From positions 395,267 to 459,266 of the forward strand of contig NZ_JAAORJ010000002.1 of the NCBI RefSeq assembly GCF_017696315.1: DNA of 64,000 bases, given 5' to 3'. Positions 1-64,000 of this stretch are shown here, one piece after another. Within the stretch, counting starts at the first letter, position 1, and each line of letters opens with the position of its first letter. The translations under genes were made by a program, and so were the position numbers. The stretch comes from Prochlorococcus marinus XMU1412 (lineage in GTDB: Bacteria; Cyanobacteriota; Cyanobacteriia; PCC-6307; Cyanobiaceae). The notes under the pieces are model-generated. The model made no database searches. It saw nothing but the letters and a program-made list of their open reading frames with translations, and was not told the DNA's origin.

Positions 1-43
1 TTAATTCCTAAATTCCATTGAAAAGCATTCTCATATAAACATT

Positions 44-60
44 AATAGTGTGACACTATT
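44..60. promoter_or_regulatory. Palindromic operator-like site
   Basis: AATAGTGT-G-ACACTATT is a perfect 8-bp inverted repeat around one central base. Its core AGTGTNACACT recurs at 441-451, and in a relaxed form at 463-473, in front of the neighbouring RHH regulator gene. It touches that gene's stop codon, so it may serve a gene to the left of the window. Binding by the RHH protein is inferred. Confidence 0.5.
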
Positions 61-425
61 TATTCAATAATGTTATTATTTCGCATCATAACTTTCTTAA
101 AAAACTTAAACTCAATAAATTCATGCATCATTTTAATATCATCAGATAAAACTTTTTTATTAACTGCATATTCGTCCACATTAAGTGGAGATTTATTATT
201 TTCAGAAAATGTTTCGTGACCAAAAGAAAAGTTTATAAAATCACTTTTATCATTATGATTTTGACCATAAGATTCTTTTAAGACACCACGAGACCTCAAC
301 GCTTCTTCAACCAATAAACCTGTGACTTTTGACTGACTATACTCATTATCATTGCACAATTTTTCAATAATTTTATGCACTTCTTCACTTGGTAAAAAAC
401 CAATTCTTTTCCTCGGAGAGGGCAT
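60..425 (-). CDS. Ribbon-helix-helix (CopG-like) DNA-binding protein
   Basis: This 121-residue protein has no recognised enzyme domain. The first ~47 residues (RKRIGFLPSEEVHKIIEKL then SQSKVTGLLVEEALRSRG) have the strand-helix-helix pattern of a CopG/Arc-type dimeric repressor: a short basic beta strand, a helix, a Ser-rich turn and a second amphipathic helix. The rest is polar and unassigned. The ATG at 425 has two AGTGTNACACT-type palindromes just upstream (441-451 and 463-473) and a perfect one at its 3' end (44-60). That is the layout of an autoregulated repressor. The fold is inferred from pattern, not from a profile search. It could also be an antitoxin, but no toxin-like partner is seen next to it. 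Confidence 0.6.
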   Translation of the reverse strand: MPSPRKRIGFLPSEEVHKIIEKLCNDNEYSQSKVTGLLVEEALRSRGVLKESYGQNHNDKSDFINFSFGHETFSENNKSPLNVDEYAVNKKVLSDDIKMMHEFIEFKFFKKVMMRNNNIIE

Positions 426-440
426 AATTAAAAAAAAATT

Positions 441-473
441 AGTGTCACACTTGCATATTATAAGTGTTGCACT
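441..473. promoter_or_regulatory. Two operator-like palindromes between divergent genes
   Basis: AGTGT-C-ACACT (441-451) is a perfect 5-1-5 inverted repeat, and AGTGTTGCACT (463-473) is a near copy. Their starts are 22 bp apart, about two helical turns, so dimers would sit on the same face. They lie between the RHH gene (minus strand) and the small ORF starting at 503 (plus strand) and could control both. Confidence 0.55.
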
Positions 474-502
474 ATATTTGATTTAAGTCAACTAATTTTG
501 CT

Positions 503-655
503 ATGCATATTTTATTATTTCCTGTAGGATTTATTCTTTGGTATCTAGCTTATGAAGCAAAACCTATCATTAATGATGAAGTAACACTTAATTGGGAAGA
601 AAAAAATACACTTAAAAGAAATAAACTTTTAAATATAATTAACGAAAGCTTTTAA
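503..655 (+). CDS. Small membrane protein, 50 aa
   Basis: An ATG-initiated frame of 50 codons with one N-terminal hydrophobic helix (about residues 3-16, HILLFPVGFILWYLA) and a charged tail. It is not a recognised family. It lies directly downstream of the operator-like sites at 441-473 and ends tail-to-tail with the minus-strand ORF 652-831, overlapping by 4 bp. The hydrophobic-then-polar layout resembles other picocyanobacterial micro-proteins. Confidence 0.5.
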   Translation: MHILLFPVGFILWYLAYEAKPIINDEVTLNWEEKNTLKRNKLLNIINESF

Positions 656-831
656 AATTTACTTTTTATCGATTTTGACCATTCCTTATGCTTATCATCT
701 AGATCTGAGATTAACTGTTTTTGATATGTAAATTTGAGTTGATTTTCGTTAAGTGATTTTTTTGTGATAATCATCTCTTTAGAGAAAAAATAAGGAGTGT
801 TAGAGCTACTAATTTTTTTTTGGACTTCCAT
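652..831 (-). CDS. Small hypothetical protein, 59 aa
   Basis: A 59-codon frame from ATG at 831, polar and rich in Lys, Ser and Gln, with no membrane segment and no recognised family. It is convergent with and overlaps the end of the 503-655 ORF. Support is only the intact frame, the ATG and the fit into otherwise empty DNA. Confidence 0.35.
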   Translation of the reverse strand: MEVQKKISSSNTPYFFSKEMIITKKSLNENQLKFTYQKQLISDLDDKHKEWSKSIKSKF

Positions 832-993
832 ATAATGAATTCATCTATTTTTTTTATATGACTTAAAAGGTTATAGTCTCAATATTTTTATATTCTTTTT
901 ATATTTCCTTCATATGTATTTTTAGCACGTTTGTAAAAAATATTAGTTTATTAAATAATAAAGGCTATATTTAGACAAAATATATGTTTTATC

Positions 994-1167
994 ATGAATC
1001 TAAAGGAGAGAGGGATTACTGTTGGAGATTTACTAATAATACTAATAATAATAATCACTTCTACAATATTAATTAAATCATTTAGCAAGGATAAGAAAAC
1101 AACACTTAATTATAGTAATCAAGAGCAAGTTTCTTATAATAAAAATTACTATCAAAAATTCATTTGA
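994..1167 (+). CDS. Small single-helix membrane protein, 57 aa
   Basis: The 57-codon frame begins NLKERGITVGDLLIIL and has one long Ile/Leu helix at about residues 9-27. A polar Lys/Asn/Tyr tail follows. The N-terminal KERGITVGDLLI pattern looks constrained, like conserved picocyanobacterial small membrane proteins, but no function is known to me. It has its own ATG, and no good Shine-Dalgarno is visible, which is common in this genome type. Confidence 0.6.
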   Translation: MNLKERGITVGDLLIILIIIITSTILIKSFSKDKKTTLNYSNQEQVSYNKNYYQKFI

Positions 1168-1277
1168 ATAGCTTATATAAATTATTTATAAAACTCTTAA
1201 TTAATTCAATTGACTATTAAGTATCTCTTATGTAAATTTCAAGAATTAATAATTATCAAACAATAAGTTTATGTACT

Positions 1278-1484
1278 TCAAATATTTTGATGAAATGGTT
1301 TAGAACTTTCCCATTTCAAGTTATCCTTTAAATCATTGATATCATTTGATATTGAAACTAAATTCACCATTTGAAGAATTTGACTTTTATTTAGCCTATT
1401 AATAATAATAAGTTTATTAAGCATTTCTAAAACAGATTTATCATTAATATTCATTGTTTGTATAAGAAAAAGATGATCCTTCAA
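1278..1484 (-). CDS. Small hypothetical protein, 68 aa
   Basis: A 68-residue soluble frame of mainly helical character (SVLEMLNKLIIINRLNKSQ), with no recognised family. It stands alone on the minus strand between two plus-strand micro-ORFs. Nothing in the opposite strand competes for the space. Function unknown. Confidence 0.4.
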   Translation of the reverse strand: MKDHLFLIQTMNINDKSVLEMLNKLIIINRLNKSQILQMVNLVSISNDINDLKDNLKWESSKPFHQNI

Positions 1485-1586
1485 TTCGTATACCTTATCT
1501 TATAATTTAAAATTTTACTTTTAATGATAAGTAAAAATCTTTAGCTCACTTTTTTATAAATTCGTTTATTGTAAAAAGAAAAAAAA

Positions 1587-1757
1587 ATGCAAAAAAACTC
1601 CAAGAAAGAATACCTTAATAGAGATGAAGTTAATGAAATGATTGAATCCGCTTTAAGGAGACATAATAGAAGATCTACAATAATATCAAGTGTACTTGGC
1701 TGGATCCTAATAGGAGGTTATTCGTTTGGACTTTTTCAAGCAGTTCAAAATGTCTAG
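1587..1757 (+). CDS. Small membrane-anchored protein, 56 aa
   Basis: This 56-codon frame has a charged helix (YLNRDEVNEMIESALRRHNR) followed by one C-terminal membrane helix (about residues 31-52, containing VLGWILIGGYSFGLF). The layout is cytoplasmic domain then tail anchor. Family not recognised. The poly-A stretch just before the ATG is typical of translation starts here. Confidence 0.5.
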   Translation: MQKNSKKEYLNRDEVNEMIESALRRHNRRSTIISSVLGWILIGGYSFGLFQAVQNV

Positions 1758-1820
1758 TTAATCTTTTCTTTAAAGTAGAACTTGCTAGATGATAAATTAA
1801 TATAAGACTAAGTATTTATT

Positions 1821-2042
1821 ATGAGGGAATATATTGAGGCAAATCTTACAGTAATAAGAAAATATTTAAATAAACGAAAAAAGTATACATCAAAACTAAA
1901 TAATGCTTCGATAATGGAAGAATTCAAAGAATGGAGCAAAGATCCATTACCAAAGACAGAATCAATTTGGACTTTACCAGACTTAACAAGCAATGAAAGA
2001 TTAAAAAATTTTTGTCGCTCAATTAAAAAGGAAATAAGGTAA
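1821..2042 (+). CDS. Small hypothetical protein, 73 aa
   Basis: A soluble, basic, helix-rich protein (EYIEANLTVIRKYLNKRKK) with a Trp/Pro-containing middle. Chosen over the opposite-strand frame 1808-2131, because its composition is protein-like and it leaves room for the compact minus-strand gene at 2047-2205. No family recognised. Confidence 0.5.
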   Translation: MREYIEANLTVIRKYLNKRKKYTSKLNNASIMEEFKEWSKDPLPKTESIWTLPDLTSNERLKNFCRSIKKEIR

Positions 2043-2046
2043 GTTT

Positions 2047-2205
2047 TTAACTGCCTAGTTGAATATGATTTACCTTTAAGTAAAAATAACCCGCAAATCC
2101 AACTATATTCAAAATTACAACGAAAACCCAAGCCCCAACTGGCTGATTAGAATCAAATTTTTTTATTTTAACTTTTTCCTTTAATCTTTCAATATATTTA
2201 GCCAT
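2047..2205 (-). CDS. Small single-pass membrane protein, 52 aa
   Basis: A 52-codon frame with a basic N-terminal helix (AKYIERLKEKVKIKKF), a QPVGAW motif and one membrane helix (about residues 25-43) followed by a short polar tail. A positive amphipathic segment before a helix suggests N-terminus-in topology. It lacks the ExxxGRxAMxGF signature of high-light-inducible proteins. Convergent with the 1821-2042 gene. Confidence 0.6.
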   Translation of the reverse strand: MAKYIERLKEKVKIKKFDSNQPVGAWVFVVILNIVGFAGYFYLKVNHIQLGS

Positions 2206-2508
2206 AATAAAAAATATTAAAAAGAATATTTTTAATTATAGAGAGTTGAATTTAAAGGAATCTTAAATAAAATAAAATTTATTTTAATTCGAATTTTTAT
2301 TGTCAAGCCTGTTAATGGGATATTTAATTAACTCCTTTTTGAGATTTTTTAAAAGTTTATTGTGATTCAAAATTGTAAATTTCCTAGTAAAGGAATAGTG
2401 CCATTTCATTGAATTAAAAAAAAACTTGCTAATTCATTATTAATAAAATTATAATACCTATTACGGTCATTCAGACCATACATAATTTAAACAAGGACAA
2501 ATTTTTTC
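2206..2508 (+). promoter_or_regulatory. Gene-free leader with peroxiredoxin promoter
   Basis: About 300 bp without a credible gene. Near the right end, TTGCTA (2426-2431) and TATAAT (2450-2455) are 18 bp apart and form a good sigma-70-type promoter. The presumed transcript starts near 2462 and carries a small hairpin (GGTC 2465-2468 with GACC 2474-2477). An AAGGA Shine-Dalgarno follows near 2493. The rest is AT-rich and featureless. Confidence 0.6.
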
Positions 2509-3093
2509 ATGAGCTTAAGAGTTGGCCAAGAAGCACCAGACTTTAGTGCTACAGCAGTATATGATCAAGAGTTTAAGGAGATTACACTTTCAGGTCTAAG
2601 AGGTAAATGGGTTGTTCTATTCTTTTACCCACTAGATTTTACATTTGTATGTCCAACTGAAATCACTGCATTTAGTGATAGATACCAAGATTTCTCAGCA
2701 CTTAATACGGAAATACTTGGGGTATCAGTTGATAGCAAACACTGTCATTTGGCTTGGATACAAACCCCAAGAAACGAAGGTGGTATAGGTGATATTAACT
2801 ATCCCTTAGTTTCTGACTTAAAAAGAGAAATTTGCCAGGCGTACAATGTTCTAAATGATGATGGGGAGGCTGATAGAGGTTTATTTCTTATCAATCCCGA
2901 AGGAGTAGTTATGCATACGACTGTTAACAAGGCTCCTGTAGGAAGAAATGTAGATGAAACGCTAAGAATTCTTCAAGGTTATCAATACGTTGCGGCAAAC
3001 CCTGATGAAGTATGTCCAGCAAACTGGACCCCCGGGGAGAAAACAATGTTAGAGGACCCCAAAGGTAGTAAGGAATATTTTTCTGCGCTATAG
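2509..3093 (+). CDS. Typical 2-Cys peroxiredoxin
   Basis: A thioredoxin-dependent peroxidase that reduces H2O2 and organic hydroperoxides. The peroxidatic Cys48 sits in FTFVCPTE and the resolving Cys169 in EVCPANW. Active-site Pro/Thr and a full thioredoxin-like fold of usual length (194 residues) are present. In cyanobacteria this class (2-Cys Prx, AhpC/TSA family) takes electrons from thioredoxin and protects photosynthesis against peroxide. It is transcribed alone, with a clear promoter upstream (2426-2455) and a strong hairpin terminator after it (3164-3188). The ATG at 2509 is preceded by AAGGA. Whether the C-terminal tail makes it sensitive to overoxidation was not assessed. Confidence 0.95.
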
Positions 3094-3108
3094 AAGAATT
3101 AGGAACAT

Positions 3109-3861
3109 TTAAGTAAGTATTGAGTAGTAAATAATTATAAAAAAATAAAAAATAAATATATTCAAAAAGGGGATAAAATCCCCTTTTTGAGGTTTGGGCA
3201 CGATCCAATCACTCAAATTAGTTTTATATGATAGGAAGGACCAGGTATAAAAAGAAAATTCTATGGCAACTAGGATAAAAAGATTAATTAAATTTAAGTC
3301 ATTTAAGCCAAAATATCTATATATATAAAACTTATCATCTACACTAATATTATTAATTTGAAGATGCCAAATATAGAGAGAATTCAAAATAAAATTTACC
3401 AATATTATTTTTTTTAAAAGAAACCTAGATTTCTTAAAAATTAATAGGATAGAAATTAAAAATATGAAAAAACTTAACTGTGGAATATCCGGTTTTGGTA
3501 CATTAATTCCTTCAAGAAATAAATTAAATATAAGATCAAAATTTATATATATATAATCAGCTATTAAGTAAGAGAGAAATATTAAATTTATTGCTACTAA
3601 GAATAATAATCTTTTTCCTTTAATTATTTTTATACTATGGATTTTATCCTTAGTAAAATTATAATATGTATAGTTTTTTATAGAATTTATATAGACCAAA
3701 GATGGACATATTGCACCGCTTAAATAGTAGAGGATTGAATAAAAGGAAATATCATTAATATTGAGTGAATACAAATTTAACCATTGTTTTTGAACAAATG
3801 GAAGAATAAGTAGAAATGAAAGTGTAACTAATAACTTAGTTGTATTGTTTTTAATTATCAA
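3109..3861 (-). CDS. Polytopic membrane protein, unknown function
   Basis: A 250-residue hydrophobic protein with about six predicted membrane helices, including segments near residues 8-24, 86-105, 130-143 and 230-248. The soluble loops are short and rich in Asn, Lys and Tyr. One conserved-looking loop reads GINVPKPDIPQL. No family recognised. It lies downstream of ftsH on the same strand. Its last ~25 codons run through and beyond the terminator of the opposing peroxiredoxin gene, so the two genes share DNA at their 3' ends. Confidence 0.65.
   Translation of the reverse strand: MIIKNNTTKLLVTLSFLLILPFVQKQWLNLYSLNINDISFYSILYYLSGAICPSLVYINSIKNYTYYNFTKDKIHSIKIIKGKRLLFLVAINLIFLSYLIADYIYINFDLIFNLFLEGINVPKPDIPQLSFFIFLISILLIFKKSRFLLKKIILVNFILNSLYIWHLQINNISVDDKFYIYRYFGLNDLNLINLFILVAIEFSFYTWSFLSYKTNLSDWIVPKPQKGDFIPFLNIFIFYFFIIIYYSILT
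3164..3188 (+). terminator. Rho-independent terminator of peroxiredoxin gene
   Basis: AAAAAGGGGAT and ATCCCCTTTTT form an 11-bp stem with an AAA loop, ending in a T run. It works in principle in both directions. On the minus strand it is inside the coding sequence of the 3109-3861 membrane protein. Confidence 0.85.
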
Positions 3862-3893
3862 GAAAATATTTTTTTTAATTTAAAGCAATTAAA

Positions 3894-5648
3894 TCAAACT
3901 TTCAACAATTTAGAAGTTGTTAATTTAAAAACTTTTTTATCTATAGTTTCTTGATTTAAAAGTATATCAACTAGTTTATCTAGTAAGACTCTATTTTTTT
4001 TCAATATTTTTATTGAATTATTTAAAGAAATTTTAGAAATGTTTATGATTTCGTTATCTATTTTAGAACTGGTATTTTCTGCTATGAGAGGCTTTCTTCT
4101 AAATAATCCATCTCCTAAATACATTTCATTATTATCAGAATCCATTGAAATTGGACCAATAATTGAAAATCCATATTTTGTAACCATTTCCCTTACGATA
4201 TTTGTCGCATAAGCGATATCATTTATCGAACATTGTGTAATTTCACCTTCACCAAAAACTATCGTTTCTGCTGCTCTTCCAGCTAGAGCAATTTCAATTT
4301 TTGAAAATAATAATTTTTTTGAAATCAATCCACTAGAAATTACATCTTCGTCAGGGCATATTTTTGTATATCCTCCTATAGATCCAGATCTAGGTAAAAT
4401 CGTAATTTTTTCAACTGATTCAATTCCATTTCTCACAGCAGATACAATTGCTCTACCTACTTCGTTATAAGCAATAATTTTTTTCATATTAGGAGAAGTT
4501 ATTAATGAGCTTCTCAGGCCAATGGTAATTTTATCAAGAGCATTTTCTATATGAAGATCACTGATTAATTTAGATTCATCTCTTGCACAGTGAATAGCAC
4601 TCTCGTTCATCAAGTTTGCAAGATCTGCTCCCGAAAATCCAACTGTTCTAGAAGCCCAATATCCTAAGTCAACTTCGTTTGAAAGTGGTTTGGAAAGTGA
4701 GTGAACTGAAAGAATTTTTTTTCTTCCATCTAAATCTGGAAGCATTACTTCAATTTTCCTATCAAATCTACCTGGTCTTAATAATGCTGCATCCAAGATA
4801 TCTGGTCTATTTGTTGCTGCCAAAACAATAATCCCAGAATTATCAGCAAAGCCATCTAATTCAGTTAGAAGCTGATTAAGGGTTTGTTCTCTTTCATCAT
4901 TTCCACCTCCGATCCCAGACCCTCTTTGCCTACCAATGGAATCAATTTCATCGATGAAAATTATACAAGGAGATTTTTCCTTAGCTTTAGAGAACAGATC
5001 ACGAACTCTGCTTGCTCCAACACCAACAAAAAGTTCTACAAACTCTGATGCAGATATTGAGAGAAAAGGCACTCCTGATTCACCAGCAATTGCTTTAGCT
5101 AATAATGTTTTACCTGTTCCAGGCGGGCCTATTAGAAGAACTCCCTTAGGAACTTTTGCTCCAAGATTTTCAAATTTCTTTGGTTCTTTCAAAAATGTTA
5201 TTACTTCTTTTAATTCCTCAGCGGCTTCAGGGACGCCAGCTACATCATCGAATCTGGTATCTACATCATCAATAGTTACAAATTTAGCTTGATTTTTGGT
5301 AAAACCAAAAGCTCTTGAAGCCAATTTTGATGTACTCCTCAAGATTAAGACTATAGCTAATATGAAAATCAGGAAAAGACTTATTGAAGCAAATGAATTA
5401 GCAGCTGAGGCTTCTTTTCTACTATTGTTAATAGTTAGATCTACCTTATTTTCAGTTGCCTTTTCAAGGATTAATTGATCGTTGTAAAGGATAGGTATTT
5501 TAAATTTATCGCCATTTTTATACAGAACATCAATTTCTCTCTGCCTTGGATAGAAAAATATTGATTCTATTTTCCCTGTCTCTATATCTTCTAGAAGATC
5601 CGAATAACTTGATTTAGAATCTGAATATGAGAATTTTGATCTAAACAC
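3894..5648 (-). CDS. ftsH: FtsH-family AAA protein with inactivated protease site (FtsHi-like)
   Basis: The AAA ATPase module is intact: Walker A GPPGTGKT at residues 174-181, Walker B IIFIDEID at about 229-236, and an SRH ending [11 protein letters not shown]. An FtsH extracellular-type domain ([14 protein letters not shown]) and one membrane helix (about 85-104) precede it. The zinc motif HEXXH of active FtsH reads NEVGR (residues 395-399): both His ligands are lost and Glu is kept. The third-ligand region still has Asp (SINDIAYAT). The first membrane helix is absent. The gene starts at a GTG (5648) with an in-frame TAA nine bases upstream, so no longer start is possible. I infer an ATP-dependent unfoldase or a regulatory subunit of FtsH hexamers, as for plant FtsHi proteins, not a protease. 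Confidence 0.92.
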
Positions 5649-5670
5649 TAATCTTTATAAGTTATTAATA

Positions 5671-5684
5671 AAGCATATATGCTT
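5671..5684. promoter_or_regulatory. 14-bp perfect palindrome between ftsH-like gene and rpmF
   Basis: AAGCATATATGCTT is self-complementary over all 14 bases. It lies 23 bp before the GTG of the divergent ftsH-like gene. It could be an operator or just AT-rich symmetry. A second imperfect symmetry, ATAACC (5734-5739) with GGTTAT (5747-5752), lies closer to rpmF. Confidence 0.3.
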
Positions 5685-5779
5685 ATTTAAAAAATTGACG
5701 TATATAAACAAAATATACTCAAAAGTTTTGGAGATAACCAGTTAAAGGTTATATTATTATATGGAAATAAAGAAACAGA

Positions 5780-5950
5780 ATGGCTGTACCAAAGAAGAAA
5801 AAATCAAAGAGCAAAAGGAACCAAAGGCACGCTGTTTGGAAAGGAAAAGCAGCGACAGCAGCTCAAAAAGCTATATCTCTAGGTAAATCAGTTTTAACTG
5901 GGAAAGCTCAAGGATTTGTTTATCCTATTGAAGAAGAAGAAGAAGAGTAG
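5780..5950 (+). CDS. rpmF: 50S ribosomal protein L32
   Basis: A 56-residue basic protein beginning [20 protein letters not shown], the signature start of bacterial/plastid L32. It forms part of the large ribosomal subunit near the exit region. The zinc-binding cysteines of some L32 proteins are absent, as in the Cys-less (C-minus) type. The C-terminus is an acidic run of Glu residues. It has its own intergenic region upstream and is convergent with ycf20, whose stop lies 3 bp away. Confidence 0.95.
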
Positions 5951-5953
5951 CTT

Positions 5954-6283
5954 TTAAGATCCTAATTTAAATGCTTCAAGTATAATGGCATAAATTGCAC
6001 CAATTCTTAATTTATCAACTACGGTCCATAGATAATAAAATTTTGAACTTGCGGCAGGTTTAATTCTTATAATGATTTCAATAAAAATAATAATTATTGG
6101 CACCATTATCAACTCATTTTTACCTTCAGATATAAATTTTGTAATAAAATTTGCGAACAAAAAATAACCTGTCAAAACAGAAATCAGACCAATAGATTTT
6201 GTTCTCCAAGTATCACTTAGAAAACCAAAAAATAAATTATTTAACTGGTAGGTAATTTTTGAAAAATTAGTTTTTTGCATCAC
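5954..6283 (-). CDS. ycf20: Ycf20-like protein (DUF565)
   Basis: A 109-residue membrane protein with helices at about 30-49 and 58-72. The C-terminal signature AIYAIILEAFKLGS is diagnostic of the Ycf20/DUF565 family of cyanobacteria and plastids. In Chlamydomonas and Arabidopsis relatives are needed for normal non-photochemical quenching, but the mechanism is unknown. The start overlaps the end of the upstream HAD gene by 17 bp, so the two are co-translated and probably co-transcribed with psb30. Confidence 0.85.
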   Translation of the reverse strand: MMQKTNFSKITYQLNNLFFGFLSDTWRTKSIGLISVLTGYFLFANFITKFISEGKNELIMVPIIIIFIEIIIRIKPAASSKFYYLWTVVDKLRIGAIYAIILEAFKLGS

Positions 6284-7031
6284 TAAAAGACACTAAAAAA
6301 TCACTTAGAAAGTTATGGTCAACATATGATTTTTTAAGTTTAGGGCCTTTAATTACATTTGCCACATTATTCTGATCACCAAGACTGTCTAAAATACAAT
6401 CTAATTTAATATTTTCCTCAAGAACAATTGGGATATTTGAAGGAACAAAAATTGTTGGCAAGTTAGCTGCCAAGGAAGATTTCAATCCTGGATTGGAGTC
6501 TTCAAAAACAATAGAATTGTTTTTGTTTATACCACTTAATTGGATTGCCTTTAAATATGGTAATGGATTTGGTTTCTTTAATTCAACATCTTCGCTTGAA
6601 ATAATGAACTCAAAAGGGTTGAAGCCATTAAAAAGATAATCAACAAGTAGATTGACTTGAATTCTTGAACTTGAAGTAACAATAAATTGTCTTACTTTTT
6701 TTCTATGTAATTCATTTATTAATCTAAAAACACCAGTTTTTAAACTAACGCTATTTTTTTTTATAATTTCTAAATAATGAAACTGCTTTGTTTCATGAAT
6801 TTTGAGAATTAAATCTTCTGAAAAATTATCATTATTAGATTTAGCGTAATAAGCAATCCTATTTTTGCCTCCATTTATCTTCAGAAGTTTTATATATGTA
6901 TTAGTATCCCAATTCCAATCAATACCAAGGTCAATAAAAGCATTATTAAAGGCAGGTAAATGGGCCTCTAATTCAGTATTTGCGATAGTACCATCTAAAT
7001 CCCAATAAACACCCTCAAGATAGGTCACCAA
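6267..7031 (-). CDS. HAD-superfamily phosphatase, CbbY-like
   Basis: A 254-residue haloacid-dehalogenase hydrolase. Motif I is DLDGT (residues 11-15, nucleophile Asp11, acid/base Asp13), motif II is VTSSS, and Lys plus a late acidic motif occur in KKPNP and FEDSNPG. The four-helix cap inserted after motif I (about 20-85) places it in subfamily I with CbbY and beta-phosphoglucomutase. CbbY dephosphorylates xylulose-1,5-bisphosphate, a Rubisco inhibitor, which would suit this phototroph. Substrate is inferred only from family. It starts 13 bp after the psb30 stop and overlaps ycf20. Confidence 0.8.
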   Translation of the reverse strand: MVTYLEGVYWDLDGTIANTELEAHLPAFNNAFIDLGIDWNWDTNTYIKLLKINGGKNRIAYYAKSNNDNFSEDLILKIHETKQFHYLEIIKKNSVSLKTGVFRLINELHRKKVRQFIVTSSSRIQVNLLVDYLFNGFNPFEFIISSEDVELKKPNPLPYLKAIQLSGINKNNSIVFEDSNPGLKSSLAANLPTIFVPSNIPIVLEENIKLDCILDSLGDQNNVANVIKGPKLKKSYVDHNFLSDFLVSFSDAKN

Positions 7032-7043
7032 AAAGAATTTCTT

Positions 7044-7121
7044 TTATTTACGGTAAAATACTAGAGCAATTATTGCTGGTCCTGCTAACGCAACTACAGC
7101 CAAAGGAATAAGTGTTGCCAT
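7044..7121 (-). CDS. psb30: Probable photosystem II protein Psb30 (Ycf12)
   Basis: A 25-residue single-helix protein: a short N-terminus, a helix containing VVALAGPAIIALVFYR and one basic residue at the end. The AGPAxIAL...R pattern and length fit Psb30/Ycf12, a one-helix subunit at the edge of the photosystem II core. The gene has a clear intergenic leader (7122-7203) and heads the minus-strand unit psb30-HAD-ycf20. Other one-helix photosystem proteins are possible, and so short a sequence cannot be proven by eye. Confidence 0.65.
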   Translation of the reverse strand: MATLIPLAVVALAGPAIIALVFYRK

Positions 7122-7203
7122 GATTAATGTATATGTTTTGTGATACTATTTTTACAAATAAATGACGAAACTGTACTGATACGTTACAAGATTGAATTAA
7201 ATT

Positions 7204-7551
7204 ATGAAATCATGGACATGTATAGAAAATTGTGGAGCTTGTTGTAAATTCGACTTGAATGAAAGAAGCGATTTGGCTAACAAACTTAACAACGAAGATA
7301 TAGCTTTGATAAATTCGATGACGGCTGAAGACGGTTGGTGTAAAAATTTGGACAGAGAAAATAAAAAATGCTTAATTTATGAAACCAGACCACATTTTTG
7401 CAGGGTAAGTGAATTTTCAACTTCATTTAAAGGATATTTGAAATCTGGTGATAAATTTTTAATAGATTGCTGTAAACAACATATTTCATCAAATTATGGA
7501 TACAAAAGTAAAGAAATGAAAACTTATAGAATTGCTATTTCAGAAAAATGA
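7204..7551 (+). CDS. YkgJ-family cysteine cluster protein
   Basis: A 115-residue protein with an N-terminal cluster Cys6, Cys10, Cys13 and Cys14 (CIENCGACC). Further Cys occur in GWCKNLDRENKKCLIYETRPHFCR and DCCKQH. This is the zinc or iron-sulfur chelating pattern of the YkgJ (CxxxCxxCC) family. Function in cyanobacteria is unknown. Its stop overlaps the ATG of the next gene by 4 bp, so it is coupled to the two GDT1-like half transporters, perhaps pointing to metal handling. Confidence 0.85.
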   Translation: MKSWTCIENCGACCKFDLNERSDLANKLNNEDIALINSMTAEDGWCKNLDRENKKCLIYETRPHFCRVSEFSTSFKGYLKSGDKFLIDCCKQHISSNYGYKSKEMKTYRIAISEK

Positions 7552-7874
7552 ATAGTAAATTAGAAAAAAAAGAAAACAATCTAGAAAAAAGTTTTTTTTC
7601 AATATTTATAACGACATTTACAACAATTTTTATTGCTGAACTTGGCGATAAAACTCAGATAGCCACATTAATGCTTTCTGCTGAATCGGGCAGGCCAATA
7701 GTAGTTTTTATTGGAAGTTCTCTTGCATTAATAAGCTCTAGCATAGTAGGAGTTCTTATTGGTAAGTGGGTATCAAAAAAAATATCTCCTAGCAAATTTG
7801 CTTTATCTACTGGTACTTTAATGATATTGATAAGTATATTTTTGGCTTATGAAACATTCAGAAATTATTTATAA
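7548..7874 (+). CDS. GDT1/TMEM165 (UPF0016) half-size transporter, first half
   Basis: A 108-residue, three-helix protein with the signature ELGDKTQ (residues 31-37) of the UPF0016 cation/H+ exchangers. Full-length members carry two such repeats. Here each repeat is a separate gene, as in the hemi manganese exchangers of some cyanobacteria. Predicted role: export of Mn2+ (possibly Ca2+) from the cytoplasm or into the thylakoid lumen as part of a heterodimer with the next gene. ATGA overlap with the YkgJ gene. The next ATG follows its stop with no gap. Confidence 0.88.
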   Translation: MNSKLEKKENNLEKSFFSIFITTFTTIFIAELGDKTQIATLMLSAESGRPIVVFIGSSLALISSSIVGVLIGKWVSKKISPSKFALSTGTLMILISIFLAYETFRNYL

Positions 7875-8186
7875 ATGGTTTTAAGTTTATTACTATCAAC
7901 ATTTCTAACCGTTTTCATAGCTGAATTAGGTGACAAAACTCAACTAGCTACTTTAACTATAAGCGGCACTTCAAATAAACCATTAGCAGTTTTTCTAGGA
8001 TCCTCTTCAGCACTTGTTTTTGCAAGTTTACTAGGAGCTTTAACAGGTGGTTCCATATCAAGTTTTTTACCCGAAGTAGTTCTTAAGTCAATAGCGTCCA
8101 TTACATTTTTCATCATTGGTCTAAGGCTTTTTATCAACTCTTTAACCATCGAAAAAGAAGAAAAAGAAGAGAAAGAAAATAATTAG
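7875..8186 (+). CDS. GDT1/TMEM165 (UPF0016) half-size transporter, second half
   Basis: A 103-residue partner of the previous gene, with ELGDKTQ at residues 17-23, two further helices, and a charged Glu/Lys C-terminus. The starts TAAATG junction and near-identical repeat motif suggest duplication of one half-transporter gene and obligate pairing. Likely a subunit of a manganese exchanger. The acidic tail is absent from the first half, giving the pair a built-in asymmetry. Confidence 0.88.
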   Translation: MVLSLLLSTFLTVFIAELGDKTQLATLTISGTSNKPLAVFLGSSSALVFASLLGALTGGSISSFLPEVVLKSIASITFFIIGLRLFINSLTIEKEEKEEKENN

Positions 8187-8258
8187 TTTTAAGCTTGGAT
8201 AATAAGGTGTAATAATGAAGTGTATACCCCTAAATTAATTTATAATTTCATTTAGATC

Positions 8259-10481
8259 ATGTTCACATCATCTTCAATAATTGATAATCTTAATCAGTCA
8301 GAAGGGTTAGAATATAAAAAATTATGCAGATTATTAAAAATAACAAAGAAATCTGATAAAGATAAATTAGATATTGCTTTAACAGCTCTAGAAAAACTTG
8401 AAATAATTAATAAAAATGAAAATGATGAATATACTTGCATAAAAGATGATGTTCATCTTGTCGCCAAAATAAGATGTAGTAGCAAAGGCTATTGCTTTGC
8501 TGTAAGAGGAAAAGATAAAGAAGATATCTATATTAAAGAAAATCTACTTAACTATGCATGGAATGGAGATAAAGTTTTAGTAAGGATAATAAAAGAGGGA
8601 TATAGAAGAAGATCACCTGAAGGCATAGTTGATTGTATTCTTGAAAGATCAAATCAAATCCTTCTTTCTAAAGTAGAAATAATAAACAATGATGTATATG
8701 CAATCCCAATAGACGATAGGATCCTTTCTAAAATAAGACTTCCAAAAGAGAATGAAAAATACACTTTCAATCCAGACAATAAGAATATAGTAAAAGTAGA
8801 GATTGATAGATTCCCCATAGGTCAAGAAGAAGGACTAGGTCATGTGATACAAGAACTAAAACTAAACAATAATGAAGAATATGATACAGACTTTGTTTTA
8901 TCTAAAAGCAATATCGTTAAATCATACGATTTAAATCATATTGAATCAAAAAAAATTGAACAAAGGGAGAGGATAGACCTTACAGATAAAAACTCTTATT
9001 TATTCAAAAGTTGGAATTCTAATAATTCTCCAATGCTCCCAATGATTCAAATAGAGCAGGGAAAAAATAAAAATACTAAATTATGGATACATACAAATAA
9101 TCTTGCAGAAAGAGTAGATCTAAATAGTAAAAAATCTCTAGAAATATTATTCAAAGGCTTTGAATCATTACCCTTATTAAATGATTGGCAAAACTACCTT
9201 AGTGAAACCATAAGAAATGATTCTGAATTTAAATTTGGTGAAAAGAATGAAGCGATAAGCCTCTGCATGCATTTAAATAGTGATAATGAAATAATTGATT
9301 GGTCATTCCATCTTACTTTAGTAAAATGCACTCTTATCGTCGGAAGTGATCATACTGAGGCGCTCCTATCTAGAAAAAGTAAATCAAGAATCACCTCACG
9401 TGTATTAAAACCTATAAAGGAATATATCGACGATTTAGATAAAATTCTTGAAATTTCATGCTCATTCAGACAAAAACATCTTTTGGAGGGTAAGGTTGAA
9501 TTTCCTGCACCACTTAATAAAATTGAGTCACTTGAAGAATTTTTTATTCACAATCCAGCTGAATATTCAAAAGGATATTTTGAATCATTAAACAAAGAAG
9601 ATTGCCAAACTTACCTTTCACCAATACTATATGAAGCTAATTTAATATGGTTCAAACATTCAAATCAATATAGCTTAAAAAGCGCCGGACATCTCTCAAA
9701 CGCAATAGATTATGTTAATGCAAATGAAATAATCAAATATTCAGAATTTATTGATAATGATATAGAGCTTAATGAAGATGGCAATTTGACATTTAGTCAA
9801 GTAATTAAATTATGTGACGATGATAATAAAAAAAGAATCTTACATAAACTTCTAATTAATGAATTCAAGGACAATGAAATAAGGTTGATATCTAAAGATC
9901 TTGATAATGATGAATCAGAAAAATTATTTATTTCTCCATGGACAATTCCTGGATTTGACATTACTAATCTTATTAACCAGTACTGTATTTTTAATATGAT
10001 AGTAAATGGTAAGAAATCAAAGAAAAATAATATTAATCCAATCAATATATCGGAAAGTAATTCATTAGACTTAGTAAATTGGGAAATATTTAATTCATCA
10101 ATTTCAAAGAATCTAGAAACATTATTTAATAAGTTTGTAATAGATAAACTTAACGAATTCAAGTACAAAGTTAACCAATATAAATCTAATATGATAAGTA
10201 TAAAAAAAGTAAGAAAAGCAGAAAAATTACTAGGTAATATTTATAGTGGGTTTATTTTATCAGTGCAAACATATGGTTTCTTTGTTGAGATATCAGAACT
10301 AAATGTAGAGGGTTTAGTACACGTCAGCACTCTTAATAATGATTGGTATGAATATAGATCAAGGCAAAATCTATTGATTGGAAGAAAATCTAAAAAATCA
10401 TATAAAGTTGGAGATGCAATAGAAGTAAAAATCATAAAAGTCGATATTCTAAAATATCAAATTGATTTAGAATTAACATAA
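8259..10481 (+). CDS. RNase II/R-family protein lacking the catalytic residues (Zam-like)
   Basis: The 740-residue layout follows RNase R: winged-helix-like N-terminus, cold-shock domain (about 70-115, KIRCSSKGYCFAVRG), RNB domain, and a C-terminal S1 domain (about 660-739, GFILSVQTYGFFVEI). In the RNB domain the Asp cluster DxxDxDD expected after RIDLTD (about residue 238) is missing, although LWIHTNNLAERVDL still aligns with the LWVHIADV block. The later RRYxD block reads WTIPGFDI, so its Arg residues are gone too. It is therefore probably an RNA-binding protein and not a nuclease. Synechocystis Zam, linked to acetazolamide resistance, is a comparable RNB homologue. The match to Zam is inferred. 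Confidence 0.75.
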   Translation: MFTSSSIIDNLNQSEGLEYKKLCRLLKITKKSDKDKLDIALTALEKLEIINKNENDEYTCIKDDVHLVAKIRCSSKGYCFAVRGKDKEDIYIKENLLNYAWNGDKVLVRIIKEGYRRRSPEGIVDCILERSNQILLSKVEIINNDVYAIPIDDRILSKIRLPKENEKYTFNPDNKNIVKVEIDRFPIGQEEGLGHVIQELKLNNNEEYDTDFVLSKSNIVKSYDLNHIESKKIEQRERIDLTDKNSYLFKSWNSNNSPMLPMIQIEQGKNKNTKLWIHTNNLAERVDLNSKKSLEILFKGFESLPLLNDWQNYLSETIRNDSEFKFGEKNEAISLCMHLNSDNEIIDWSFHLTLVKCTLIVGSDHTEALLSRKSKSRITSRVLKPIKEYIDDLDKILEISCSFRQKHLLEGKVEFPAPLNKIESLEEFFIHNPAEYSKGYFESLNKEDCQTYLSPILYEANLIWFKHSNQYSLKSAGHLSNAIDYVNANEIIKYSEFIDNDIELNEDGNLTFSQVIKLCDDDNKKRILHKLLINEFKDNEIRLISKDLDNDESEKLFISPWTIPGFDITNLINQYCIFNMIVNGKKSKKNNINPINISESNSLDLVNWEIFNSSISKNLETLFNKFVIDKLNEFKYKVNQYKSNMISIKKVRKAEKLLGNIYSGFILSVQTYGFFVEISELNVEGLVHVSTLNNDWYEYRSRQNLLIGRKSKKSYKVGDAIEVKIIKVDILKYQIDLELT

Positions 10482-10547
10482 ATCAATTCTCACAAAATAT
10501 ATTATGGAAATATTAACAAAAAAAATTTAAGATATATTTTTAAAATT

Positions 10548-10991
10548 ATGTTTAAGAAAAAATATTTATTATTAACTCTTTTTTTAATAATAATTTTTCA
10601 AATTTTTTTATATACAAATAATAATCAGAAAACTTCATTTAGATACTTTAAATGGACTCTCCAAGAAGTGAGTATAGGTAAGTTAATAAGTATTTCATTT
10701 TTTTCTGGTTTATTTGTAAGCACTTTATTGAATAAAACAATTAATAATACTAGTTTCAGAAAAAAAACATTCGAAAATGTGGAAGATGATTTCGTATTTG
10801 ATAATAATGAGGAAGATATGGAATCAAATGTTGATATGCCGCCACAAAGAGACATCAGAGAAACTCAACCAACAATTTCTGTTAATTATAGAGTAGTCAA
10901 AAATATGGATGATAATAATTTAAATAAAGATCGAAGTTATTCAAATCAAGATATTAAAGATGACTGGGATAATGCTGATAATGATTGGTAG
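10548..10991 (+). CDS. Membrane protein with acidic cytoplasmic tail
   Basis: A 147-residue protein with two membrane helices (about 5-22 and 43-61), followed by a ~85-residue acidic, Asn/Asp-rich tail ending in repeated DDWDN-type motifs. The double-helix hairpin plus tail resembles small LapA-like membrane proteins, but I cannot assign it to a family. It lies between the Zam-like gene and the DUF2996 gene on the same strand. Confidence 0.6.
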   Translation: MFKKKYLLLTLFLIIIFQIFLYTNNNQKTSFRYFKWTLQEVSIGKLISISFFSGLFVSTLLNKTINNTSFRKKTFENVEDDFVFDNNEEDMESNVDMPPQRDIRETQPTISVNYRVVKNMDDNNLNKDRSYSNQDIKDDWDNADNDW

Positions 10992-11049
10992 AAAAATAAA
11001 TTAATTAAAAATGTTTTTTTAATTTATAATGGAGTAAATAGTTTTTTTT

Positions 11050-11616
11050 ATGGAAGAAAATTTAGCCAAAAATAATGAAGTAAATAAAGAAATATCTGAC
11101 AACACTACTAAATCAAACTCTGAGGAAATTAAAGGACCTAAATCAGAAAAAGTTATCAATATGGATATAAATAATGGTGATCCTGCTACTAAAGTTGTTA
11201 TAAAAAATGAAATTAATACTCCCGAAAAACCTATAACAAAACCAAAAAAAGAACTCCCAGTAGAGAAAAAGCCTTTCCAAGAGTTTATTAACATTCACTT
11301 AATTCCTTCACTTACTGAAGAAATTAATCAAAGAGGATTAGAAATAAACAATATTAACCTCACTAATACAAATAGACCTATTGCTGGAGATAAATGTTGG
11401 GTAATAAATTGTGAAATTAAAGATACATGTAACTTTTGGTTATCCTTTGAGAAGGATGACATTAGTTCATTAAAAAGTATTTCTTTATCAAAACCTAATC
11501 AACAACCAAGTATTATTGAATCCTTTCTGATTGACGAAAAAAGAATTACCCTAAAATTAATAATTTCAAGAGTACTTCAAAGATTGAATGGGCAAAAGTT
11601 AATAGGAGTTAATTAG
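11050..11616 (+). CDS. DUF2996 family protein
   Basis: A 188-residue soluble protein. Residues 1-75 are low-complexity and Lys/Asn/Pro rich. Residues ~78-188 form the DUF2996 domain, recognised from KPFQEFINIHLIPSL, GDKCWVINCEI, and the end SFLIDEKRITLKLI...LQRLNGQK. The family is confined to oxygenic phototrophs and has no known enzymatic activity to my knowledge. It immediately precedes acsF, with an 80-bp gap holding a possible acsF promoter. Confidence 0.8.
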   Translation: MEENLAKNNEVNKEISDNTTKSNSEEIKGPKSEKVINMDINNGDPATKVVIKNEINTPEKPITKPKKELPVEKKPFQEFINIHLIPSLTEEINQRGLEINNINLTNTNRPIAGDKCWVINCEIKDTCNFWLSFEKDDISSLKSISLSKPNQQPSIIESFLIDEKRITLKLIISRVLQRLNGQKLIGVN

Positions 11617-11696
11617 AAAAACAATAACACCAAGTTAACTTTTCCCTCGAAAATACAAAAAATAGTAAATAATAGTATTAATAAACCGAATAAAAA

Positions 11697-12869
11697 ATGG
11701 CTCAATCAACTGTTGAATCAAAAAATAAAAAAGATATTAATAATGGAAAGATACCAGCTAAAGAAACAATTTTGTCCCCAAGATTCTATACCACAGATTT
11801 TGAGGCTATGGAAAATATGGATTTATCAATAAACGAGGAGGAATTGGAAGCTATATGTGAAGAATTTAGAAAAGATTACAATAGACATCATTTTGTAAGA
11901 AATAGTGAATTTGAAGGTGCTGCAGAAAAATTAGATCCTGAGACAAGAGAGCTTTTTGTTGATTTTCTCGAGGGAAGTTGTACATCAGAATTTTCAGGTT
12001 TTTTACTTTATAAGGAACTTAGTAAGAGAATTAAAGTCAAAAACCCTCTACTTGCTGAATGTTTTGCTCATATGGCCAGAGATGAAGCAAGACATGCAGG
12101 TTTTTTAAATAAATCAATGAGTGACTTTGGACTTCAGTTAGACTTAGGTTTTTTAACAGCCAATAAAGACTACACTTATTTCCCTCCAAGAAGTATTTTT
12201 TACGCTACTTATTTATCCGAAAAAATAGGTTATTGGAGATACATAGCAATTTATAGGCATCTCGAAAAGAACCCTGATAGCAAAATTTTCCCACTATTTA
12301 ATTACTTTGAAAATTGGTGTCAAGATGAGAATAGACATGGGGATTTCTTTGACGCATTAATGAAAGCACAGCCACGTACTGTTAAATCTTTAAGCCAAAA
12401 AATTACAATTGGCGGCTCTACTTTTACACACCCATTATTTGACTACTTCCATAGGTTTAGATATTTTTTGAATAATCTTCCATTAACATCCAAGTTATGG
12501 TCTAGGTTCTTTCTATTAGCTGTATTTGCAACTATGTATGCAAGGGATTTGGGAATTAAAAAAGATTTCTACAGTTCTTTAGGTTTAGATGCCAGAGATT
12601 ACGACCAGTTTGTTATTAATAAAACAAATGAAACTGCAGCTAGAGTTTTCCCTGTAGTAATGGACGTTTATGATAAATCTTTTTATGGAAGATTAGATAA
12701 AATAGTAGAGAATAATAAGGTTCTTTCCGATATTGCAAACAGTGATGGAAATAAAGTATCTAAAACTTTTAAAAAATTACCTAAATATTTATCAAACGGT
12801 TACCAGTTATTAAGACTATACTTATTAAAACCTCTTGATAGTAAAGATTTCCAACCTTCGATTAGATAA
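11697..12869 (+). CDS. acsF: Mg-protoporphyrin IX monomethyl ester oxidative cyclase
   Basis: AcsF (also CycI/ChlE) forms the isocyclic E ring of chlorophyll using O2, turning Mg-protoporphyrin IX monomethyl ester into protochlorophyllide, at the thylakoid or envelope membrane. At 390 residues it has the two diiron motifs of the family, [11 protein letters not shown] with [10 protein letters not shown], and [11 protein letters not shown], each an ExxH type ligand set. The oxygen-dependent cyclase fits an oxygenic phototroph, and chlH of the same pathway lies 13 kb downstream. The unit begins with an ATG after an AT-rich leader, and tldD follows 31 bp later. Confidence 0.96.
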
Positions 12870-12900
12870 TCTTTAATACAGAGAAGATTTATAGACTCAT

Positions 12901-14325
12901 ATGCTTTCGTCACAAATCAAATCAAATGAAATCGTTTTTGGTAGTTGCAATAAAGATTTATTAGAAGAAATTATTTTCTACGGCATTGGACTTGGTGCTG
13001 ATTTTGTAGAAATATTTATAGAGAATACTGACAACTCAAGTGTGTTAGCGGAAGAAGATTTTATTACAAGTGTAAGTCCTTCATTTGGAAAGGGTGCTGG
13101 TATTAGAATCTTCAAAGAAAAAAAGGATGGATTTGTAAGTACAAATGATTTAACAAAGCATGGCTTGATGAGATCGGTAACTCAGGCTATTGAGATGTTA
13201 GATATAGTAGATAACAAAAAAAAAGAAGTATTTAATGGTTTAAATAAACATAGGGACTATAGTTTAAACAAGAAAAAATGGATAAATGAAGTTCCATCGA
13301 TTCATGAGATAAGTGAAAAACTATTAGTCAGCACAAAGTCTCTAAAAAAAAATAATAAAATAATAACTAGAAAAGGTAGTTACTCAAGAAATCTGCAAGA
13401 AGTAATTATAGCCTCCAGCGACGGAACCTATGTCTCAGATATTAGGTTGCATCAAACAGTTGGACTCAACGTAATTGCTAGTGATGCCCAATATAGATCT
13501 AGTGGAAGTAGAAGATTTGGATCATCAGGATTACCTAATGAATTCAGATTATGGGATCATGAAAATGCAGCTAATGAGGTGTTTGAAAGCTCAATGAAGA
13601 TGTTATATGCAGATTATGTTGATGCGGGACAAATGCCTGTTGTATTAGCTAATAAATTTGGTGGCGTTATATTCCACGAAGCCTGCGGTCATTTACTTGA
13701 AACTACTCAAATAGAGAGAGGAACAACACCATTTGAAAATAAATTGAATGAAAAAATTGCACATGAATCTGTAACAGCTATAGATGAAGGAATTTCAGAA
13801 GGATCCTTTGGTTCATTATCAGTAGATGATGAAGGTATGGAACCCGAAAAATCAGTTCTTATAAAAGATGGAATTTTAAAAAAATTCATATCCGACAGGG
13901 CAGGTGAATTAAGAACTGGCCATAAAAGAACAGGAAGTGGAAGAAGACAAAATTATTCTTTTGCTGCAGCTTCACGAATGAGAAATACATATATAGCTAA
14001 AGGTGAGCACTCGAAAGAGGATTTAATCAATAGTATTAGTGATGGACTTTACTGCAAATCAATGGGTGGTGGCAGTGTAGGTGCTACTGGACAATTTAAT
14101 TTTGCGGTAGAAGAAGGATATCTTATTAAAAATGGAAAATTAACTAATCCAGTAAAAGGAGCAACTTTGATTGGCGAGGCTAAAGAAGTTATGCCAAAAA
14201 TATCAATGTGCGGGAATGACCTCGAATTAGCTCCTGGATTCTGTGGATCCATCAGTGGGAGTGTTAACGTAACTGTTGGCCAACCTCATATTAAGGTTGA
14301 TTCAATCACTGTTGGCGGAAGATAG
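12901..14325 (+). CDS. tldD: TldD-type metallopeptidase subunit
   Basis: The 474-residue catalytic subunit of the TldD/TldE complex. The zinc motif HEACGH is at residues 259-264 (HExxxH), followed by the typical TPFEN and a Gly-rich C-terminal barrel with FCGSISG. In Escherichia coli the heterodimer degrades unfolded peptides and processes microcin B17 and CcdA. Substrates in cyanobacteria are unknown. The partner gene pmbA starts 3 bp after its stop. TldD-pmbA-fmt form one unit. Confidence 0.92.
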   Translation: MLSSQIKSNEIVFGSCNKDLLEEIIFYGIGLGADFVEIFIENTDNSSVLAEEDFITSVSPSFGKGAGIRIFKEKKDGFVSTNDLTKHGLMRSVTQAIEMLDIVDNKKKEVFNGLNKHRDYSLNKKKWINEVPSIHEISEKLLVSTKSLKKNNKIITRKGSYSRNLQEVIIASSDGTYVSDIRLHQTVGLNVIASDAQYRSSGSRRFGSSGLPNEFRLWDHENAANEVFESSMKMLYADYVDAGQMPVVLANKFGGVIFHEACGHLLETTQIERGTTPFENKLNEKIAHESVTAIDEGISEGSFGSLSVDDEGMEPEKSVLIKDGILKKFISDRAGELRTGHKRTGSGRRQNYSFAAASRMRNTYIAKGEHSKEDLINSISDGLYCKSMGGGSVGATGQFNFAVEEGYLIKNGKLTNPVKGATLIGEAKEVMPKISMCGNDLELAPGFCGSISGSVNVTVGQPHIKVDSITVGGR

Positions 14326-14328
14326 GAT

Positions 14329-15681
14329 ATGAATTCAAAAGAAATAACAACTCAAATCTCTGAAGCTGCAGATTCTCTAAAACTTAAAAAATGGGATTAT
14401 GGTGCAAGCTTTTCTAATGATTATTCTGTGCAAGTAGATAAAGGAGAGGCTAAACAACTTAAGGCATCACAAAAGCAAATTTTAACTATAAGAGTTTGGA
14501 ACGAATCTAATTTAGTTGGTATTACAACAACTAGTGATATTAGTGAATCTGGTATTAAAAAAGCTCTAAATCAAGCAAATATTGCATCTGATTTTGGCAA
14601 CAAGAATGAAAGAACAGAATTCTCACCACTAGCCAAGGAACCTATTAGATTTAAGGACTCAAAAAAAAGAAATCCTGTTGGAATAAAGAAATTACTAACG
14701 CTTTTAAGAGAAGCAGAAGTAAAACTATTAAAAAGTCATGCATCCATAAAATCTGTTCCATATAATGGTCTATCAGAGAGTTTTTATGAGAGAGTTTATG
14801 CAAATAGTGATGGTGCCTTTCGGAGTTATACCAAAAGTCAAGCTGCACTTTATTTATATGCAAGAGCAGAAGAGAAAAATAAAAAACCTCGTAGCTCAGG
14901 ATCTGTAAAACTTGGATATGGAGTCGAAGATATAGATATAGAGTCCTGTATTAAAGACGCTTCTAATAAAACAATTTCTCATCTAAATTATTCACCTATT
15001 AAAACTGACAAATATTCAATATGTTTTTCCCCAGAATCTTTTTTAACTATCATTAATGCCTTTAGTTCAATGTTTAATGCTAGAAGCATTTTAGATGGAG
15101 TCAGCTTATCTAATAAAAATTCTATTGGAGAGAAACTATCTACAGAAGCACTTAATATTTATGATGATGGTCTTCACGATAAGAATATTTCTTCATCACC
15201 ATTTGATGGAGAGGGAACTCCTACCAAAAGACTATGTTTAATTAACAAAGGGAGACTAGAAAATTTTATACATTCTGAATCAACTGCACGAATATTTAAA
15301 ACAACCCCTACAGGCCACGCTGGACTAGGATCAAAAGTCTCAGTATCTCCAGATTGGATAGTAGTTGAGAAATCAGAGGAAAACTCAGATCTAAAAACAT
15401 CATTAGATCACTCTACTTATGAAGGAGAATTTGTTTATATTGAAGAATTAAATGCAATCCATGCAGGTGTTAGAGCAAGTCAAGGTTCATTCTCTCTTCC
15501 ATTTGATGGATGGCTCTATAAAAACGGTAAAAAAATCTCAATAGAATCTGCAACTGTAGCAGGGGATATCAAATATCTTTTGAAACATATAGTAAATATT
15601 GAATCAATCCAAGAAGTAACAACAAGTGGAATTTCTCCACATATATGGGTAGATAAATTATCAATAACTGGTGACGCGTGA
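14329..15681 (+). CDS. pmbA: TldE/PmbA-type peptidase partner subunit
   Basis: A 450-residue homologue of TldD without an HExxxH motif, as expected for TldE/PmbA, which shapes the substrate channel of the heterodimer. Recognisable pieces include SPFDGEGTPTKR, the start of the C-terminal barrel, and the ending GISPHIWVDKLSITG. It follows tldD directly, and its TGA overlaps the GTG start of fmt (GTGA), so the three are translationally coupled. Confidence 0.9.
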   Translation: MNSKEITTQISEAADSLKLKKWDYGASFSNDYSVQVDKGEAKQLKASQKQILTIRVWNESNLVGITTTSDISESGIKKALNQANIASDFGNKNERTEFSPLAKEPIRFKDSKKRNPVGIKKLLTLLREAEVKLLKSHASIKSVPYNGLSESFYERVYANSDGAFRSYTKSQAALYLYARAEEKNKKPRSSGSVKLGYGVEDIDIESCIKDASNKTISHLNYSPIKTDKYSICFSPESFLTIINAFSSMFNARSILDGVSLSNKNSIGEKLSTEALNIYDDGLHDKNISSSPFDGEGTPTKRLCLINKGRLENFIHSESTARIFKTTPTGHAGLGSKVSVSPDWIVVEKSEENSDLKTSLDHSTYEGEFVYIEELNAIHAGVRASQGSFSLPFDGWLYKNGKKISIESATVAGDIKYLLKHIVNIESIQEVTTSGISPHIWVDKLSITGDA

Positions 15682-16658
15682 GAATTATATTCTGGGGAAC
15701 ACCTGAATATTCAATTGCGAGCCTTGATATTTTTATTAAATCTAAGCACGAAGTAATTGGAGTAGTTAGCCAACCAGATAAGAAAAGATCTAGGGGAAAT
15801 AAATTAATATCCTCACCAGTTAAAAGCTTTGCCGAGAAAGAATCTATAAAAATTTATACTCCAGCAAAAATCAGAGATAATATACATTTTATAAATGAAC
15901 TAAAATCACTTTCTTGTGATTTATTTATTGTTATAGCTTACGGGAAAATATTACCCAAAGAGATATTGGAAATCCCAAAATTTGGATGTTGGAACGCTCA
16001 TGCTTCATTACTTCCAAGATGGCGAGGTGCAGCCCCAATCCAATGGTCCCTAATAAAAGGCGATGAATTTACTGGTGTAGGAATTATGAAAATGAATGAG
16101 GGACTAGATACTGGCGACTTATTATTAGAAGAAAAAATTAAAATTGATAATGACGATAATTTAAATACACTATCGGAAAAACTTAGTATTTTATCTGCAA
16201 AATTATTTTTAAATGCCACATCACTACTCGAAGATAATATTTATAAAAATACTAATTCTCATTTAACAACACAAAATACTCTTGGAAGAGAAATTACTTA
16301 TGCAAGAATGATTGAAAAATCAGACTTTAGAGTTGATTGGGGTAATGAGGCAATTAAAATTTCTCAAAAAATAAAAGGATTATATCCACGAGCAAATACA
16401 ACTTTTAGAGGTAAGAACCTAAAAATACTTAAAATCAAAGTTTTGAGTAGTGATGAAATTAAAAATAATAAAAACATTTTCACTAACAATTGTTCAAGAC
16501 CAGGTATTATTCTTGCTGTAATAGAAAATGAAGGAATAATAATTTCAACTAAAACTGATCCGATTATTTTGTTAGAAGCAAAACTTGAAGGCAAAAATAT
16601 TTCTAGCAAAAAGCAATTGATACAACAGTTAAAGCCATCGGTAGGTGAATATCTCTAA
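15678..16658 (+). CDS. fmt: Methionyl-tRNA formyltransferase
   Basis: Transfers a formyl group from 10-formyl-tetrahydrofolate to initiator Met-tRNA. Start RIIFWGTPEYS is the nucleotide-fold strand, and the catalytic block NAHASLLPRWRGAAPIQW carries the conserved Asn and His, with Asp in the later GLDTGDLL. Length 326 fits the family, with a C-terminal OB-type domain for tRNA. The GTG start (15678) overlaps the pmbA stop. Its substrate tRNA is encoded at 39489-39565. Confidence 0.96.
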   Translation: MRIIFWGTPEYSIASLDIFIKSKHEVIGVVSQPDKKRSRGNKLISSPVKSFAEKESIKIYTPAKIRDNIHFINELKSLSCDLFIVIAYGKILPKEILEIPKFGCWNAHASLLPRWRGAAPIQWSLIKGDEFTGVGIMKMNEGLDTGDLLLEEKIKIDNDDNLNTLSEKLSILSAKLFLNATSLLEDNIYKNTNSHLTTQNTLGREITYARMIEKSDFRVDWGNEAIKISQKIKGLYPRANTTFRGKNLKILKIKVLSSDEIKNNKNIFTNNCSRPGIILAVIENEGIIISTKTDPIILLEAKLEGKNISSKKQLIQQLKPSVGEYL

Positions 16659-16660
16659 TA

Positions 16661-17374
16661 TTAATTTTTAGATTCTTTTTTAGAGAATCCCCAAGTGAAG
16701 GCAAAAAGAATCAAAAAATAAAAATAATAGTCTGGAAGAATTGATTCTTTAATTAACGTATTTAGTAAAAGTTTAATCCCAACAATTAAAATTGCTACGT
16801 AACCGGCTGTTTCTAATCTAGAAAATATATCCAGAAGTTTTAGAAAAATCCCCGATGTAAATCTTAAGGCTAATACGCCAATCACTGCTCCAAATATTAT
16901 TAATATGTATTGATCGCTGATAGCTACTGCAGTAGTGATACTGTCTATGGAAAAAGCAAAATCAGTAATTGACAGAAGCGCTACGACCCTTAAGAACCTA
17001 AAATTATTTCTATTATTATCTGTCCCATTTTCATCGTTTTCTATATCTGAATTTAAAAAAACATTAGAGAAAAATAAGTATATTAAATAAAAACCAGCAA
17101 AAACTCTAATAAGAATAAACTTTAAAAGAACATTAGATAATATGATGAGAATAATTCTAAATAATAAAGATATTGTTATACCAATATTTAAGGCTCTTGA
17201 CCTTAATTCTGAACTGTCGAGGGATTTAGTAAGAGAAGCTAGTGCGACAGCATTATCTGCAGATAATAATAATTCTAGAGCAATTAATATTGGTAAAAGT
17301 GTAAAGATTTCGTACCAACTGTCTACTTGATCTAGTGTGGGTATAAAAGAATTTATTGCGACTGAATCCATCAA
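16661..17374 (-). CDS. TerC-family integral membrane protein
   Basis: A 237-residue protein with seven or so membrane helices. TerC hallmarks are acidic residues inside helices: LLSADNAVALASL near residue 40 and SITDFAFSIDSITTA. The family includes proposed metal-ion exporters and the plastid TerC needed for thylakoid membrane protein insertion. Exact role here unknown. Convergent with fmt, only 2 bp apart. Divergent from mfd. Confidence 0.85.
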   Translation of the reverse strand: MMDSVAINSFIPTLDQVDSWYEIFTLLPILIALELLLSADNAVALASLTKSLDSSELRSRALNIGITISLLFRIILIILSNVLLKFILIRVFAGFYLIYLFFSNVFLNSDIENDENGTDNNRNNFRFLRVVALLSITDFAFSIDSITTAVAISDQYILIIFGAVIGVLALRFTSGIFLKLLDIFSRLETAGYVAILIVGIKLLLNTLIKESILPDYYFYFLILFAFTWGFSKKESKN

Positions 17375-17445
17375 ATATTATTCACAATCATTATAAAATC
17401 TAATATAATGTATCCGATATTTGTAATCAAGATTGATAACTATAA

Positions 17446-20400
17446 ATGAGTTTAAATACCTTAGTTGATTATATTTCTAACTCACAAATTACTTCTGAAT
17501 TAATAAAAAGAATATCAAAAAATAATGAATTAAATATTGTTGGTTCAAGTAGATATGCAAAATCAATAATCTTAGATGGCATCGCAAAAAAAGAGAAAAA
17601 AAATATATTATTAATTTGTCCTAATGAAGAAATTGCCTACAAATGGATTGGTTATTTTGAAAGTATAAATGATAAAGCAGTTTTATATTATCCACCAACG
17701 GAACATCTACCATATGCATCAATTAATAAATCCAAAGAGATTGAATTTACTCAGCTTACTGTTTTATCTAAATTATTAAATGAAGAGAAAAAAGAACTAA
17801 ATATTGTTATATCAACAGAGAGATCACTACAACCTCATCTAATTAATAAAAACTTATTAATTGAAAACAAGTTAGAATTGCAAAAAGGGATTCAAATCGA
17901 GATTCAAGAATTAGCAAATAAACTTACTTTATTGGGTTATACGAAGGATAATGCAACTTCAACAGAAGGTTTCTGGAGTAGGAGAGGAGAAATAATAGAT
18001 ATTTATCCTGTAAATAATGAGTTTCCTATAAGATTAGAATTTTTTGATAATGTAATTGAGAAAATAAGAGAATATGATCCCCATACACAGAAAACATTAG
18101 AAAGTATCAATAATATTGAAATAATACAGGCTGGATTTGATTTGCTAATAAAAGATAAGTTAAATAATTTATCTAAGAACAGTATTTTTAATTCAGAAGA
18201 TATAAATAATAATAATAATCTTGATCGTTATTTAGGAATAATTGAAAAAGAACCCTCAAATATAATAGATTTTATAAATAGTGAAACAATTCTTGTAATT
18301 GATGAATTAGAAGATTGTAAAAAATTTGCAAATAATTGGTATCTAGATTCAGAAAGTAATTTTGATAGTTGTGCGTATGAATTAAATGAGAACCTTAAAA
18401 ATAATGACATTAATTTAGAGGCTAAACCTAATTTGCATTTAAAGTTTGATGCAATATTAAATTCACTAGAAAAGTTTAATTTAATAAAATTTTATGAATT
18501 TGAATCTAAAGTCAATAATGATAATAAGTTTTTGTTAAACGATAAAAGATTAAATTCATACTCTAAAAATATAGGAAAATTATCTAATGATATAAATAAA
18601 AATATAAAAAATAATGAAAAAGTATGGATATTATCAGCACAGCCATTGAGAACTAGGACTTTACTTTTTGAGCACGAATGTAATACAAACTTTTTAAAAA
18701 ATCCTAATGATATTGATGAAGCATTTAAGTCAATTAATAGTTCAACTCCTATGATTTTAAAAAATAAGAACAATTATGAAATCGAGGGTTTTTATCTCCC
18801 GATATGGAAAGTTGTCCTCATAACAGATAAAGAATTATTTTCACAACAATCTCTTTTTAATAATGTATTCATAAGAAGAAAAAAAAGAAGTGTCAATTCA
18901 AATATAAATGTAAATAAGATTAGTCCTGGTGATTTTATAGTTCATAAAAATCATGGAATAGGAAAATTTTTGAAAATAGAAAAAATAAATATAACTGGAG
19001 ATGCAAGAGATTATTTAGTCATTCAGTATCAGGATGGGAAGATAAGTGTTTCAGCTGATCAACTTGGTAGTGTTAACAGATATAGATCAAGCGGAAAAAT
19101 AAAGCCAAAAATAAATAAATTAGGAGGGACAGAATGGGAAAGAATAAAAGATAAAAATAAGAAACAAATCAAAAAAGTTGCTGTAGATATTTTAAAACTT
19201 TATGCAAAGAGAGAAAAATTAAAGGGGTACATTTACCCAGAAGATGGTCCTTGGCAAGATGAATTAGAGGAATCATTCCCTTATCAACCAACACCTGATC
19301 AGATTACTGCTGTAGAAGAAATAAAATCTGATATGGAAAGCGATAAGCCAATGGACAGGCTAGTTTGTGGAGATGTAGGATTTGGCAAAACAGAAGTCGC
19401 TGTTAGGGCTATTTTTAAGGCTATTACATCAGGCAAACAGGTAATATTACTAGCACCCACAACGATCCTTGCACAGCAACATTGGAGAACAATAAACAAT
19501 AGATTTTCACCTTACCCAATAAAAGTATCATTACTCAATAGATTCAAAACCGTTAGTGAAAGAAAAGAAATCTATGCAGGTTTGAAAAATAATAAAATTG
19601 ACTTAGTTGTAGCAACACACCAAATATTAGGAAAAGAGATAGAAACCAAAAACCTAGGATTACTTGTTATTGATGAAGAACAAAGATTTGGAGTAAAGCA
19701 AAAGGAGAAAATTAAAAAAATCAAAACCAACATAGACGTTTTAACTCTCTCGGCAACTCCAATTCCAAGAACACTTTATATGAGCTTATCTGGCCTAAGA
19801 CAAATGAGTTTACTAAATACTCCTCCTCCATCAAGAAGATCAATAAAAACATATTTATCTGAAATAGATATGGATGTTATAAGAACTGCAATTAATCAAG
19901 AACTTGATAGGGGAGGTCAAATTTTTTATGTTCTTCCAAGAATTTCTGATATTGATCAAGCTGTAAACAAATTAAAAAATATGTTTCCCAGCTTAAAATT
20001 TATTGTTGCACATGGACAAATGAACGAAACAGATCTTGAGAATGCAATGATTGCTTTTAATAATGGAGAAGTAGATTTAATGATATGCACAACGATAATT
20101 GAAAGTGGATTAGACATCCCTAAAGTTAATACAATCATTATTGAAGATTCTCACAAATTTGGCCTTTCACAACTTTATCAACTTAGAGGAAGAGTTGGTA
20201 GAAGCGGTGTACAAGCACATGCTTGGCTATTTTATCCAAATATAAATAAAATCAATGACGCAGCAAAACAAAGATTGAAAGCGATAAAAGACTTTTCAGA
20301 ACTAGGAAGTGGATACCAACTTGCAATGAAAGATATGGAAATAAGAGGTGTTGGCAGCTTACTAGGAGAAGAACAAAGTGGAAAGGTTAATGCTATTGGA

Positions 20401-20958
20401 TATGATTTATATATAGAAATGCTCCATGAGGCTATTTCAGAAATAAGTGGGCAAGAAATACCCGAGGTTAACGACACTCAAATTGATCTGCCTATAAATG
20501 CATTCATACCTGCAACATGGATATTAAACAGAGAAGAGAAGCTTGAGGCTTACAAATCTGCTACTGAATGTTCAAATAATGATGAATTAACTGAATTAGC
20601 TACGGACTGGGTGAATAGATATGGAAATTTGCCCAAACCTGTTGAGTCCTTAATTATGATAATGAGACTAAAATTACTAGCTAAAAAATGTGGTTTTAAT
20701 AAGATAAAGCTAAAAAAGCCAAACATCGTGATAGAGACAAAATTAAAAAATTCTACTTTTAAAATTCTTAAAAATTCATTGGCAAGTAGTGTTCAAAATA
20801 AATTTATTTTTAATGAAGGCGAACAATTATCCATCATTACTATAAGGGGTTTAGGTGCAACTGAAATTCAAAATCAAATTGATCAACTAATGTTATGGTT
20901 CCTGTCTTTTGAAAAAGAAATAAAGAATTTCGATAAAGAACTTTTGAAAAGAGAATAA
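17446..20958 (+). CDS. mfd: Transcription-repair coupling factor
   Basis: The 1170-residue Mfd: removes RNA polymerase stalled at DNA lesions and recruits UvrA. Domains in order are a UvrB-like N-terminal part, an RNA-polymerase-interacting CarD-like domain (from about residue 491, SPGDFIVHKNHGIGKF), the translocase with Walker A GDVGFGKTE at about 640 and DEEQ box at about 742, SATPIPRTL, and a C-terminal TRCF domain. Length is normal. It stands alone, with a plausible promoter in the 71-bp divergent gap with terC. Transcription-coupled repair matters in sunlit surface water. Confidence 0.97.
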   Translation: MSLNTLVDYISNSQITSELIKRISKNNELNIVGSSRYAKSIILDGIAKKEKKNILLICPNEEIAYKWIGYFESINDKAVLYYPPTEHLPYASINKSKEIEFTQLTVLSKLLNEEKKELNIVISTERSLQPHLINKNLLIENKLELQKGIQIEIQELANKLTLLGYTKDNATSTEGFWSRRGEIIDIYPVNNEFPIRLEFFDNVIEKIREYDPHTQKTLESINNIEIIQAGFDLLIKDKLNNLSKNSIFNSEDINNNNNLDRYLGIIEKEPSNIIDFINSETILVIDELEDCKKFANNWYLDSESNFDSCAYELNENLKNNDINLEAKPNLHLKFDAILNSLEKFNLIKFYEFESKVNNDNKFLLNDKRLNSYSKNIGKLSNDINKNIKNNEKVWILSAQPLRTRTLLFEHECNTNFLKNPNDIDEAFKSINSSTPMILKNKNNYEIEGFYLPIWKVVLITDKELFSQQSLFNNVFIRRKKRSVNSNINVNKISPGDFIVHKNHGIGKFLKIEKINITGDARDYLVIQYQDGKISVSADQLGSVNRYRSSGKIKPKINKLGGTEWERIKDKNKKQIKKVAVDILKLYAKREKLKGYIYPEDGPWQDELEESFPYQPTPDQITAVEEIKSDMESDKPMDRLVCGDVGFGKTEVAVRAIFKAITSGKQVILLAPTTILAQQHWRTINNRFSPYPIKVSLLNRFKTVSERKEIYAGLKNNKIDLVVATHQILGKEIETKNLGLLVIDEEQRFGVKQKEKIKKIKTNIDVLTLSATPIPRTLYMSLSGLRQMSLLNTPPPSRRSIKTYLSEIDMDVIRTAINQELDRGGQIFYVLPRISDIDQAVNKLKNMFPSLKFIVAHGQMNETDLENAMIAFNNGEVDLMICTTIIESGLDIPKVNTIIIEDSHKFGLSQLYQLRGRVGRSGVQAHAWLFYPNINKINDAAKQRLKAIKDFSELGSGYQLAMKDMEIRGVGSLLGEEQSGKVNAIGYDLYIEMLHEAISEISGQEIPEVNDTQIDLPINAFIPATWILNREEKLEAYKSATECSNNDELTELATDWVNRYGNLPKPVESLIMIMRLKLLAKKCGFNKIKLKKPNIVIETKLKNSTFKILKNSLASSVQNKFIFNEGEQLSIITIRGLGATEIQNQIDQLMLWFLSFEKEIKNFDKELLKRE

Positions 20959-21030
20959 ATTATTAAATAATTCTTTAAAATCCGCGAATTTGTTTGATTT
21001 CGGTTAGCTTTATAAAAATTTATTTATTTT

Positions 21031-21192
21031 ATGGGTGAATATATAGACGTCGGAATCCAAACACCGATTTTACCCTTAACTATCATACTTTCATCAATTG
21101 TACTTGGTATATTTGCATTATTTGGAGAAGAAACAGAAAATGATGATGATGATTCTGATTCAGGAAGCGGTGGTCTAATGCAGCCTATTTAA
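21031..21192 (+). CDS. Small membrane protein, 53 aa
   Basis: A 53-codon frame: a short polar N-terminus (GEYIDVGIQTP), one hydrophobic helix (about 13-31, ILPLTIILSSIVLGIFAL), then an acidic Asp/Ser/Gly tail. Its composition and layout make it a credible gene although very short. Family not recognised. It is convergent with the gene at 21195. Confidence 0.6.
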   Translation: MGEYIDVGIQTPILPLTIILSSIVLGIFALFGEETENDDDDSDSGSGGLMQPI

Positions 21193-21194
21193 AA

Positions 21195-21563
21195 TTATTT
21201 ATAAATAATTTGTTTTGACTTTCTCTTTGAAACTTTAAACAACCTATAAAAAGAACCCATCATTAAAATAAGAGCAATAAAAGAAGAGGCAAAAATAAAA
21301 ATCAACAAAAATATTTCATAGAGGTATGAAAAGAGATCAATTAATAAATAAAAAGATTTATTAAGTGTAGATGGTAAATTTTGTAAGAGCAAATTTTTAT
21401 TAGGAATTAAATAATTTATATAAACTAATAAAACACTCAAAATAAACAAAAAGAAAGATTCTATAAATAGCTTTCTTTTAGATTTTCTTCTTAAATTTAA
21501 TTTTTTTTTAAAAATATATTTATCAGATTTAATATTCAAATTGGGTATGTTTAAATCTGCCAT
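21195..21563 (-). CDS. Two-helix membrane protein, unknown
   Basis: A 122-residue basic protein with membrane helices at about 32-49 and 86-108. The N-terminus is soluble and ends in a basic KLNLRRKSKRK patch, and the C-terminus is basic too. No family recognised. It is the last gene of the minus-strand cluster that runs from dapB, with an 88-bp gap behind DUF4335. Confidence 0.5.
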   Translation of the reverse strand: MADLNIPNLNIKSDKYIFKKKLNLRRKSKRKLFIESFFLFILSVLLVYINYLIPNKNLLLQNLPSTLNKSFYLLIDLFSYLYEIFLLIFIFASSFIALILMMGSFYRLFKVSKRKSKQIIYK

Positions 21564-21651
21564 AAATCAAAGCTCAAAGAATAAATTTGAATAACTCTGA
21601 AAAGAAATTAACCTATAGTATCGTGCTTTTATTTAAGATGCTAATTGCTCT

Positions 21652-22239
21652 TTATTCAAGATTTATTTGTTCTTTTTTTTCTATATTTTCAAAAGGATTA
21701 TGAAAATAAATAAAAGAATAAGAGAATAGAATTAAAGAGCAAATTGCAATAAATGGTGGAATAAAGAAATTGACAAATTTAACTTTTTTATTTAAACCAT
21801 ATTTTATTTTTTTAGGAAAGTTATTAGATAGATCAGGTTTTTTTATTCTTACTTTTGGAGATTCATTTAACTGATCAAAACAATTTATGGTATCTGCAAG
21901 CAATGAATTACCAATCTTTAAAATTAAAGGCTTTACTTTTGGTTTAGAGCTCTTGAGAACAATATTATGTATGTGAAGATTGTCAGCTTTGATATTAATT
22001 AATTTAGACTCAAATAATGGTATTTCGTTTTTTATTAAAAGATTTGAATAAATATAAAAAGCATTCATAATTGGCCCCAAATGCTCAATTTTACCTTCAA
22101 TAAGTGGTTTATTAATTATGATCAATTTCCATTGAGAAATTATAGATATTTGATCTTTATTTTCATTATTGGAATAATCTGGCAATCCGATTATTTCAAG
22201 GGTTACTGAAGATTGATGAAATGACAATTTATTTTGCAT
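21652..22239 (-). CDS. DUF4335-like cyanobacterial protein
   Basis: A 195-residue protein with an N-terminal beta-rich domain (SSVTLEIIGLPDYS, ISIISQWKLIII, and a helix around GPIMNAFYIYSNLL), a linker, and a single C-terminal membrane helix (about 158-173). The domain order and its position directly after DUF3038 match the cyanobacteria-restricted DUF3038/DUF4335 pair. Function unknown. A profile search would settle the family. Confidence 0.65.
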   Translation of the reverse strand: MQNKLSFHQSSVTLEIIGLPDYSNNENKDQISIISQWKLIIINKPLIEGKIEHLGPIMNAFYIYSNLLIKNEIPLFESKLINIKADNLHIHNIVLKSSKPKVKPLILKIGNSLLADTINCFDQLNESPKVRIKKPDLSNNFPKKIKYGLNKKVKFVNFFIPPFIAICSLILFSYSFIYFHNPFENIEKKEQINLE

Positions 22240-22243
22240 AATA

Positions 22244-22681
22244 TTAAAAATCGTATAAATAATTCTCCAACTTTTGATGACCTTGATTTGAAATGCAAAA
22301 TGATAAAGTAAGCAATGATTTTATTATAATTTCATCATTCTCAGCTTGATTTAAAAGCTTTTTCACTCTCATACTATCCATATTAAATCTCTCTTTAACT
22401 AACTCAATAAATCTCTTATTAAAATCATTCCAAATAATTGAATTCTCTTCAAGATCTTCTTTAGATTTCAATATCTCTCTGATGTAAGGATATAAATATT
22501 TAGCCATTTCTACTGTAATTTTAATTAAGGCATCAAATTCGTTAAGTTTAATATTGTTGCCAACATAAGATTTTCTCAATGGATTATTGTTTCTTAATTT
22601 CCAAATAGTAACTTTATTTGGTAGAACATTATTTAAATTAAGTTTATTTGATAAGGCGTAAAAGGACTGTATGCCATTCAA
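22244..22681 (-). CDS. DUF3038-like cyanobacterial protein, start uncertain
   Basis: A helical protein recognised as DUF3038 from VTIWKLRNNNPLRKSYV and its location before DUF4335. With the only ordinary start codon, a TTG at 22681, it is 145 residues. The same frame stays open upstream for another ~30 codons and encodes KLDLLLLILETIDL, which continues the helix expected at the start of this family. That stretch has no ATG, GTG or TTG. The first plausible start there is an ATT at 22768. Function unknown. Confidence 0.7.
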   Translation of the reverse strand: MNGIQSFYALSNKLNLNNVLPNKVTIWKLRNNNPLRKSYVGNNIKLNEFDALIKITVEMAKYLYPYIREILKSKEDLEENSIIWNDFNKRFIELVKERFNMDSMRVKKLLNQAENDEIIIKSLLTLSFCISNQGHQKLENYLYDF

Positions 22682-22807
22682 GTCAATAGTTTCTAGTATT
22701 AATAATAATAAATCAAGCTTCTCTATAGATTTTCTTGATACTTGATTTCCTCTAGTTAAAACTGTAATTGTTCTTTATTAGAATATGCACTAATTATAAC
22801 AGAATTA

Positions 22808-23005
22808 TTAATCCATTTTTTGAAATAAAAATGAATATAACTTATCCAGTTCTTCAATAGTTAGCATTCCATAACTCCATAATAATATTGGTAATGGAGT
22901 TTTATTTTTTATAGATAATTTTATACCAAGTTCAATAGAAGACTCATCTAAACCTACTACATTAAATAAATAAATTATCATTTCTCTAGTTACATAATTA
23001 TTCAT
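22808..23005 (-). CDS. DUF2949 family protein
   Basis: A 65-residue protein matching the cyanobacterial DUF2949 pattern: N-terminal helix, then TPLPILLWSYGMLTIEELDKLYSFL, which mirrors the PLPIxLWxYGLxxLxQLDxLxxWL signature. Single-domain, soluble, function unknown. It starts 5 bp after the hydroxylase gene's stop on the same strand. Confidence 0.75.
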   Translation of the reverse strand: MNNYVTREMIIYLFNVVGLDESSIELGIKLSIKNKTPLPILLWSYGMLTIEELDKLYSFLFQKMD

Positions 23006-23010
23006 GAGTT

Positions 23011-24165
23011 CTAATTAATACTTGAGTAAATTAGAGATTTAGTCATTTGATTGAGGACTAATTTTCTTATAAAAAGAAAATTATTTAAAAGTAAAAATGA
23101 AAACTTCCTTATTGGAAATAAAAAAAGATTTCTATTAGCAAAAATTAATATCAATGAGTCAGTTATAAAAAAAGTGAAGATAATATCTAAAATCCTGCTT
23201 GAAAAATACTTGAATTTAAATAATATCAATTGCATTTTAGTAATATCAGTATTTTTATTAAAAAGATCATAAATAGTATTAACATCTCTCCAACAAGTAT
23301 TTAGGCCTTGACCACCAACAGGATGAAATGTATGAAATGCATCTCCTACAAAAACTAATCTTTTAAAATTTAACACTGGTAAATTTAAGGATAATGAAAC
23401 AGGAAAAATATTGAATTCGCCAATTATTTGGTCCAACTTAAATTCATCTGGCAAGATTGTTGATAAATTATCCATTAAAAAATTCTTGTCAGAATTTAAC
23501 CTTTCAATTGCCTTTAATGTACTGGAAGTCCAAATAACTTGATATAAGTTTTTTTCTAAAGGTAATAATGCAAGTGGGCCTTCTTTTCTAAAAATTTCAT
23601 AAGCACGCTTTTCATAATGACCTCTAAGAGAAACCTTAAAAGTTAAACAAGACTGACTATAAGATTTTTTTATATCAACAAAATTTAAGAATTTTTTATC
23701 AAGTGAGTTTGCTCCTGTTGAAAAGAATTGATAATCAAATAATATTTTTTTACGTAACAATCTCTTTGGTGTCATAAAAAAAATATTTTCATAATTATCA
23801 ATCTCTTGAAAAAATACTTTCATTAAATCCGAATGTTTTACTACCCAGCCAATATTTTCAGCAGATCTTATATCATCATCTAAGTCAGAAGTTGATAAAT
23901 TGGTAAAAGCAGAAGTTACGCTATCTGAAATTGAAAGGGTATCAAAGCCAAATAAAAATGGTTCTAATTTTTCCCAAAGTCTGAATTTAGATAAGATTTT
24001 TCTTGTTGAGTGAGTAATTGCATAAGTTTTATCTTTATCAATTAATCTATCTTTTGTTAACAAATCAGTTAAAAAAATATTGCAATCAAATTTTGAAAGT
24101 GCAATTGAAAGTAATAATCCTGTGGGACCTGAACCAACAATTTTAAAATTGAATTTATTTTTCAT
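23011..24165 (-). CDS. UbiH/Coq6-type FAD-dependent hydroxylase
   Basis: A 384-residue flavin monooxygenase of the UbiH/UbiF/Coq6 family. The FAD dinucleotide site is VGSGPTGLLLS near the N-terminus. A second FAD motif GDAFHTFHPVGGQGLN is in the C-terminal half. These enzymes hydroxylate aromatic quinone precursors. In cyanobacteria a plastoquinone- or carotenoid-related role is possible, but the substrate is not known. The Ala of the usual GDAAH block is Phe here. It sits in the dapB minus-strand run. Confidence 0.8.
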   Translation of the reverse strand: MKNKFNFKIVGSGPTGLLLSIALSKFDCNIFLTDLLTKDRLIDKDKTYAITHSTRKILSKFRLWEKLEPFLFGFDTLSISDSVTSAFTNLSTSDLDDDIRSAENIGWVVKHSDLMKVFFQEIDNYENIFFMTPKRLLRKKILFDYQFFSTGANSLDKKFLNFVDIKKSYSQSCLTFKVSLRGHYEKRAYEIFRKEGPLALLPLEKNLYQVIWTSSTLKAIERLNSDKNFLMDNLSTILPDEFKLDQIIGEFNIFPVSLSLNLPVLNFKRLVFVGDAFHTFHPVGGQGLNTCWRDVNTIYDLFNKNTDITKMQLILFKFKYFSSRILDIIFTFFITDSLILIFANRNLFLFPIRKFSFLLLNNFLFIRKLVLNQMTKSLIYSSIN

Positions 24166-24182
24166 CAGATTATAATCATCAA

Positions 24183-24824
24183 CTATCTATTCAGATAAAT
24201 ATAGCAAATTTCTTCAAATGCTGGTCTTAATAAATAGGGGTACTCACCAACCCATAAGTTAATTTCAGGAAGCCAAGCATCGGTTAAATAAAAATCTCTT
24301 TCAAAATTTCGGTTATTAGATGTTACTAAACATCTAATACTCGAACCGACCCTAATTTGACTGTGCTTATTTTCCATAGGAAAACTTAATTTTTCCAAAT
24401 AACCATCTTCATCTTCTAATTCAAGAACTAACCAAGTCCTTTTGTTTTCAATAACTTCTAATCGACCTTGCCTATTAGATTGTTCTCTTGAACTTTCAAT
24501 CTTTTCTGTTTTATAGATATCTGATATGTAGCCATCAAATATAGAAAAAAATTTATATTTTCTTAATTGCAAATTTTTTCTACTTGATTCAAGAATTGGG
24601 CCCCAGATGATATACAAAAAGAAACCTACACATAGGAATAACCAGAAATTATTAGTTTGATCCCCAGTCGAACTAATAATTAATGAGATAAATCCGCCAA
24701 TTGAAGAAACTATTACTCTTTGAAGTATTTTTCTCGGATTCCCCAACGCGTACTTAAATTGACTTCCTGTACCAACCGCAGGTATAAGTTTTGAAACTTG
24801 ACTTGAATTAATTGGAATTAACAT
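24183..24824 (-). CDS. Conserved-looking two-helix membrane protein
   Basis: A 213-residue protein with two adjacent membrane helices at about 37-52 and 61-77, then a ~130-residue soluble beta-rich domain (RTWLVLELEDEDGYLEKL; IRVGSSIRCLV) with no family I recognise. The two-helix hairpin followed by a cytosolic domain suggests a membrane-anchored regulator or assembly protein. It starts 1 bp after the dapB stop, so it is translated in step with dapB. Confidence 0.6.
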   Translation of the reverse strand: MLIPINSSQVSKLIPAVGTGSQFKYALGNPRKILQRVIVSSIGGFISLIISSTGDQTNNFWLFLCVGFFLYIIWGPILESSRKNLQLRKYKFFSIFDGYISDIYKTEKIESSREQSNRQGRLEVIENKRTWLVLELEDEDGYLEKLSFPMENKHSQIRVGSSIRCLVTSNNRNFERDFYLTDAWLPEINLWVGEYPYLLRPAFEEICYIYLNR

Positions 24825-24825
24825 T

Positions 24826-25674
24826 TTAAAAAATCAATTTTTCAAGTCCATAAACTAAAGTTTCATAATTACCAATTTTTTTAATAGCCTGTAAAACTCC
24901 TGGCATGTATGCCTTTCTATCGATAGTGTCATGCTTAATTGTGTAAGTTTCACCTGGAGAACCCATAATTACCAACTGATGAGCGAGTAATCCTGGTAAT
25001 CGTACAGAATGAATATTAATTCCTGAATCTCTGAGCCCGCCTCGTACACCTTTCAATGATTCTGACTCTTTTACTAAATTCTGATTAAATTGCTTTGGAT
25101 ATTCTTCAATCATTTCTGCAGTTTTTATACACGTCCCACTAGGTGAATCAGCTTTTTGATTATGATGCATCTCTATTAATTCAATATTGTCATAAAACCT
25201 TGCAGCTACCGATGCCGCCTGCTGAAGAAGAACCATACCTACTGAAAAATTAGGAATTATTGCACAACCAACAGATGCTTTCTGAGCAAAAACAGACAAA
25301 TCTTGTATTTGCGAAGGGCTTAGACCTGTAGTTCCTACTACTGGGGATACACCATATGCAATAGCTGATCTGGTATTTTCATAAACAGAATTAGGATGAG
25401 TAAAATCAACCAGCACAGGTTTGATTTTTTCATTTCTATAATTTTGACTAACAGAACATAAAGTTCCTTCAAAATCATTTGAAACATAAACATCACAATT
25501 TTTCACCTTCAATAATTCAGAAATATTTGAGCCATTGTTCTTTTCGTTTATATCGATTGCTGCAACAAGTTCACAATCTGTAGAATTTAATACAGTATTA
25601 ACAACTTCGCTACCCATTCTGCCTAAAGCTCCGGAAACTAGTACTGGTATGGTTTTTTTTGAATTTTCAATCAT
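24826..25674 (-). CDS. dapB: 4-hydroxy-tetrahydrodipicolinate reductase
   Basis: DapB reduces 4-hydroxy-tetrahydrodipicolinate in the diaminopimelate/lysine route, using NAD(P)H. The N-terminal Rossmann motif [10 protein letters not shown] is followed by VDFTHPNSV and the catalytic signature [14 protein letters not shown], with its His-His and Lys. Length 282 is normal. Divergent from chlH across ~100 bp that must hold both promoters. Confidence 0.95.
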
Positions 25675-25776
25675 TTTTTTAAAAATTTTTTTTTTAAAGG
25701 TTGTTACACGCTATTTATATTGCACACAATAACGTCTTTTCATTCGTAGGCTGGTAGAAATACTTAAAGAAAATCA

Positions 25777-28700
25777 ATGTTTACGCAGGTCCGCTCAGCA
25801 AACCGCAGAGTATCTCCTGTTGAGGATAACAAACACAAAGTTGTAATAAAAGCAGTTTATGTTGTCCTTGAGCCACAATACCAAAATTCCTTAACGGAAG
25901 CTGCAAAGTCAATAAATAAGATGAATGGACCAATAGGTATAGATCTTAGCGGCTATCTTATCGAAGAGCTTAGGAATGATAGTAATTTTGAAGATTTTAA
26001 AGAAGATATAGCTAATGCAGATATATTCATTGCTTCTCTAATTTTCATTGAAGACCTTGCTCAAAAAGTGGTTGATGCAGTATCTCCATTTAAAGACAAA
26101 CTTAAAGCATCAATTGTTTTCCCCTCCATGCCAGAGGTAATGAGATTAAATAAGTTGGGTTCATTTAGTATGGCCCAACTTGGTCAATCTAAAAGTATTA
26201 TTGGAGATTTAATAAAAAAGAAAAAAGAATCTGATGGAGCAAGTTTCCAAGATTCAATGTTGAAGTTATTAAATACACTACCTTCAATACTTAAATATCT
26301 ACCAGTAGAAAAAGCACAAGATGCTAGAACATTTATTCTGAGTTTTCAGTACTGGTTAGGTGGTACAACTGAAAACTTAAAAAACTTCTTGTTAATGATT
26401 TCTGAAAAGTATGCTGTTTCAGAAACCATAAAAGATCAAATAGAAGAATTCAAAATTCAAGACCCTGAAACATTCCCAGATTTGGGAATTTGGCATCCTC
26501 TTGCTCCTTGCATGTTTGAAAGTCTTAAAGAATATCAAAATTGGGAAAATAACAGGAAAGATATAAACCCTAAAGATGACAAAACTCCAACAATAGGCTT
26601 AGTGCTTCAAAGGAGTCATATTGTTACGGGAGATGATGCTCATTACGTTGCTGTTATTCAAGAATTGGAATACAGAGGTGCGAGAGTACTACCTATCTTC
26701 TGTGGAGGTTTAGATTTTTCAAAACCAGTTAATGAATTTTATTATGATTCCATAAACAAGGATCAACCTATAGTAGATGGAGTTGTATCTCTAACAGGAT
26801 TTGCACTAGTTGGTGGGCCAGCAAGACAAGATCATCCTAAAGCTATTGAAGCCCTAAAAAGGTTAAACAGACCCTATATGGTTGCACTTCCATTAGTCTT
26901 CCAAACCACACAAGAATGGGAAGATAGTGATCTAGGTTTACACCCTGTTCAGGTAGCACTTCAAATTGCAATTCCAGAACTTGATGGTGCTATTGAACCT
27001 ATTATTCTCTCAGGTCGTGATGATGCTACAGGTAAGGCACATACGCTCCAAGATCGAGTTGATGTAATAGCTGAAAGAGCGATAAAATGGTCAACTTTAA
27101 GAGTTAAACAAAGAAAGGATAAAAAATTAGCCATCACAGTATTTAGTTTTCCACCTGACAAAGGAAATGTTGGTACGGCAGCATACCTAAATGTTTTTGG
27201 TTCAATATATAGAGTACTGCTTGAAATGAAATCGAAAGGATATCAAATAGATGAACTTCCAAGTAATTCTAAAGAATTAATGGAAAAAGTAATTAACAAT
27301 CCTGAAGCGATGGATGGCTCTCCAGAGTTAAATATTGCTCATAAGATGTCAGTAAAAGAATACGAAGAGTTCACACCATATTCACAAAGACTTGAAGAGA
27401 ATTGGGGCAAACCTCCTGGGAATCTTAATAGTGACGGACAAAACCTTCTTATCTATGGAAAACATTTTGGAAATGTTTTTATAGGAGTTCAACCTACATT
27501 CGGTTATGAAGGTGATCCTATGAGATTGCTCTATTCAAGAAGTGCTAGTCCTCATCATGGTTTTGCTGCTTATTACACCTATGTAGAAAAAATTTGGGGT
27601 GCTGATGCTGTTCTTCATTTTGGAACTCATGGCTCACTTGAATTTATGCCTGGTAAGCAGATGGGCATGAGTGATACCTGCTATCCTGATTCTCTAATTG
27701 GATCATTGCCCAATTTGTATTACTATGCTGCTAATAATCCATCTGAAGCAACAATTGCAAAGAGAAGAGGATATGCTTCAACTATTAGTTATCTGACTCC
27801 TCCAGCGGAAAATGCTGGGCTCTATAAAGGACTTAAAGAACTAAGTGAACTTGTTGGTTCTTATCAACAATTAAGAGAAAATAGCAGGGGTATTCAAATT
27901 GTTAATGCAATAGTTGAGACCTCTAAACAATGTAACCTTGACAAAGATGTTGAGCTTCCTTCAACAGATGTAGAAGAACTCTCAATAGATGAAAGAGATT
28001 TATTTGTAGGTAATGTCTATAAACAGTTGATGGAAATTGAAAGTAGGTTGTTACCTTGCGGTCTTCATACTATTGGAGAAGCTCCAACAGCAGAAGAAGC
28101 TGTTGCAACACTCGTAAATATTGCATCTTTAGAGAGAGAACAAGAAGGATTAAGATCACTTCCTGGATTACTCGCAGAATCCATCGGCCTAACTATTGAA
28201 CAAATTTATGATGGTAATAACAAAGGTGAACTTAAATTTGTAGAGTTAAATGAAAAAATCATTAAGACAGCAAGAGAGTCGATTTTTGCGATGGTCAACT
28301 CTTTAAAAATTGTTGATGGCAGAGTATATTTAGAAAAATCACTTCTTTCCAAACTTTTCGATTTACTTAAAGTTTTTGGTCTAAATCTACCTACCCCTTG
28401 GTTAAGAGTTTCCAGATTAAATGGATTTAACGAAATTAATCAGAAGGAATTAAATAAATTATTTGATTACTTACTTTTCTGTCTGGAGCAGGTCTGCGCA
28501 GACAAAGAAATGGATAGCCTCATTAAAGCACTAGATGGAAATTATGTTTTACCTGGACCAGGTGGAGATCCCATAAGAAATCCAGGTGTTTTGCCCAGTG
28601 GTAAAAATATTCATGCACTTGATCCTCAATCAATCCCAACTACAGCAGCAGTAGCTGCAGCGAAGTCTGTTGTTGACAAATTAATTGAAAGACAAAAGGA

Positions 28701-29787
28701 AGAACAAGGGACTTGGCCTGAAACAATAGCTTGTGTTTTATGGGGTACTGATAACATCAAAACTTATGGAGAATCACTGGCACAAATCTTATGGTTTGTT
28801 GGGGTAAAACCTAAACCAGATTCAGTTGGAAGAATTAACAAACTAGAATTAATCCCTTTAGAAGAATTAGGTAGGCCAAGAATAGATGTAGTAGTTAACT
28901 GTTCAGGAGTATTTAGAGATCTATTTATCAATCAAATGGCATTAATAGATCAGGCAGTCAAATTAGCAGCTGAAGCTGATGAACCATTGGAATCTAATTT
29001 TGTAAGGAAACATTCACTAGAACAAGCGGAAAAAGAAGGCACTTCTATCAGAGATGCTTCAGCTAGAGTATTCTCTAATGCAAGTGGAAGTTACAGCTCA
29101 AATGTTAATTTAGCCGTAGAAAATTCAACATGGGAGGAAGAAAATGAATTACAAGAAATGTATTTATCACGCAAAACATATGCTTTTAATGCCGATAATC
29201 CAGGTGAGATGAATCAGAAAAGAGAGGTATTTGAGTCAGTAATGAAAACAGCAGATGTTACATTTCAAAACCTTGATTCTTCTGAGATTTCATTAACAGA
29301 TGTAAGTCATTATTTTGATTCTGATCCAACTAAATTGATAAAGACATTAAGAGATGACGGAAAAGAACCAAGTAGCTACATAGCAGATACAACCACTTCT
29401 AATGCTCAAGTTAGAACACTTGGAGAAACTATCAGATTAGACTCAAGAACAAAACTTTTAAATCCTAAATGGTACGAAGGTATGCTCAAATCTGGCTACG
29501 AAGGAGTTAGAGAACTTTCTAACAGACTTAATTACACTCTTGGTTGGAGTGCTACAAGCGGTCAAGTAGATAATTTTGTATATGAAGAAACTAATGAAAC
29601 ATTTATAAATGATGAAGAGATGAGGAAAAGATTAATGGATCTTAATCCCAATAGTTTCAGAAGAATTGTTGGTACATTGCTAGAAGTCAATGGTAGGGGA
29701 TACTGGGAAACTTCAGATGAGAATATAGAACAGTTGAAAGAACTATACCAAGAGGTAGAGGATAAAATAGAAGGAGTTAAAGAATAA
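25777..29787 (+). CDS. chlH: Magnesium chelatase subunit H
   Basis: The porphyrin-binding subunit of Mg chelatase, inserting Mg2+ into protoporphyrin IX with ChlI and ChlD, the committed step toward chlorophyll. At 1336 residues it is full length for the CobN/Mg-chelatase family. Signatures include [19 protein letters not shown], the strongly conserved [13 protein letters not shown], and [16 protein letters not shown]. The start is the ATG at 25777. It ends convergent with folP, 8 bp away, across an AATAATA/TATTATT symmetry. Confidence 0.97.
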
Positions 29788-29795
29788 TAAACTTA

Positions 29796-30650
29796 TTATT
29801 TTCTGTAAATCCTATCAGCTACTTTCAGGATTTGATAATTTAGTCTCACGTTGTGAACTCTCACAATGTCAATATTAAATTGAGAACAAAGACAACTTAT
29901 TGCAAGTGTTCCTACATCCCTTTCTTTTGGATTTTTCTCATTCAAAATTTCTCCTATAAATCTTTTCCTAGATGCACCTATCAAAATTGGCAAATTCCAT
30001 TTTTTAAATACATCTAAGTTTCTCAAGATTTCCAAATTATGAATGATATCCTTTGAAAAACCAATTCCAGGATCCACTATTATATTTCTTTCAGATATGT
30101 TTTTTTCTAAAGCATTCTTGATTAAATTATCAAGCGAGCACTTAACATCACCCACTACATTCTGGTAATTAGAGAGTTGATTCATATTTTTACTATTACC
30201 ACGACTATGAGTTATGACGAATGGACAGTTGAATTTTGATACAACATCCAAAATTTTTATATCTCTTCTTCCTCCCGTAATATCATTTATCCAATTAGCA
30301 CCATTTAAAAGAGCTTCGTAAGCCACTTCAGAATTAAAAGTATCAATAGAAATTAAAACATCTGGAAATTCAAATTTTATTAATTTTAGATATGGGATCA
30401 ATCTTTTTATTTCTATATTAGATCCAACTTCCTCAGCCCCTGGTCTCGTACTTTGAGCACCAAGATCAATAACATCAACACCATTGCTCAAGAAGTGATT
30501 TACTTGATCTAAAACTTTTTTTGAAGAGTTTAATTCCCCACCATCACTAAATGAATCAGGAGTTAAATTAATAACTCCCATAATTGAAGTTTTTTGGCCC
30601 CAGCCTTTTGGCCATGGATTTTTCTTATTGATAATTTGCAATTCTCGCAA
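29796..30650 (-). CDS. folP: Dihydropteroate synthase
   Basis: Condenses 6-hydroxymethyl-7,8-dihydropterin pyrophosphate with p-aminobenzoate in folate synthesis. Three TIM-barrel motifs are visible: [14 protein letters not shown] (pterin site), [12 protein letters not shown], and NDITGG. The 284-residue length is normal. Its start overlaps tpiA by 26 bp, so the two are read as one unit. Folate feeds fmt and other one-carbon enzymes. Confidence 0.95.
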
Positions 30651-31350
30651 AACTATTCGGATCTAATGAAGCCCCTCCAACTAACACCCCATCAATATCG
30701 CTCATTGACATGATTTCGTCAATATTATTAGGTTTAACAGATCCTCCATATTGAATAATTACATCATTAAAACCTATTAATTTCCGAATCAAAGAACATA
30801 TCTTATTAGCGTCTTCTGCCTCACATGTTTTCCCAGTGCCAATAGCCCATATTGGTTCATAGGCAACAATTAAATTAGATGGATCGGTATTTTCTAATCC
30901 TTGTTCAACCTGTCTAGTAATAACTCTATCAGCTTCTCCTCTCTCTCTTTGTTCTAATGTTTCTCCAACACAAACTATTGGAGTAAGTCCGCTAGATTGA
31001 GCAAAAACTGCTCTTTTATTAATTTGTTCATCACTTTCACTAAAATATTTCCTTGGTTCACTATGTCCAACGATTGCATATGAGACACGATGTTCAAGAA
31101 GCATTTTTGGAGATATTTCTGCAGTAAATGCTCCTTGCTCTTCCCAATGAATATTTTGACTAGAAATATCTAAATAATCAAAATCAGAATGATCAGAAAA
31201 GGTTGAAATAGCTGTAAAAGGTGGAGCAATAACAACTTTACGATCATCTTTTATGTTTTTTATTAAAGGAATAAACTCTTCTAAATAGGATTTAGCTTCA
31301 GCACAAGTCATGTGCATTTTCCAATTACCAGCAATTACAGATTTTCTCAA
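30625..31350 (-). CDS. tpiA: Triosephosphate isomerase
   Basis: Interconverts dihydroxyacetone phosphate and glyceraldehyde 3-phosphate in the Calvin cycle and glycolysis. The motifs are AGNWKMH (substrate Asn and Lys), [13 protein letters not shown] (catalytic His) and [13 protein letters not shown] (catalytic Glu and mobile loop). The usual GHSERR reads GHSEPR, a mild lineage variation. The 241-residue length is complete. It overlaps folP by 26 bp. Confidence 0.96.
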
Positions 31351-31402
31351 AATACTATCTCCAAGAAAAATATATTAATACAAAGTGAGTTGAATAAGCT
31401 AA

Positions 31403-31579
31403 TTATTCAAAAATTAATTCATTTTTTAGAAATATTACTTTATCTCCCTTGTTTAACTTCCTACCTCTCCTAGTCTCAATTACACCATTAACCTTAACAG
31501 AACCGGATTTAATAAAAATTTTTGCTTCGCCACCAGAGGATACCAAATTTTTCCATTTTAAGAATTGATCCAATTTCAT
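31403..31579 (-). CDS. Small S4-domain RNA-binding protein
   Basis: A 58-residue protein consisting of just an S4 RNA-binding domain: KLDQFLKWKNLVSSGGEAKI, then GSVKVNGVIETRRGRKL, a turn and a strand, similar to YbcJ/RQCP-type proteins. It may bind structured rRNA or tRNA on the ribosome. Lies just before tpiA on the same strand, in a position easily missed because of its length. High similarity to the S4 pattern makes it convincing. Confidence 0.85.
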   Translation of the reverse strand: MKLDQFLKWKNLVSSGGEAKIFIKSGSVKVNGVIETRRGRKLNKGDKVIFLKNELIFE

Positions 31580-31637
31580 TGTTTTTTATACCCAAAGATA
31601 TTGATAAAGTAGGATAAACAATTAAATATATAATATC

Positions 31638-33341
31638 TTGAGACTAATACCACCAGTCAGACCATATTCAAATAGGTTTATCAAGGGTTTTATATGCATG
31701 CTTGTTTACGTAGCTTGTTGGCCTTTATTAGCTTATTTCGCTGGAAACTTAATCCCAGCAATTGGATCAGGTGATCTCTCAAAAGTTTCTAGCATAATAA
31801 TTAAGTCTTTATTAGTATTTTTAGTTCAGAAAACTGCTCAATTTGGACAGGATGTATACATAGCAAAACCATCTTTAGAAATTAGTGAAGTGATGAGAGG
31901 AAATTTATTTAGCAGAATTCAAAAAATAAAGATGAATTCTGTTGAAAATATTTCAGCCGGGGACATCACATATAGACTTACAGAAGATGCAGACAGGGTA
32001 AGCGAAGTTATATATAAAACAGCTCAAGATACTATTCCATGCACTTTACAGTTGTTAGCGGTAATAATCTATATGTTTTATTTAGACTGGTCACTAACAG
32101 TATCTACATTCGTTTTAGCACCATTGATTATTCTTTCAGTTAACAGTTTTGGAAGAAGAGTTTTAATAGCATCCGAAAAAAGTCAAGAATCAACAAGTAA
32201 TTTAGCAGGTTTAATAGGTGAATCTATAAATGGAATGTCCACGATAAGATCTTTTGCTGCAGAAAATTGGATTGAGAAAAGATTTCATAAGAGATTAAGT
32301 ACAAATAAAAAAGCAAAATATAAAACATTAAAACTACTTGCATTTCAACATCCAGTTGTAGGATTTGTCGAAGCATTTGGAATATTAGCAATATTAGGTT
32401 TAGGAGCCGCAAGAATCAATCTAGGCCTACTAACAAGCGAAGAATTTAGTAGTTTTTTTGCAGCAATATTAATGCTTATTGATCCAATAAGCCATATAAG
32501 TACAAATTTTAATGACTATAAACAGACAGAAGCCTCAATAAAAAGGTTGAAAAACATAAATCAAGAACCTTTGGAAGATGATAAAGAAAATTTACGAAGG
32601 ATATCCAATTTTGAAGGCAAGATAAGTTTCAAGAAAGTAAATTTCGCTTACAAAAAAGATAATCAAGTACTTAAAAATATCAATTTAGAAATTAATAGAG
32701 GGGAAGTCACAGCATTTGTTGGAGCTTCTGGAGCTGGTAAAAGTACAATGTTGGCTTTGATATTAAAGTTTATAACTCCAAATAATGGAGACATTTTTAT
32801 AGATGATAAAAATCTAAAAATATTAAATACAAAAGATATTAGAAAAAACATTGCATTAGTACAACAACAGCCTTTTTTGTTTTCAGGAACAATTATTGAT
32901 GTAATAAGAATGGGCAGAAATTTCACCAAAGAAGAAGTAATAGAATCAGCAAGAAAAGCAAACGCTCACAAATTCATTCAAAAGCTTCCTGAAAAATATG
33001 AAACTGAGATAACTGAAAGAGGATCAAATTTCTCAGGTGGTCAGATCCAGAGGATAGCAATTGCTAGAGCAATACTTGGGAACCCCTCAATTCTTCTTTT
33101 AGATGAGGCCACAAGTGCATTAGATGCAGAATCAGAATCTGAGGTACAAAAAGGACTTAATAGAGCTATGAAAGATAGAACAGTTATTGTAATTGCTCAT
33201 AGATTAGCCACTACTCAAGAGGCCAATAAAATAGTAGTTTTCGATAAAGGTGAAATTATTGAAGTTGGGAAACATATCGATTTAATAAATAAACCTGGAA
33301 TTTATAAAGAATTATGTGAAAAACAATTGATTAAAAAATAA
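31638..33341 (+). CDS. ABC exporter, fused membrane and ATPase domains
   Basis: A 567-residue half exporter of the MsbA/LmrA type, working as a homo- or heterodimer to export an unknown lipid or drug-like substrate. Six membrane helices occupy about residues 15-300. The ATPase has Walker A GASGAGKST, Q-loop VQQQPFLFSG, signature FSGGQIQRIAIARA and Walker B ILLLDEATSALD. It starts with TTG (31638). No partner half gene is adjacent, which favours a homodimer. Confidence 0.85.
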   Translation: MRLIPPVRPYSNRFIKGFICMLVYVACWPLLAYFAGNLIPAIGSGDLSKVSSIIIKSLLVFLVQKTAQFGQDVYIAKPSLEISEVMRGNLFSRIQKIKMNSVENISAGDITYRLTEDADRVSEVIYKTAQDTIPCTLQLLAVIIYMFYLDWSLTVSTFVLAPLIILSVNSFGRRVLIASEKSQESTSNLAGLIGESINGMSTIRSFAAENWIEKRFHKRLSTNKKAKYKTLKLLAFQHPVVGFVEAFGILAILGLGAARINLGLLTSEEFSSFFAAILMLIDPISHISTNFNDYKQTEASIKRLKNINQEPLEDDKENLRRISNFEGKISFKKVNFAYKKDNQVLKNINLEINRGEVTAFVGASGAGKSTMLALILKFITPNNGDIFIDDKNLKILNTKDIRKNIALVQQQPFLFSGTIIDVIRMGRNFTKEEVIESARKANAHKFIQKLPEKYETEITERGSNFSGGQIQRIAIARAILGNPSILLLDEATSALDAESESEVQKGLNRAMKDRTVIVIAHRLATTQEANKIVVFDKGEIIEVGKHIDLINKPGIYKELCEKQLIKK

Positions 33342-33374
33342 TAGCTCTATTTTATTTATTAAAAAAGTAAATCC

Positions 33375-33593
33375 ATGAGCGAAAACACAAATGATTCTGC
33401 AAATCCAGTTCTAACCTTTGAAGGCAAAAAATATTTAATAAATGAACTTTCTAATGAAATAAAAGAATCTATAAAAGTACTACAAATAGCAGAGACACAA
33501 CTTAAGATGCATCAAGATACTCTCAAATTACTTTCAATTAGTCGAAACACTTTAGTTAATCAATTAAGAGAACAACTGAAAAACTTAGAATAA
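33375..33593 (+). CDS. DUF6447-like small coiled protein
   Basis: A 72-residue protein with the LTFEGKKYLINELSNE block followed by a long amphipathic helix rich in Lys, Leu and Gln, ending SRNTLVNQLREQLKNL. It fits DUF6447, small proteins found in cyanobacteria and their phages. Function unknown. It follows the ABC exporter by 33 bp and is convergent with carB. Confidence 0.6.
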   Translation: MSENTNDSANPVLTFEGKKYLINELSNEIKESIKVLQIAETQLKMHQDTLKLLSISRNTLVNQLREQLKNLE

Positions 33594-33597
33594 AATT

Positions 33598-36500
33598 TTA
33601 ATAATTATGGATTTCTTGTAGAGAGTAAGTATTAATCTTTTTATATTGCAGAGCTTTGATCGCCTTAATCGCTGCCTTTGCTCCACGAATAGTTGTAAAA
33701 GTTGGAATATTATATTCTAAAGCAGCACGTCTTAAATAAGCATCATCATGAATAGCCTGTGAGTCAATTGGAGTATTAATTATTAATTGAACAAGTCCCG
33801 AACGTATTAGGTCCTCAATATTAGGTCTTCCTTCATGAACTTTTAGCACTTCTCCAACTTGAATTCCTAAATTCACCAAATACGCAGCTGTACCTTTTGT
33901 TGCGATTAATTTAAATCCTAAAATCAAAAGTTCTCTAGCAACTTCCTCAAGATTTTTTTTATCCAAATCATTTGTAGATAGAAAAGCTACTCCTTCTGAA
34001 GGAACACCATTACCTGCTGCCAATTCCGACTTGGCATAAGCAATTCCAAAATCTTTAGCTAAACCCATTACTTCTCCAGTAGATCTCATTTCAGGACCAA
34101 GTAATGTATCAGATCCAGGAAATCTTTTAAAAGGTAAAACGGCTTCTTTTACTGCCTGATATTTTGGGGAAAATTCTTCTGTAAAATTAAGATCTTCTAA
34201 TGTAAAGCCTTGCATTAACTGAGTAGCTAATTTTGCAACTGGTTTACCTATGGCTTTTGAAACAAATGGAACTGTCCTGGATGCTCTTGGATTTGCTTCA
34301 AGAATAAATAGTTTATTTTTTTTATTATTTGTATTTATTACTGCAAATTGCAAATTAATTAAACCAACAACATTTAATCTTTGTGCAATTAATTTAGTCC
34401 AGTTCCTTACATTTTCTATTGTGGATGATGAGAGAGAAATGGACGGTAAGCAACAAGCTGAATCTCCTGAATGAATTCCTGCAGGTTCCACATGTTCCAT
34501 TAGGCCAGCAATTACAACCGACCCCTCTGAATCGCATAAAGCATCAACATCTATCTCAATTGCATTATTCAAATATTGATCAAGAAGGATTGGATGATCA
34601 GGTGATACCTTAACTGCTTCAGAAATATATCTCGATAATTCATTCTGATCATTAACAATTTCCATTGCCCTTCCACCTAAAACATAAGAAGGTCTTACAA
34701 CCAAAGGAAATCCTATATTTTTTGCTACTATTTCTGCTTCATTTTGATTACGTGCAATACCGTTTAAAGGTTGTCTGATACTTAATTCTTCAAGAATTTT
34801 TGTAAATTCCTCTCTATCTTCTGCTAAATCGATAGATATGGGAGAAGTACCAAGAATTTTTGATCCAGTTCTGACCCCATCCTTAGATTTAAGCCATTCA
34901 AATAAAGGTAATGATAATTTCAGTGGAGTTTGACCTCCAAATTGAACAATCAAACCATAAGGATTTTCAGCTTCTATTATGTTGAGCACATCCTCCAAAG
35001 TTACAGGCTCAAAATATAAAATATCGCTAGTATCATAATCTGTTGATACAGTTTCAGGGTTACTATTAACCATTATTGTTTTATAACCATTTGTAGAAGC
35101 TTGATATGATGCATGACAACAACAATAATCAAATTCTATTCCCTGACCAATTCTGTTAGGACCTCCTCCTAAAATCATAATTTTTTCTGATTTACTATTT
35201 TCTGAAATCTCGTTATCAAAAATTTGAGAATTAAAATTAATGAAAGATTCTTCGTAAGTTGAATAATGATAGGGAGTTGATGATGAGAATTCTGCTGAAC
35301 AAGTATCAACAGTTTTATAGATTGGAATTATATCAAGTTTTTTTCTATATCTTCTTACTTCAAAAAACTCAGAGTTAGTTAACTTAGCTATCTGTTGATC
35401 TGAAAACCCTAATTGTTTAGCATGTAACATCAAATCCCTATCAAGAGTATAAAGTTCCTTATCTTTCAAAAAATCATTTTCAAAATTAAAGATATTACGT
35501 AATTTTTCGATAAACCATAAATCTATATTTGTAACTTCTTGAATATAAGTATTAGTTTTACCAAGCTGCATAGCTTTTTTAATTAGGAGAATTCTTTCAG
35601 ATGTAGGGTTTCTTAAAATATTTTCAATTTGACTCTCATTTTTTAATTCATCTTGTGAATCACATTCCCATCCAAAAACACCTACTTCTAAAGACCTTAA
35701 TGCTTTCTGAAATGATTCTTCAAAAGAACGGCCTATTGCCATTGACTCACCCACAGATTTCATGGCAGTGCTTAAAGTATTTGAAGAGCCTTTAAACTTT
35801 TCAAAGGCAAATCTTGGGATCTTAGTAACTACATAATCAATTGATGGCTCAAAACATGCAGGTGTTTTTTTTGTAATGTCATTAATAATCTCATCAAGTG
35901 TAAAGCCCACCGATAATAAAGCTGCAATCTTAGCTATGGGGAATCCAGTTGCTTTACTTGCTAAAGCAGAGGATCTACTAACGCGGGGATTCATTTCTAT
36001 AACAATTACTTCTCCATTAGATGGATTTATTGCAAATTGAATATTACTTCCTCCTGTTTCAACTCCTACTTCTTTAATGATTTTCAATGACAAATCCCTT
36101 AATCTCTGATACTCCTTATCTGTTAAAGTCTGTGCAGGTGCTACAGTAATCGAATCTCCAGTGTGAACACCCATTGGGTCTAAATTTTCAATGCTGCAAA
36201 CTATTACTACATTGTCAGCAGTGTCTCTCATTACCTCAAGTTCAAATTCTTTCCATCCAATAAGTGATTTTTCAATCAATATTTGATTACTTGGACTTTC
36301 CTCTAAACCTGATTTACACAACTCAAAAAATTCTTCAAGGTTAAAAGCAATTCCACCACCTACTCCACCTAATGTAAAAGCAGGCCTTATAATAAGAGGA
36401 TAAGAATTAATTTTTTTGGCTACCTCTTTAGCTTCCTCCAGATTAGATGCGATACCAGAAGGACAAACATTTACATTTATTTTCTCCATTGATTCTTTAA

Positions 36501-36894
36501 ATAATTTTCTATCTTCAGCTTTATTAATAGCTTTTAAATCAGCACCAATTAATTCAATATTATTTTGCTTTAAAAAATTTGATTCTGATAATTTAACCGC
36601 AAGATTCAAAGCGGTTTGACCTCCCATAGTAGGTAGAATCGCATCGGGTTTTTCTCTTAAAATGATCTGAGAAACAATTTCAGGAGTCAATGGCTCAATA
36701 TATGTTTTGTTTGCGATCTCAGGATCAGTCATTATTGATGCTGGATTTGAATTTATTAAGACGATTTCATAACCAGAATTTCTTAAAGCTTTGCAAGCTT
36801 GAGTGCCAGAGTAATCAAATTCGCATGCTTGTCCTATAACAATCGGTCCCGAACCTAGAATAAGAATTTTTTTTAGATCACCTCTTTGAGGCAT
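33598..36894 (-). CDS. carB: Carbamoyl-phosphate synthase large subunit
   Basis: Forms carbamoyl phosphate from bicarbonate, ammonia (from the small subunit) and 2 ATP, for arginine and pyrimidine synthesis. At 1098 residues it shows the duplicated ATP-grasp architecture: start [22 protein letters not shown] and second half [20 protein letters not shown], each followed by a grasp domain. The C-terminal allosteric MGS-like domain ends the protein. Divergent from the DUF3318 gene, with a palindrome in the gap. Confidence 0.97.
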
Positions 36895-36960
36895 AATTTA
36901 AACCCTTCATTTATCTTATGCTACTTATAAATCTTCAGATGTTAATCAACTTACTTGAAA

Positions 36961-36976
36961 AGAAACATTTGTTTCT
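36961..36976. promoter_or_regulatory. Palindrome in carB / DUF3318 divergent gap
   Basis: AGAAACA-TT-TGTTTCT is a perfect 7-bp inverted repeat, 26 bp before the DUF3318 ATG and 66 bp before carB. A dimeric regulator could bind here. No related copy was noticed in the window, so chance is not excluded. Confidence 0.3.
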
Positions 36977-37002
36977 ATAGTATTGAAAGAAATTAATAAT
37001 TT

Positions 37003-37641
37003 ATGAGCGAACTTCAGCGACTTAAAAATTTGTTGCCTCCAGAGAATGAAAGTTGGGTATTTGTTGAAGCTGCTGCCGCTATAGACCCACCTTTAATAAC
37101 ACTTGAGGAAATCGGTCGTGACGAAGTAGAAATTCAAATAGATTTAGATGAATGGGATAACTTTGCTATTGATCACAGAAATCTATTATTTTGGCACGAG
37201 GTTGGGAAAATTCAAAATGACACAATTCCCAGAGATGGATGGGAAATGGCTGCTCTCGCAATAGGTCTTGGAGGTGCTATTGGAGAGTTGTGGGTACAAG
37301 ATGGTTTACTTTTATTACTTGCTCTTGGTTTGTCAAGTTTTGCAGGCTATAGATTATATTTAAAAAATAATTCTGAAAAAAAACTTCAAGATGCTATTTA
37401 TGCAGATGAAAGAGCTATAGATCTTGCTTGTAGATTTGGATACAGCATTCCAAATGCTTATAAAAGTCTCGGAGGAGCATTAAAGGAGTTAATAGAAAAG
37501 ACACGAAAAAAGAAAAAAAGAAGTTTTTTTGAAGATAGATTAGATGCCTTAAGAAAAAGTGCAGAGAAAGCAAGATCAGAATTATCTCAACAAGAAGGCT
37601 CAGAAAAATCAGTTTCAAGCGAAAATGTTTATGGACAATAA
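37003..37641 (+). CDS. DUF3318 family membrane protein
   Basis: A 212-residue protein recognised as cyanobacterial DUF3318 by its N-terminal LLPPENESWVFVEAAAAIDPP and the LLFWHEVGKIQ block. The central hairpin has two helices (about 81-95 and 103-121), and the C-terminus is a basic coil rich in Lys. Function unknown. It heads a unit with rsfS, whose ATG lies inside its last codons. Confidence 0.8.
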   Translation: MSELQRLKNLLPPENESWVFVEAAAAIDPPLITLEEIGRDEVEIQIDLDEWDNFAIDHRNLLFWHEVGKIQNDTIPRDGWEMAALAIGLGGAIGELWVQDGLLLLLALGLSSFAGYRLYLKNNSEKKLQDAIYADERAIDLACRFGYSIPNAYKSLGGALKELIEKTRKKKKRSFFEDRLDALRKSAEKARSELSQQEGSEKSVSSENVYGQ

Positions 37642-37975
37642 AAGTTTGATTTTAATGGCAGCTAAAGCGTGTGATGAAAAAAAGGCAAAAGACATAAAAC
37701 TTATAAAAATTGATAAAGTATCTTATATAAGCGAATGGATTTTGATTGCAGAAGGTTTATCTGATGTACAGGTCAGATCGATAACTAACTCTGTGGAGGG
37801 AGAACTTAGAGAGAAGGCAAAAATTGAACCGATACGAAAAGAAGGGGTTACCGAAGCAAAATGGGCTTTACTTGATTATGGTGATTTGATAGTAAATATT
37901 TTTCAACCCGAAATAAGAAAATATTATGACCTTGAATCGTTTTGGAGTAATGGAGATAATCTTATATTTCCATAA
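37625..37975 (+). CDS. rsfS: Ribosome silencing factor RsfS
   Basis: RsfS binds uL14 of the 50S subunit and blocks subunit joining when nutrients are scarce. Core motifs are KAKDIKLIKIDK, YISEWILIAEGLSDVQVRSI and WALLDYGDLIVNIF. The longer frame from 37559 would add ~22 unrelated residues, so the ATG at 37625 (or 37631) is preferred. It overlaps DUF3318 by 17 bp. Full length, 116 residues. Confidence 0.9.
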   Translation: MFMDNKSLILMAAKACDEKKAKDIKLIKIDKVSYISEWILIAEGLSDVQVRSITNSVEGELREKAKIEPIRKEGVTEAKWALLDYGDLIVNIFQPEIRKYYDLESFWSNGDNLIFP

Positions 37976-37983
37976 AACATTTT

Positions 37984-38478
37984 ATGAACGAATCTAAGTG
38001 TCCTGTCCCTAGAGAGCAACAACCCACAAATGAATTCATAGAATTATCAAAATCTAAAATTTTTTCTTGGCCAAAAACAAAAAAGTCACTAATTCTTATT
38101 TTGATAAAATTCTGGGTAGGAGCTTTTGTTTTATTTCTTGTCATTTCTTCAGGAAGCGTATATTTTAAAACATTCCCTTTAAGATATATTTTATTAAGCT
38201 TTTTTAGCAGCTTATCAATACCTCTTTTAATTTCAATAAGGTTATATTTAGGTTGGAAACATATATTTAATAGATTAATATCTGAAAAAGTTGAATACGA
38301 AGAATCCGGTTGGTATGACGGTCAAGTATGGGAAAAGCCATTAGTTTTGAAAGAGAAAGAATCACTTATTGCTTTAATTGAGGTAAAGCCTATATTAAAA
38401 AATTTAATTCAAATTTTTTCTATTATTTCATTCTTAGCTTTATCTGGTATTTTGATTTTTCAATATAACAATTTCTAA
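37984..38478 (+). CDS. CGLD27/Ycf36-like protein (DUF1230)
   Basis: A 164-residue protein with the diagnostic N-terminal CPVPREQQPTNEF motif, two membrane helices near 45-60 and 71-86, and a C-terminal helix. Homologues (CGLD27 in Chlamydomonas, Ycf36 in algae) belong to a gene set conserved in green-lineage phototrophs. The molecular role is unknown. Follows rsfS by 8 bp and precedes the asparaginase gene with no gap. Confidence 0.85.
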   Translation: MNESKCPVPREQQPTNEFIELSKSKIFSWPKTKKSLILILIKFWVGAFVLFLVISSGSVYFKTFPLRYILLSFFSSLSIPLLISIRLYLGWKHIFNRLISEKVEYEESGWYDGQVWEKPLVLKEKESLIALIEVKPILKNLIQIFSIISFLALSGILIFQYNNF

Positions 38479-39444
38479 ATGAGTTCTAATTTCAAAAACC
38501 TTTATACTTCTAACAATCCTCCCTTACAAGCATACTTAATGAGAGGATCAAATATTGAGTCGGTCCATAAAATTCATGCTGTTATTACTGATAAAAAAGG
38601 GAGGGTTTTAATGTGCGCAGGAAATCCAGAATATAAAAGTTTCATAAGGTCAGCACTAAAACCTTTTCAAGCAATACCTTTCGTTAGTAGTGGAGCTGCA
38701 TCAAAAATAAATAATGAATCAAAATCAATTGCTTTAGCATGCGGCTCACATAGTGGATCAAAACTTCATTCAAGGGAAGCATTCAAAATTTTATGGGAAT
38801 ATGACATTGACATTAATAATCTTAAATGTCCAAAATCTAAGACAAGTCCACTAGAACATAATTGTTCCGGTAAACATGCTGCTTTTTTAGCTACATGCAA
38901 AAAAATGAATTGGCCATTAGATACTTACTTAAGGGGAGATCATCCTCTTCAAATAGAAATATTCAGAATTGTTTCTGAATTACTCGAAATCCCCTCATCT
39001 GAAATAAACCCAGAACGTGATGATTGTGGTGCACCAACTCTTTATTTAAAACTATTAGAAATATCGAGGTTATATTCAATTCTAAGCAGTTCCGAAAATG
39101 CTGAATTAGAACAAATCAGTAGAGCCATGACAATAAATCCAACAATGATAAGTGATAATAATAAATTTGATACAGAAATAATTAAAGCTTCTCATGGGAA
39201 CGTTATAGGTAAAGGTGGAGCAGAGGGAATACAGTGTCTATGTAAAGTAAATGAAGGGATAGGGTTAGCTTTAAAAGTAGAAGACGGTTCAAAAAGAGCA
39301 AAGCATGCTGTTAGTCTTCACTTGCTTAAACAGTTAGAATGGATCTCTGACTTAAGAATTCAAGACATCCAAGAAAAGGTGTTTAATTTTCCTGAAGGAG
39401 TGCGACTTGAAGTTAAAGGTAAAGTAAAATTCCAAGAATCCTAA
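38479..39444 (+). CDS. L-asparaginase II family amidohydrolase
   Basis: A 321-residue protein of the asparaginase II (thermolabile) family, distinct from the type I Thr-dependent enzyme. Landmarks are RSALKPFQAIPFV, ACGSHSG and HNCSGKHAAFL with conserved Ser/Lys, and RDDCGAP. It would hydrolyse Asn or related amides to Asp and NH3, making nitrogen available. Starts on the base after the CGLD27 stop (TAAATG). Confidence 0.85.
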   Translation: MSSNFKNLYTSNNPPLQAYLMRGSNIESVHKIHAVITDKKGRVLMCAGNPEYKSFIRSALKPFQAIPFVSSGAASKINNESKSIALACGSHSGSKLHSREAFKILWEYDIDINNLKCPKSKTSPLEHNCSGKHAAFLATCKKMNWPLDTYLRGDHPLQIEIFRIVSELLEIPSSEINPERDDCGAPTLYLKLLEISRLYSILSSSENAELEQISRAMTINPTMISDNNKFDTEIIKASHGNVIGKGGAEGIQCLCKVNEGIGLALKVEDGSKRAKHAVSLHLLKQLEWISDLRIQDIQEKVFNFPEGVRLEVKGKVKFQES

Positions 39445-39488
39445 AAAACAGGAAAAATAACCCTTTCAGATGTATGCTATGTATATGT

Positions 39489-39565
<77 letters not shown>

Positions 39566-39570
39566 TTTAG

Positions 39571-39594
39571 AAGCAGCTTCACAGCTGCTTTTTT
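39571..39594 (+). terminator. Terminator after tRNA-fMet
   Basis: AAGCAGCT-TCAC-AGCTGCTT forms an 8-bp stem with a 4-base loop, followed by a T run. It starts 5 bp after the tRNA CCA end. Confidence 0.85.
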
Positions 39595-39929
39595 AGTATT
39601 AGCAGCAGTTACAGCAATTATAAAAATAAAGATTATAAAGTCCTAACTAAAAAGAGCTTATTAAAAATTATTTGAGATCTTTTTGAATAGAAAATTTCAA
39701 GTCAACTCTAACTATTAGTCCCGTAATGATAAAAAGTATACCAATGTATGAATTCAATGATAGGTCCAAAATATTAAATTAATTTATAACTAAATTTTAA
39801 CTCACAAATCATATCTATTAAATACGCCGATAAAAAAAAGAATTTTAAAAAATCTGAATTTTGAATATTTAAAAATTTAATAAGTTATTTAATAAAGTAG
39901 AGTAAAATTTATCTAATTTAGAAATTTAT
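39595..39929. other. Gene-free spacer after tRNA-fMet
   Basis: About 335 bp of AT-rich DNA without a convincing gene on either strand. I saw no integrase, no repeat of the tRNA 3' end and no hairpin of note, so the tRNA gives no sign of being an island attachment site. Confidence 0.5.
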
Positions 39930-40076
39930 ATGCAGAATTTGCTACAGCGTGATTTAGGTTCAAGCATGTTATCAATAGCTGTCATATTAGGATGGTTAGG
40001 TCTGTTTTTTGTATTTTTGAGAGTATTAACAATTTCAATTAAGAGAATCCTTGAAACTGTTTTCAAAAAATCGTAA
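39930..40076 (+). CDS. Small single-helix membrane protein, 48 aa
   Basis: A 48-codon frame with a polar N-terminus, one membrane helix (about 13-33, SMLSIAVILGWLGLFFVFLRV) and a basic C-terminal tail (KRILETVFKKS). Preferred over the overlapping minus-strand frame 39926-40111, which lacks protein-like pattern. Function unknown. Inside-positive topology suggests a cytoplasmic C-terminus. Confidence 0.55.
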   Translation: MQNLLQRDLGSSMLSIAVILGWLGLFFVFLRVLTISIKRILETVFKKS

Positions 40077-40146
40077 TTATTGAAATAAATCAATAATTCT
40101 GAATTAATCACATAAATCTTTCATGACTAGGTATAATAACCTAAAA

Positions 40147-40536
40147 ATGTCAATTTTAGATAAGGTTAAGATAGGGAATTCTGTTCAAGTTAATCTAGAA
40201 CTATCTAAGGATAGACTTACCAAAGAAACTATTGATGCTATTAATGTTTCTTCGATCGCTAAGATAAGTGATTTCAGAATAACTGACGGGAAAGGTATTG
40301 GAGTTATTTTGCAATTATCCAATGGAAAAGAGCAATGGTTTTTTGAAGATGAAATTGATCTTCTTGACGAAAATGGTAATGTGATTAAAAAAAATAATTA
40401 TAAAAAAGAGAATAGTAATTTTATATTAGATTTATTAAGAGGATTAAATTATGAAAATAAAAATAAGGTAAGCGAGTTACTTAATCCAATTAACTTTTTT
40501 ATCTGGATAATTATGTCGTTCAAAGATATTTTTTAA
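40147..40536 (+). CDS. DUF2862 family protein
   Basis: Recognised as cyanobacterial DUF2862 from ITDGKGIGVILQLSNGKEQWFFEDEI, a small SH3-like domain ending in the WFFEDE block. A C-terminal extension ends with a membrane-like helix (PINFFIWIIMSFKDIF). The frame opens at an earlier ATG (40123), but a TATAAT box at 40132-40137 lies inside that extension. I therefore prefer MSILDKVKIG at 40147. Either is possible. Confidence 0.75.
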   Translation: MSILDKVKIGNSVQVNLELSKDRLTKETIDAINVSSIAKISDFRITDGKGIGVILQLSNGKEQWFFEDEIDLLDENGNVIKKNNYKKENSNFILDLLRGLNYENKNKVSELLNPINFFIWIIMSFKDIF

Positions 40537-40603
40537 TTCGTTAAAAAATTTTCTAATATAGAGGAGATTTATGAGTAAATAAAATAAAAATTTAATAATT
40601 GAA

Positions 40604-41599
40604 ATGGTACAAAATATTATCGATGTAAAAAATTTATCTAAGTCATTCGACATCTCTACCAAAGAACCTGGAGTAAAAGGAACTCTTAAACATTTTTTTA
40701 GAAGACAAACAAAAAGTTTAAAAGTTATAAAAGATATAAGTTTTGAAATTAAAGAAGGAGAAATAGTAGGGTTTCTAGGTGCTAATGGAGCTGGGAAAAC
40801 AACAATTTTAAAAATGCTATGTGGATTAATTTATCCAAGTGAAGGTTCGATTTTGGTTTCAGGCCATTTACCTTTCAGGAGAAAAGAAAATTTCTTAAAG
40901 AATATCACCTTAATAATGGGACAAAAGCAACAACTTATTTGGGATCTTCCGCCAATTGAATCATTCTATTTGAATGCATCAATATATGACATAGATAAGT
41001 TCGAAGCTAAAAAGAGAATAAAAAAACTATCGGAAATGCTTGAAATTGATGAAGAGCTGTTCATACCTGTTAGAAAACTTTCACTAGGTCAGCGTATGAA
41101 GTCAGAATTACTAGCAGCTTTGATACATCAACCAAATATTCTATTTTTAGACGAGCCTACACTTGGATTAGATATTAATGCACAGAGAAATTTAAGAAAA
41201 TTCCTTCAAAAATATAATAAGGAAACTAATGCAACGATATGCCTTACTAGTCATTACATGAAAGATATTACATCGCTATGCAAGAGAGTTATATGTGTGC
41301 ACGAAGGGGAGATATCATATGATGGAAAACTTAACCTTTTATTAAAAAGACTATCTCCTGTGAAAGAAATATTAATAGTTTGTCGTTCAGAAAAAGATGC
41401 AACTAAATTAGAAAGTTCCGGTTTTACTGTTAAAAATAAAATCAAGAATGAAATCACTATAAAAATTGAAAACAATTCTATTACCTCTTCACTAAAGACT
41501 ATCCTAAATAATTTTGATATTGAAGACCTCTTTATAAATGAACCACCTATAGATGAAATTATTGGGAAGGTATTAATCAAAAAAGATTATGATATCTAA
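40604..41599 (+). CDS. ABC-2 type exporter ATP-binding protein
   Basis: A 331-residue ATPase with Walker A GANGAGKTT, signature LSLGQRMKSEL and Walker B ILFLDEPTLGLD, plus a C-terminal regulatory domain of ~100 residues after the core. This length and layout match the Nod/daunorubicin-like DrrA/NatA ATPases that power ABC-2 exporters. The following gene starts 10 bp before its stop. Substrate unknown; two different permeases follow. Confidence 0.88.
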   Translation: MVQNIIDVKNLSKSFDISTKEPGVKGTLKHFFRRQTKSLKVIKDISFEIKEGEIVGFLGANGAGKTTILKMLCGLIYPSEGSILVSGHLPFRRKENFLKNITLIMGQKQQLIWDLPPIESFYLNASIYDIDKFEAKKRIKKLSEMLEIDEELFIPVRKLSLGQRMKSELLAALIHQPNILFLDEPTLGLDINAQRNLRKFLQKYNKETNATICLTSHYMKDITSLCKRVICVHEGEISYDGKLNLLLKRLSPVKEILIVCRSEKDATKLESSGFTVKNKIKNEITIKIENNSITSSLKTILNNFDIEDLFINEPPIDEIIGKVLIKKDYDI

Positions 41600-42383
41600 T
41601 TTGATTAACCGTAAAATAATCACCTTATTAAAAGTCCAATATTCAAACATGTTGGAATATAGAGTTGAAATTGCATTATGGGCAATTTCAGGGATTATTC
41701 CTTTTTTCATGTTAAACATTTGGACAAATAATAATCTAAATGAATCCATAAACATAAGTGATGTTATGCTATCTAGGTATTTCTTATGTGCTTTTTTTGT
41801 AAGACAGTTTTCTGTAGTTTGGGTTGTATTTAGTTTTGAAGAGGATTCTCTTATGGGGAAAGTATCTCCGTATTTAATCCAACCTTTAAATCCATTTTTC
41901 AGATATTTTGCACAACATATTGCTGAACAAATAACAAGATTTCCTTTCGCACTAATAATTGCATTTTTCTTTTTTATTTTTAATCCAGAAAGTATTTGGA
42001 TTCCAAATTTAGGTATTTTACTTTTATCGATAGTATCAACTTTCTTTTCCTTCTTGATTCAATTTTTAATTCAGTCAATAATTGCATGTCTATGTTTCTG
42101 GACAGAGAAAGCATCATCCATAGAAAGATTGTTATTTATTCCAACTTTATTTCTCTCAGGTCTTTTAGCCCCAGTAGTTTCATTTCCCGCATATGTTAAA
42201 TCTTGGATTTATTTAACACCTTTTCCATATCTAATTGATTTTCCTGCGAACCTACTATCAGGGAATGAAACAAATATTAGTGGAGGCTTAAGTATGCAAA
42301 TTCTATGGATTTTTTTACTTTTACCATTATTTAAGAAAATCTGGTCTGAAGGAACAAAAAAATATACGGCTATGGGATCATGA
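41589..42383 (+). CDS. ABC-2 type permease (DUF990-like), first
   Basis: A 264-residue protein with six membrane helices and the N-terminal VQYSNMLEYRVEIALWA block typical of the ABC2_membrane_6/DUF990 permeases. The loop LNPFFRYFAQ between helices 2 and 3 is the expected coupling element. Start overlaps the ATPase gene by 11 bp, and its stop overlaps the next permease. Forms one half of the channel. Confidence 0.8.
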   Translation: MISNLINRKIITLLKVQYSNMLEYRVEIALWAISGIIPFFMLNIWTNNNLNESINISDVMLSRYFLCAFFVRQFSVVWVVFSFEEDSLMGKVSPYLIQPLNPFFRYFAQHIAEQITRFPFALIIAFFFFIFNPESIWIPNLGILLLSIVSTFFSFLIQFLIQSIIACLCFWTEKASSIERLLFIPTLFLSGLLAPVVSFPAYVKSWIYLTPFPYLIDFPANLLSGNETNISGGLSMQILWIFLLLPLFKKIWSEGTKKYTAMGS

Positions 42384-43174
42384 ATTTAAGAAAATATCTC
42401 AAAGTTTATAATAAATTCTTACATACCTCTTTGGCTTCTGAATTGGAGTATAAGACAAATATATTAGTTGATTTAATTACTGCAATTTTAAGTTTAATAG
42501 GGAGTATTTTTTTATTATCTATTTTCTTTCAAAATAATGGATATATTGGAGGGTGGAAATTTGAACAGGCATTAATAATTCAAGGTATTTATACAATTTT
42601 GAATGGAATAACAAATACATGGTTCAATCCAAATCTTACAGAAATAGTTAAACATATAAGAGAAGGAACATTAGACTTCGTACTTTTAAAACCTATTGAT
42701 AGTCAATTTTTTATTTCATTAAAAAAAATAAATCCATCTGGATTTTTAGAAATAATGCTTGGATTATTCTTGTTGTTCTTCTGCATAAGAATAAATCAAA
42801 TAAATTTAAATATAAGTTTTCTAACCTTATCCTTGGTTACGATAAGCTGCTCGATTTGTATTTTATATAGCCTTTGGTTTTTTATATCTACTACTACTAT
42901 TTGGTTTGTTAAAACTTGGAATGCAATAGAAGTATTAAGATCATTCCTATATATTGGAAGATTTCCTCTAAATTCATTTTCATTTTCTTTAAGAATATTT
43001 TTTAGTGTTTTCATTCCTATAGCTTTTATAACTACAATTCCTTCTGAAGTTTTTCTAGGACTTTCTCAAATGTGGAAAATATTACTTGAAGTTATTGTCG
43101 CCACAGTATTTCTTATAACTTCAAGGAAGTTCTGGTTATTTGCATTAAAATACTATTCATCAGCATCTAGCTAA
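42380..43174 (+). CDS. ABC-2 type permease (DUF990-like), second
   Basis: A 264-residue paralogue with the same ASELEYKTNILVDLI start, six helices, and KPIDSQFF in the coupling loop position. It overlaps the first permease by 4 bp (ATGA). Two related but unequal permeases imply a heterodimeric channel with the single ATPase. Exported substrate unknown; cell envelope or polysaccharide-linked material is only a guess from family. Confidence 0.8.
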   Translation: MNLRKYLKVYNKFLHTSLASELEYKTNILVDLITAILSLIGSIFLLSIFFQNNGYIGGWKFEQALIIQGIYTILNGITNTWFNPNLTEIVKHIREGTLDFVLLKPIDSQFFISLKKINPSGFLEIMLGLFLLFFCIRINQINLNISFLTLSLVTISCSICILYSLWFFISTTTIWFVKTWNAIEVLRSFLYIGRFPLNSFSFSLRIFFSVFIPIAFITTIPSEVFLGLSQMWKILLEVIVATVFLITSRKFWLFALKYYSSASS

Positions 43175-43177
43175 CTA

Positions 43178-43444
43178 TTATTTAATAACCTCTCTGCAAA
43201 ATTCCCAAATTTGCTGTTTACTTTTCAGATTAGAAAGCCTAGATAATTTCTTAAAATGAAGTTTAGATTTTTCAACAGACAAAAGCCTACAGTTGTATTC
43301 AATTTTATAATTTCTAGAAATGATACCTAATTTGAGGACAACATTACAAAGGATAATTATTAAAGTGAGAAAAAAAACTATAACGAAAAATTGTGAAAAT
43401 GATTTTGAATAATTTTCTTTTTCAGTTTTTAATTCAAACTTCAT
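43178..43444 (-). CDS. Small membrane protein with basic tail, unknown
   Basis: An 88-residue protein: polar N-terminus, one strong membrane helix (about 20-40, FVIVFFLTLIIILCNVVLKL), then a Lys/Ser-rich tail with two Cys. No family recognised. Its ATG overlaps the upstream gene's stop (TAATG), so it is coupled to the 75-residue gene at 43444-43671. Confidence 0.5.
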   Translation of the reverse strand: MKFELKTEKENYSKSFSQFFVIVFFLTLIIILCNVVLKLGIISRNYKIEYNCRLLSVEKSKLHFKKLSRLSNLKSKQQIWEFCREVIK

Positions 43445-43671
43445 TACTTAACAATATGCTGTGGGCACTTAATTGCAGCGATGGCAACAGCAGTAACTTT
43501 AAAATTTTCTGACTTCTCAATAACCTTTTTAACCTCTAATGGACCAAATTTATTACTTGCATCACTGTAGGAAAGAAGTAAAGATTTATAGTTATCATGA
43601 CCTAGATTTCTATACTCACAGAAATTATCCCCAACATAATTCAAAAGAGTTAATAAAGTTAATTCAATCAT
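43444..43671 (-). CDS. Small soluble protein, 75 aa, unknown
   Basis: A 75-residue protein with a helical pattern (LTLLTLLNYVGDNFCEYRNLG) and a C-terminal AAIKCPQHIVK. Two Cys. No family recognised. It overlaps its downstream neighbour by one base, indicating a two-gene unit whose only partner of note is that membrane protein. Confidence 0.5.
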   Translation of the reverse strand: MIELTLLTLLNYVGDNFCEYRNLGHDNYKSLLLSYSDASNKFGPLEVKKVIEKSENFKVTAVAIAAIKCPQHIVK

Positions 43672-43841
43672 TAAAGCTTTTTACTAGCAAAGTTCTTACG
43701 AATGATACTGTGCAGGACTTTTTTAACAAGTAAAATTACCAAAAACATTTGAAATCATAAAATAAGATTTTTACTCATAACCTTTAAAATAACAAAATTA
43801 TTTCAGAATTTTTAAATATACATTTAAGAAAAAAATTAAAG

Positions 43842-43969
43842 CACTATCTGTAGTGTTTGAACAATATCAGGTCTGCGCTACAGATAGGGGGTTGCATTTT
43901 TTAAGAAATTGGTTTAAAAATAAGGTTCCCCATCACCCGGCCCCACATATGTGAGGCCTTTTTTATTGT
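43842..43969 (+). ncRNA. Candidate structured small RNA
   Basis: No gene fits this ~450-bp space. CTATCTGTAG (43844-43853) pairs perfectly with CTACAGATAG (43878-43887), a 10-bp stem with a 24-nt loop. The same left arm can instead close a small hairpin (CACTA 43842-43846 with TAGTG 43851-43855). A G-run follows the right arm and a C-rich stretch (CCCATCACCCGGCCCC) lies downstream. A strong terminator ends it (43939-43968). An upstream TATACA near 43818 could be a promoter. The strand is set by the terminator's T run. It is not 4.5S RNA: the conserved GGTCAGGTCCGGAAGGAAGCA core is absent. Family unknown. Confidence 0.55.
43939..43968 (+). terminator. Terminator of the candidate small RNA
   Basis: GGCC-C-CACAT pairs with ATGTG-A-GGCC, a nearly 10-bp stem with one mismatch, followed by TTTTTTATTGTTTTT. 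Typical intrinsic terminator, active on the plus strand. Confidence 0.85.
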
Positions 43970-43989
43970 TTTTAAAATAGGATCTATCT

Positions 43990-44124
43990 AAAAGTATTAT
44001 TTTATAAAACGAGTTATTCATTAACTGCTTTGATAATAAATAAAAATTATAGTTAATTTACTTTTTTAACTAATAAAACTGCTATAGACTTTTCAACAAA
44101 ATGGTACTGCTATTTTCAACTAAT
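43990..44124. other. AT-rich spacer before TauE gene
   Basis: Low-complexity AT-rich DNA downstream of the small-RNA terminator. No gene or hairpin noted. Confidence 0.5.
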
Positions 44125-44937
44125 TTATAAAAAACTTTTTATGGATTTAAATAATAAGCTGATACCAACCAAAACACAAACTGTTATGAAAGTTTTCTTA
44201 ATTAGAATATTACCATTTAATTTTGACAGATGAGCTCCGAAATATCCTCCTGTAAAGGAACCAATTATTAATACTATCAATATATTTGAAGGAAGCGATC
44301 CTATTCTTGCCAAAAAAACTGCTCCAACAAAATTCCAAAAAATCCCAACAGTGAAGAATGTCATACTTATAGCTCGAAGAAAATCCATTTCAAAAGTTTT
44401 TATTAAAAGTATTGTTACAAGCAATCCAGTTCCTGAAGAAATAGAACCATTCAAGATCCCTATAAGGAAAATAAAAATTAAAAATCTAATTTTATGAAAT
44501 AAATTAAGCTTATTATTACCTGATGATAAACCCAAATCTGGTTTAAGGAATGAGTAAAAAGCCAATAATATAGAAATTATTCCTAAAATTAAGTACAGAA
44601 ACTCTTCTGATATAAATTCAACTATAAAAGACCCTAAAATCACCCCTGGCAATCCAAAAATTAAAATTTGCCAAGCAACACTTATATCATTACCTAAAGA
44701 TTTGTAATTTCTTAAAGAACCTCCTATTCCTAGTGCTACTGTTGCTAATTTATGGCTAGCCAAAGCCTGATAATAAGGAACACCAGATAAAATCAATGCT
44801 GGCAATTGTAGTAATCCTGCTCCTCCTCCAGAAATTGCTGAGAACGTATTAGAAAAAAAGGATATCAAAAAGATATAAATACTTTTAACTAAAGAATGAT
44901 CAAAACTTCCTAATAATACTGTTAATAGATAAAGCAT
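44125..44937 (-). CDS. TauE/SafE-family permease
   Basis: A 270-residue protein with eight or so membrane helices and repeated TauE/SafE (DUF81) features: SNTFSAISGGGAGLLQLPAL near the start, a matching half later (NGSISSGTGLLVTILLI), and a GGYFGAHLSK ending. The family moves small sulfonates or sulfite. Substrate here unknown. Stands alone on the minus strand. Confidence 0.85.
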   Translation of the reverse strand: MLYLLTVLLGSFDHSLVKSIYIFLISFFSNTFSAISGGGAGLLQLPALILSGVPYYQALASHKLATVALGIGGSLRNYKSLGNDISVAWQILIFGLPGVILGSFIVEFISEEFLYLILGIISILLAFYSFLKPDLGLSSGNNKLNLFHKIRFLIFIFLIGILNGSISSGTGLLVTILLIKTFEMDFLRAISMTFFTVGIFWNFVGAVFLARIGSLPSNILIVLIIGSFTGGYFGAHLSKLNGNILIKKTFITVCVLVGISLLFKSIKSFL

Positions 44938-45071
44938 TGACTATAAATTGCTAGTAATCAGGAAATATAATTATTTTCATAAGAGGCAAATAACTTTTTG
45001 GTCTGATTTTATCCTTTTTCAATCATAGTTTAATAAAAACTGTTATTATCAAAAAAATTATCAAGAATATT

Positions 45072-45413
45072 ATGCATAAACAAGATGCAATTTACCTTGA
45101 TCAGTTTTGTCCCAAGATAAGTAATAAAAATTGGAGAGAGTCACTTAATAAACTTACTAAGTATAAATGTATTTATTGCGGCAAACCATCAGAATCGCTT
45201 GACCACCTTCACCCAATGTCAAAAGGGGGGATTAGTAGTACAAGTAATTGCGTGCCATGTTGTTTGTCATGTAATGGAAAGAAATCAGATTCAGAAGTTC
45301 TTAGTTGGTACAGAAAACAAAGTTTTTATGATCCTCGAAGAGCTATGGCGATACGCGCATGGTTTAATGACGAATTAAAACTAGCTTCAGTGCTTTTGAA
45401 CTATCTAAACTAA
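45072..45413 (+). CDS. HNH endonuclease domain protein
   Basis: A 113-residue protein with a zinc-finger-supported HNH fold: CIYCGKPSESLDHLHPMSKGG, then NCVPCCLSCNGKKSD. The four Cys form the structural zinc site and the catalytic His is in DHLHP. Small stand-alone HNH proteins occur in cyanobacteria, and their cutting target is unknown. No intron, phage or restriction genes flank it, so a housekeeping nicking role is possible. Confidence 0.85.
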   Translation: MHKQDAIYLDQFCPKISNKNWRESLNKLTKYKCIYCGKPSESLDHLHPMSKGGISSTSNCVPCCLSCNGKKSDSEVLSWYRKQSFYDPRRAMAIRAWFNDELKLASVLLNYLN

Positions 45414-45501
45414 AATGAACAATAAATTGATTGTGATAAAAAACTATTTTTGAATATGGTTGAATAAGATCTTCCTATTCTTGAAAATAATTAATTTTTA
45501 T

Positions 45502-45696
45502 TTAAATTATTCTTTTTATTTCTAAGTTTATTTTATTACTCTTTTCAAGAGCAATATTAGAAAAGTCATCCTTCCACATTATTGGGGAATCTAAAACCTT
45601 TCTCTCTGGCGACTTTACTGAAAAAATCAATCCAAATACAAAAAGAATAGTAATTAAAATGATTGACATTACTAATTTGTCTGAAATATTGTTCAT
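45502..45696 (-). CDS. Small membrane protein, 64 aa
   Basis: One membrane helix (about 8-27, LVMSIILITILFVFGLIFSV) and a polar tail. No family recognised. Located 9 bp downstream of the secreted protein 45706-46107 on the same strand, so the two are probably transcribed together. Confidence 0.5.
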   Translation of the reverse strand: MNNISDKLVMSIILITILFVFGLIFSVKSPERKVLDSPIMWKDDFSNIALEKSNKINLEIKRII

Positions 45697-45705
45697 AAAC
45701 CTTAT

Positions 45706-46107
45706 TTATCTAGAAAAATTTTTGTCAGGAGTGGTTTTTTCATAAATTTCAAGAAAATATGATTTAAAATAATCAACTCCCTCCTTTCCAATCAATCCAA
45801 TTGACTCTCCACAATCATTTACTAATTGTAATGAAATTTGATTAGCCAAGTCACTTTTCTCAATCCATTTTTTCTGTGGATTATAAGAAAAAGATATAAT
45901 GTTTTCAGTTTTTACAATAGCAGACTTCATTGCTTCATCTTTAGAAAAACCATTTTGAATAGCCTTGCAATATTCCCTGGAGAAATTATTAGAGATCCTA
46001 TTTTGTAGCAAACTAACACTAGGGTCTGACGTATTAAAAGCTAAACCTATTGAAGGTTTTACTAAATAAAATATGAATAAAAGAAAACCAAAAATGAATT
46101 TTAACAA
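45706..46107 (-). CDS. Secreted protein with signal peptide, unknown
   Basis: A 133-residue protein. Residues 1-23 form a signal peptide (KFIFGFLLFIFYLVKPSIGLA, likely cut near IGLA). The mature part is soluble with two Cys (YCKAIQNGF, NDCGES), possibly one disulfide, for the periplasm or lumen. Family not recognised. Repeated YNPQKK and ESIGLIG motifs do not point to a known fold. Confidence 0.6.
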   Translation of the reverse strand: MLKFIFGFLLFIFYLVKPSIGLAFNTSDPSVSLLQNRISNNFSREYCKAIQNGFSKDEAMKSAIVKTENIISFSYNPQKKWIEKSDLANQISLQLVNDCGESIGLIGKEGVDYFKSYFLEIYEKTTPDKNFSR

Positions 46108-46258
46108 TAGCTATTTATCAATCCTTATAAATAATATATTAGTTTTTTCTGATTGTCTTTTAAATTTTATCTGATAATTATTAACATCAAAATAAATTTC
46201 AATTTATTAAAAATTAGAAGTATTGCGATAAGTTAAGCAATAATAGTCAGGTGTTTAT

Positions 46259-46492
46259 TTGACTACTTATATGTACGAATCATTGATGACATTACTATTT
46301 TTTCCTGACTGGACAAATGGACTGCCTTCAGACTTTTTAATCCTCCATTTTTTCGTAGGAGCTATAATTTTCCCATTCAACATGATTCATGCTAAAGCAA
46401 GAAAAATTGATAGTCAGAACCCGCAGGAAGCAGCTAATGGGTATAAAAACTCAGGCAATACTACATTTTTTGGATACGAAGAAATCAATTAG
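46259..46492 (+). CDS. Small membrane protein, 77 aa
   Basis: A protein with a hydrophobic block near residues 24-42 (LPSDFLILHFFVGAIIFPF) and a polar tail containing HAKARKID and GYEEIN. Start may be TTG (46259) or ATG (46271). No family recognised. Followed 29 bp later by another one-helix protein. Confidence 0.5.
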   Translation: MTTYMYESLMTLLFFPDWTNGLPSDFLILHFFVGAIIFPFNMIHAKARKIDSQNPQEAANGYKNSGNTTFFGYEEIN

Positions 46493-46521
46493 ATTTCCAT
46501 AAATTTTAAGGAATTACTTAA

Positions 46522-46749
46522 TTGATGATAATTTCCCTAAATACTGCTTTAGATCTCAAAATTTTTAGCCCCAGTGAACCTATAGGAATATTGATTATTT
46601 TTTTAGGATTAATATTTACTGGTATGATTTTTTATATTATTTATGCAGTAAGTACTAATAAAGAATCTCTAGAAGATAAAAAAATAAGAACTAAAAAGGA
46701 GTACTTGCAAAAAGAGAAAATAGGAAAATTATTTCCTAAGAAAAAATAA
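46522..46749 (+). CDS. Small membrane protein, 75 aa
   Basis: One strong membrane helix (about 20-43) and a Lys-rich C-terminal tail (KKEYLQKEKIGKLFPKKK), implying a cytoplasmic C-terminus. Start TTG at 46522 or ATG at 46525. No family recognised. Confidence 0.55.
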   Translation: MMIISLNTALDLKIFSPSEPIGILIIFLGLIFTGMIFYIIYAVSTNKESLEDKKIRTKKEYLQKEKIGKLFPKKK

Positions 46750-46969
46750 ATTTAACAATTTTATTACTATAAAGGTATTTATTTATATTATTAATGATCA
46801 AATCCGTAGGATCAAAAAACATAATTTTTAGCTCTTTTAAATCAAACATTTTCTAAAAACTACATACTAACATTTTTTTTTTAACGAGGAGTTATATTGT
46901 TAAACGAACTGCAAAATTATTTTCATATCATCTAAAAAATGTTAAAAATGGAAAAAATGATTTGAAATC

Positions 46970-47473
46970 TTGGAGAATTCACCCCAATATCTATTTCTTG
47001 CTAGCGGAGTAAATAATGGAGAAGGTTTTTGGATTGTGGGAATAAAAAATTGCGATGAAAATATCCTTGAGGATGAAATTCTTTTAGATTGCCATAGGAA
47101 GGAATTAATAGGTAATGAATCAGCAAAAGATATTCTTTTAGCTATTAATTTAAACGTAAATAATTTATTAAATGAACTAAGAAACAAAAATTATTTAATA
47201 GGAAGTCCTTCAATAGGTATTTCATTTGATATCCCTTTAGAAATTTTGGAAAATATTTTTGATTTTTGGTTAGATATTTATAAAAATCAAGAAGACTGGG
47301 AAGCTTGTCTAGGTCTTCTTAAAGTTAGAAAAAGGATTTCCCTAAGAAACCTAATTGAAAGTGAAAGTTTAAAGGGTAACTCTAAAAAATGGGCTACAAA
47401 AATTGAAACTTTACATACTTATGTCCCTTGTTCACTTAGAATTGATAAATTAAATGACCCCATGTGGGAATAA
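46970..47473 (+). CDS. Hypothetical soluble protein, 167 aa
   Basis: An acidic, helical protein with a distinctive NGEGFWIVGIKNCD start, an IPLEILENIFDFWLDIY helix and a C-terminal PCSLRIDKLNDPMW block. No family recognised. The only in-frame start is TTG at 46970, because a TGA lies at 46958-46960. A GAGGAG box with a 12-codon frame lies at 46886-46935 but is in another phase. Confidence 0.6.
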   Translation: MENSPQYLFLASGVNNGEGFWIVGIKNCDENILEDEILLDCHRKELIGNESAKDILLAINLNVNNLLNELRNKNYLIGSPSIGISFDIPLEILENIFDFWLDIYKNQEDWEACLGLLKVRKRISLRNLIESESLKGNSKKWATKIETLHTYVPCSLRIDKLNDPMWE

Positions 47474-47547
47474 TTTTATCTTTTAATACTCAAAATATTT
47501 ACTTCGTTGGATACTTGGGTAAAAATAAAATAACTAATAATTAAAAA

Positions 47548-47733
47548 ATGAATAAACCTTATTCTTTTAATATCGATCAAATGAATGGGATTGTCGAGGA
47601 TACATACGCCAAGATAATTAATGAATGTGAAAATTTAAAACAAAATACTAATTGTCCAAATGAGCAAGTAGTAGCACTTTTAAGTGTAATTGCTTCAAAT
47701 TATGCTATTACAAAAGAAAACAGCGAAAATTAA
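47548..47733 (+). CDS. Small hypothetical protein, 61 aa
   Basis: A soluble helical protein (IVEDTYAKIINECENLKQN; VVALLSVIASNYAITKE) without a known family. Its stop lies 1 bp before the ATG of the phosphoribosyltransferase, suggesting a coupled unit with the two salvage-type enzymes. Confidence 0.5.
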   Translation: MNKPYSFNIDQMNGIVEDTYAKIINECENLKQNTNCPNEQVVALLSVIASNYAITKENSEN

Positions 47734-47734
47734 G

Positions 47735-48130
47735 ATGATAAGTTATTTTACTTGGGGCGAATTTGATAAAAGCGTAGAACAAATAGCTAATAAATGTAGA
47801 TTTAGGGATTTTTCTGGAATATATGGGGTTCCTCGTGGTGGATTATGTCTTGCTGTAGCACTAAGCCATAAATTAAAACTCGAATTAATTTCAGAACCAA
47901 TAAAAAATTCACTAATAGTAGATGATGTTTATGAAACAGGTCTTACCTTATCGACCTTCAAGGATATTGAAGGAGCAATGTTTTTTGTATTATTTAGTAA
48001 AATAAAACCTGCATGGTGGAATACATTATTTATATCTAAAAAAAGCCAATGGATAGTTTTCCCCTGGGAAAATACTTTAAATTCAAAAAGGGACCGTGAA
48101 GAGTACCTCAAAAAAAGAGGTTTAAGTTGA
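47735..48130 (+). CDS. Phosphoribosyltransferase-domain protein
   Basis: A compact PRTase-fold protein with the PRPP loop LIVDDVYETGLTL and an upstream GVPRGGLCLAVAL block resembling the type I PRTase hood. At 131 residues it is shorter than most, so only the core fold is present. The natural substrate is unknown; a purine or pyrimidine base is inferred from context. The longer frame from 47690 is an artefact of an upstream extension. Its TGA overlaps the TTG of the deoxyribosyltransferase gene. Confidence 0.8.
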   Translation: MISYFTWGEFDKSVEQIANKCRFRDFSGIYGVPRGGLCLAVALSHKLKLELISEPIKNSLIVDDVYETGLTLSTFKDIEGAMFFVLFSKIKPAWWNTLFISKKSQWIVFPWENTLNSKRDREEYLKKRGLS

Positions 48131-48585
48131 GAAAGAAATTATATTTGGCAAATCCATATGGATTTTCAAAACAAACTAAAATTCTCTTACATGAATTTAT
48201 TAAAATCTTCAATGATTTAGATGTAGAAGTATTTGAACCTTTTGAGAGAGCAAAAACATTAATAAAACAAGAAAGTCAATGGGCATATGACGTTGCAAGA
48301 AGTAATTTCCATGATTTAAAAGAATGTGATTGTATTTTTGCGATTGTAAATGGAAATCCACCTGATGAAGGTGTAATGATTGAATTGGGTATCGCAATTG
48401 CTCTAAAAAAGGAAATCTTTTTATTCAGGGATGACTTTAGAAATTGTTCTGATAGCGATCAATACCCATTAAATCTAATGTTATTTCTTGGGCTGCCTAA
48501 AGATAATTGGGAAAAATTTTATTTTGAATCATTACAAGATATAAAAAGTGATAAAAAAAGATTTATTGAGTGGACAAAAAATTAG
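48127..48585 (+). CDS. Nucleoside 2-deoxyribosyltransferase family protein
   Basis: A 152-residue protein of the NDT/Ndt-like fold: LYLANPYGFSKQT start, catalytic-loop DCIFAIVNGNPPDEGV with the conserved Asp/Glu (GVMIELG), and an FRDDFRN tail. These enzymes swap bases between deoxynucleosides or hydrolyse nucleotides. Substrate not determined. Starts with TTG and overlaps the PRTase gene, a sign that they act together in base salvage. Confidence 0.8.
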   Translation: MRKKLYLANPYGFSKQTKILLHEFIKIFNDLDVEVFEPFERAKTLIKQESQWAYDVARSNFHDLKECDCIFAIVNGNPPDEGVMIELGIAIALKKEIFLFRDDFRNCSDSDQYPLNLMLFLGLPKDNWEKFYFESLQDIKSDKKRFIEWTKN

Positions 48586-48670
48586 CCAAATAAACCATTA
48601 ACCCTCAAGTAGAAGTTTTAAGTTTAAATAAATCTGTTGAGATGCTAGAATAGGATTTATTTAGAAAATT

Positions 48671-48847
48671 TTGACACAAGTTACAGTTGGAGAGAACGAG
48701 GGAATTGAGTCTGCCCTTAGAAGATTTAAGAGACAAGTATCTAAGTCGGGAATCTTTGCAGATTTAAAAAGACTTAGACATCACGAAACACCTATTGAAA
48801 AATATAAAAGAAAGTTACAACAGAGAAGAAAAGCAAGAAGAAGATAA
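48671..48847 (+). CDS. rpsU: 30S ribosomal protein S21
   Basis: A 58-residue basic protein with the S21 pattern: [20 protein letters not shown], then [17 protein letters not shown], and an Arg/Lys tail. TTG start at 48671. S21 sits near the mRNA entry of the small subunit and helps initiation. Missed easily because of its length and TTG. Confidence 0.93.
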
Positions 48848-48924
48848 TCTGTTAATTCTCATAAAGTTTTTGAATATCTCTGATATTATAAATTTTTTTA
48901 GAAGGTTTAAAAATAAAAATTTAA

Positions 48925-49248
48925 CTACTTAAGCTTTTTAAGCTTCTTAACAAGATTTATTCCAACTCCTGATACAGCAAGAAGATCTTTTTCATCAGCA
49001 GCAATAACTGCTTTTGTTGTTTTAAATCCAGCCTCATACAAAGCTTTTGCACTTTTTGCTCCAACACCTGGAAGTGTAGTTAAAGTTTCAATATTTTTCT
49101 TAGAATTAACTACTTTGGTTTTTGTTTTTGTTTTTGTTTTTGTTTTTACAGGCTTTGCTGCTTTTTTTTCTTTCTTTAAAGGAGTTTCAGGAGATACTGC
49201 ACTTTGGAATAAAATTGATTTTAGTTTGCTGAGAAATTTAGAAATCAT
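48925..49248 (-). CDS. Helix-hairpin-helix protein with Lys-Thr repeat
   Basis: A 107-residue protein. Residues ~55-105 carry two helix-hairpin-helix units (TTLPGVGAKSAKALYEAG and LLAVSGVGINLVKKLKKL), non-specific DNA-binding modules. The linker is a KTKTKTKTK repeat encoded by five GTTTTT units on the plus strand. A short N-terminal amphipathic helix precedes it. A nucleoid-associated role is inferred. Confidence 0.75.
   Translation of the reverse strand: MISKFLSKLKSILFQSAVSPETPLKKEKKAAKPVKTKTKTKTKTKVVNSKKNIETLTTLPGVGAKSAKALYEAGFKTTKAVIAADEKDLLAVSGVGINLVKKLKKLK
49118..49147. repeat. Five-copy hexanucleotide repeat
   Basis: GTTTTT is repeated five times within the HhH gene. Each unit adds Lys-Thr, so gains or losses of units keep the frame and only change linker length. 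Confidence 0.85.
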
Positions 49249-49515
49249 TGCAATATATAAGTAATAAAATTAGCTCATCAATTTAATACTATCAAATTCT
49301 AGATGAATTAATAACAAGACAATAGCTAATTGAATAGAAATAATTTATTTACAATTACATAAATACACACATTTAATATTTATGCAAGCTTACGAGCTTT
49401 TGCAAGGTATTCAAAATTATTCTAAAAACTAATAAAAAGAAAAAATGTGCTTTCAAAAATTCAAGGTATTTAATAATAGAAAAGTTAAAATCTTATTAAA
49501 GAACAGATTATAAAA
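49249..49515. other. Gene-free spacer with short hairpin
   Basis: About 270 bp without a credible gene. AAGCT-TACG-AGCTT near 49385-49398 is a small hairpin inside a 16-codon frame of doubtful meaning. Otherwise AT-rich. Confidence 0.4.
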
Positions 49516-50112
49516 ATGAAGCTTATTTTTATAAGTGGACCTTCTGGAAGTGGGAAAACAACTTTATCAAATCAAATAATAAAAAAAAATAAAGATGGTA
49601 TTGTGTTAAGTACCGACAATTACTATAAAACAGGGTTGATTAGTAAATTACTATCAAAATTTGTGGAAGGTTTTTTTGATAGAAGTATTAGTTTTAATAA
49701 CAAACTATTAAAAAAAGATTTTGAATTTATCTATAAGAATGGAAATTCAATCATTGATCGTTATTATAATTTCGAAAAGAAAACAATTCAAAATATCTTA
49801 AACGAAACAAATAATATTAGTTTTTTAATTGTTGAGGGTATATTTGCTAAAGAATTCTCAAACACTTTAAATAATAAAGATTATATTTTTTTAGAAATAA
49901 AAACTAAAAAAAATGAGTGCATGAAAAGAGTTGTCCAAAGAGATATAAAGGAAAGGGGGAAGGATAAAAAACAAGCTGAGAATGATTTCTTAAAATCATG
50001 GGAAATTTATTACGCAAAATTAAAACCTGACAGCATAAAAAATAATACAAATAAATTCATTATTAGAAAAAAAACTGATATAGATAAAATTATGAAAAAA
50101 TTATTTAAATAA
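49516..50112 (+). CDS. Uridine-kinase-like P-loop phosphotransferase
   Basis: A 198-residue P-loop kinase with Walker A GPSGSGKTT at the N-terminus, the DNYY motif of uridine kinases (STDNYYKTG), and a lid-like VVQRDIKERGKD. Expected to phosphorylate a nucleoside or ribose-related substrate. Convergent with the FAD oxidoreductase, overlapping by 12 bp. Confidence 0.75.
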   Translation: MKLIFISGPSGSGKTTLSNQIIKKNKDGIVLSTDNYYKTGLISKLLSKFVEGFFDRSISFNNKLLKKDFEFIYKNGNSIIDRYYNFEKKTIQNILNETNNISFLIVEGIFAKEFSNTLNNKDYIFLEIKTKKNECMKRVVQRDIKERGKDKKQAENDFLKSWEIYYAKLKPDSIKNNTNKFIIRKKTDIDKIMKKLFK

Positions 50113-51294
50113 ATCATTTATTTTTTTCTCTAATATTAAAGCACTTAAAATTGAGCCTTCAATCCTGCCAAATCCCTCTCCTTGAAACCAATCTCCACAA
50201 AATCCAATTCTATATTTTCTACTAAATTGTAAAGATAATGGAACGGCAACTCCAGAAGGTTGTGAAGCTCTCCATTTCATAATAGATATTTTTTCATCAA
50301 ATGTTAATCTATTTACTAGAGAATTATCTTTAAACAGTTTATTGAAATTTGTAATTATTATTTGTTTAAAAACCTCTTCATCTTTTGTATTTAGATAAGA
50401 ATTAATTAACTCTATATTTTTTGAATGTACTACAATTCCTAACTTATTATTATCTTGCAGTTGAAAAATAATTCTTTCAAATCTATATTTTTTTTCTAAA
50501 TTTTTGTTTAAATAAAAATACCTTTGTTTTTTAGAATAAAAATCTTTATAACTATAATTTTGATTTGTATAAATTAAAAAAGTTAACCTAGGAATAAATT
50601 TTTGTTCTTCTAAAAATTTTAATAGTAAATCTATTTTCTTATCATAATTTATAGGAATAGCTTTTCTTAATGGAATTTGATTTGAGTTTAATATTTTCAA
50701 TGATCTTTTATGTAACAACAAATTAGTTGAACAAATAAGATATTTAGATTTGAATTTATCGCCATTTTTTGATGTAAGTACCCATTCCTTATCAACAAAC
50801 TTCAAATCAACTATTAAAGTTTCAAAGAAAAAATCAATTTTCCCTGTTAAATTATTTGACTCAATTATCTTTTTCGATAATTCACTCATAGAATCTAAAG
50901 GTAGATAATTAACCCCGCAAGAAAATTCAGATTTTTTTATGGTTTTTAAATTAGAATCCTCATTAAGAAAAAATATGTCTGAGTCGTCAATTTTTATATA
51001 TTTATTTTCCAATAATTCATCAATATAACTTTTTAATAGAAGATTATTTTTACTGTTAGATATATTAAAATTTGGAGAACCATGATTTAGTTTCCACCCT
51101 TTAAATCTTTTGCTTATTCTTGTACTTGATCTCCCTCCAAGTCCACGACCAATTTCAATTAATGCAACTTTTTTTGCAATATTATTTTTCAGATACTTAG
51201 AAGCAAAAACACAGGCAGATATACCTCCACCTATTATTAATAAGTCATATCTAGAATTACTTTTCATAGGTTTAATATTGACAGAAATTATCAT
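50101..51294 (-). CDS. NAD(P)/FAD-dependent oxidoreductase
   Basis: A 397-residue flavoprotein with the N-terminal FAD site DLLIIGGGISACVFA and the ADP/ribose block EIGRGLGGRSSTR. The end (RIGFCGDWFQGEGFGRIEGSILSA) is the FAD-closing motif of renalase and amine-oxidase-like proteins. Substrate unknown. Its ATG overlaps the stop of the upstream MTHFR-like gene (ATGA), so the two are translationally coupled. A later ATG at 51267 is the likelier mature start. Confidence 0.8.
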   Translation of the reverse strand: MIISVNIKPMKSNSRYDLLIIGGGISACVFASKYLKNNIAKKVALIEIGRGLGGRSSTRISKRFKGWKLNHGSPNFNISNSKNNLLLKSYIDELLENKYIKIDDSDIFFLNEDSNLKTIKKSEFSCGVNYLPLDSMSELSKKIIESNNLTGKIDFFFETLIVDLKFVDKEWVLTSKNGDKFKSKYLICSTNLLLHKRSLKILNSNQIPLRKAIPINYDKKIDLLLKFLEEQKFIPRLTFLIYTNQNYSYKDFYSKKQRYFYLNKNLEKKYRFERIIFQLQDNNKLGIVVHSKNIELINSYLNTKDEEVFKQIIITNFNKLFKDNSLVNRLTFDEKISIMKWRASQPSGVAVPLSLQFSRKYRIGFCGDWFQGEGFGRIEGSILSALILEKKINDLFK

Positions 51295-52091
51295 TCATTT
51301 TCTAAAAAACTATAAACAGAATTAAGTTTCTTAGGTGTTGAAAAATCAGATTCAATTACAGGAGTAATATTATTAATTTTATAAAAACTAACTAAATCGC
51401 TTGTGAAATCAAAAAAATTATCTAAGGAATATAAACACTTTTCTGATATGTATACCTCTTTCCAAGGACGAAATTTAAACCGCGCTATAAATTGTTTAGA
51501 AGGAATAAATAAACTTCCAAATAGATTTAATTTTTCATCTATTGCTATGTTCTTGAGATAATTCACCTCATTCTGAAGAACTTTAATATCTGTACCATAT
51601 TGAAACCAAATTGAATTTATTAATCCAGTCGAAAATTTTCTTTCAAACCTTTCTCTTTCTGAATAAACATTATAATATTTTTTCAAGTATGGATTGTAAG
51701 CTATACCTAATTTAACTTTTAAATTTTTTTCTTTTTTTAAATAAGCTAATACATCAACTGAGTCAAAGTTTTTTTTCTTCTTTGATCCAGACACAAGCAG
51801 AATTTCATAATTTCTATTAATGGCAGAATTTTTAAGAAAATCTAAAAAATCCTTATACGATTTTTCTTTATTTTTTGAATATTGATGATAAAGACTATAG
51901 TGATAGGTCACATTAAATTCATTATAGTTTTTAGATATATATTTAATAGTTGAATTAAATAAATCCTTCTTTAGAAGTCCTTTGCATGGAATATTGATAT
52001 TTTTTATATTATTTAATTTGCAGAAATTAAGTTTATTATCTAACTGAGGAATATTTTTAAATGATAATTCAAATCTTATATTATTATTCAT
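51291..52091 (-). CDS. Possible methylenetetrahydrofolate-reductase-like protein
   Basis: A 266-residue protein with a TIM-barrel-like pattern. VKLGIAYNPYLKK followed by STGLINSIWFQYGTD resembles the strand-loop blocks of MetF-type methylenetetrahydrofolate reductases, but the match is partial and the Glu/Asp active site is not confirmed. Coupled by ATGA overlap to the FAD oxidoreductase gene. The pair may form a two-component flavin enzyme. That is an inference. Confidence 0.45.
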   Translation of the reverse strand: MNNNIRFELSFKNIPQLDNKLNFCKLNNIKNINIPCKGLLKKDLFNSTIKYISKNYNEFNVTYHYSLYHQYSKNKEKSYKDFLDFLKNSAINRNYEILLVSGSKKKKNFDSVDVLAYLKKEKNLKVKLGIAYNPYLKKYYNVYSERERFERKFSTGLINSIWFQYGTDIKVLQNEVNYLKNIAIDEKLNLFGSLFIPSKQFIARFKFRPWKEVYISEKCLYSLDNFFDFTSDLVSFYKINNITPVIESDFSTPKKLNSVYSFLENE

Positions 52092-52123
52092 TATTTAATA
52101 GTCATATTTAATCACACAACATA

Positions 52124-52357
52124 TTAACGAAAACACGCATCAGCTACGATTCTTATTTTGGAAGTCGTCTTTTTATTCTTAGCCTTTAGAAAATAACTAG
52201 GGGAAATCTCTAATACAGCTTTTAAAGAAATTTTATCTTCGGCAGATTTTGCAATAATATGATTAAAACATTTCCAATTTTCTGGTATTACTAAACCTGG
52301 CCATGATAAATATAGACCTACAAAAATCCCGGAAAATAAAAATAAAAAAAACCTCAT
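52124..52357 (-). CDS. Small secreted protein, 77 aa
   Basis: Residues 1-25 form a signal-peptide-like helix (RFFLFLFSGIFVGLYLSW). The short mature part has two Cys (WKCFN, ADACFR) that could pair. No family recognised. Upstream of the coupled MTHFR-like/FAD genes on the same strand. Confidence 0.5.
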   Translation of the reverse strand: MRFFLFLFSGIFVGLYLSWPGLVIPENWKCFNHIIAKSAEDKISLKAVLEISPSYFLKAKNKKTTSKIRIVADACFR

Positions 52358-52524
52358 AACAAATAAAATTTTTAATTTTACTAATTAAAATTAAAACAAT
52401 AGTTCAATTGTATTGGAAAATAATTAATAAATTATTTACTTTCTTCTTACCGCAAATATTTCATCCATGAAAGATTTTCATGAACTCGAGAGGTTAGAAT
52501 ATCAAAAAAGTATTATTTTAGAAT

Positions 52525-52929
52525 ATGGCTAGCCAAGATTATCTAATTGCAATAGCTTTAATAGAGCAAAACTTAGTTAGAGCAATGCCTCTTGGAGGTA
52601 AAGAAATTAAAGATAATTTAGAGGAATCAGAAAATTTCAAGAAACTTGGAGAAGAGGTGATCTTAAATCTTCTAATGAGAGTGTTTCAAAGAAGTGATGA
52701 GGGTTCTTTAAAAAGGGTTTCTGAAGAAAAGGGTTTGCTCCTAGTTCATATGCATCCTAAAAGAATGCAGAAAGAGCTTCCATTCATTAAATCTGAATGG
52801 ATAAGAGATGGAGATACACAACAGTTTCTAAAATATCTTGGCAATCTTTCAAAAGAAGTATGGACTGCATCATTTGTAAAGTACAAAGGGATTGAATTTA
52901 CTTCTATCTCGAAGAATGATGAGATCTAA
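52525..52929 (+). CDS. Conserved-looking soluble protein, 134 aa
   Basis: A helical protein with a well-patterned middle (VILNLLMRVFQRSDEGSL; VHMHPKRMQKELPFIKSEW) and a C-terminal strand-like tail (VWTASFVKYKGIEFTSI). No family recognised. The longer frame from 52467 encodes only 21 unrelated codons before a stop. Function unknown. Confidence 0.55.
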   Translation: MASQDYLIAIALIEQNLVRAMPLGGKEIKDNLEESENFKKLGEEVILNLLMRVFQRSDEGSLKRVSEEKGLLLVHMHPKRMQKELPFIKSEWIRDGDTQQFLKYLGNLSKEVWTASFVKYKGIEFTSISKNDEI

Positions 52930-52953
52930 AATATACAAGAAAAAATTTTTTTT

Positions 52954-53634
52954 TCAAAGAATTTCTTTCTTTACAATATTATTTTCCCTGGTGACTCTAA
53001 AACAGTTTCTACCATTACCAAAATCAATTGAGGAATAGTCAAAATCATTTTTAATATGCAAGGCACAATTGCCCTCAATACATATACAAGAATCAATAAT
53101 TTCTCTCTTAATAATATCATTAACGTAAGGTTCCCTCTCTTTCTCTTCATCGAAATGCGGGCAAGCAATACCTTTAACAATGCCTAAGCAATCAATTATG
53201 GCTAATTCTTTAGCATAAGAATCAGTTATACCTTTATCAAACCAACAAATAGCCCCAGCACTTACACCACTCATTACAATTCCTTTTTCATAAGCATTTC
53301 GCAAAATTTTATTTAAATTCCATTCTTTCCAAACAGCTAACATACTTTTTGTATTTCCTCCACCAACATATATTATGTCTTGAGTTAAAACTTTCTCTTC
53401 TAAGTTTTCTGTTCTAGAGAAGAAATCAATATGGCTTGTTAGACAATCAAGTTTAGAAAATGCTCTATAAAAATTTAGTTTGTACAAACTACTATCACCA
53501 GATGCTGTTGGAATAAAGCAAATTTTAGGTCTTTTTTTATTACTTAAAGAAACTATATATTTTTCAATTTCAAGAGAGCCTAATGAACGTCCAAACCCTC
53601 CTCCCCCAATTGCAACTATATTTTTACAAGGCAT
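52954..53634 (-). CDS. Peptidase E (S51 family)
   Basis: A 226-residue serine peptidase of the dipeptidase E/cyanophycinase class. The catalytic Ser125 is in MSGVSAGAIC, the nucleophile elbow. The start AIGGGGFGRSLGS gives the oxyanion region, and an Asp block follows (CPHFDEEKERE). It would cleave Asp-X dipeptides. Cyanophycinase, which degrades the arginine-aspartate polymer, belongs to the same family. The short length and context favour a plain dipeptidase. Confidence 0.85.
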   Translation of the reverse strand: MPCKNIVAIGGGGFGRSLGSLEIEKYIVSLSNKKRPKICFIPTASGDSSLYKLNFYRAFSKLDCLTSHIDFFSRTENLEEKVLTQDIIYVGGGNTKSMLAVWKEWNLNKILRNAYEKGIVMSGVSAGAICWFDKGITDSYAKELAIIDCLGIVKGIACPHFDEEKEREPYVNDIIKREIIDSCICIEGNCALHIKNDFDYSSIDFGNGRNCFRVTRENNIVKKEIL

Positions 53635-53654
53635 ATTAAATAAAAGATTTGTAT

Positions 53655-54125
53655 ATGAATTTAAGACAAATTGCCATTAAAGATCAACTGGAATTAAAGA
53701 AGGTTTATTTTGATTCAATTCAATCCTTAGATGAAAAAATTTATAGTCAAGAACAAAAAAGAGCCTGGTCAAGCCAAGCTTGGAATAACCCAAATTTTGA
53801 TAAGTCAATAATTAAAGGTAAAGGATGGCTTATAAGTAAACAAGGAATTATTATTGCTTTTGCCACAAGATATCCCACCGATAGAATTGCACTATTTTAC
53901 TGTAAAGGTAAATTCCAAAGAAAAGGCTACGGCTCTAAGTTACTTAATAAATTAGAAGAGGAAGCAAAGAACGAAGGTTTAGATTCTCTTTATACTGAAG
54001 CGAGCTTAATAAGTTATGAATTATTTCTTAAAAATGAATGGGAAATTATACGTAAAGAAAAAGTTATTATAAATAACATTTTTTTTGAAAGATATAAAAT
54101 GACTAAAAATATAAAAATTAATTAA
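53655..54125 (+). CDS. GNAT-family acetyltransferase
   Basis: A 156-residue acetyltransferase. The acetyl-CoA loop reads GKFQRKGYGSKLL, the core of the GNAT A motif, with a typical B-motif Glu in YTEASLISYELFL. Substrate unknown. The TTG at 53649 is less likely than this ATG. Divergent from peptidase E. Confidence 0.78.
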   Translation: MNLRQIAIKDQLELKKVYFDSIQSLDEKIYSQEQKRAWSSQAWNNPNFDKSIIKGKGWLISKQGIIIAFATRYPTDRIALFYCKGKFQRKGYGSKLLNKLEEEAKNEGLDSLYTEASLISYELFLKNEWEIIRKEKVIINNIFFERYKMTKNIKIN

Positions 54126-54131
54126 TTAATA

Positions 54132-54455
54132 ATGTCTGGCAAAAGTAAGGGTTTAATTCTGATTCAAAGGGTTCTTATTTGGGCGTTATACTTTTTTTCA
54201 GGATTTATACTTTATTCAAACCAAGGTTTTTTGCCTTCATTGATAATTACTTTCTCAAGAATTATTTATCCATTATCTATTTTTTGGTTACAAATAAGAA
54301 TTAAGAAAAGAACCAATTTTCTGCCTATTGATTCAAAAATGACAACTTCGCAATTATGGTTCAATTTATTACCAGTTATTGCATCTCTATTAACTGTGAT
54401 TTTTTCTTTAACTAATTCTTTTATATATATTCTAGGAAAATTAATTAACTCTTAA
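54132..54455 (+). CDS. Three-helix membrane protein, unknown
   Basis: A 107-residue protein with membrane helices at about 9-27, 31-50 and 73-96, separated by basic loops (RIKKRTNF). No family recognised. Follows the GNAT gene by 6 bp on the same strand. Confidence 0.55.
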   Translation: MSGKSKGLILIQRVLIWALYFFSGFILYSNQGFLPSLIITFSRIIYPLSIFWLQIRIKKRTNFLPIDSKMTTSQLWFNLLPVIASLLTVIFSLTNSFIYILGKLINS

Positions 54456-54569
54456 ATAAATTAATTATTATCTTTTAGCCTAAGAAATTTCTCTCATAAA
54501 AAACATAATGTAAAGAAATTTGTCTTTTGCTGATATTTGTTTAAATTTTAAATAGTGATAAATAGAATC

Positions 54570-54719
54570 ATGAAAAATATTTCATTAAGGGGAAATATTA
54601 ATTTTGATAAAAAAAAAGATATAAATGATTATGAATTATTCTCTTTAAAAATCACTGATAGTTTATATAAAAAAGATATTGGAAAATTCCTTGAGACTCT
54701 CTCTTCTCACTTTATTTAG
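54570..54719 (+). CDS. Small hypothetical protein, 49 aa
   Basis: A short soluble frame with a mixed charge pattern (RGNINFDKKKDINDYELFSL). No family recognised. Kept because it fills a gap and has a regular ATG. Support is weak. Confidence 0.35.
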   Translation: MKNISLRGNINFDKKKDINDYELFSLKITDSLYKKDIGKFLETLSSHFI

Positions 54720-54811
54720 AAAAATATTCTTTTTCTGATCTTCAAATTCAAACAGTCCCATTAATAAATCATTTTTTGAGGGATAATGAGTAAAACATTA
54801 AGAATACTCCA

Positions 54812-55129
54812 ATGCAATTATTTCTTGCAGACTGCCAATTCCCAGATATTGAGAATCAAGTAAAAGCTTATCAATTATTTGTAGAAGCTTGGGAAAATGG
54901 TGAAATTGCAAAATCAGATAAAACAGATAAATTTGAGATGTTATTTAGAGTTCATGCTCCAGGGGAGGGGAGGGTAGTTTGTTTATGTAAAGCAGAGAGT
55001 GATAAACAAATTTTCGAGCATTTTGCTCCATGGAGAGCCAAATTTGGCATACATATGGAATTTACACCTGTAATAAGTTGTCAAAATATTGTTGATTACC
55101 ATAAAGATTTGTTCAAAACTTTAGGGTAA
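54812..55129 (+). CDS. DUF3303 family protein
   Basis: A 105-residue protein with the DUF3303 core: a strand-rich fold beginning MQLFLADCQFPDIENQVKAY, then MLFRVHAPGEGRVVCLCKAES and FEHFAPWRAKFGI, ending with VIDYHKDLF-like helix. Small stress-related or polyketide-cyclase-like proteins are found in this family, but no function is established. Four Cys are present. Confidence 0.75.
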   Translation: MQLFLADCQFPDIENQVKAYQLFVEAWENGEIAKSDKTDKFEMLFRVHAPGEGRVVCLCKAESDKQIFEHFAPWRAKFGIHMEFTPVISCQNIVDYHKDLFKTLG

Positions 55130-55152
55130 TTAGCTTAAATCTAAAATTTATC

Positions 55153-55332
55153 GTGATTAAACCTTTTTCCGATCTTATTTATAAAAAAAATGATAGAAAT
55201 TTTCCTTCTTCAAAAAATAAGCTTAAGAAAGAAGAAAACGTCAAATCTAAACCATTAATAATATTTGGTTTTATTATCTCATTAACCTCCATCTTTTTGC
55301 TTTTATTCACAATCAAAAATAAATTTGGATGA
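55153..55332 (+). CDS. Small tail-anchored membrane protein, 59 aa
   Basis: A GTG-initiated 59-codon frame: basic N-terminal region (KNKLKKEENVKSKP) and a C-terminal membrane helix (about 35-53, IIFGFIISLTSIFLLLF). No family recognised. Adjacent to another one-helix gene at 55403. Confidence 0.45.
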   Translation: MIKPFSDLIYKKNDRNFPSSKNKLKKEENVKSKPLIIFGFIISLTSIFLLLFTIKNKFG

Positions 55333-55402
55333 TATTTAAGTAATTAGAACTATTAACTGGGAACAAAAATGTTCTATTATTAATTTAAAAATAACTTACT
55401 AA

Positions 55403-55519
55403 ATGGCGTTTAACGAAGGAGGGATGGCATCGGGCCTTCTAATCATCGCAGTATCAATAGTTTTTGCTGCAGGTTTTGGTTTTTTAGTTTTACATTTTGT
55501 TCCTGGAACTCCATTTTAG
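55403..55519 (+). CDS. Single-helix membrane micro-protein, 38 aa
   Basis: A 38-codon frame starting AFNEGGMASG, with one long helix (about 10-31) and a short end HFVPGTPF. The Gly-rich, one-helix design resembles low-molecular-weight photosystem or cytochrome subunits, but I could not match it to a known one. Confidence 0.5.
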   Translation: MAFNEGGMASGLLIIAVSIVFAAGFGFLVLHFVPGTPF

Positions 55520-55551
55520 GTTATCCAACTTAATTTGATTCACAAAATATT

Positions 55552-55821
55552 TTAAACATTAACAGTTTCTAAATCCTGCATTTGATTATCATCAGAATTA
55601 GATTTCATCTTTAATCGATAGGCATAAACTAAAGATCCTAAAGCTATGGTACTAGAGGCAAAAATTCCCGATATAAGTATCAAGGCAAAAAGACCTCCTA
55701 CTAGTCCTCCTTTTAATCTAAGCAAATTTGATTTAATTAAAAGAATTGATAAAAAAACAATAGTAGCTTTAAGAGAAGAGATTTTCAAGAAAGTAAATGG
55801 ATAAAAAGGATTTAACAACAT
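55552..55821 (-). CDS. Two-helix membrane protein, 89 aa
   Basis: Two membrane helices (about 13-33 and 38-65, GGLVGGLFALILISGIF), then a polar C-terminus with Lys and Asp. The Gly-rich second helix could mediate dimer contact. No confident family. ATG at 55821. Confidence 0.5.
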   Translation of the reverse strand: MLLNPFYPFTFLKISSLKATIVFLSILLIKSNLLRLKGGLVGGLFALILISGIFASSTIALGSLVYAYRLKMKSNSDDNQMQDLETVNV

Positions 55822-55881
55822 TTCTTTGGAGGAATATAATTTAGCTTGATTCTAAAAATAAATTTAAAAAACCGCATAAAA

Positions 55882-55901
55882 AAAGACTCAAATGAGTCTT
55901 T
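55882..55901 (-). terminator. Terminator after 45-aa membrane protein gene
   Basis: On the minus strand AAAGACTCA-TT-TGAGTCTTT forms a 9-bp stem followed by a T run (TTTTTTT). It ends the transcript of 55926-56063. Confidence 0.8.
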
Positions 55902-55925
55902 AAAATCTAAATTAAATTCGATGAT

Positions 55926-56063
55926 TTATGCATCAGGGTCAAAATTCTTTAGGTTTGGACCCGCCACAAGACCAACAAGACCAAAAAGGACTAAAGAACC
56001 AATTCCAAAGCCAGCTGCCCATGGATTGAACCCACCTAAAGCAAAAGAAGCTAATAAATTCAT
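55926..56063 (-). CDS. Small membrane protein, 45 aa
   Basis: A 45-residue protein with one membrane helix (FGIGSLVLFGLVGLVAG at about 18-34), a conserved-looking ALGGFNPWAAG stretch and a C-terminal FDPDA end. The ATG at 56063 is preferred over 56132, which adds ~23 residues of unlike composition. Followed by a clear terminator (55882-55901). The NPWAAG motif looks constrained, but its family is unknown to me. Confidence 0.6.
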   Translation of the reverse strand: MNLLASFALGGFNPWAAGFGIGSLVLFGLVGLVAGPNLKNFDPDA

Positions 56064-56265
56064 GATTTTAAAACATAATATCTCCGAGTTAGCATACAGA
56101 TTTTTATGAAAAATATACCTATATTGAGACATTTCTTCGTAATTACTAGAATCGGTTAACTATCCCCTTATAAGAAATCCACAAAATTTTTATTATTTGT
56201 TTTATTATCAAGGCATTACTATTTTGATTGCGCACTTTAAGACCATCAAAACTGTTTCTTTTCTA

Positions 56266-56646
56266 ATGACTTCCAACTATACCTTTATTTATGATGGAGA
56301 ATGCCCATTCTGCAATCATTTTGCCGAGCTCCTTGAGATCAAAAGCAAGTTAAATAATATTAAAATTCTAGATGGTCGTAAAAATTTAAATCTAATTAAA
56401 TCCCTCCTAAAGAAAGGATATGACCTAGATAAAGGAGCTATTCTCCTGAGAAATGAAGATATCTTCCATGGGGCAGATGCAATTAATACTATTTGCAAAC
56501 AGATAAAGAATCCCTCAAGTAGTTTACTTTTATTACTTTCTAGAATATTTAAATCAAATAAACGAACAAATTTGATATTTCCTTTACTAGTCAGAGCCAG
56601 AAGATTAGCATTGATATCAAAAGGTATATCAATATCCCTAGTTTAA
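56266..56646 (+). CDS. DCC-family thiol-disulfide oxidoreductase (DUF393)
   Basis: A 126-residue protein with the DGECPFCNHFAELL start, the CxxC motif at the N-terminus, and a hydrophobic C-terminal helix with LLLLLSRIF. The DUF393/DCC family is thioredoxin-like and predicted to reduce disulfides. Real partner unknown. The longer frame from 56197 adds 23 non-family residues. Stands alone. Confidence 0.82.
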   Translation: MTSNYTFIYDGECPFCNHFAELLEIKSKLNNIKILDGRKNLNLIKSLLKKGYDLDKGAILLRNEDIFHGADAINTICKQIKNPSSSLLLLLSRIFKSNKRTNLIFPLLVRARRLALISKGISISLV

Positions 56647-56753
56647 AAATAAAAACTTTCTAAATATTAAATAACATATTTATAAGCTTATGTATCAATA
56701 AATGATAATTGATTATTTCTTAGCTAGAACTAAGTGGTAACAACAAGTATTAA

Positions 56754-56939
56754 ATGATAGAAAACTTCAATCCCTTTATTTCATTGGGCGGTGATAACCA
56801 AAAAGTTAATCATATGGCTGAAGCGGCACTTGAAATGAATTTAACTTGCAATGATTTAAAGAAGGATTTAAATTTAACTGATGGTGATGTAGTCGATATG
56901 TTGCAACTAGTCATGGATAGGTTTAAAAATAGTAATTAA
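56754..56939 (+). CDS. Small hypothetical protein, 61 aa
   Basis: A mostly helical protein with a conserved-looking EAALEMNLTCNDLKKDLNL and GDVVDMLQLVMDRFK. One Cys. No family recognised. Followed by a 100-residue gene of unknown function. Confidence 0.5.
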   Translation: MIENFNPFISLGGDNQKVNHMAEAALEMNLTCNDLKKDLNLTDGDVVDMLQLVMDRFKNSN

Positions 56940-56984
56940 GTAAATATCGTAATTAAGTAATCAGTATATATCTATTATTTTTTA

Positions 56985-57287
56985 ATGAAAACAGTTCAAA
57001 TTGAGTTTTCGAAATATGAATTAGTTAACTTTTTATGGCCTGAATTAATAGAGGACTATGGATTCGACAAGGCTAGGAAAATAGTTTCTCAAGCTATTGA
57101 CTTACAAAAAATGAATGGGACTAAAAATAGCACCATGCCAATCATATTTTCAGGAACAGGAGGATTAGCTCTAATACCAATACAAATGCTAGAAAAAGAA
57201 AACTTTGATCTTAGTTATAAAGATAATCAAGTTTTAATATTTAATTTAAAAAGAAAGTCATTTCAAATCTTAAATGAAGCAAACTAA
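56985..57287 (+). CDS. Hypothetical protein, 100 aa
   Basis: A soluble protein with helical start (FSKYELVNFLWPELIEDYGF; RKIVSQAIDLQK) and a beta-rich C-terminal half (GTGGLALIPIQML). No family recognised. May be transcribed with 56754-56939. Confidence 0.5.
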   Translation: MKTVQIEFSKYELVNFLWPELIEDYGFDKARKIVSQAIDLQKMNGTKNSTMPIIFSGTGGLALIPIQMLEKENFDLSYKDNQVLIFNLKRKSFQILNEAN

Positions 57288-57353
57288 TCTCAATTAGTGA
57301 TTTCTCGATAAAGCCAAAATTACCTTATATTCTAATAAAACAATTAATTGATA

Positions 57354-58070
57354 ATGACTTTTGAAGCGACCTACCTTGGTTCCAATGGTTGGCTCATAAA
57401 ATTTAAAAAAACCAATTTAATTATTGATCCTTGGCTCAAAGGAGATTTAATATTTCCTCCAGGTGAGTGGTTTTTTAAAGGATCATTAGAAGAAGAAATT
57501 TCAATAGATAAAAAAATAGATATTATTTTGTTAACCCAAGGATTACCTGACCACTGTCATGTTCCAACATTAGAAATGTTCAGAAAGGAAATTCCTATAA
57601 TTTGCCCTAAAAGTGCTGTTGAAACATTAAAAAAAATTGGTTTTAGTTCAATTAAAGTGCTTAATCCCACTGAAAAGACAAATCTTTTTAATTTAAGTTT
57701 TGAAGCAACTGCTGGGGCTCCAGTGCCAAAAATAGAAAACGGATATATTGTTAAAGACGATCAAGATAATGGGTTTTATATAGAACCCCATGGATATCTT
57801 GATGAAAATTTAAACAAGCAAAGTCTTGATGCAGTTATTACTCCTACAAAAAATTTAGAATTACCCATAGTTGGTTCTTTTGTAAAAGGTGCTGATGTAA
57901 TCCCTAAATTGATTAACAAATTCAATCCAAAATATATACTTTCAAGCACCATAGGCGGAGATGCAAAATATTCAGGTTTTTTAAATAATTTTATTTCAGT
58001 TCAGGACTTTGAAGAGGAATTAGATTGTAATCTTGTAGATCTAAAGAGTATGCAATCTATTATGATTTAA
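57354..58070 (+). CDS. Metallo-beta-lactamase-fold protein with altered metal site
   Basis: A 238-residue MBL-fold protein (YLGSNGWLIKFKKTNLIIDPW start, a typical first strand with Asp). The metal loop that is HxHxDH in active enzymes reads TQGLPDHCH, so two of the first three His ligands are lost. A second region retains TIGGDAKYSGF. A subgroup of plant and cyanobacterial MBL proteins has this loop. Possible non-enzymatic or altered-metal role. ATG at 57354 preferred to TTG at 57348. Confidence 0.75.
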   Translation: MTFEATYLGSNGWLIKFKKTNLIIDPWLKGDLIFPPGEWFFKGSLEEEISIDKKIDIILLTQGLPDHCHVPTLEMFRKEIPIICPKSAVETLKKIGFSSIKVLNPTEKTNLFNLSFEATAGAPVPKIENGYIVKDDQDNGFYIEPHGYLDENLNKQSLDAVITPTKNLELPIVGSFVKGADVIPKLINKFNPKYILSSTIGGDAKYSGFLNNFISVQDFEEELDCNLVDLKSMQSIMI

Positions 58071-58141
58071 ATCGATCCAAAAAGATTATTAATTAAGTCA
58101 TTTAGCTTGAAAATAAATCTACTTTAAAAGGAGCTCAAAAA

Positions 58142-58507
58142 ATTCATTCATTTTTTATCACCTCAATACTTTTATTAGCTTTAAATAGTAGCTATGTATG
58201 TGAAAATTCAAAGCTTAATCTTGTGATGAGAAATAATATTAATGGTGACTTTTCCATAGTAGAAGAGATATCTGAGTTAAAGCCAGGAGCATTTATAAAT
58301 ATTAATTGGAATAAAAAAAAGCTTATGCTTCCATATTCTCTAAGAAAAGATTATATTTCCTTTACAGATAAAAAATGGGACTGGAGGTACAAATTAAATA
58401 AGGACGGATCGCCTGATATTAATAATCCTTCTTTATACGAACTACTTCCTTCTGGAAAAATTAAAGCACATTTTTGCCAATCAGAAGATGAAATTTCTAA
58501 CTTATAA
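58142..58507 (+). CDS. Secreted small protein with probable ATT start
   Basis: The frame with canonical start (GTG 58223) gives 94 residues, but upstream codons form a signal-peptide-like stretch (HSFFITSILLLALNSSYVC) that continues in frame. The only initiator there is ATT at 58142. It is 8 bases after a perfect AAGGAG (58128-58133). The mature part has conserved-looking KKWDWRYKLNKDGSPDIN and no known family. Start assignment is by reading the sequence only. Confidence 0.6.
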   Translation: MHSFFITSILLLALNSSYVCENSKLNLVMRNNINGDFSIVEEISELKPGAFININWNKKKLMLPYSLRKDYISFTDKKWDWRYKLNKDGSPDINNPSLYELLPSGKIKAHFCQSEDEISNL

Positions 58508-58558
58508 CTTCAGAATAAGTATTAAAGATTTTTTTCACTACTGAACTTCTTTGAATAG

Positions 58559-61165
58559 ATGATCAATCAAAAAAACCAAAAGAGTATTACAAAATATATA
58601 AAACTTGAGGATTACAAAGTTTTTGATTTTGAAATACCAGAAATTTTTTTGGACTTCGTAATTAAGAAAAATGATGTTTACGTTACAACTAAACTTAATT
58701 TGGTAAAAATTAATAAGAATGCCAAAAATCTTTTTCTTGATGGTAAAGATATATTAATTAAAAAAATATTTATAGATGACTTACTTTTAGAAAAGAAACA
58801 CTACATTCAAAAAAAAAATAACTTAGAAATCAAAAATATAAATAAAGATAATTTTACATTAAAAATAGAAGGAATAATTAAACCGAAGGAAAATACATCC
58901 CTTCTAGGAATGTATGAGAGCAATGGAATTATAACTACACAATGTGAGGCAGAGGGGTTTAGAAGAATAAGTTACCACTCTGATAGGCCTGATATTCTAA
59001 GCAAATACACCGTGAGAATTGAGGCAGACAAGAGTGATTATCCTGTCTTGCTTTCAAATGGTAACGTCGTAAAAAAAAATAATCTTTCAAATAATCGACA
59101 TGAAATATTTTGGGAAGACCCATATCCTAAACCCTCATATCTATTTGCCTTGGTAGCAGGGAAACTAAACTGTGTAAAAGACAATTTCATAACAAAATCA
59201 AATAAAAAAGTAAAAATAAATATCTATGTTGAATATGGCGATGAAAAATATGTTCAACACGCAATAAGTTCCTTGAAGAAATCCATGAGATGGGATGAGA
59301 AAAAATATAACCTTGAATACGATCTGTCATTGTTCAACATAGTTGCAGTCAGGCATTTTAATATGGGAGCAATGGAAAATAAAAGTCTTAATATTTTCAA
59401 CTCAAAACTAATACTCGCTAATTCTGAAACAACAACTGATGAGGAATTAGAAAGAATAGAGGGTGTGATCGGCCATGAATACTTCCATAATTGGACGGGT
59501 AATAGGGTAACTTGTAGGGATTGGTTTCAATTATCTCTAAAAGAGGGTTTAACAGTATTCAGAGATCAACAATTCACCTCAGACCTTCATAATCATGAAA
59601 TTAAGAGACTTGAGGATGCAAAATTTCTTAGAAGAAATCAATTTAGAGAGGATTCTGGACCAACATCACATCCTGTAATGCCGGAAAAATATCAAGAAAT
59701 AGACAATTTCTATACGACCACGATATACGAAAAAGGATCAGAAATAATAAGAATGCTTAACAAGCTTGTAAAAGATGAAAATTTCTATAAAGGTTTTAGT
59801 AATTACATCTCAACATATGACGGTAAGGCAGCAACAATAGACCAATTTGTCGACAAAATTTTAGAGCACAACAAGGAAATCGACCCTAAAAAATTTAAAG
59901 TCTGGTACAAGCAAAATGGCACACCAAAAGTTAAATTAAAGAGAATATGGGATCAACAAGAGGAAAAACTTACAATTCAAGCCTCTCAAAGTAATCCAAT
60001 AAAGAATAACTCATATAATAATTTACCTCTAATAATTCCCATAAATCTGGCTATATTCTGCGGTGGCAATAAAACAATAGAAAAAACAGTTGTTTTAAAA
60101 ACCAAAAAACAAGAGTTTATTTTTAGGAATGTAAGATCAAACCTCCCAGTCCCTTTAGTAACTTATTTTCGCGAATTCTCTTCTCCAGTTGAGTGGGAAT
60201 CAGACACTACATTGGATGAAAAATTTTTAATCTTAAAATATGAAAACGATTTTTTTACACTATCTAATACTGTAAAAGCAATTTATAAAAAAATTATTTC
60301 ATGCAGATTAGATGAAAAACCAGATCATAAAATTGAAAATAAATTAATAAGCACCTTAATATCATTTATAAAAAATAAAGATATTAATTTATCCCTTTTA
60401 TCAGAATTAATAAGTATTCCGACATTTGCTGAAATTGAATCGGAGATTGAAAATATAGACCCTTTAAAGATATATAAAACGATTGACAAATTAAATCATT
60501 TATTTGGTACCAAATTAAAAGAAGAATTATATTTTAAGCTCAAAGAAATAGAGAAAAATCTAGATAAAGTTTGGCCAGAAGGTAAAAATGAAAGAAAAAT
60601 AATCGAAACAATTTGGAAACTACTCTTAAGCAGTGATGATAGGGAAATTAAAGGCAAAATAATTAATTATGTCGATAGTAATTCGATGACGCTAGCAAAA
60701 GCTGCAATGAATTCTTTCAGTAGAATTAATTGTCCTGAAAGAAAAATTATTTCAAATATATTCTTCAATAAATGGAAAAATAATAGTGTCGTTTTGGATA
60801 GTTGGTTCTCATTTAATGCATCTATAGAAATTGATGAAAAAACAAGCAACATTGAAAAATTATTTGAAAATAAGTTTTTTGATTCAAAATCACCAAACAC
60901 TTTAAGAGCTATATTAAATACATTCGTAACAAGAAATAGTACTTTTCATGCAATTAATGGTTCTGGTTATAAATATATTGCAAAAAAGATAATTGAATTT
61001 GATAAATTAAATCCAATAGTAATTTCCCGTTTTGTAAAAGTATTTAGTAGATATAATTATTATTCAGAACCTTACAAAAGTAATATGATAGAAACAATAA
61101 AGCAGATTAAAAAAAATAAATTGTCAAAAAATACTAAAGAAGTATTAGATGCAATAATAGACTAA
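58559..61165 (+). CDS. pepN: Aminopeptidase N
   Basis: An 868-residue M1 zinc aminopeptidase that trims N-terminal residues of peptides in the cytoplasm. GAMEN exopeptidase motif at residues 270-274, zinc motif HEYFH at 306-310 and third ligand Glu329 in LKEGLTV. Length and C-terminal helical domain follow the bacterial PepN type. No partner genes around; may support peptide recycling. Confidence 0.96.
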   Translation: MINQKNQKSITKYIKLEDYKVFDFEIPEIFLDFVIKKNDVYVTTKLNLVKINKNAKNLFLDGKDILIKKIFIDDLLLEKKHYIQKKNNLEIKNINKDNFTLKIEGIIKPKENTSLLGMYESNGIITTQCEAEGFRRISYHSDRPDILSKYTVRIEADKSDYPVLLSNGNVVKKNNLSNNRHEIFWEDPYPKPSYLFALVAGKLNCVKDNFITKSNKKVKINIYVEYGDEKYVQHAISSLKKSMRWDEKKYNLEYDLSLFNIVAVRHFNMGAMENKSLNIFNSKLILANSETTTDEELERIEGVIGHEYFHNWTGNRVTCRDWFQLSLKEGLTVFRDQQFTSDLHNHEIKRLEDAKFLRRNQFREDSGPTSHPVMPEKYQEIDNFYTTTIYEKGSEIIRMLNKLVKDENFYKGFSNYISTYDGKAATIDQFVDKILEHNKEIDPKKFKVWYKQNGTPKVKLKRIWDQQEEKLTIQASQSNPIKNNSYNNLPLIIPINLAIFCGGNKTIEKTVVLKTKKQEFIFRNVRSNLPVPLVTYFREFSSPVEWESDTTLDEKFLILKYENDFFTLSNTVKAIYKKIISCRLDEKPDHKIENKLISTLISFIKNKDINLSLLSELISIPTFAEIESEIENIDPLKIYKTIDKLNHLFGTKLKEELYFKLKEIEKNLDKVWPEGKNERKIIETIWKLLLSSDDREIKGKIINYVDSNSMTLAKAAMNSFSRINCPERKIISNIFFNKWKNNSVVLDSWFSFNASIEIDEKTSNIEKLFENKFFDSKSPNTLRAILNTFVTRNSTFHAINGSGYKYIAKKIIEFDKLNPIVISRFVKVFSRYNYYSEPYKSNMIETIKQIKKNKLSKNTKEVLDAIID

Positions 61166-61179
61166 TTTTTTGATGATAT

Positions 61180-61401
61180 TTAACTAAATTTAATAATAAA
61201 AATTGTAAATATTAATAATAAAATAAATACAATATACTTATTAATAAAAATATAATCAAATACATTTTGATTATTATCTTTATTCCACTTTTTATTTACG
61301 TATTCCTTAGTTATAAATTTATTAGGTCTACCACAATATAAACATGTTGGAGAAGTTTTTAAAATTAAATTTTTACATTGGGGGCACTTTTTTTTTTCCA
61401 T
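61180..61401 (-). CDS. Zinc-ribbon membrane protein, 73 aa
   Basis: The N-terminal half is a zinc ribbon, KCPQCKNL and CLYCGRP (two CxxC pairs). The C-terminal half is a membrane helix (about 55-70, IVFILLLIFTIFIIKF). This layout suggests a metal-binding domain held at the membrane. Convergent with pepN, 15 bp apart. Confidence 0.7.
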   Translation of the reverse strand: MEKKKCPQCKNLILKTSPTCLYCGRPNKFITKEYVNKKWNKDNNQNVFDYIFINKYIVFILLLIFTIFIIKFS

Positions 61402-61566
61402 AAATTAATCTTACTGAATAAAATTGAAATCAGAAACAATTCATAAAATAAGTAATTTAAATTTTATTTATTATATTTTGATTAATTAAATATCATTGCA
61501 AAAAAAAAATTGTTTCTAACTATTCAAAAAAATTCAATATAATAAAAAATTAGTATTTGGTTTGAA

Positions 61567-61728
61567 ATGTTTGCTATTGCCCTTGGAATGTCCCCTGTCG
61601 AAAAAATCACTGTTGCAATATCTGCTTCAATTTTTATAATTGCCTTTACATGGGTCTCGATTAAGGGAGATTTAAGAAAACTTGCTAATGAACTAATTGA
61701 AGATAATGAGAATACTCAAGATAATTAA
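61567..61728 (+). CDS. Small single-helix membrane protein, 53 aa
   Basis: A 53-codon frame with one membrane helix (about 13-32, KITVAISASIFIIAFTWVS) and an acidic C-terminus. Convergent with the gene at 61743. Family not recognised. Confidence 0.6.
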   Translation: MFAIALGMSPVEKITVAISASIFIIAFTWVSIKGDLRKLANELIEDNENTQDN

Positions 61729-61742
61729 AAAAATCATTTAAC

Positions 61743-61943
61743 CTACTTTGCATGCAAGCTAGGATAATCAATAATATGCCTAATTTCTTTCAGAGAAGAA
61801 CCATAGATTTTTTCACCATTTAAGTGAACCCCAATCCATTTTTCCTTTTGATTAAAAAAATTATTTTTAGTATTATCCCTCTCGAGATAATATTTATTAT
61901 CCCAATTTAAAGTTATATCCCAACCTTTATAATTTTCTATCAT
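61743..61943 (-). CDS. Small soluble protein, 66 aa
   Basis: A Trp/Tyr/Asn-rich small protein (YKGWDITLNWDNKYYLERD; GVHLNGEKIYG) of beta-sheet character. No family recognised. Sits 93 bp upstream of... the purT stop region on the same strand, so read after it is unlikely; probably independent. Confidence 0.5.
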   Translation of the reverse strand: MIENYKGWDITLNWDNKYYLERDNTKNNFFNQKEKWIGVHLNGEKIYGSSLKEIRHIIDYPSLHAK

Positions 61944-62036
61944 TGAGAAAAAGAGAACATACTAAAATAATACTTAGAAAGACACCTAACAAAAACAAAG
62001 GAAATAAGTATTTTTTTCGTTATTTTTATTTAATAT

Positions 62037-63212
62037 TTATGTAGTACTGACTTTTATTTTAAGAGCAGCTTCATCTGCATTTTTTTTAGCCAAATTAATG
62101 TCAGAATTTGATGAGAGAACAACACCCATTCTTCTGCCTTTTCTGGAAACTGGTTTGCCAAATATGAGTACTTTAGTTTTTTCAAATTCTAATGCTTCAT
62201 TAAGACCCTCATAAATAGGATTAGGATAGTCTTGGTTAGAGAGTATAACTCTGGTTGCAGAGGGCTCTATTAGATCTATACGGGGTATTGGTAAATTTAA
62301 AAAAGCCCTTAAATGTAATTCAAATTCATTAATATTTTGACTAACTAATGTAACCATACCAGTGTCGTGTGGTCTTGGAGATAATTCTGAAAATATAACC
62401 TCACTTCCTTTTATAAAAAATTCTACTCCGTATAATCCAGCTCCATTAAGGTTATTTAATATTCTACTTGTCATTCTCTTAGCTTCAATAATTAAGGATT
62501 CCTTGATCTCTAAAGGTTGCCAACTACATTGATAGTCTCCATTAGATTGAAGATGTCCAATTGGTAAACAAAAAATATTTTCACCATTTTCTTTTCTTAC
62601 AGATAAAAGAGTAAACTCAAAATCAAAATTAATAAATTCTTCAATAATTACACCTTTAACCTTTCCTCTTGAATTTGCTTGTGCCTGTTTCCAAGCATTT
62701 TGTAAATCATTTTTTGTTTCAACCAAACTCTGCCCTTTTCCTGAAGAGCTCATTAAAGGCTTAAGTAAAAGTGGCAATCCGATTTCATCTGCTTTTTTTT
62801 CTAAATCATCAAATTCAAAAATATAATCAAACTTTGCGGTTTTAATTTTTAAATCTTTAGAAGCTAAGTCTCTAATTTTCTCTCTATTCATTGTAATTTC
62901 TACAGTTCTAGCGTTGGGAACAATATTGAATCCTTCATCCTCGAGTTCTTTTAGGGCTTCAATTGAAAGTGCCTCTATTTCTGGGACAACATAATCAGGC
63001 TTAAATTCTTTTATAACATTTTTTAAAATATTTTTATCTCCCATATCAATTACTCTTGAATAATCAGCAACTTGCATTGCAGGAGCATTTTCATATCGAT
63101 CAATTGCGATAACTTCTAATCCTAATCTTTTGGATTCTATTACTAATTCTTTTCCAAGCTCGCCACTACCAAGTAATAAAATTCTCTTTTTAGAAAAAAT
63201 TGATTCTTTCAT
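62037..63212 (-). CDS. purT: Formate-dependent phosphoribosylglycinamide formyltransferase
   Basis: PurT makes formylglycinamide ribonucleotide from glycinamide ribonucleotide, formate and ATP, a folate-free alternative to PurN. At 391 residues it is an ATP-grasp enzyme: start RILLLGSGELGKELVIESK, the glycine loop SSSGKGQS and the ligase block LYGVEFFIKGSEVIFSELSPRPHDTGMVTL. Starts 11 bp after the neighbouring 80-residue gene's stop. Confidence 0.95.
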   Translation of the reverse strand: MKESIFSKKRILLLGSGELGKELVIESKRLGLEVIAIDRYENAPAMQVADYSRVIDMGDKNILKNVIKEFKPDYVVPEIEALSIEALKELEDEGFNIVPNARTVEITMNREKIRDLASKDLKIKTAKFDYIFEFDDLEKKADEIGLPLLLKPLMSSSGKGQSLVETKNDLQNAWKQAQANSRGKVKGVIIEEFINFDFEFTLLSVRKENGENIFCLPIGHLQSNGDYQCSWQPLEIKESLIIEAKRMTSRILNNLNGAGLYGVEFFIKGSEVIFSELSPRPHDTGMVTLVSQNINEFELHLRAFLNLPIPRIDLIEPSATRVILSNQDYPNPIYEGLNEALEFEKTKVLIFGKPVSRKGRRMGVVLSSNSDINLAKKNADEAALKIKVSTT

Positions 63213-63223
63213 ATATATAAAAC

Positions 63224-63466
63224 TTATTCCTCATCACAAGAAGGTTGGGAAGATGTATCATCTGTAATTTTTTTATCTTTAGAATAACTAAATAAAAAAT
63301 TTCTACCAAACCAATTTTGACTTCGAATGCTATTAGTTATTGATCTTGAAATTGCTCCTAAAAAAAAGATTCCAATCATTGCCCAAATAATTCTTTCTAA
63401 AGCAATTGCAGGCGAAAAACCTTGACCAGAATATATAATTTCAGTAAGTGGGTCTAAAGGGTCCAA
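63224..63466 (-). CDS. Small membrane protein, 80 aa
   Basis: One membrane helix near residues 21-42 (LERIIWAMIGIFFLGAIS), polar ends, C-terminus acidic with a late Cys (SQPSCDEE). No family recognised. Precedes purT by 11 bp on the same strand, so the two are probably one transcript. Confidence 0.55.
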   Translation of the reverse strand: MDPLDPLTEIIYSGQGFSPAIALERIIWAMIGIFFLGAISRSITNSIRSQNWFGRNFLFSYSKDKKITDDTSSQPSCDEE

Positions 63467-63611
63467 ATTTAAACTGATTAATAATATTAATTATAAATGG
63501 TTTAATAGATGAAAAATTAAAACTTATAAAAGAAATTACCAAAACTACTAGATAAATTAAACACAATAAAGTCTATACAATGCTATCTTCAAAGGGTGAT
63601 TTTTTTAAGAC

Positions 63612-64000
63612 ATGCAAGTTGACGTACAAAATACTACTGTTCTTTCCGCAGACGGATCATCCATAAAACTAGGTGAATATTCAGGGGAAGTCATTTTAGT
63701 TATTAATGTAGCTAGTTATTGCGGTAATACTGCTCAGTATGAGGATCTTCAAAAGCTACATGATTTATATTCAAGCAAAGGCCTGCGAATACTAGCATTC
63801 CCTTGTAATGATTTTGGGAAACAAGAACCCGACTCTCTTTCTGAAATAAAAGATTTTTGCACAACAAAATATGGAGTTAAGTTTGAAATCTATGAAAAAG
63901 TTCATGCCAAAGGCAACACCACAGAACCATACACAACCCTCAACAAAGTTGAACCTGAAGGAGATGTTGAATGGAATTTCGAGAAGTTTCTGATAGGGAA
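63612..64000 (+). CDS. Glutathione peroxidase, cut by window end
   Basis: A thiol peroxidase, of which the first ~129 codons are in the window. Catalytic Cys is in NVASYCGNTAQYEDLQ. FPCNDFGKQEP follows, with Asp where most family members have the catalytic Gln, and WNFEKFLIG carries the conserved Trp and Asn. As a Cys-type enzyme it probably uses thioredoxin or NADPH-linked donors rather than glutathione. The 3' end is beyond base 64000. Confidence 0.92.
   Translation, partial: MQVDVQNTTVLSADGSSIKLGEYSGEVILVINVASYCGNTAQYEDLQKLHDLYSSKGLRILAFPCNDFGKQEPDSLSEIKDFCTTKYGVKFEIYEKVHAKGNTTEPYTTLNKVEPEGDVEWNFEKFLIG

Follow-up and report, generated by a model that had tools for sequence, protein, structure and literature searches.

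The DNA analysed here, hereafter the window, is a stretch of 64,000 nucleotides from the genome of Prochlorococcus marinus XMU1412. Near its beginning, the minus strand carries an open reading frame (ORF 3894-5648, Table 1) whose product is a relative of the zinc metalloprotease FtsH. Pfam recognizes an AAA module (E 4.9e-47), an AAA lid (residues 326-368) and a Peptidase_M41 domain (E 2.3e-44) in this protein, which scores 648.8 bits against NCBIfam TIGR01241 (cut-off 600). The AAA core contains a Walker A motif (GPPGTGKT), a pore loop (LFVGVG), a Walker B motif (IIFIDEID) and the sequence RPGRFD. An earlier note on this DNA had described the ATPase motifs as intact, the HEXXH motif as replaced by NEVGR with the loss of both histidines, and the start of the protein as followed by an FtsH-type extracellular domain. 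Pfam and the motif alignment agree on the first point, the residues as read and aligned bear out the second, and the third holds with a weak score, the FtsH_ext match reaching 26.3 bits for a cut-off of 25.5. Compared with an FtsH zinc metalloprotease, the protein has the AAA ATPase with its Walker motifs, the pore loop and the arginine fingers, and lacks both the HEXXH motif and one of the two N-terminal membrane helices. It combines homology to FtsH, conserved ATPase motifs and lost zinc ligands, as FtsHi-type pseudoproteases do. From its residues, ORF 3894-5648 would thus encode a catalytically silent FtsH relative. The XMU1412 genome (1.73 Mb, five contigs) encodes four M41 proteins, and the other three (L002-L004) carry HEVGH, HEAGH and HEVGH; HEXGH is likewise found at all 24 paralogue loci taken from 13 genomes, which are part of all paralogues.

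Table 1. Position of the features discussed in the text (coordinates are those of the window; residues are those of the product of ORF 3894-5648).
Feature	Coordinates	Strand	Basis or remark
Zinc-less gene, probable FtsH1 orthologue (Prochlorococcus FtsH4)	3894..5648	-	584 aa, GTG start, stop included
FtsH_ext domain, residues 14-72	5433..5609	-	Pfam, 8.7e-06
Only membrane helix, residues 85-103 (= second FtsH helix)	5340..5396	-	Hydrophobicity
AAA ATPase core, residues 170-301	4746..5141	-	Pfam, motif reading
Peptidase_M41 domain, residues 384-574	3927..4499	-	Pfam; predicted fold matches solved FtsH
Degenerate HEXXH, residues 395-399 = NEVGR	4452..4466	-	Alignment
Asp477, third zinc ligand position	4218..4220	-	Alignment; Asp in 65/77 zinc-less loci
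UPF0182 remnant, N-terminal membrane part only, 250 aa	3109..3861	-	hhalign
rpl32 (rpmF), divergent upstream neighbour marking the locus	5780..5950	+	Presumed identity
2-Cys peroxiredoxin-like neighbour, convergent with the UPF0182 remnant	2509..3093	+	Presumed identity

The upstream neighbour of the gene, which I take to be rpl32, adjoins it on the opposite strand at 51 of 51 family loci (31 zinc-intact, 20 zinc-less) and stands beside it in one of five class-level relatives (L138); the ORF at 2509-3093 is presumably a 2-Cys peroxiredoxin-like gene. The zinc-intact relatives, including that of MIT9313, I assume to belong to other Cyanobiaceae. In a tree of 66 FtsH rows, whose root was not inferred and which holds no named Synechocystis sequence, the family group and the class-level relatives L137-L141 are split from three other paralogue groups with an SH-aLRT support of 100. 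The names given to these groups are presumed ones, based in part on Bonisteel 2018 (PMC6300248), where picocyanobacterial FtsH4 is equated with Synechocystis FtsH1, a relationship that its authors call less obvious than the others. The qPCR primers listed there for FtsH 4 of MED4 match a zinc-less locus (L030, NEVGR) without mismatch, and those for FtsH 4 of MIT9313 match, also without mismatch, a zinc-intact one (L259, HEIGH). The gene is therefore the probable Prochlorococcus orthologue of the cyanobacterial type-B subunit FtsH1, the name used hereafter.

The earlier note had proposed to align all picocyanobacterial FtsH paralogues at the HEXXH column; the orthologues of the gene were compared there across 150 sampled genomes of the order, XMU1412 included. 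A strong match to the gene was found in 148 of the 150, a weaker one in G096 and none in G175, whose contig breaks off within the adjacent peroxiredoxin gene; orthologues are thus present in 149/150 genomes (the window copy plus 148 fetched loci). The loss is real: the zinc site is missing in 54 of the 149 orthologues, and HE[IV]GH is kept in the other 95. Among the 53 fetched loci with a broken motif, NEVGR occurs 40 times, QIIGK six times, NEIGR twice, and NEAGK, YEIGR, HEAGR, NEVGK and RNASK once each, while further members of the same genera show HEIGK, NTIGR, NEIGI and QQVGR. Asn, Glu and Arg occupy the first-His, Glu and second-His positions at 56/56 same-genus loci, so NEVGR is not a sequencing error. 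The note had also taken an intact motif in close relatives as evidence against the loss: intact copies do exist outside the genus, where they point to a derived loss rather than to an error, and none occurs within it (56/56 broken). A pseudogene or a sequencing error was ruled out by the clade-wide change of the motif and by a reading frame that is open across the matched stretch in all 148 fetched family orthologues; the six genomes flagged for one TGA or TAA inside (G062, G067, G126, G139, G124 and G215) all have this stop upstream of a usable start. Among the matches listed from named genomes (at least 80 loci, mostly FtsH of unrelated bacteria), one is zinc-less, L175 of Prochlorococcus sp. 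AG-442-M23, possibly the same genome as that of L034; the other named Prochlorococcus loci among these matches, L181-L183, are zinc-intact paralogues.

The motor motifs have been spared. All 32 zinc-less rows retain Walker A, pore loop, Walker B and the R[PA]GRFD fingers, apart from small changes (in L168, for instance, FIG replaces FVG). The most divergent orthologue, L131 of G096 (RNASK, end branch 1.62), has also retained its Walker motifs and arginine fingers. Could the protein nevertheless still be a peptidase, by way of another metal site or another mechanism? Glu396 is kept at 56/56 same-genus loci and Asp477 at 55/56, as such a reading would have it. FtsH, however, needs HEXXH; both histidines are gone, and the glutamate is gone as well at the g26 (6/6) and g35 (2/2) loci, which leaves a residual peptidase very improbable.

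The history of the loss was read from a tree of 54 sequences from which the motif columns had been left out. All 26 zinc-less rows form one clade (bootstrap 100, SH-aLRT 98). The tree requires at least one change at the second His, two at the Glu and three at the first His; with no regain of the first His allowed, five to seven losses of it are read off. By this count the second zinc His was lost once, and the first one probably later and repeatedly. That the second His went first is probable since forms that have the first His without the second, HEIGK and HEAGR, survive. What replaced the second His is nearly invariant: Arg or Lys at 76 of 77 zinc-less loci and Ile at the remaining one. At the 56 of these 77 loci that belong to the same genus the residue is Arg without exception, written with four kinds of Arg codon, which suggests that a basic side chain is under selection at this position, even if AT-rich codon drift could account for part of the pattern, AGA and AAA being one step apart. 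Where the second His used to be, a basic residue may take the place of the zinc ion and keep the M41 fold together. An Arg-Asp pair cannot be the general form of such a substitution, because the Asp477 position, which is Asp at 65/77 zinc-less loci overall, is Asp at only one of the ten loci of genus g25, where the proposal is weak.

The N-terminus has a different history. A single hydrophobic segment precedes the ATPase in the window protein, and the minus strand reads TAA AGA TTA GTG, with an in-frame TAA nine bases before the GTG start. The statement of the earlier note that this stop excludes a hidden first membrane helix thus stands, as no such helix can be encoded there. The other family members were searched, over the 235 residues that precede Walker A, for any stretch of 19 residues exceeding 1.6 on the Kyte-Doolittle scale; in G189 the start of the contig limits the sequence before the match to 31 codons. 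None of the 148, including the 95 zinc-intact ones, has an extra hydrophobic stretch of this kind ahead of the remaining helix, and a first helix gained through an upstream start was accordingly rejected. The hydrophobic stretches located further upstream in L084, L093, L096 and L100 fall within long open frames that overlap the oppositely oriented rpl32. The idea that the missing helix is part of the inactivation is contradicted by the same count: since the 95 copies with HEXGH intact share the single-helix form, the loss of the first helix is older than the loss of the zinc site and separate from it. The class-level relatives L137-L141 have a longer N-terminus, and three of these five pass the threshold weakly (1.63-1.95). 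By eye, the N-termini of L137-L141 look less like a strong helix than like a cleavable signal peptide.

The unusual topology that the earlier note had supposed is probably not an inverted one. When the 15 residues on each side of the remaining helix are compared, the net charge is higher on the C-terminal side in 148/148 family members (mean 3.83 vs -0.43), which indicates that the ATPase should lie on the cytoplasmic side, where other FtsH proteins have it. The protein should therefore sit with its N-terminus outside and its ATPase inside. Its N-terminal domain would then need to reach the far side of the membrane in the absence of a first helix; this peculiarity belongs to the family as a whole rather than to the inactive protein. 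The i-AAA protease Yme1, which combines a single membrane helix with a different N-terminal domain and an active zinc site, resembles the window protein in the first of these features and differs from it in the other two.

Downstream of FtsH1, at a distance of 32 bp and on the same strand, lies ORF 3109-3861, which the earlier note does not mention and for which a Pfam scan gave no hit. It is a remnant of UPF0182. A profile built from 16 such sequences was aligned with one built from 12 intact proteins: hhalign gave a probability of 99.0 in global mode (E 2.9e-17, 13% identity) and of 97.7 in local mode (E 2.1e-12), the shortened protein aligning over its length to the first 300 of the 959 columns of the intact ones. 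A frame of more than 800 aa lies directly downstream of the gene at 12 zinc-intact loci (L073-L079, L081, L082 and L089-L091), and the two that were scanned by Pfam, L076 and L077, are both UPF0182. At the other zinc-intact loci UPF0182 is not adjacent; in G069 and G070, for example, some 3 kb separate the two genes, and in G087 they lie far apart. At 19 of 26 zinc-less loci a stop-to-stop frame of 256-276 aa occupies this place, the six g26 loci have none, and the contig ends in L168. Across the sample, full-length UPF0182 is present in 93 of 150 genomes, namely in 93 of the 95 zinc-intact and in none of the 54 zinc-less ones, and is absent from G175. Two genomes depart from this rule: G168 and G194 (L298 and L315) have a zinc-intact FtsH1, and no UPF0182 was found in them. 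Outside the family, UPF0182 occurs in all 17 genomes searched of 23 class-level relatives, and in G046, G053 and G057 it does not lie close to FtsH1. Constraint on the remnant is loose (dN/dS 0.33, 1032 of 1081 pairs). Since the loss of UPF0182 and that of the zinc site map near the same branch, they are not independent evidence, and the association, probably one shared event, is a lead. One reading of it would make FtsH1 an obligate silent ATP-motor subunit with Arg or Lys in place of zinc as the structural centre of its M41 fold, its loss of proteolysis being tied to the loss of UPF0182 as one main client or partner. The uncharacterised UPF0182 family would thereby be linked to a function for the first time; this reading is made less likely by the near absence of Asp477 from g25, and I hold it to be unlikely.

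Selection on the gene was estimated by Nei-Gojobori counts over close same-genus pairs with dS between 0.1 and 1.5, pairs that are not independent of one another. For the zinc-less gene, dN/dS is 0.064 overall, 0.031 in the AAA part and 0.102 in the M41 part (1078, 1071 and 980 pairs used, respectively, of 1128). The ATPase stays under strong purifying selection. The overall values of the paralogues are 0.023 for FtsH2-like, 0.015 for FtsH3-like and 0.012 for FtsH4-like genes (5/10, 13/15 and 4/6 pairs), which shows that FtsH1 is kept under a constraint weaker than theirs; other zinc-less groups have values of 0.085, 0.087 and 0.163. The recent ratio of M41 to AAA dN/dS, about 3.3, does not stand out (about 5.0 in FtsH2-like and 3.5 in FtsH3-like genes). 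On the stem of the zinc-less clade, by contrast, M41 accumulated 0.215 changes per column vs 0.057 for AAA, a ratio of 3.8 that exceeds the 1.6 of the rest of the family (summed branch lengths 4.90 and 3.11), so the loss of the site went with a stronger release of the peptidase domain than of the motor. Summed over the 26 tips of the zinc-less clade, branches reach 12.29 for M41 and 5.85 for AAA, vs 4.90 and 3.11 over the 23 tips of the rest. Such figures could describe a gene in slow decay that gave up catalysis first and is now losing the rest together with its neighbour UPF0182: FtsH1 evolves faster than its paralogues, the summed zinc-less branches are longer, individual ones such as that of L131 (1.62) are long, and UPF0182 is shortened or gone in the same clade. 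A decaying gene would hardly be found in 149 of 150 genomes with an open frame in 148/148 cases and an AAA dN/dS of 0.031, however, and I regard decay as quite unlikely.

The single-chain AlphaFold2 model, computed from 34 sequences, is of moderate quality (mean pLDDT 75.8, pTM 0.58). Its cytoplasmic part matches solved FtsH structures (2ce7_D, Z 36.9, rmsd 4.5 over 408 aligned residues; 4ww0_A, Z 36.8), and by this prediction the M41 fold should be maintained in the absence of zinc. The structure matches listed, FtsH or other AAA proteins, include subunits of the chloroplast Ycf2-FtsHi and Orf2971-FtsHi assemblies (8xku, 8xqw and 8xks). These matches, along with the preserved motor motifs and arginine fingers, would suit a separate homohexamer acting as a non-cutting motor for the unfolding or translocation of proteins, like Ycf2-FtsHi. 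The FtsHi matches are weaker than those to ordinary FtsH, however (8xku_E, a Ycf2-FtsHi subunit, Z 26.9, rmsd 11.0), and follow from the shared fold; no client is known, and in Synechocystis FtsH1 occurs with FtsH3 (PMC11287208). A homohexameric motor thus appears unlikely.

The reading that I favour, at about an even chance, is that FtsH1 persists as a proteolytically silent subunit driven by ATP, most likely next to an FtsH3-type subunit that is active. The ancestor of this clade of small-genome Prochlorococcus had its second zinc His replaced by Arg or Lys, which should have ended zinc catalysis; ATPase, pore loop and arginine fingers were kept. In a mixed hexamer with a zinc-intact FtsH3-type (type A) subunit, the silent motor would hydrolyse ATP and pull the substrate, and its partner would cut it. 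FtsH1 and FtsH2 are type-B and FtsH3 is a type-A subunit (PMC9020784), and the same review, citing Zhang 2010 and Yu 2013, reports that mutation of the type-B protease leaves photosystem II repair unharmed while mutation of the ATPase harms it. The loss of zinc from a type-B subunit with a preserved motor fits this picture. The pairing of FtsH1 with FtsH3, which is known from Synechocystis only (PMC11287208), and the tolerated loss of type-B protease favour a silent subunit in a mixed hexamer over a separate motor. Alternatively, FtsH1 could act as a dominant-negative regulator whose presence leaves FtsH hexamers with fewer cutting sites, and the coexistence of one zinc-less and three zinc-intact paralogues in XMU1412 would allow it to act in this way. 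A dead type-B protease leaves photosystem II repair unimpaired in the reviewed cases, however (PMC9020784), and a role of this kind is quite unlikely.

An inactive FtsH has been reported from Prochlorococcus before: one FtsHi is attributed to P. marinus SS120 (Mishra 2019, PMC6460958; repeated in 2021, PMC8197885) and is probably the same gene. In its accessible portions, PMC6460958 gives one strain and a count, without locus, motif series, phylogeny, helix loss or neighbour. The main text of PMC6300248 contains none of the words 'HEXXH', 'zinc', 'motif' and 'inactive', and the comparison of MED4 with MIT9313 isoforms made there is one between a zinc-less and a zinc-intact FtsH4. Searches of the open-access literature found no account of a loss across the clade, of the missing helix or of the UPF0182 link. 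To that extent, the breadth of the loss across the clade, its order with surviving intermediates, the replacement by a basic residue, the separate and earlier disappearance of the helix and the association with UPF0182 are new. Prochlorococcus FtsH1 differs from Synechocystis FtsH1, probably of the same orthologue group, by the lack of the zinc site and of the N-terminal signal-like or first-helix segment, and from its zinc-intact relatives, which share the locus and the single helix, by the lack of HEIGH or HEVGH and of the full-length UPF0182 found in 93 of 95 of their genomes. Plant FtsHi1-5 and the Ycf2-FtsHi motor likewise have an FtsH fold, lost zinc ligands and a mostly intact Walker A (PMC11266112); their motifs are TEVGV, NEAAM, REAAV and WAAGR, and FtsHi3 has none (PMC11266112). 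The comparison with plant FtsHi made in the earlier note is apt, the gene being an FtsH relative without zinc ligands and with an intact ATPase in streamlined genomes; the plant loss is likely to be independent. Few photosynthetic organisms are as abundant as Prochlorococcus. In Synechocystis, the FtsH1/3 complex is essential (PMC11287208). With a protease that seems to be off, a motor that is kept and HEIGK and HEAGR forms that survive, the role of dead FtsH subunits becomes testable in a bacterium. Elsewhere in the window, two adjacent half-size membrane proteins are encoded on the plus strand (7548-7874 and 7875-8186), which presumably resemble a UPF0016/GDT1 pair.
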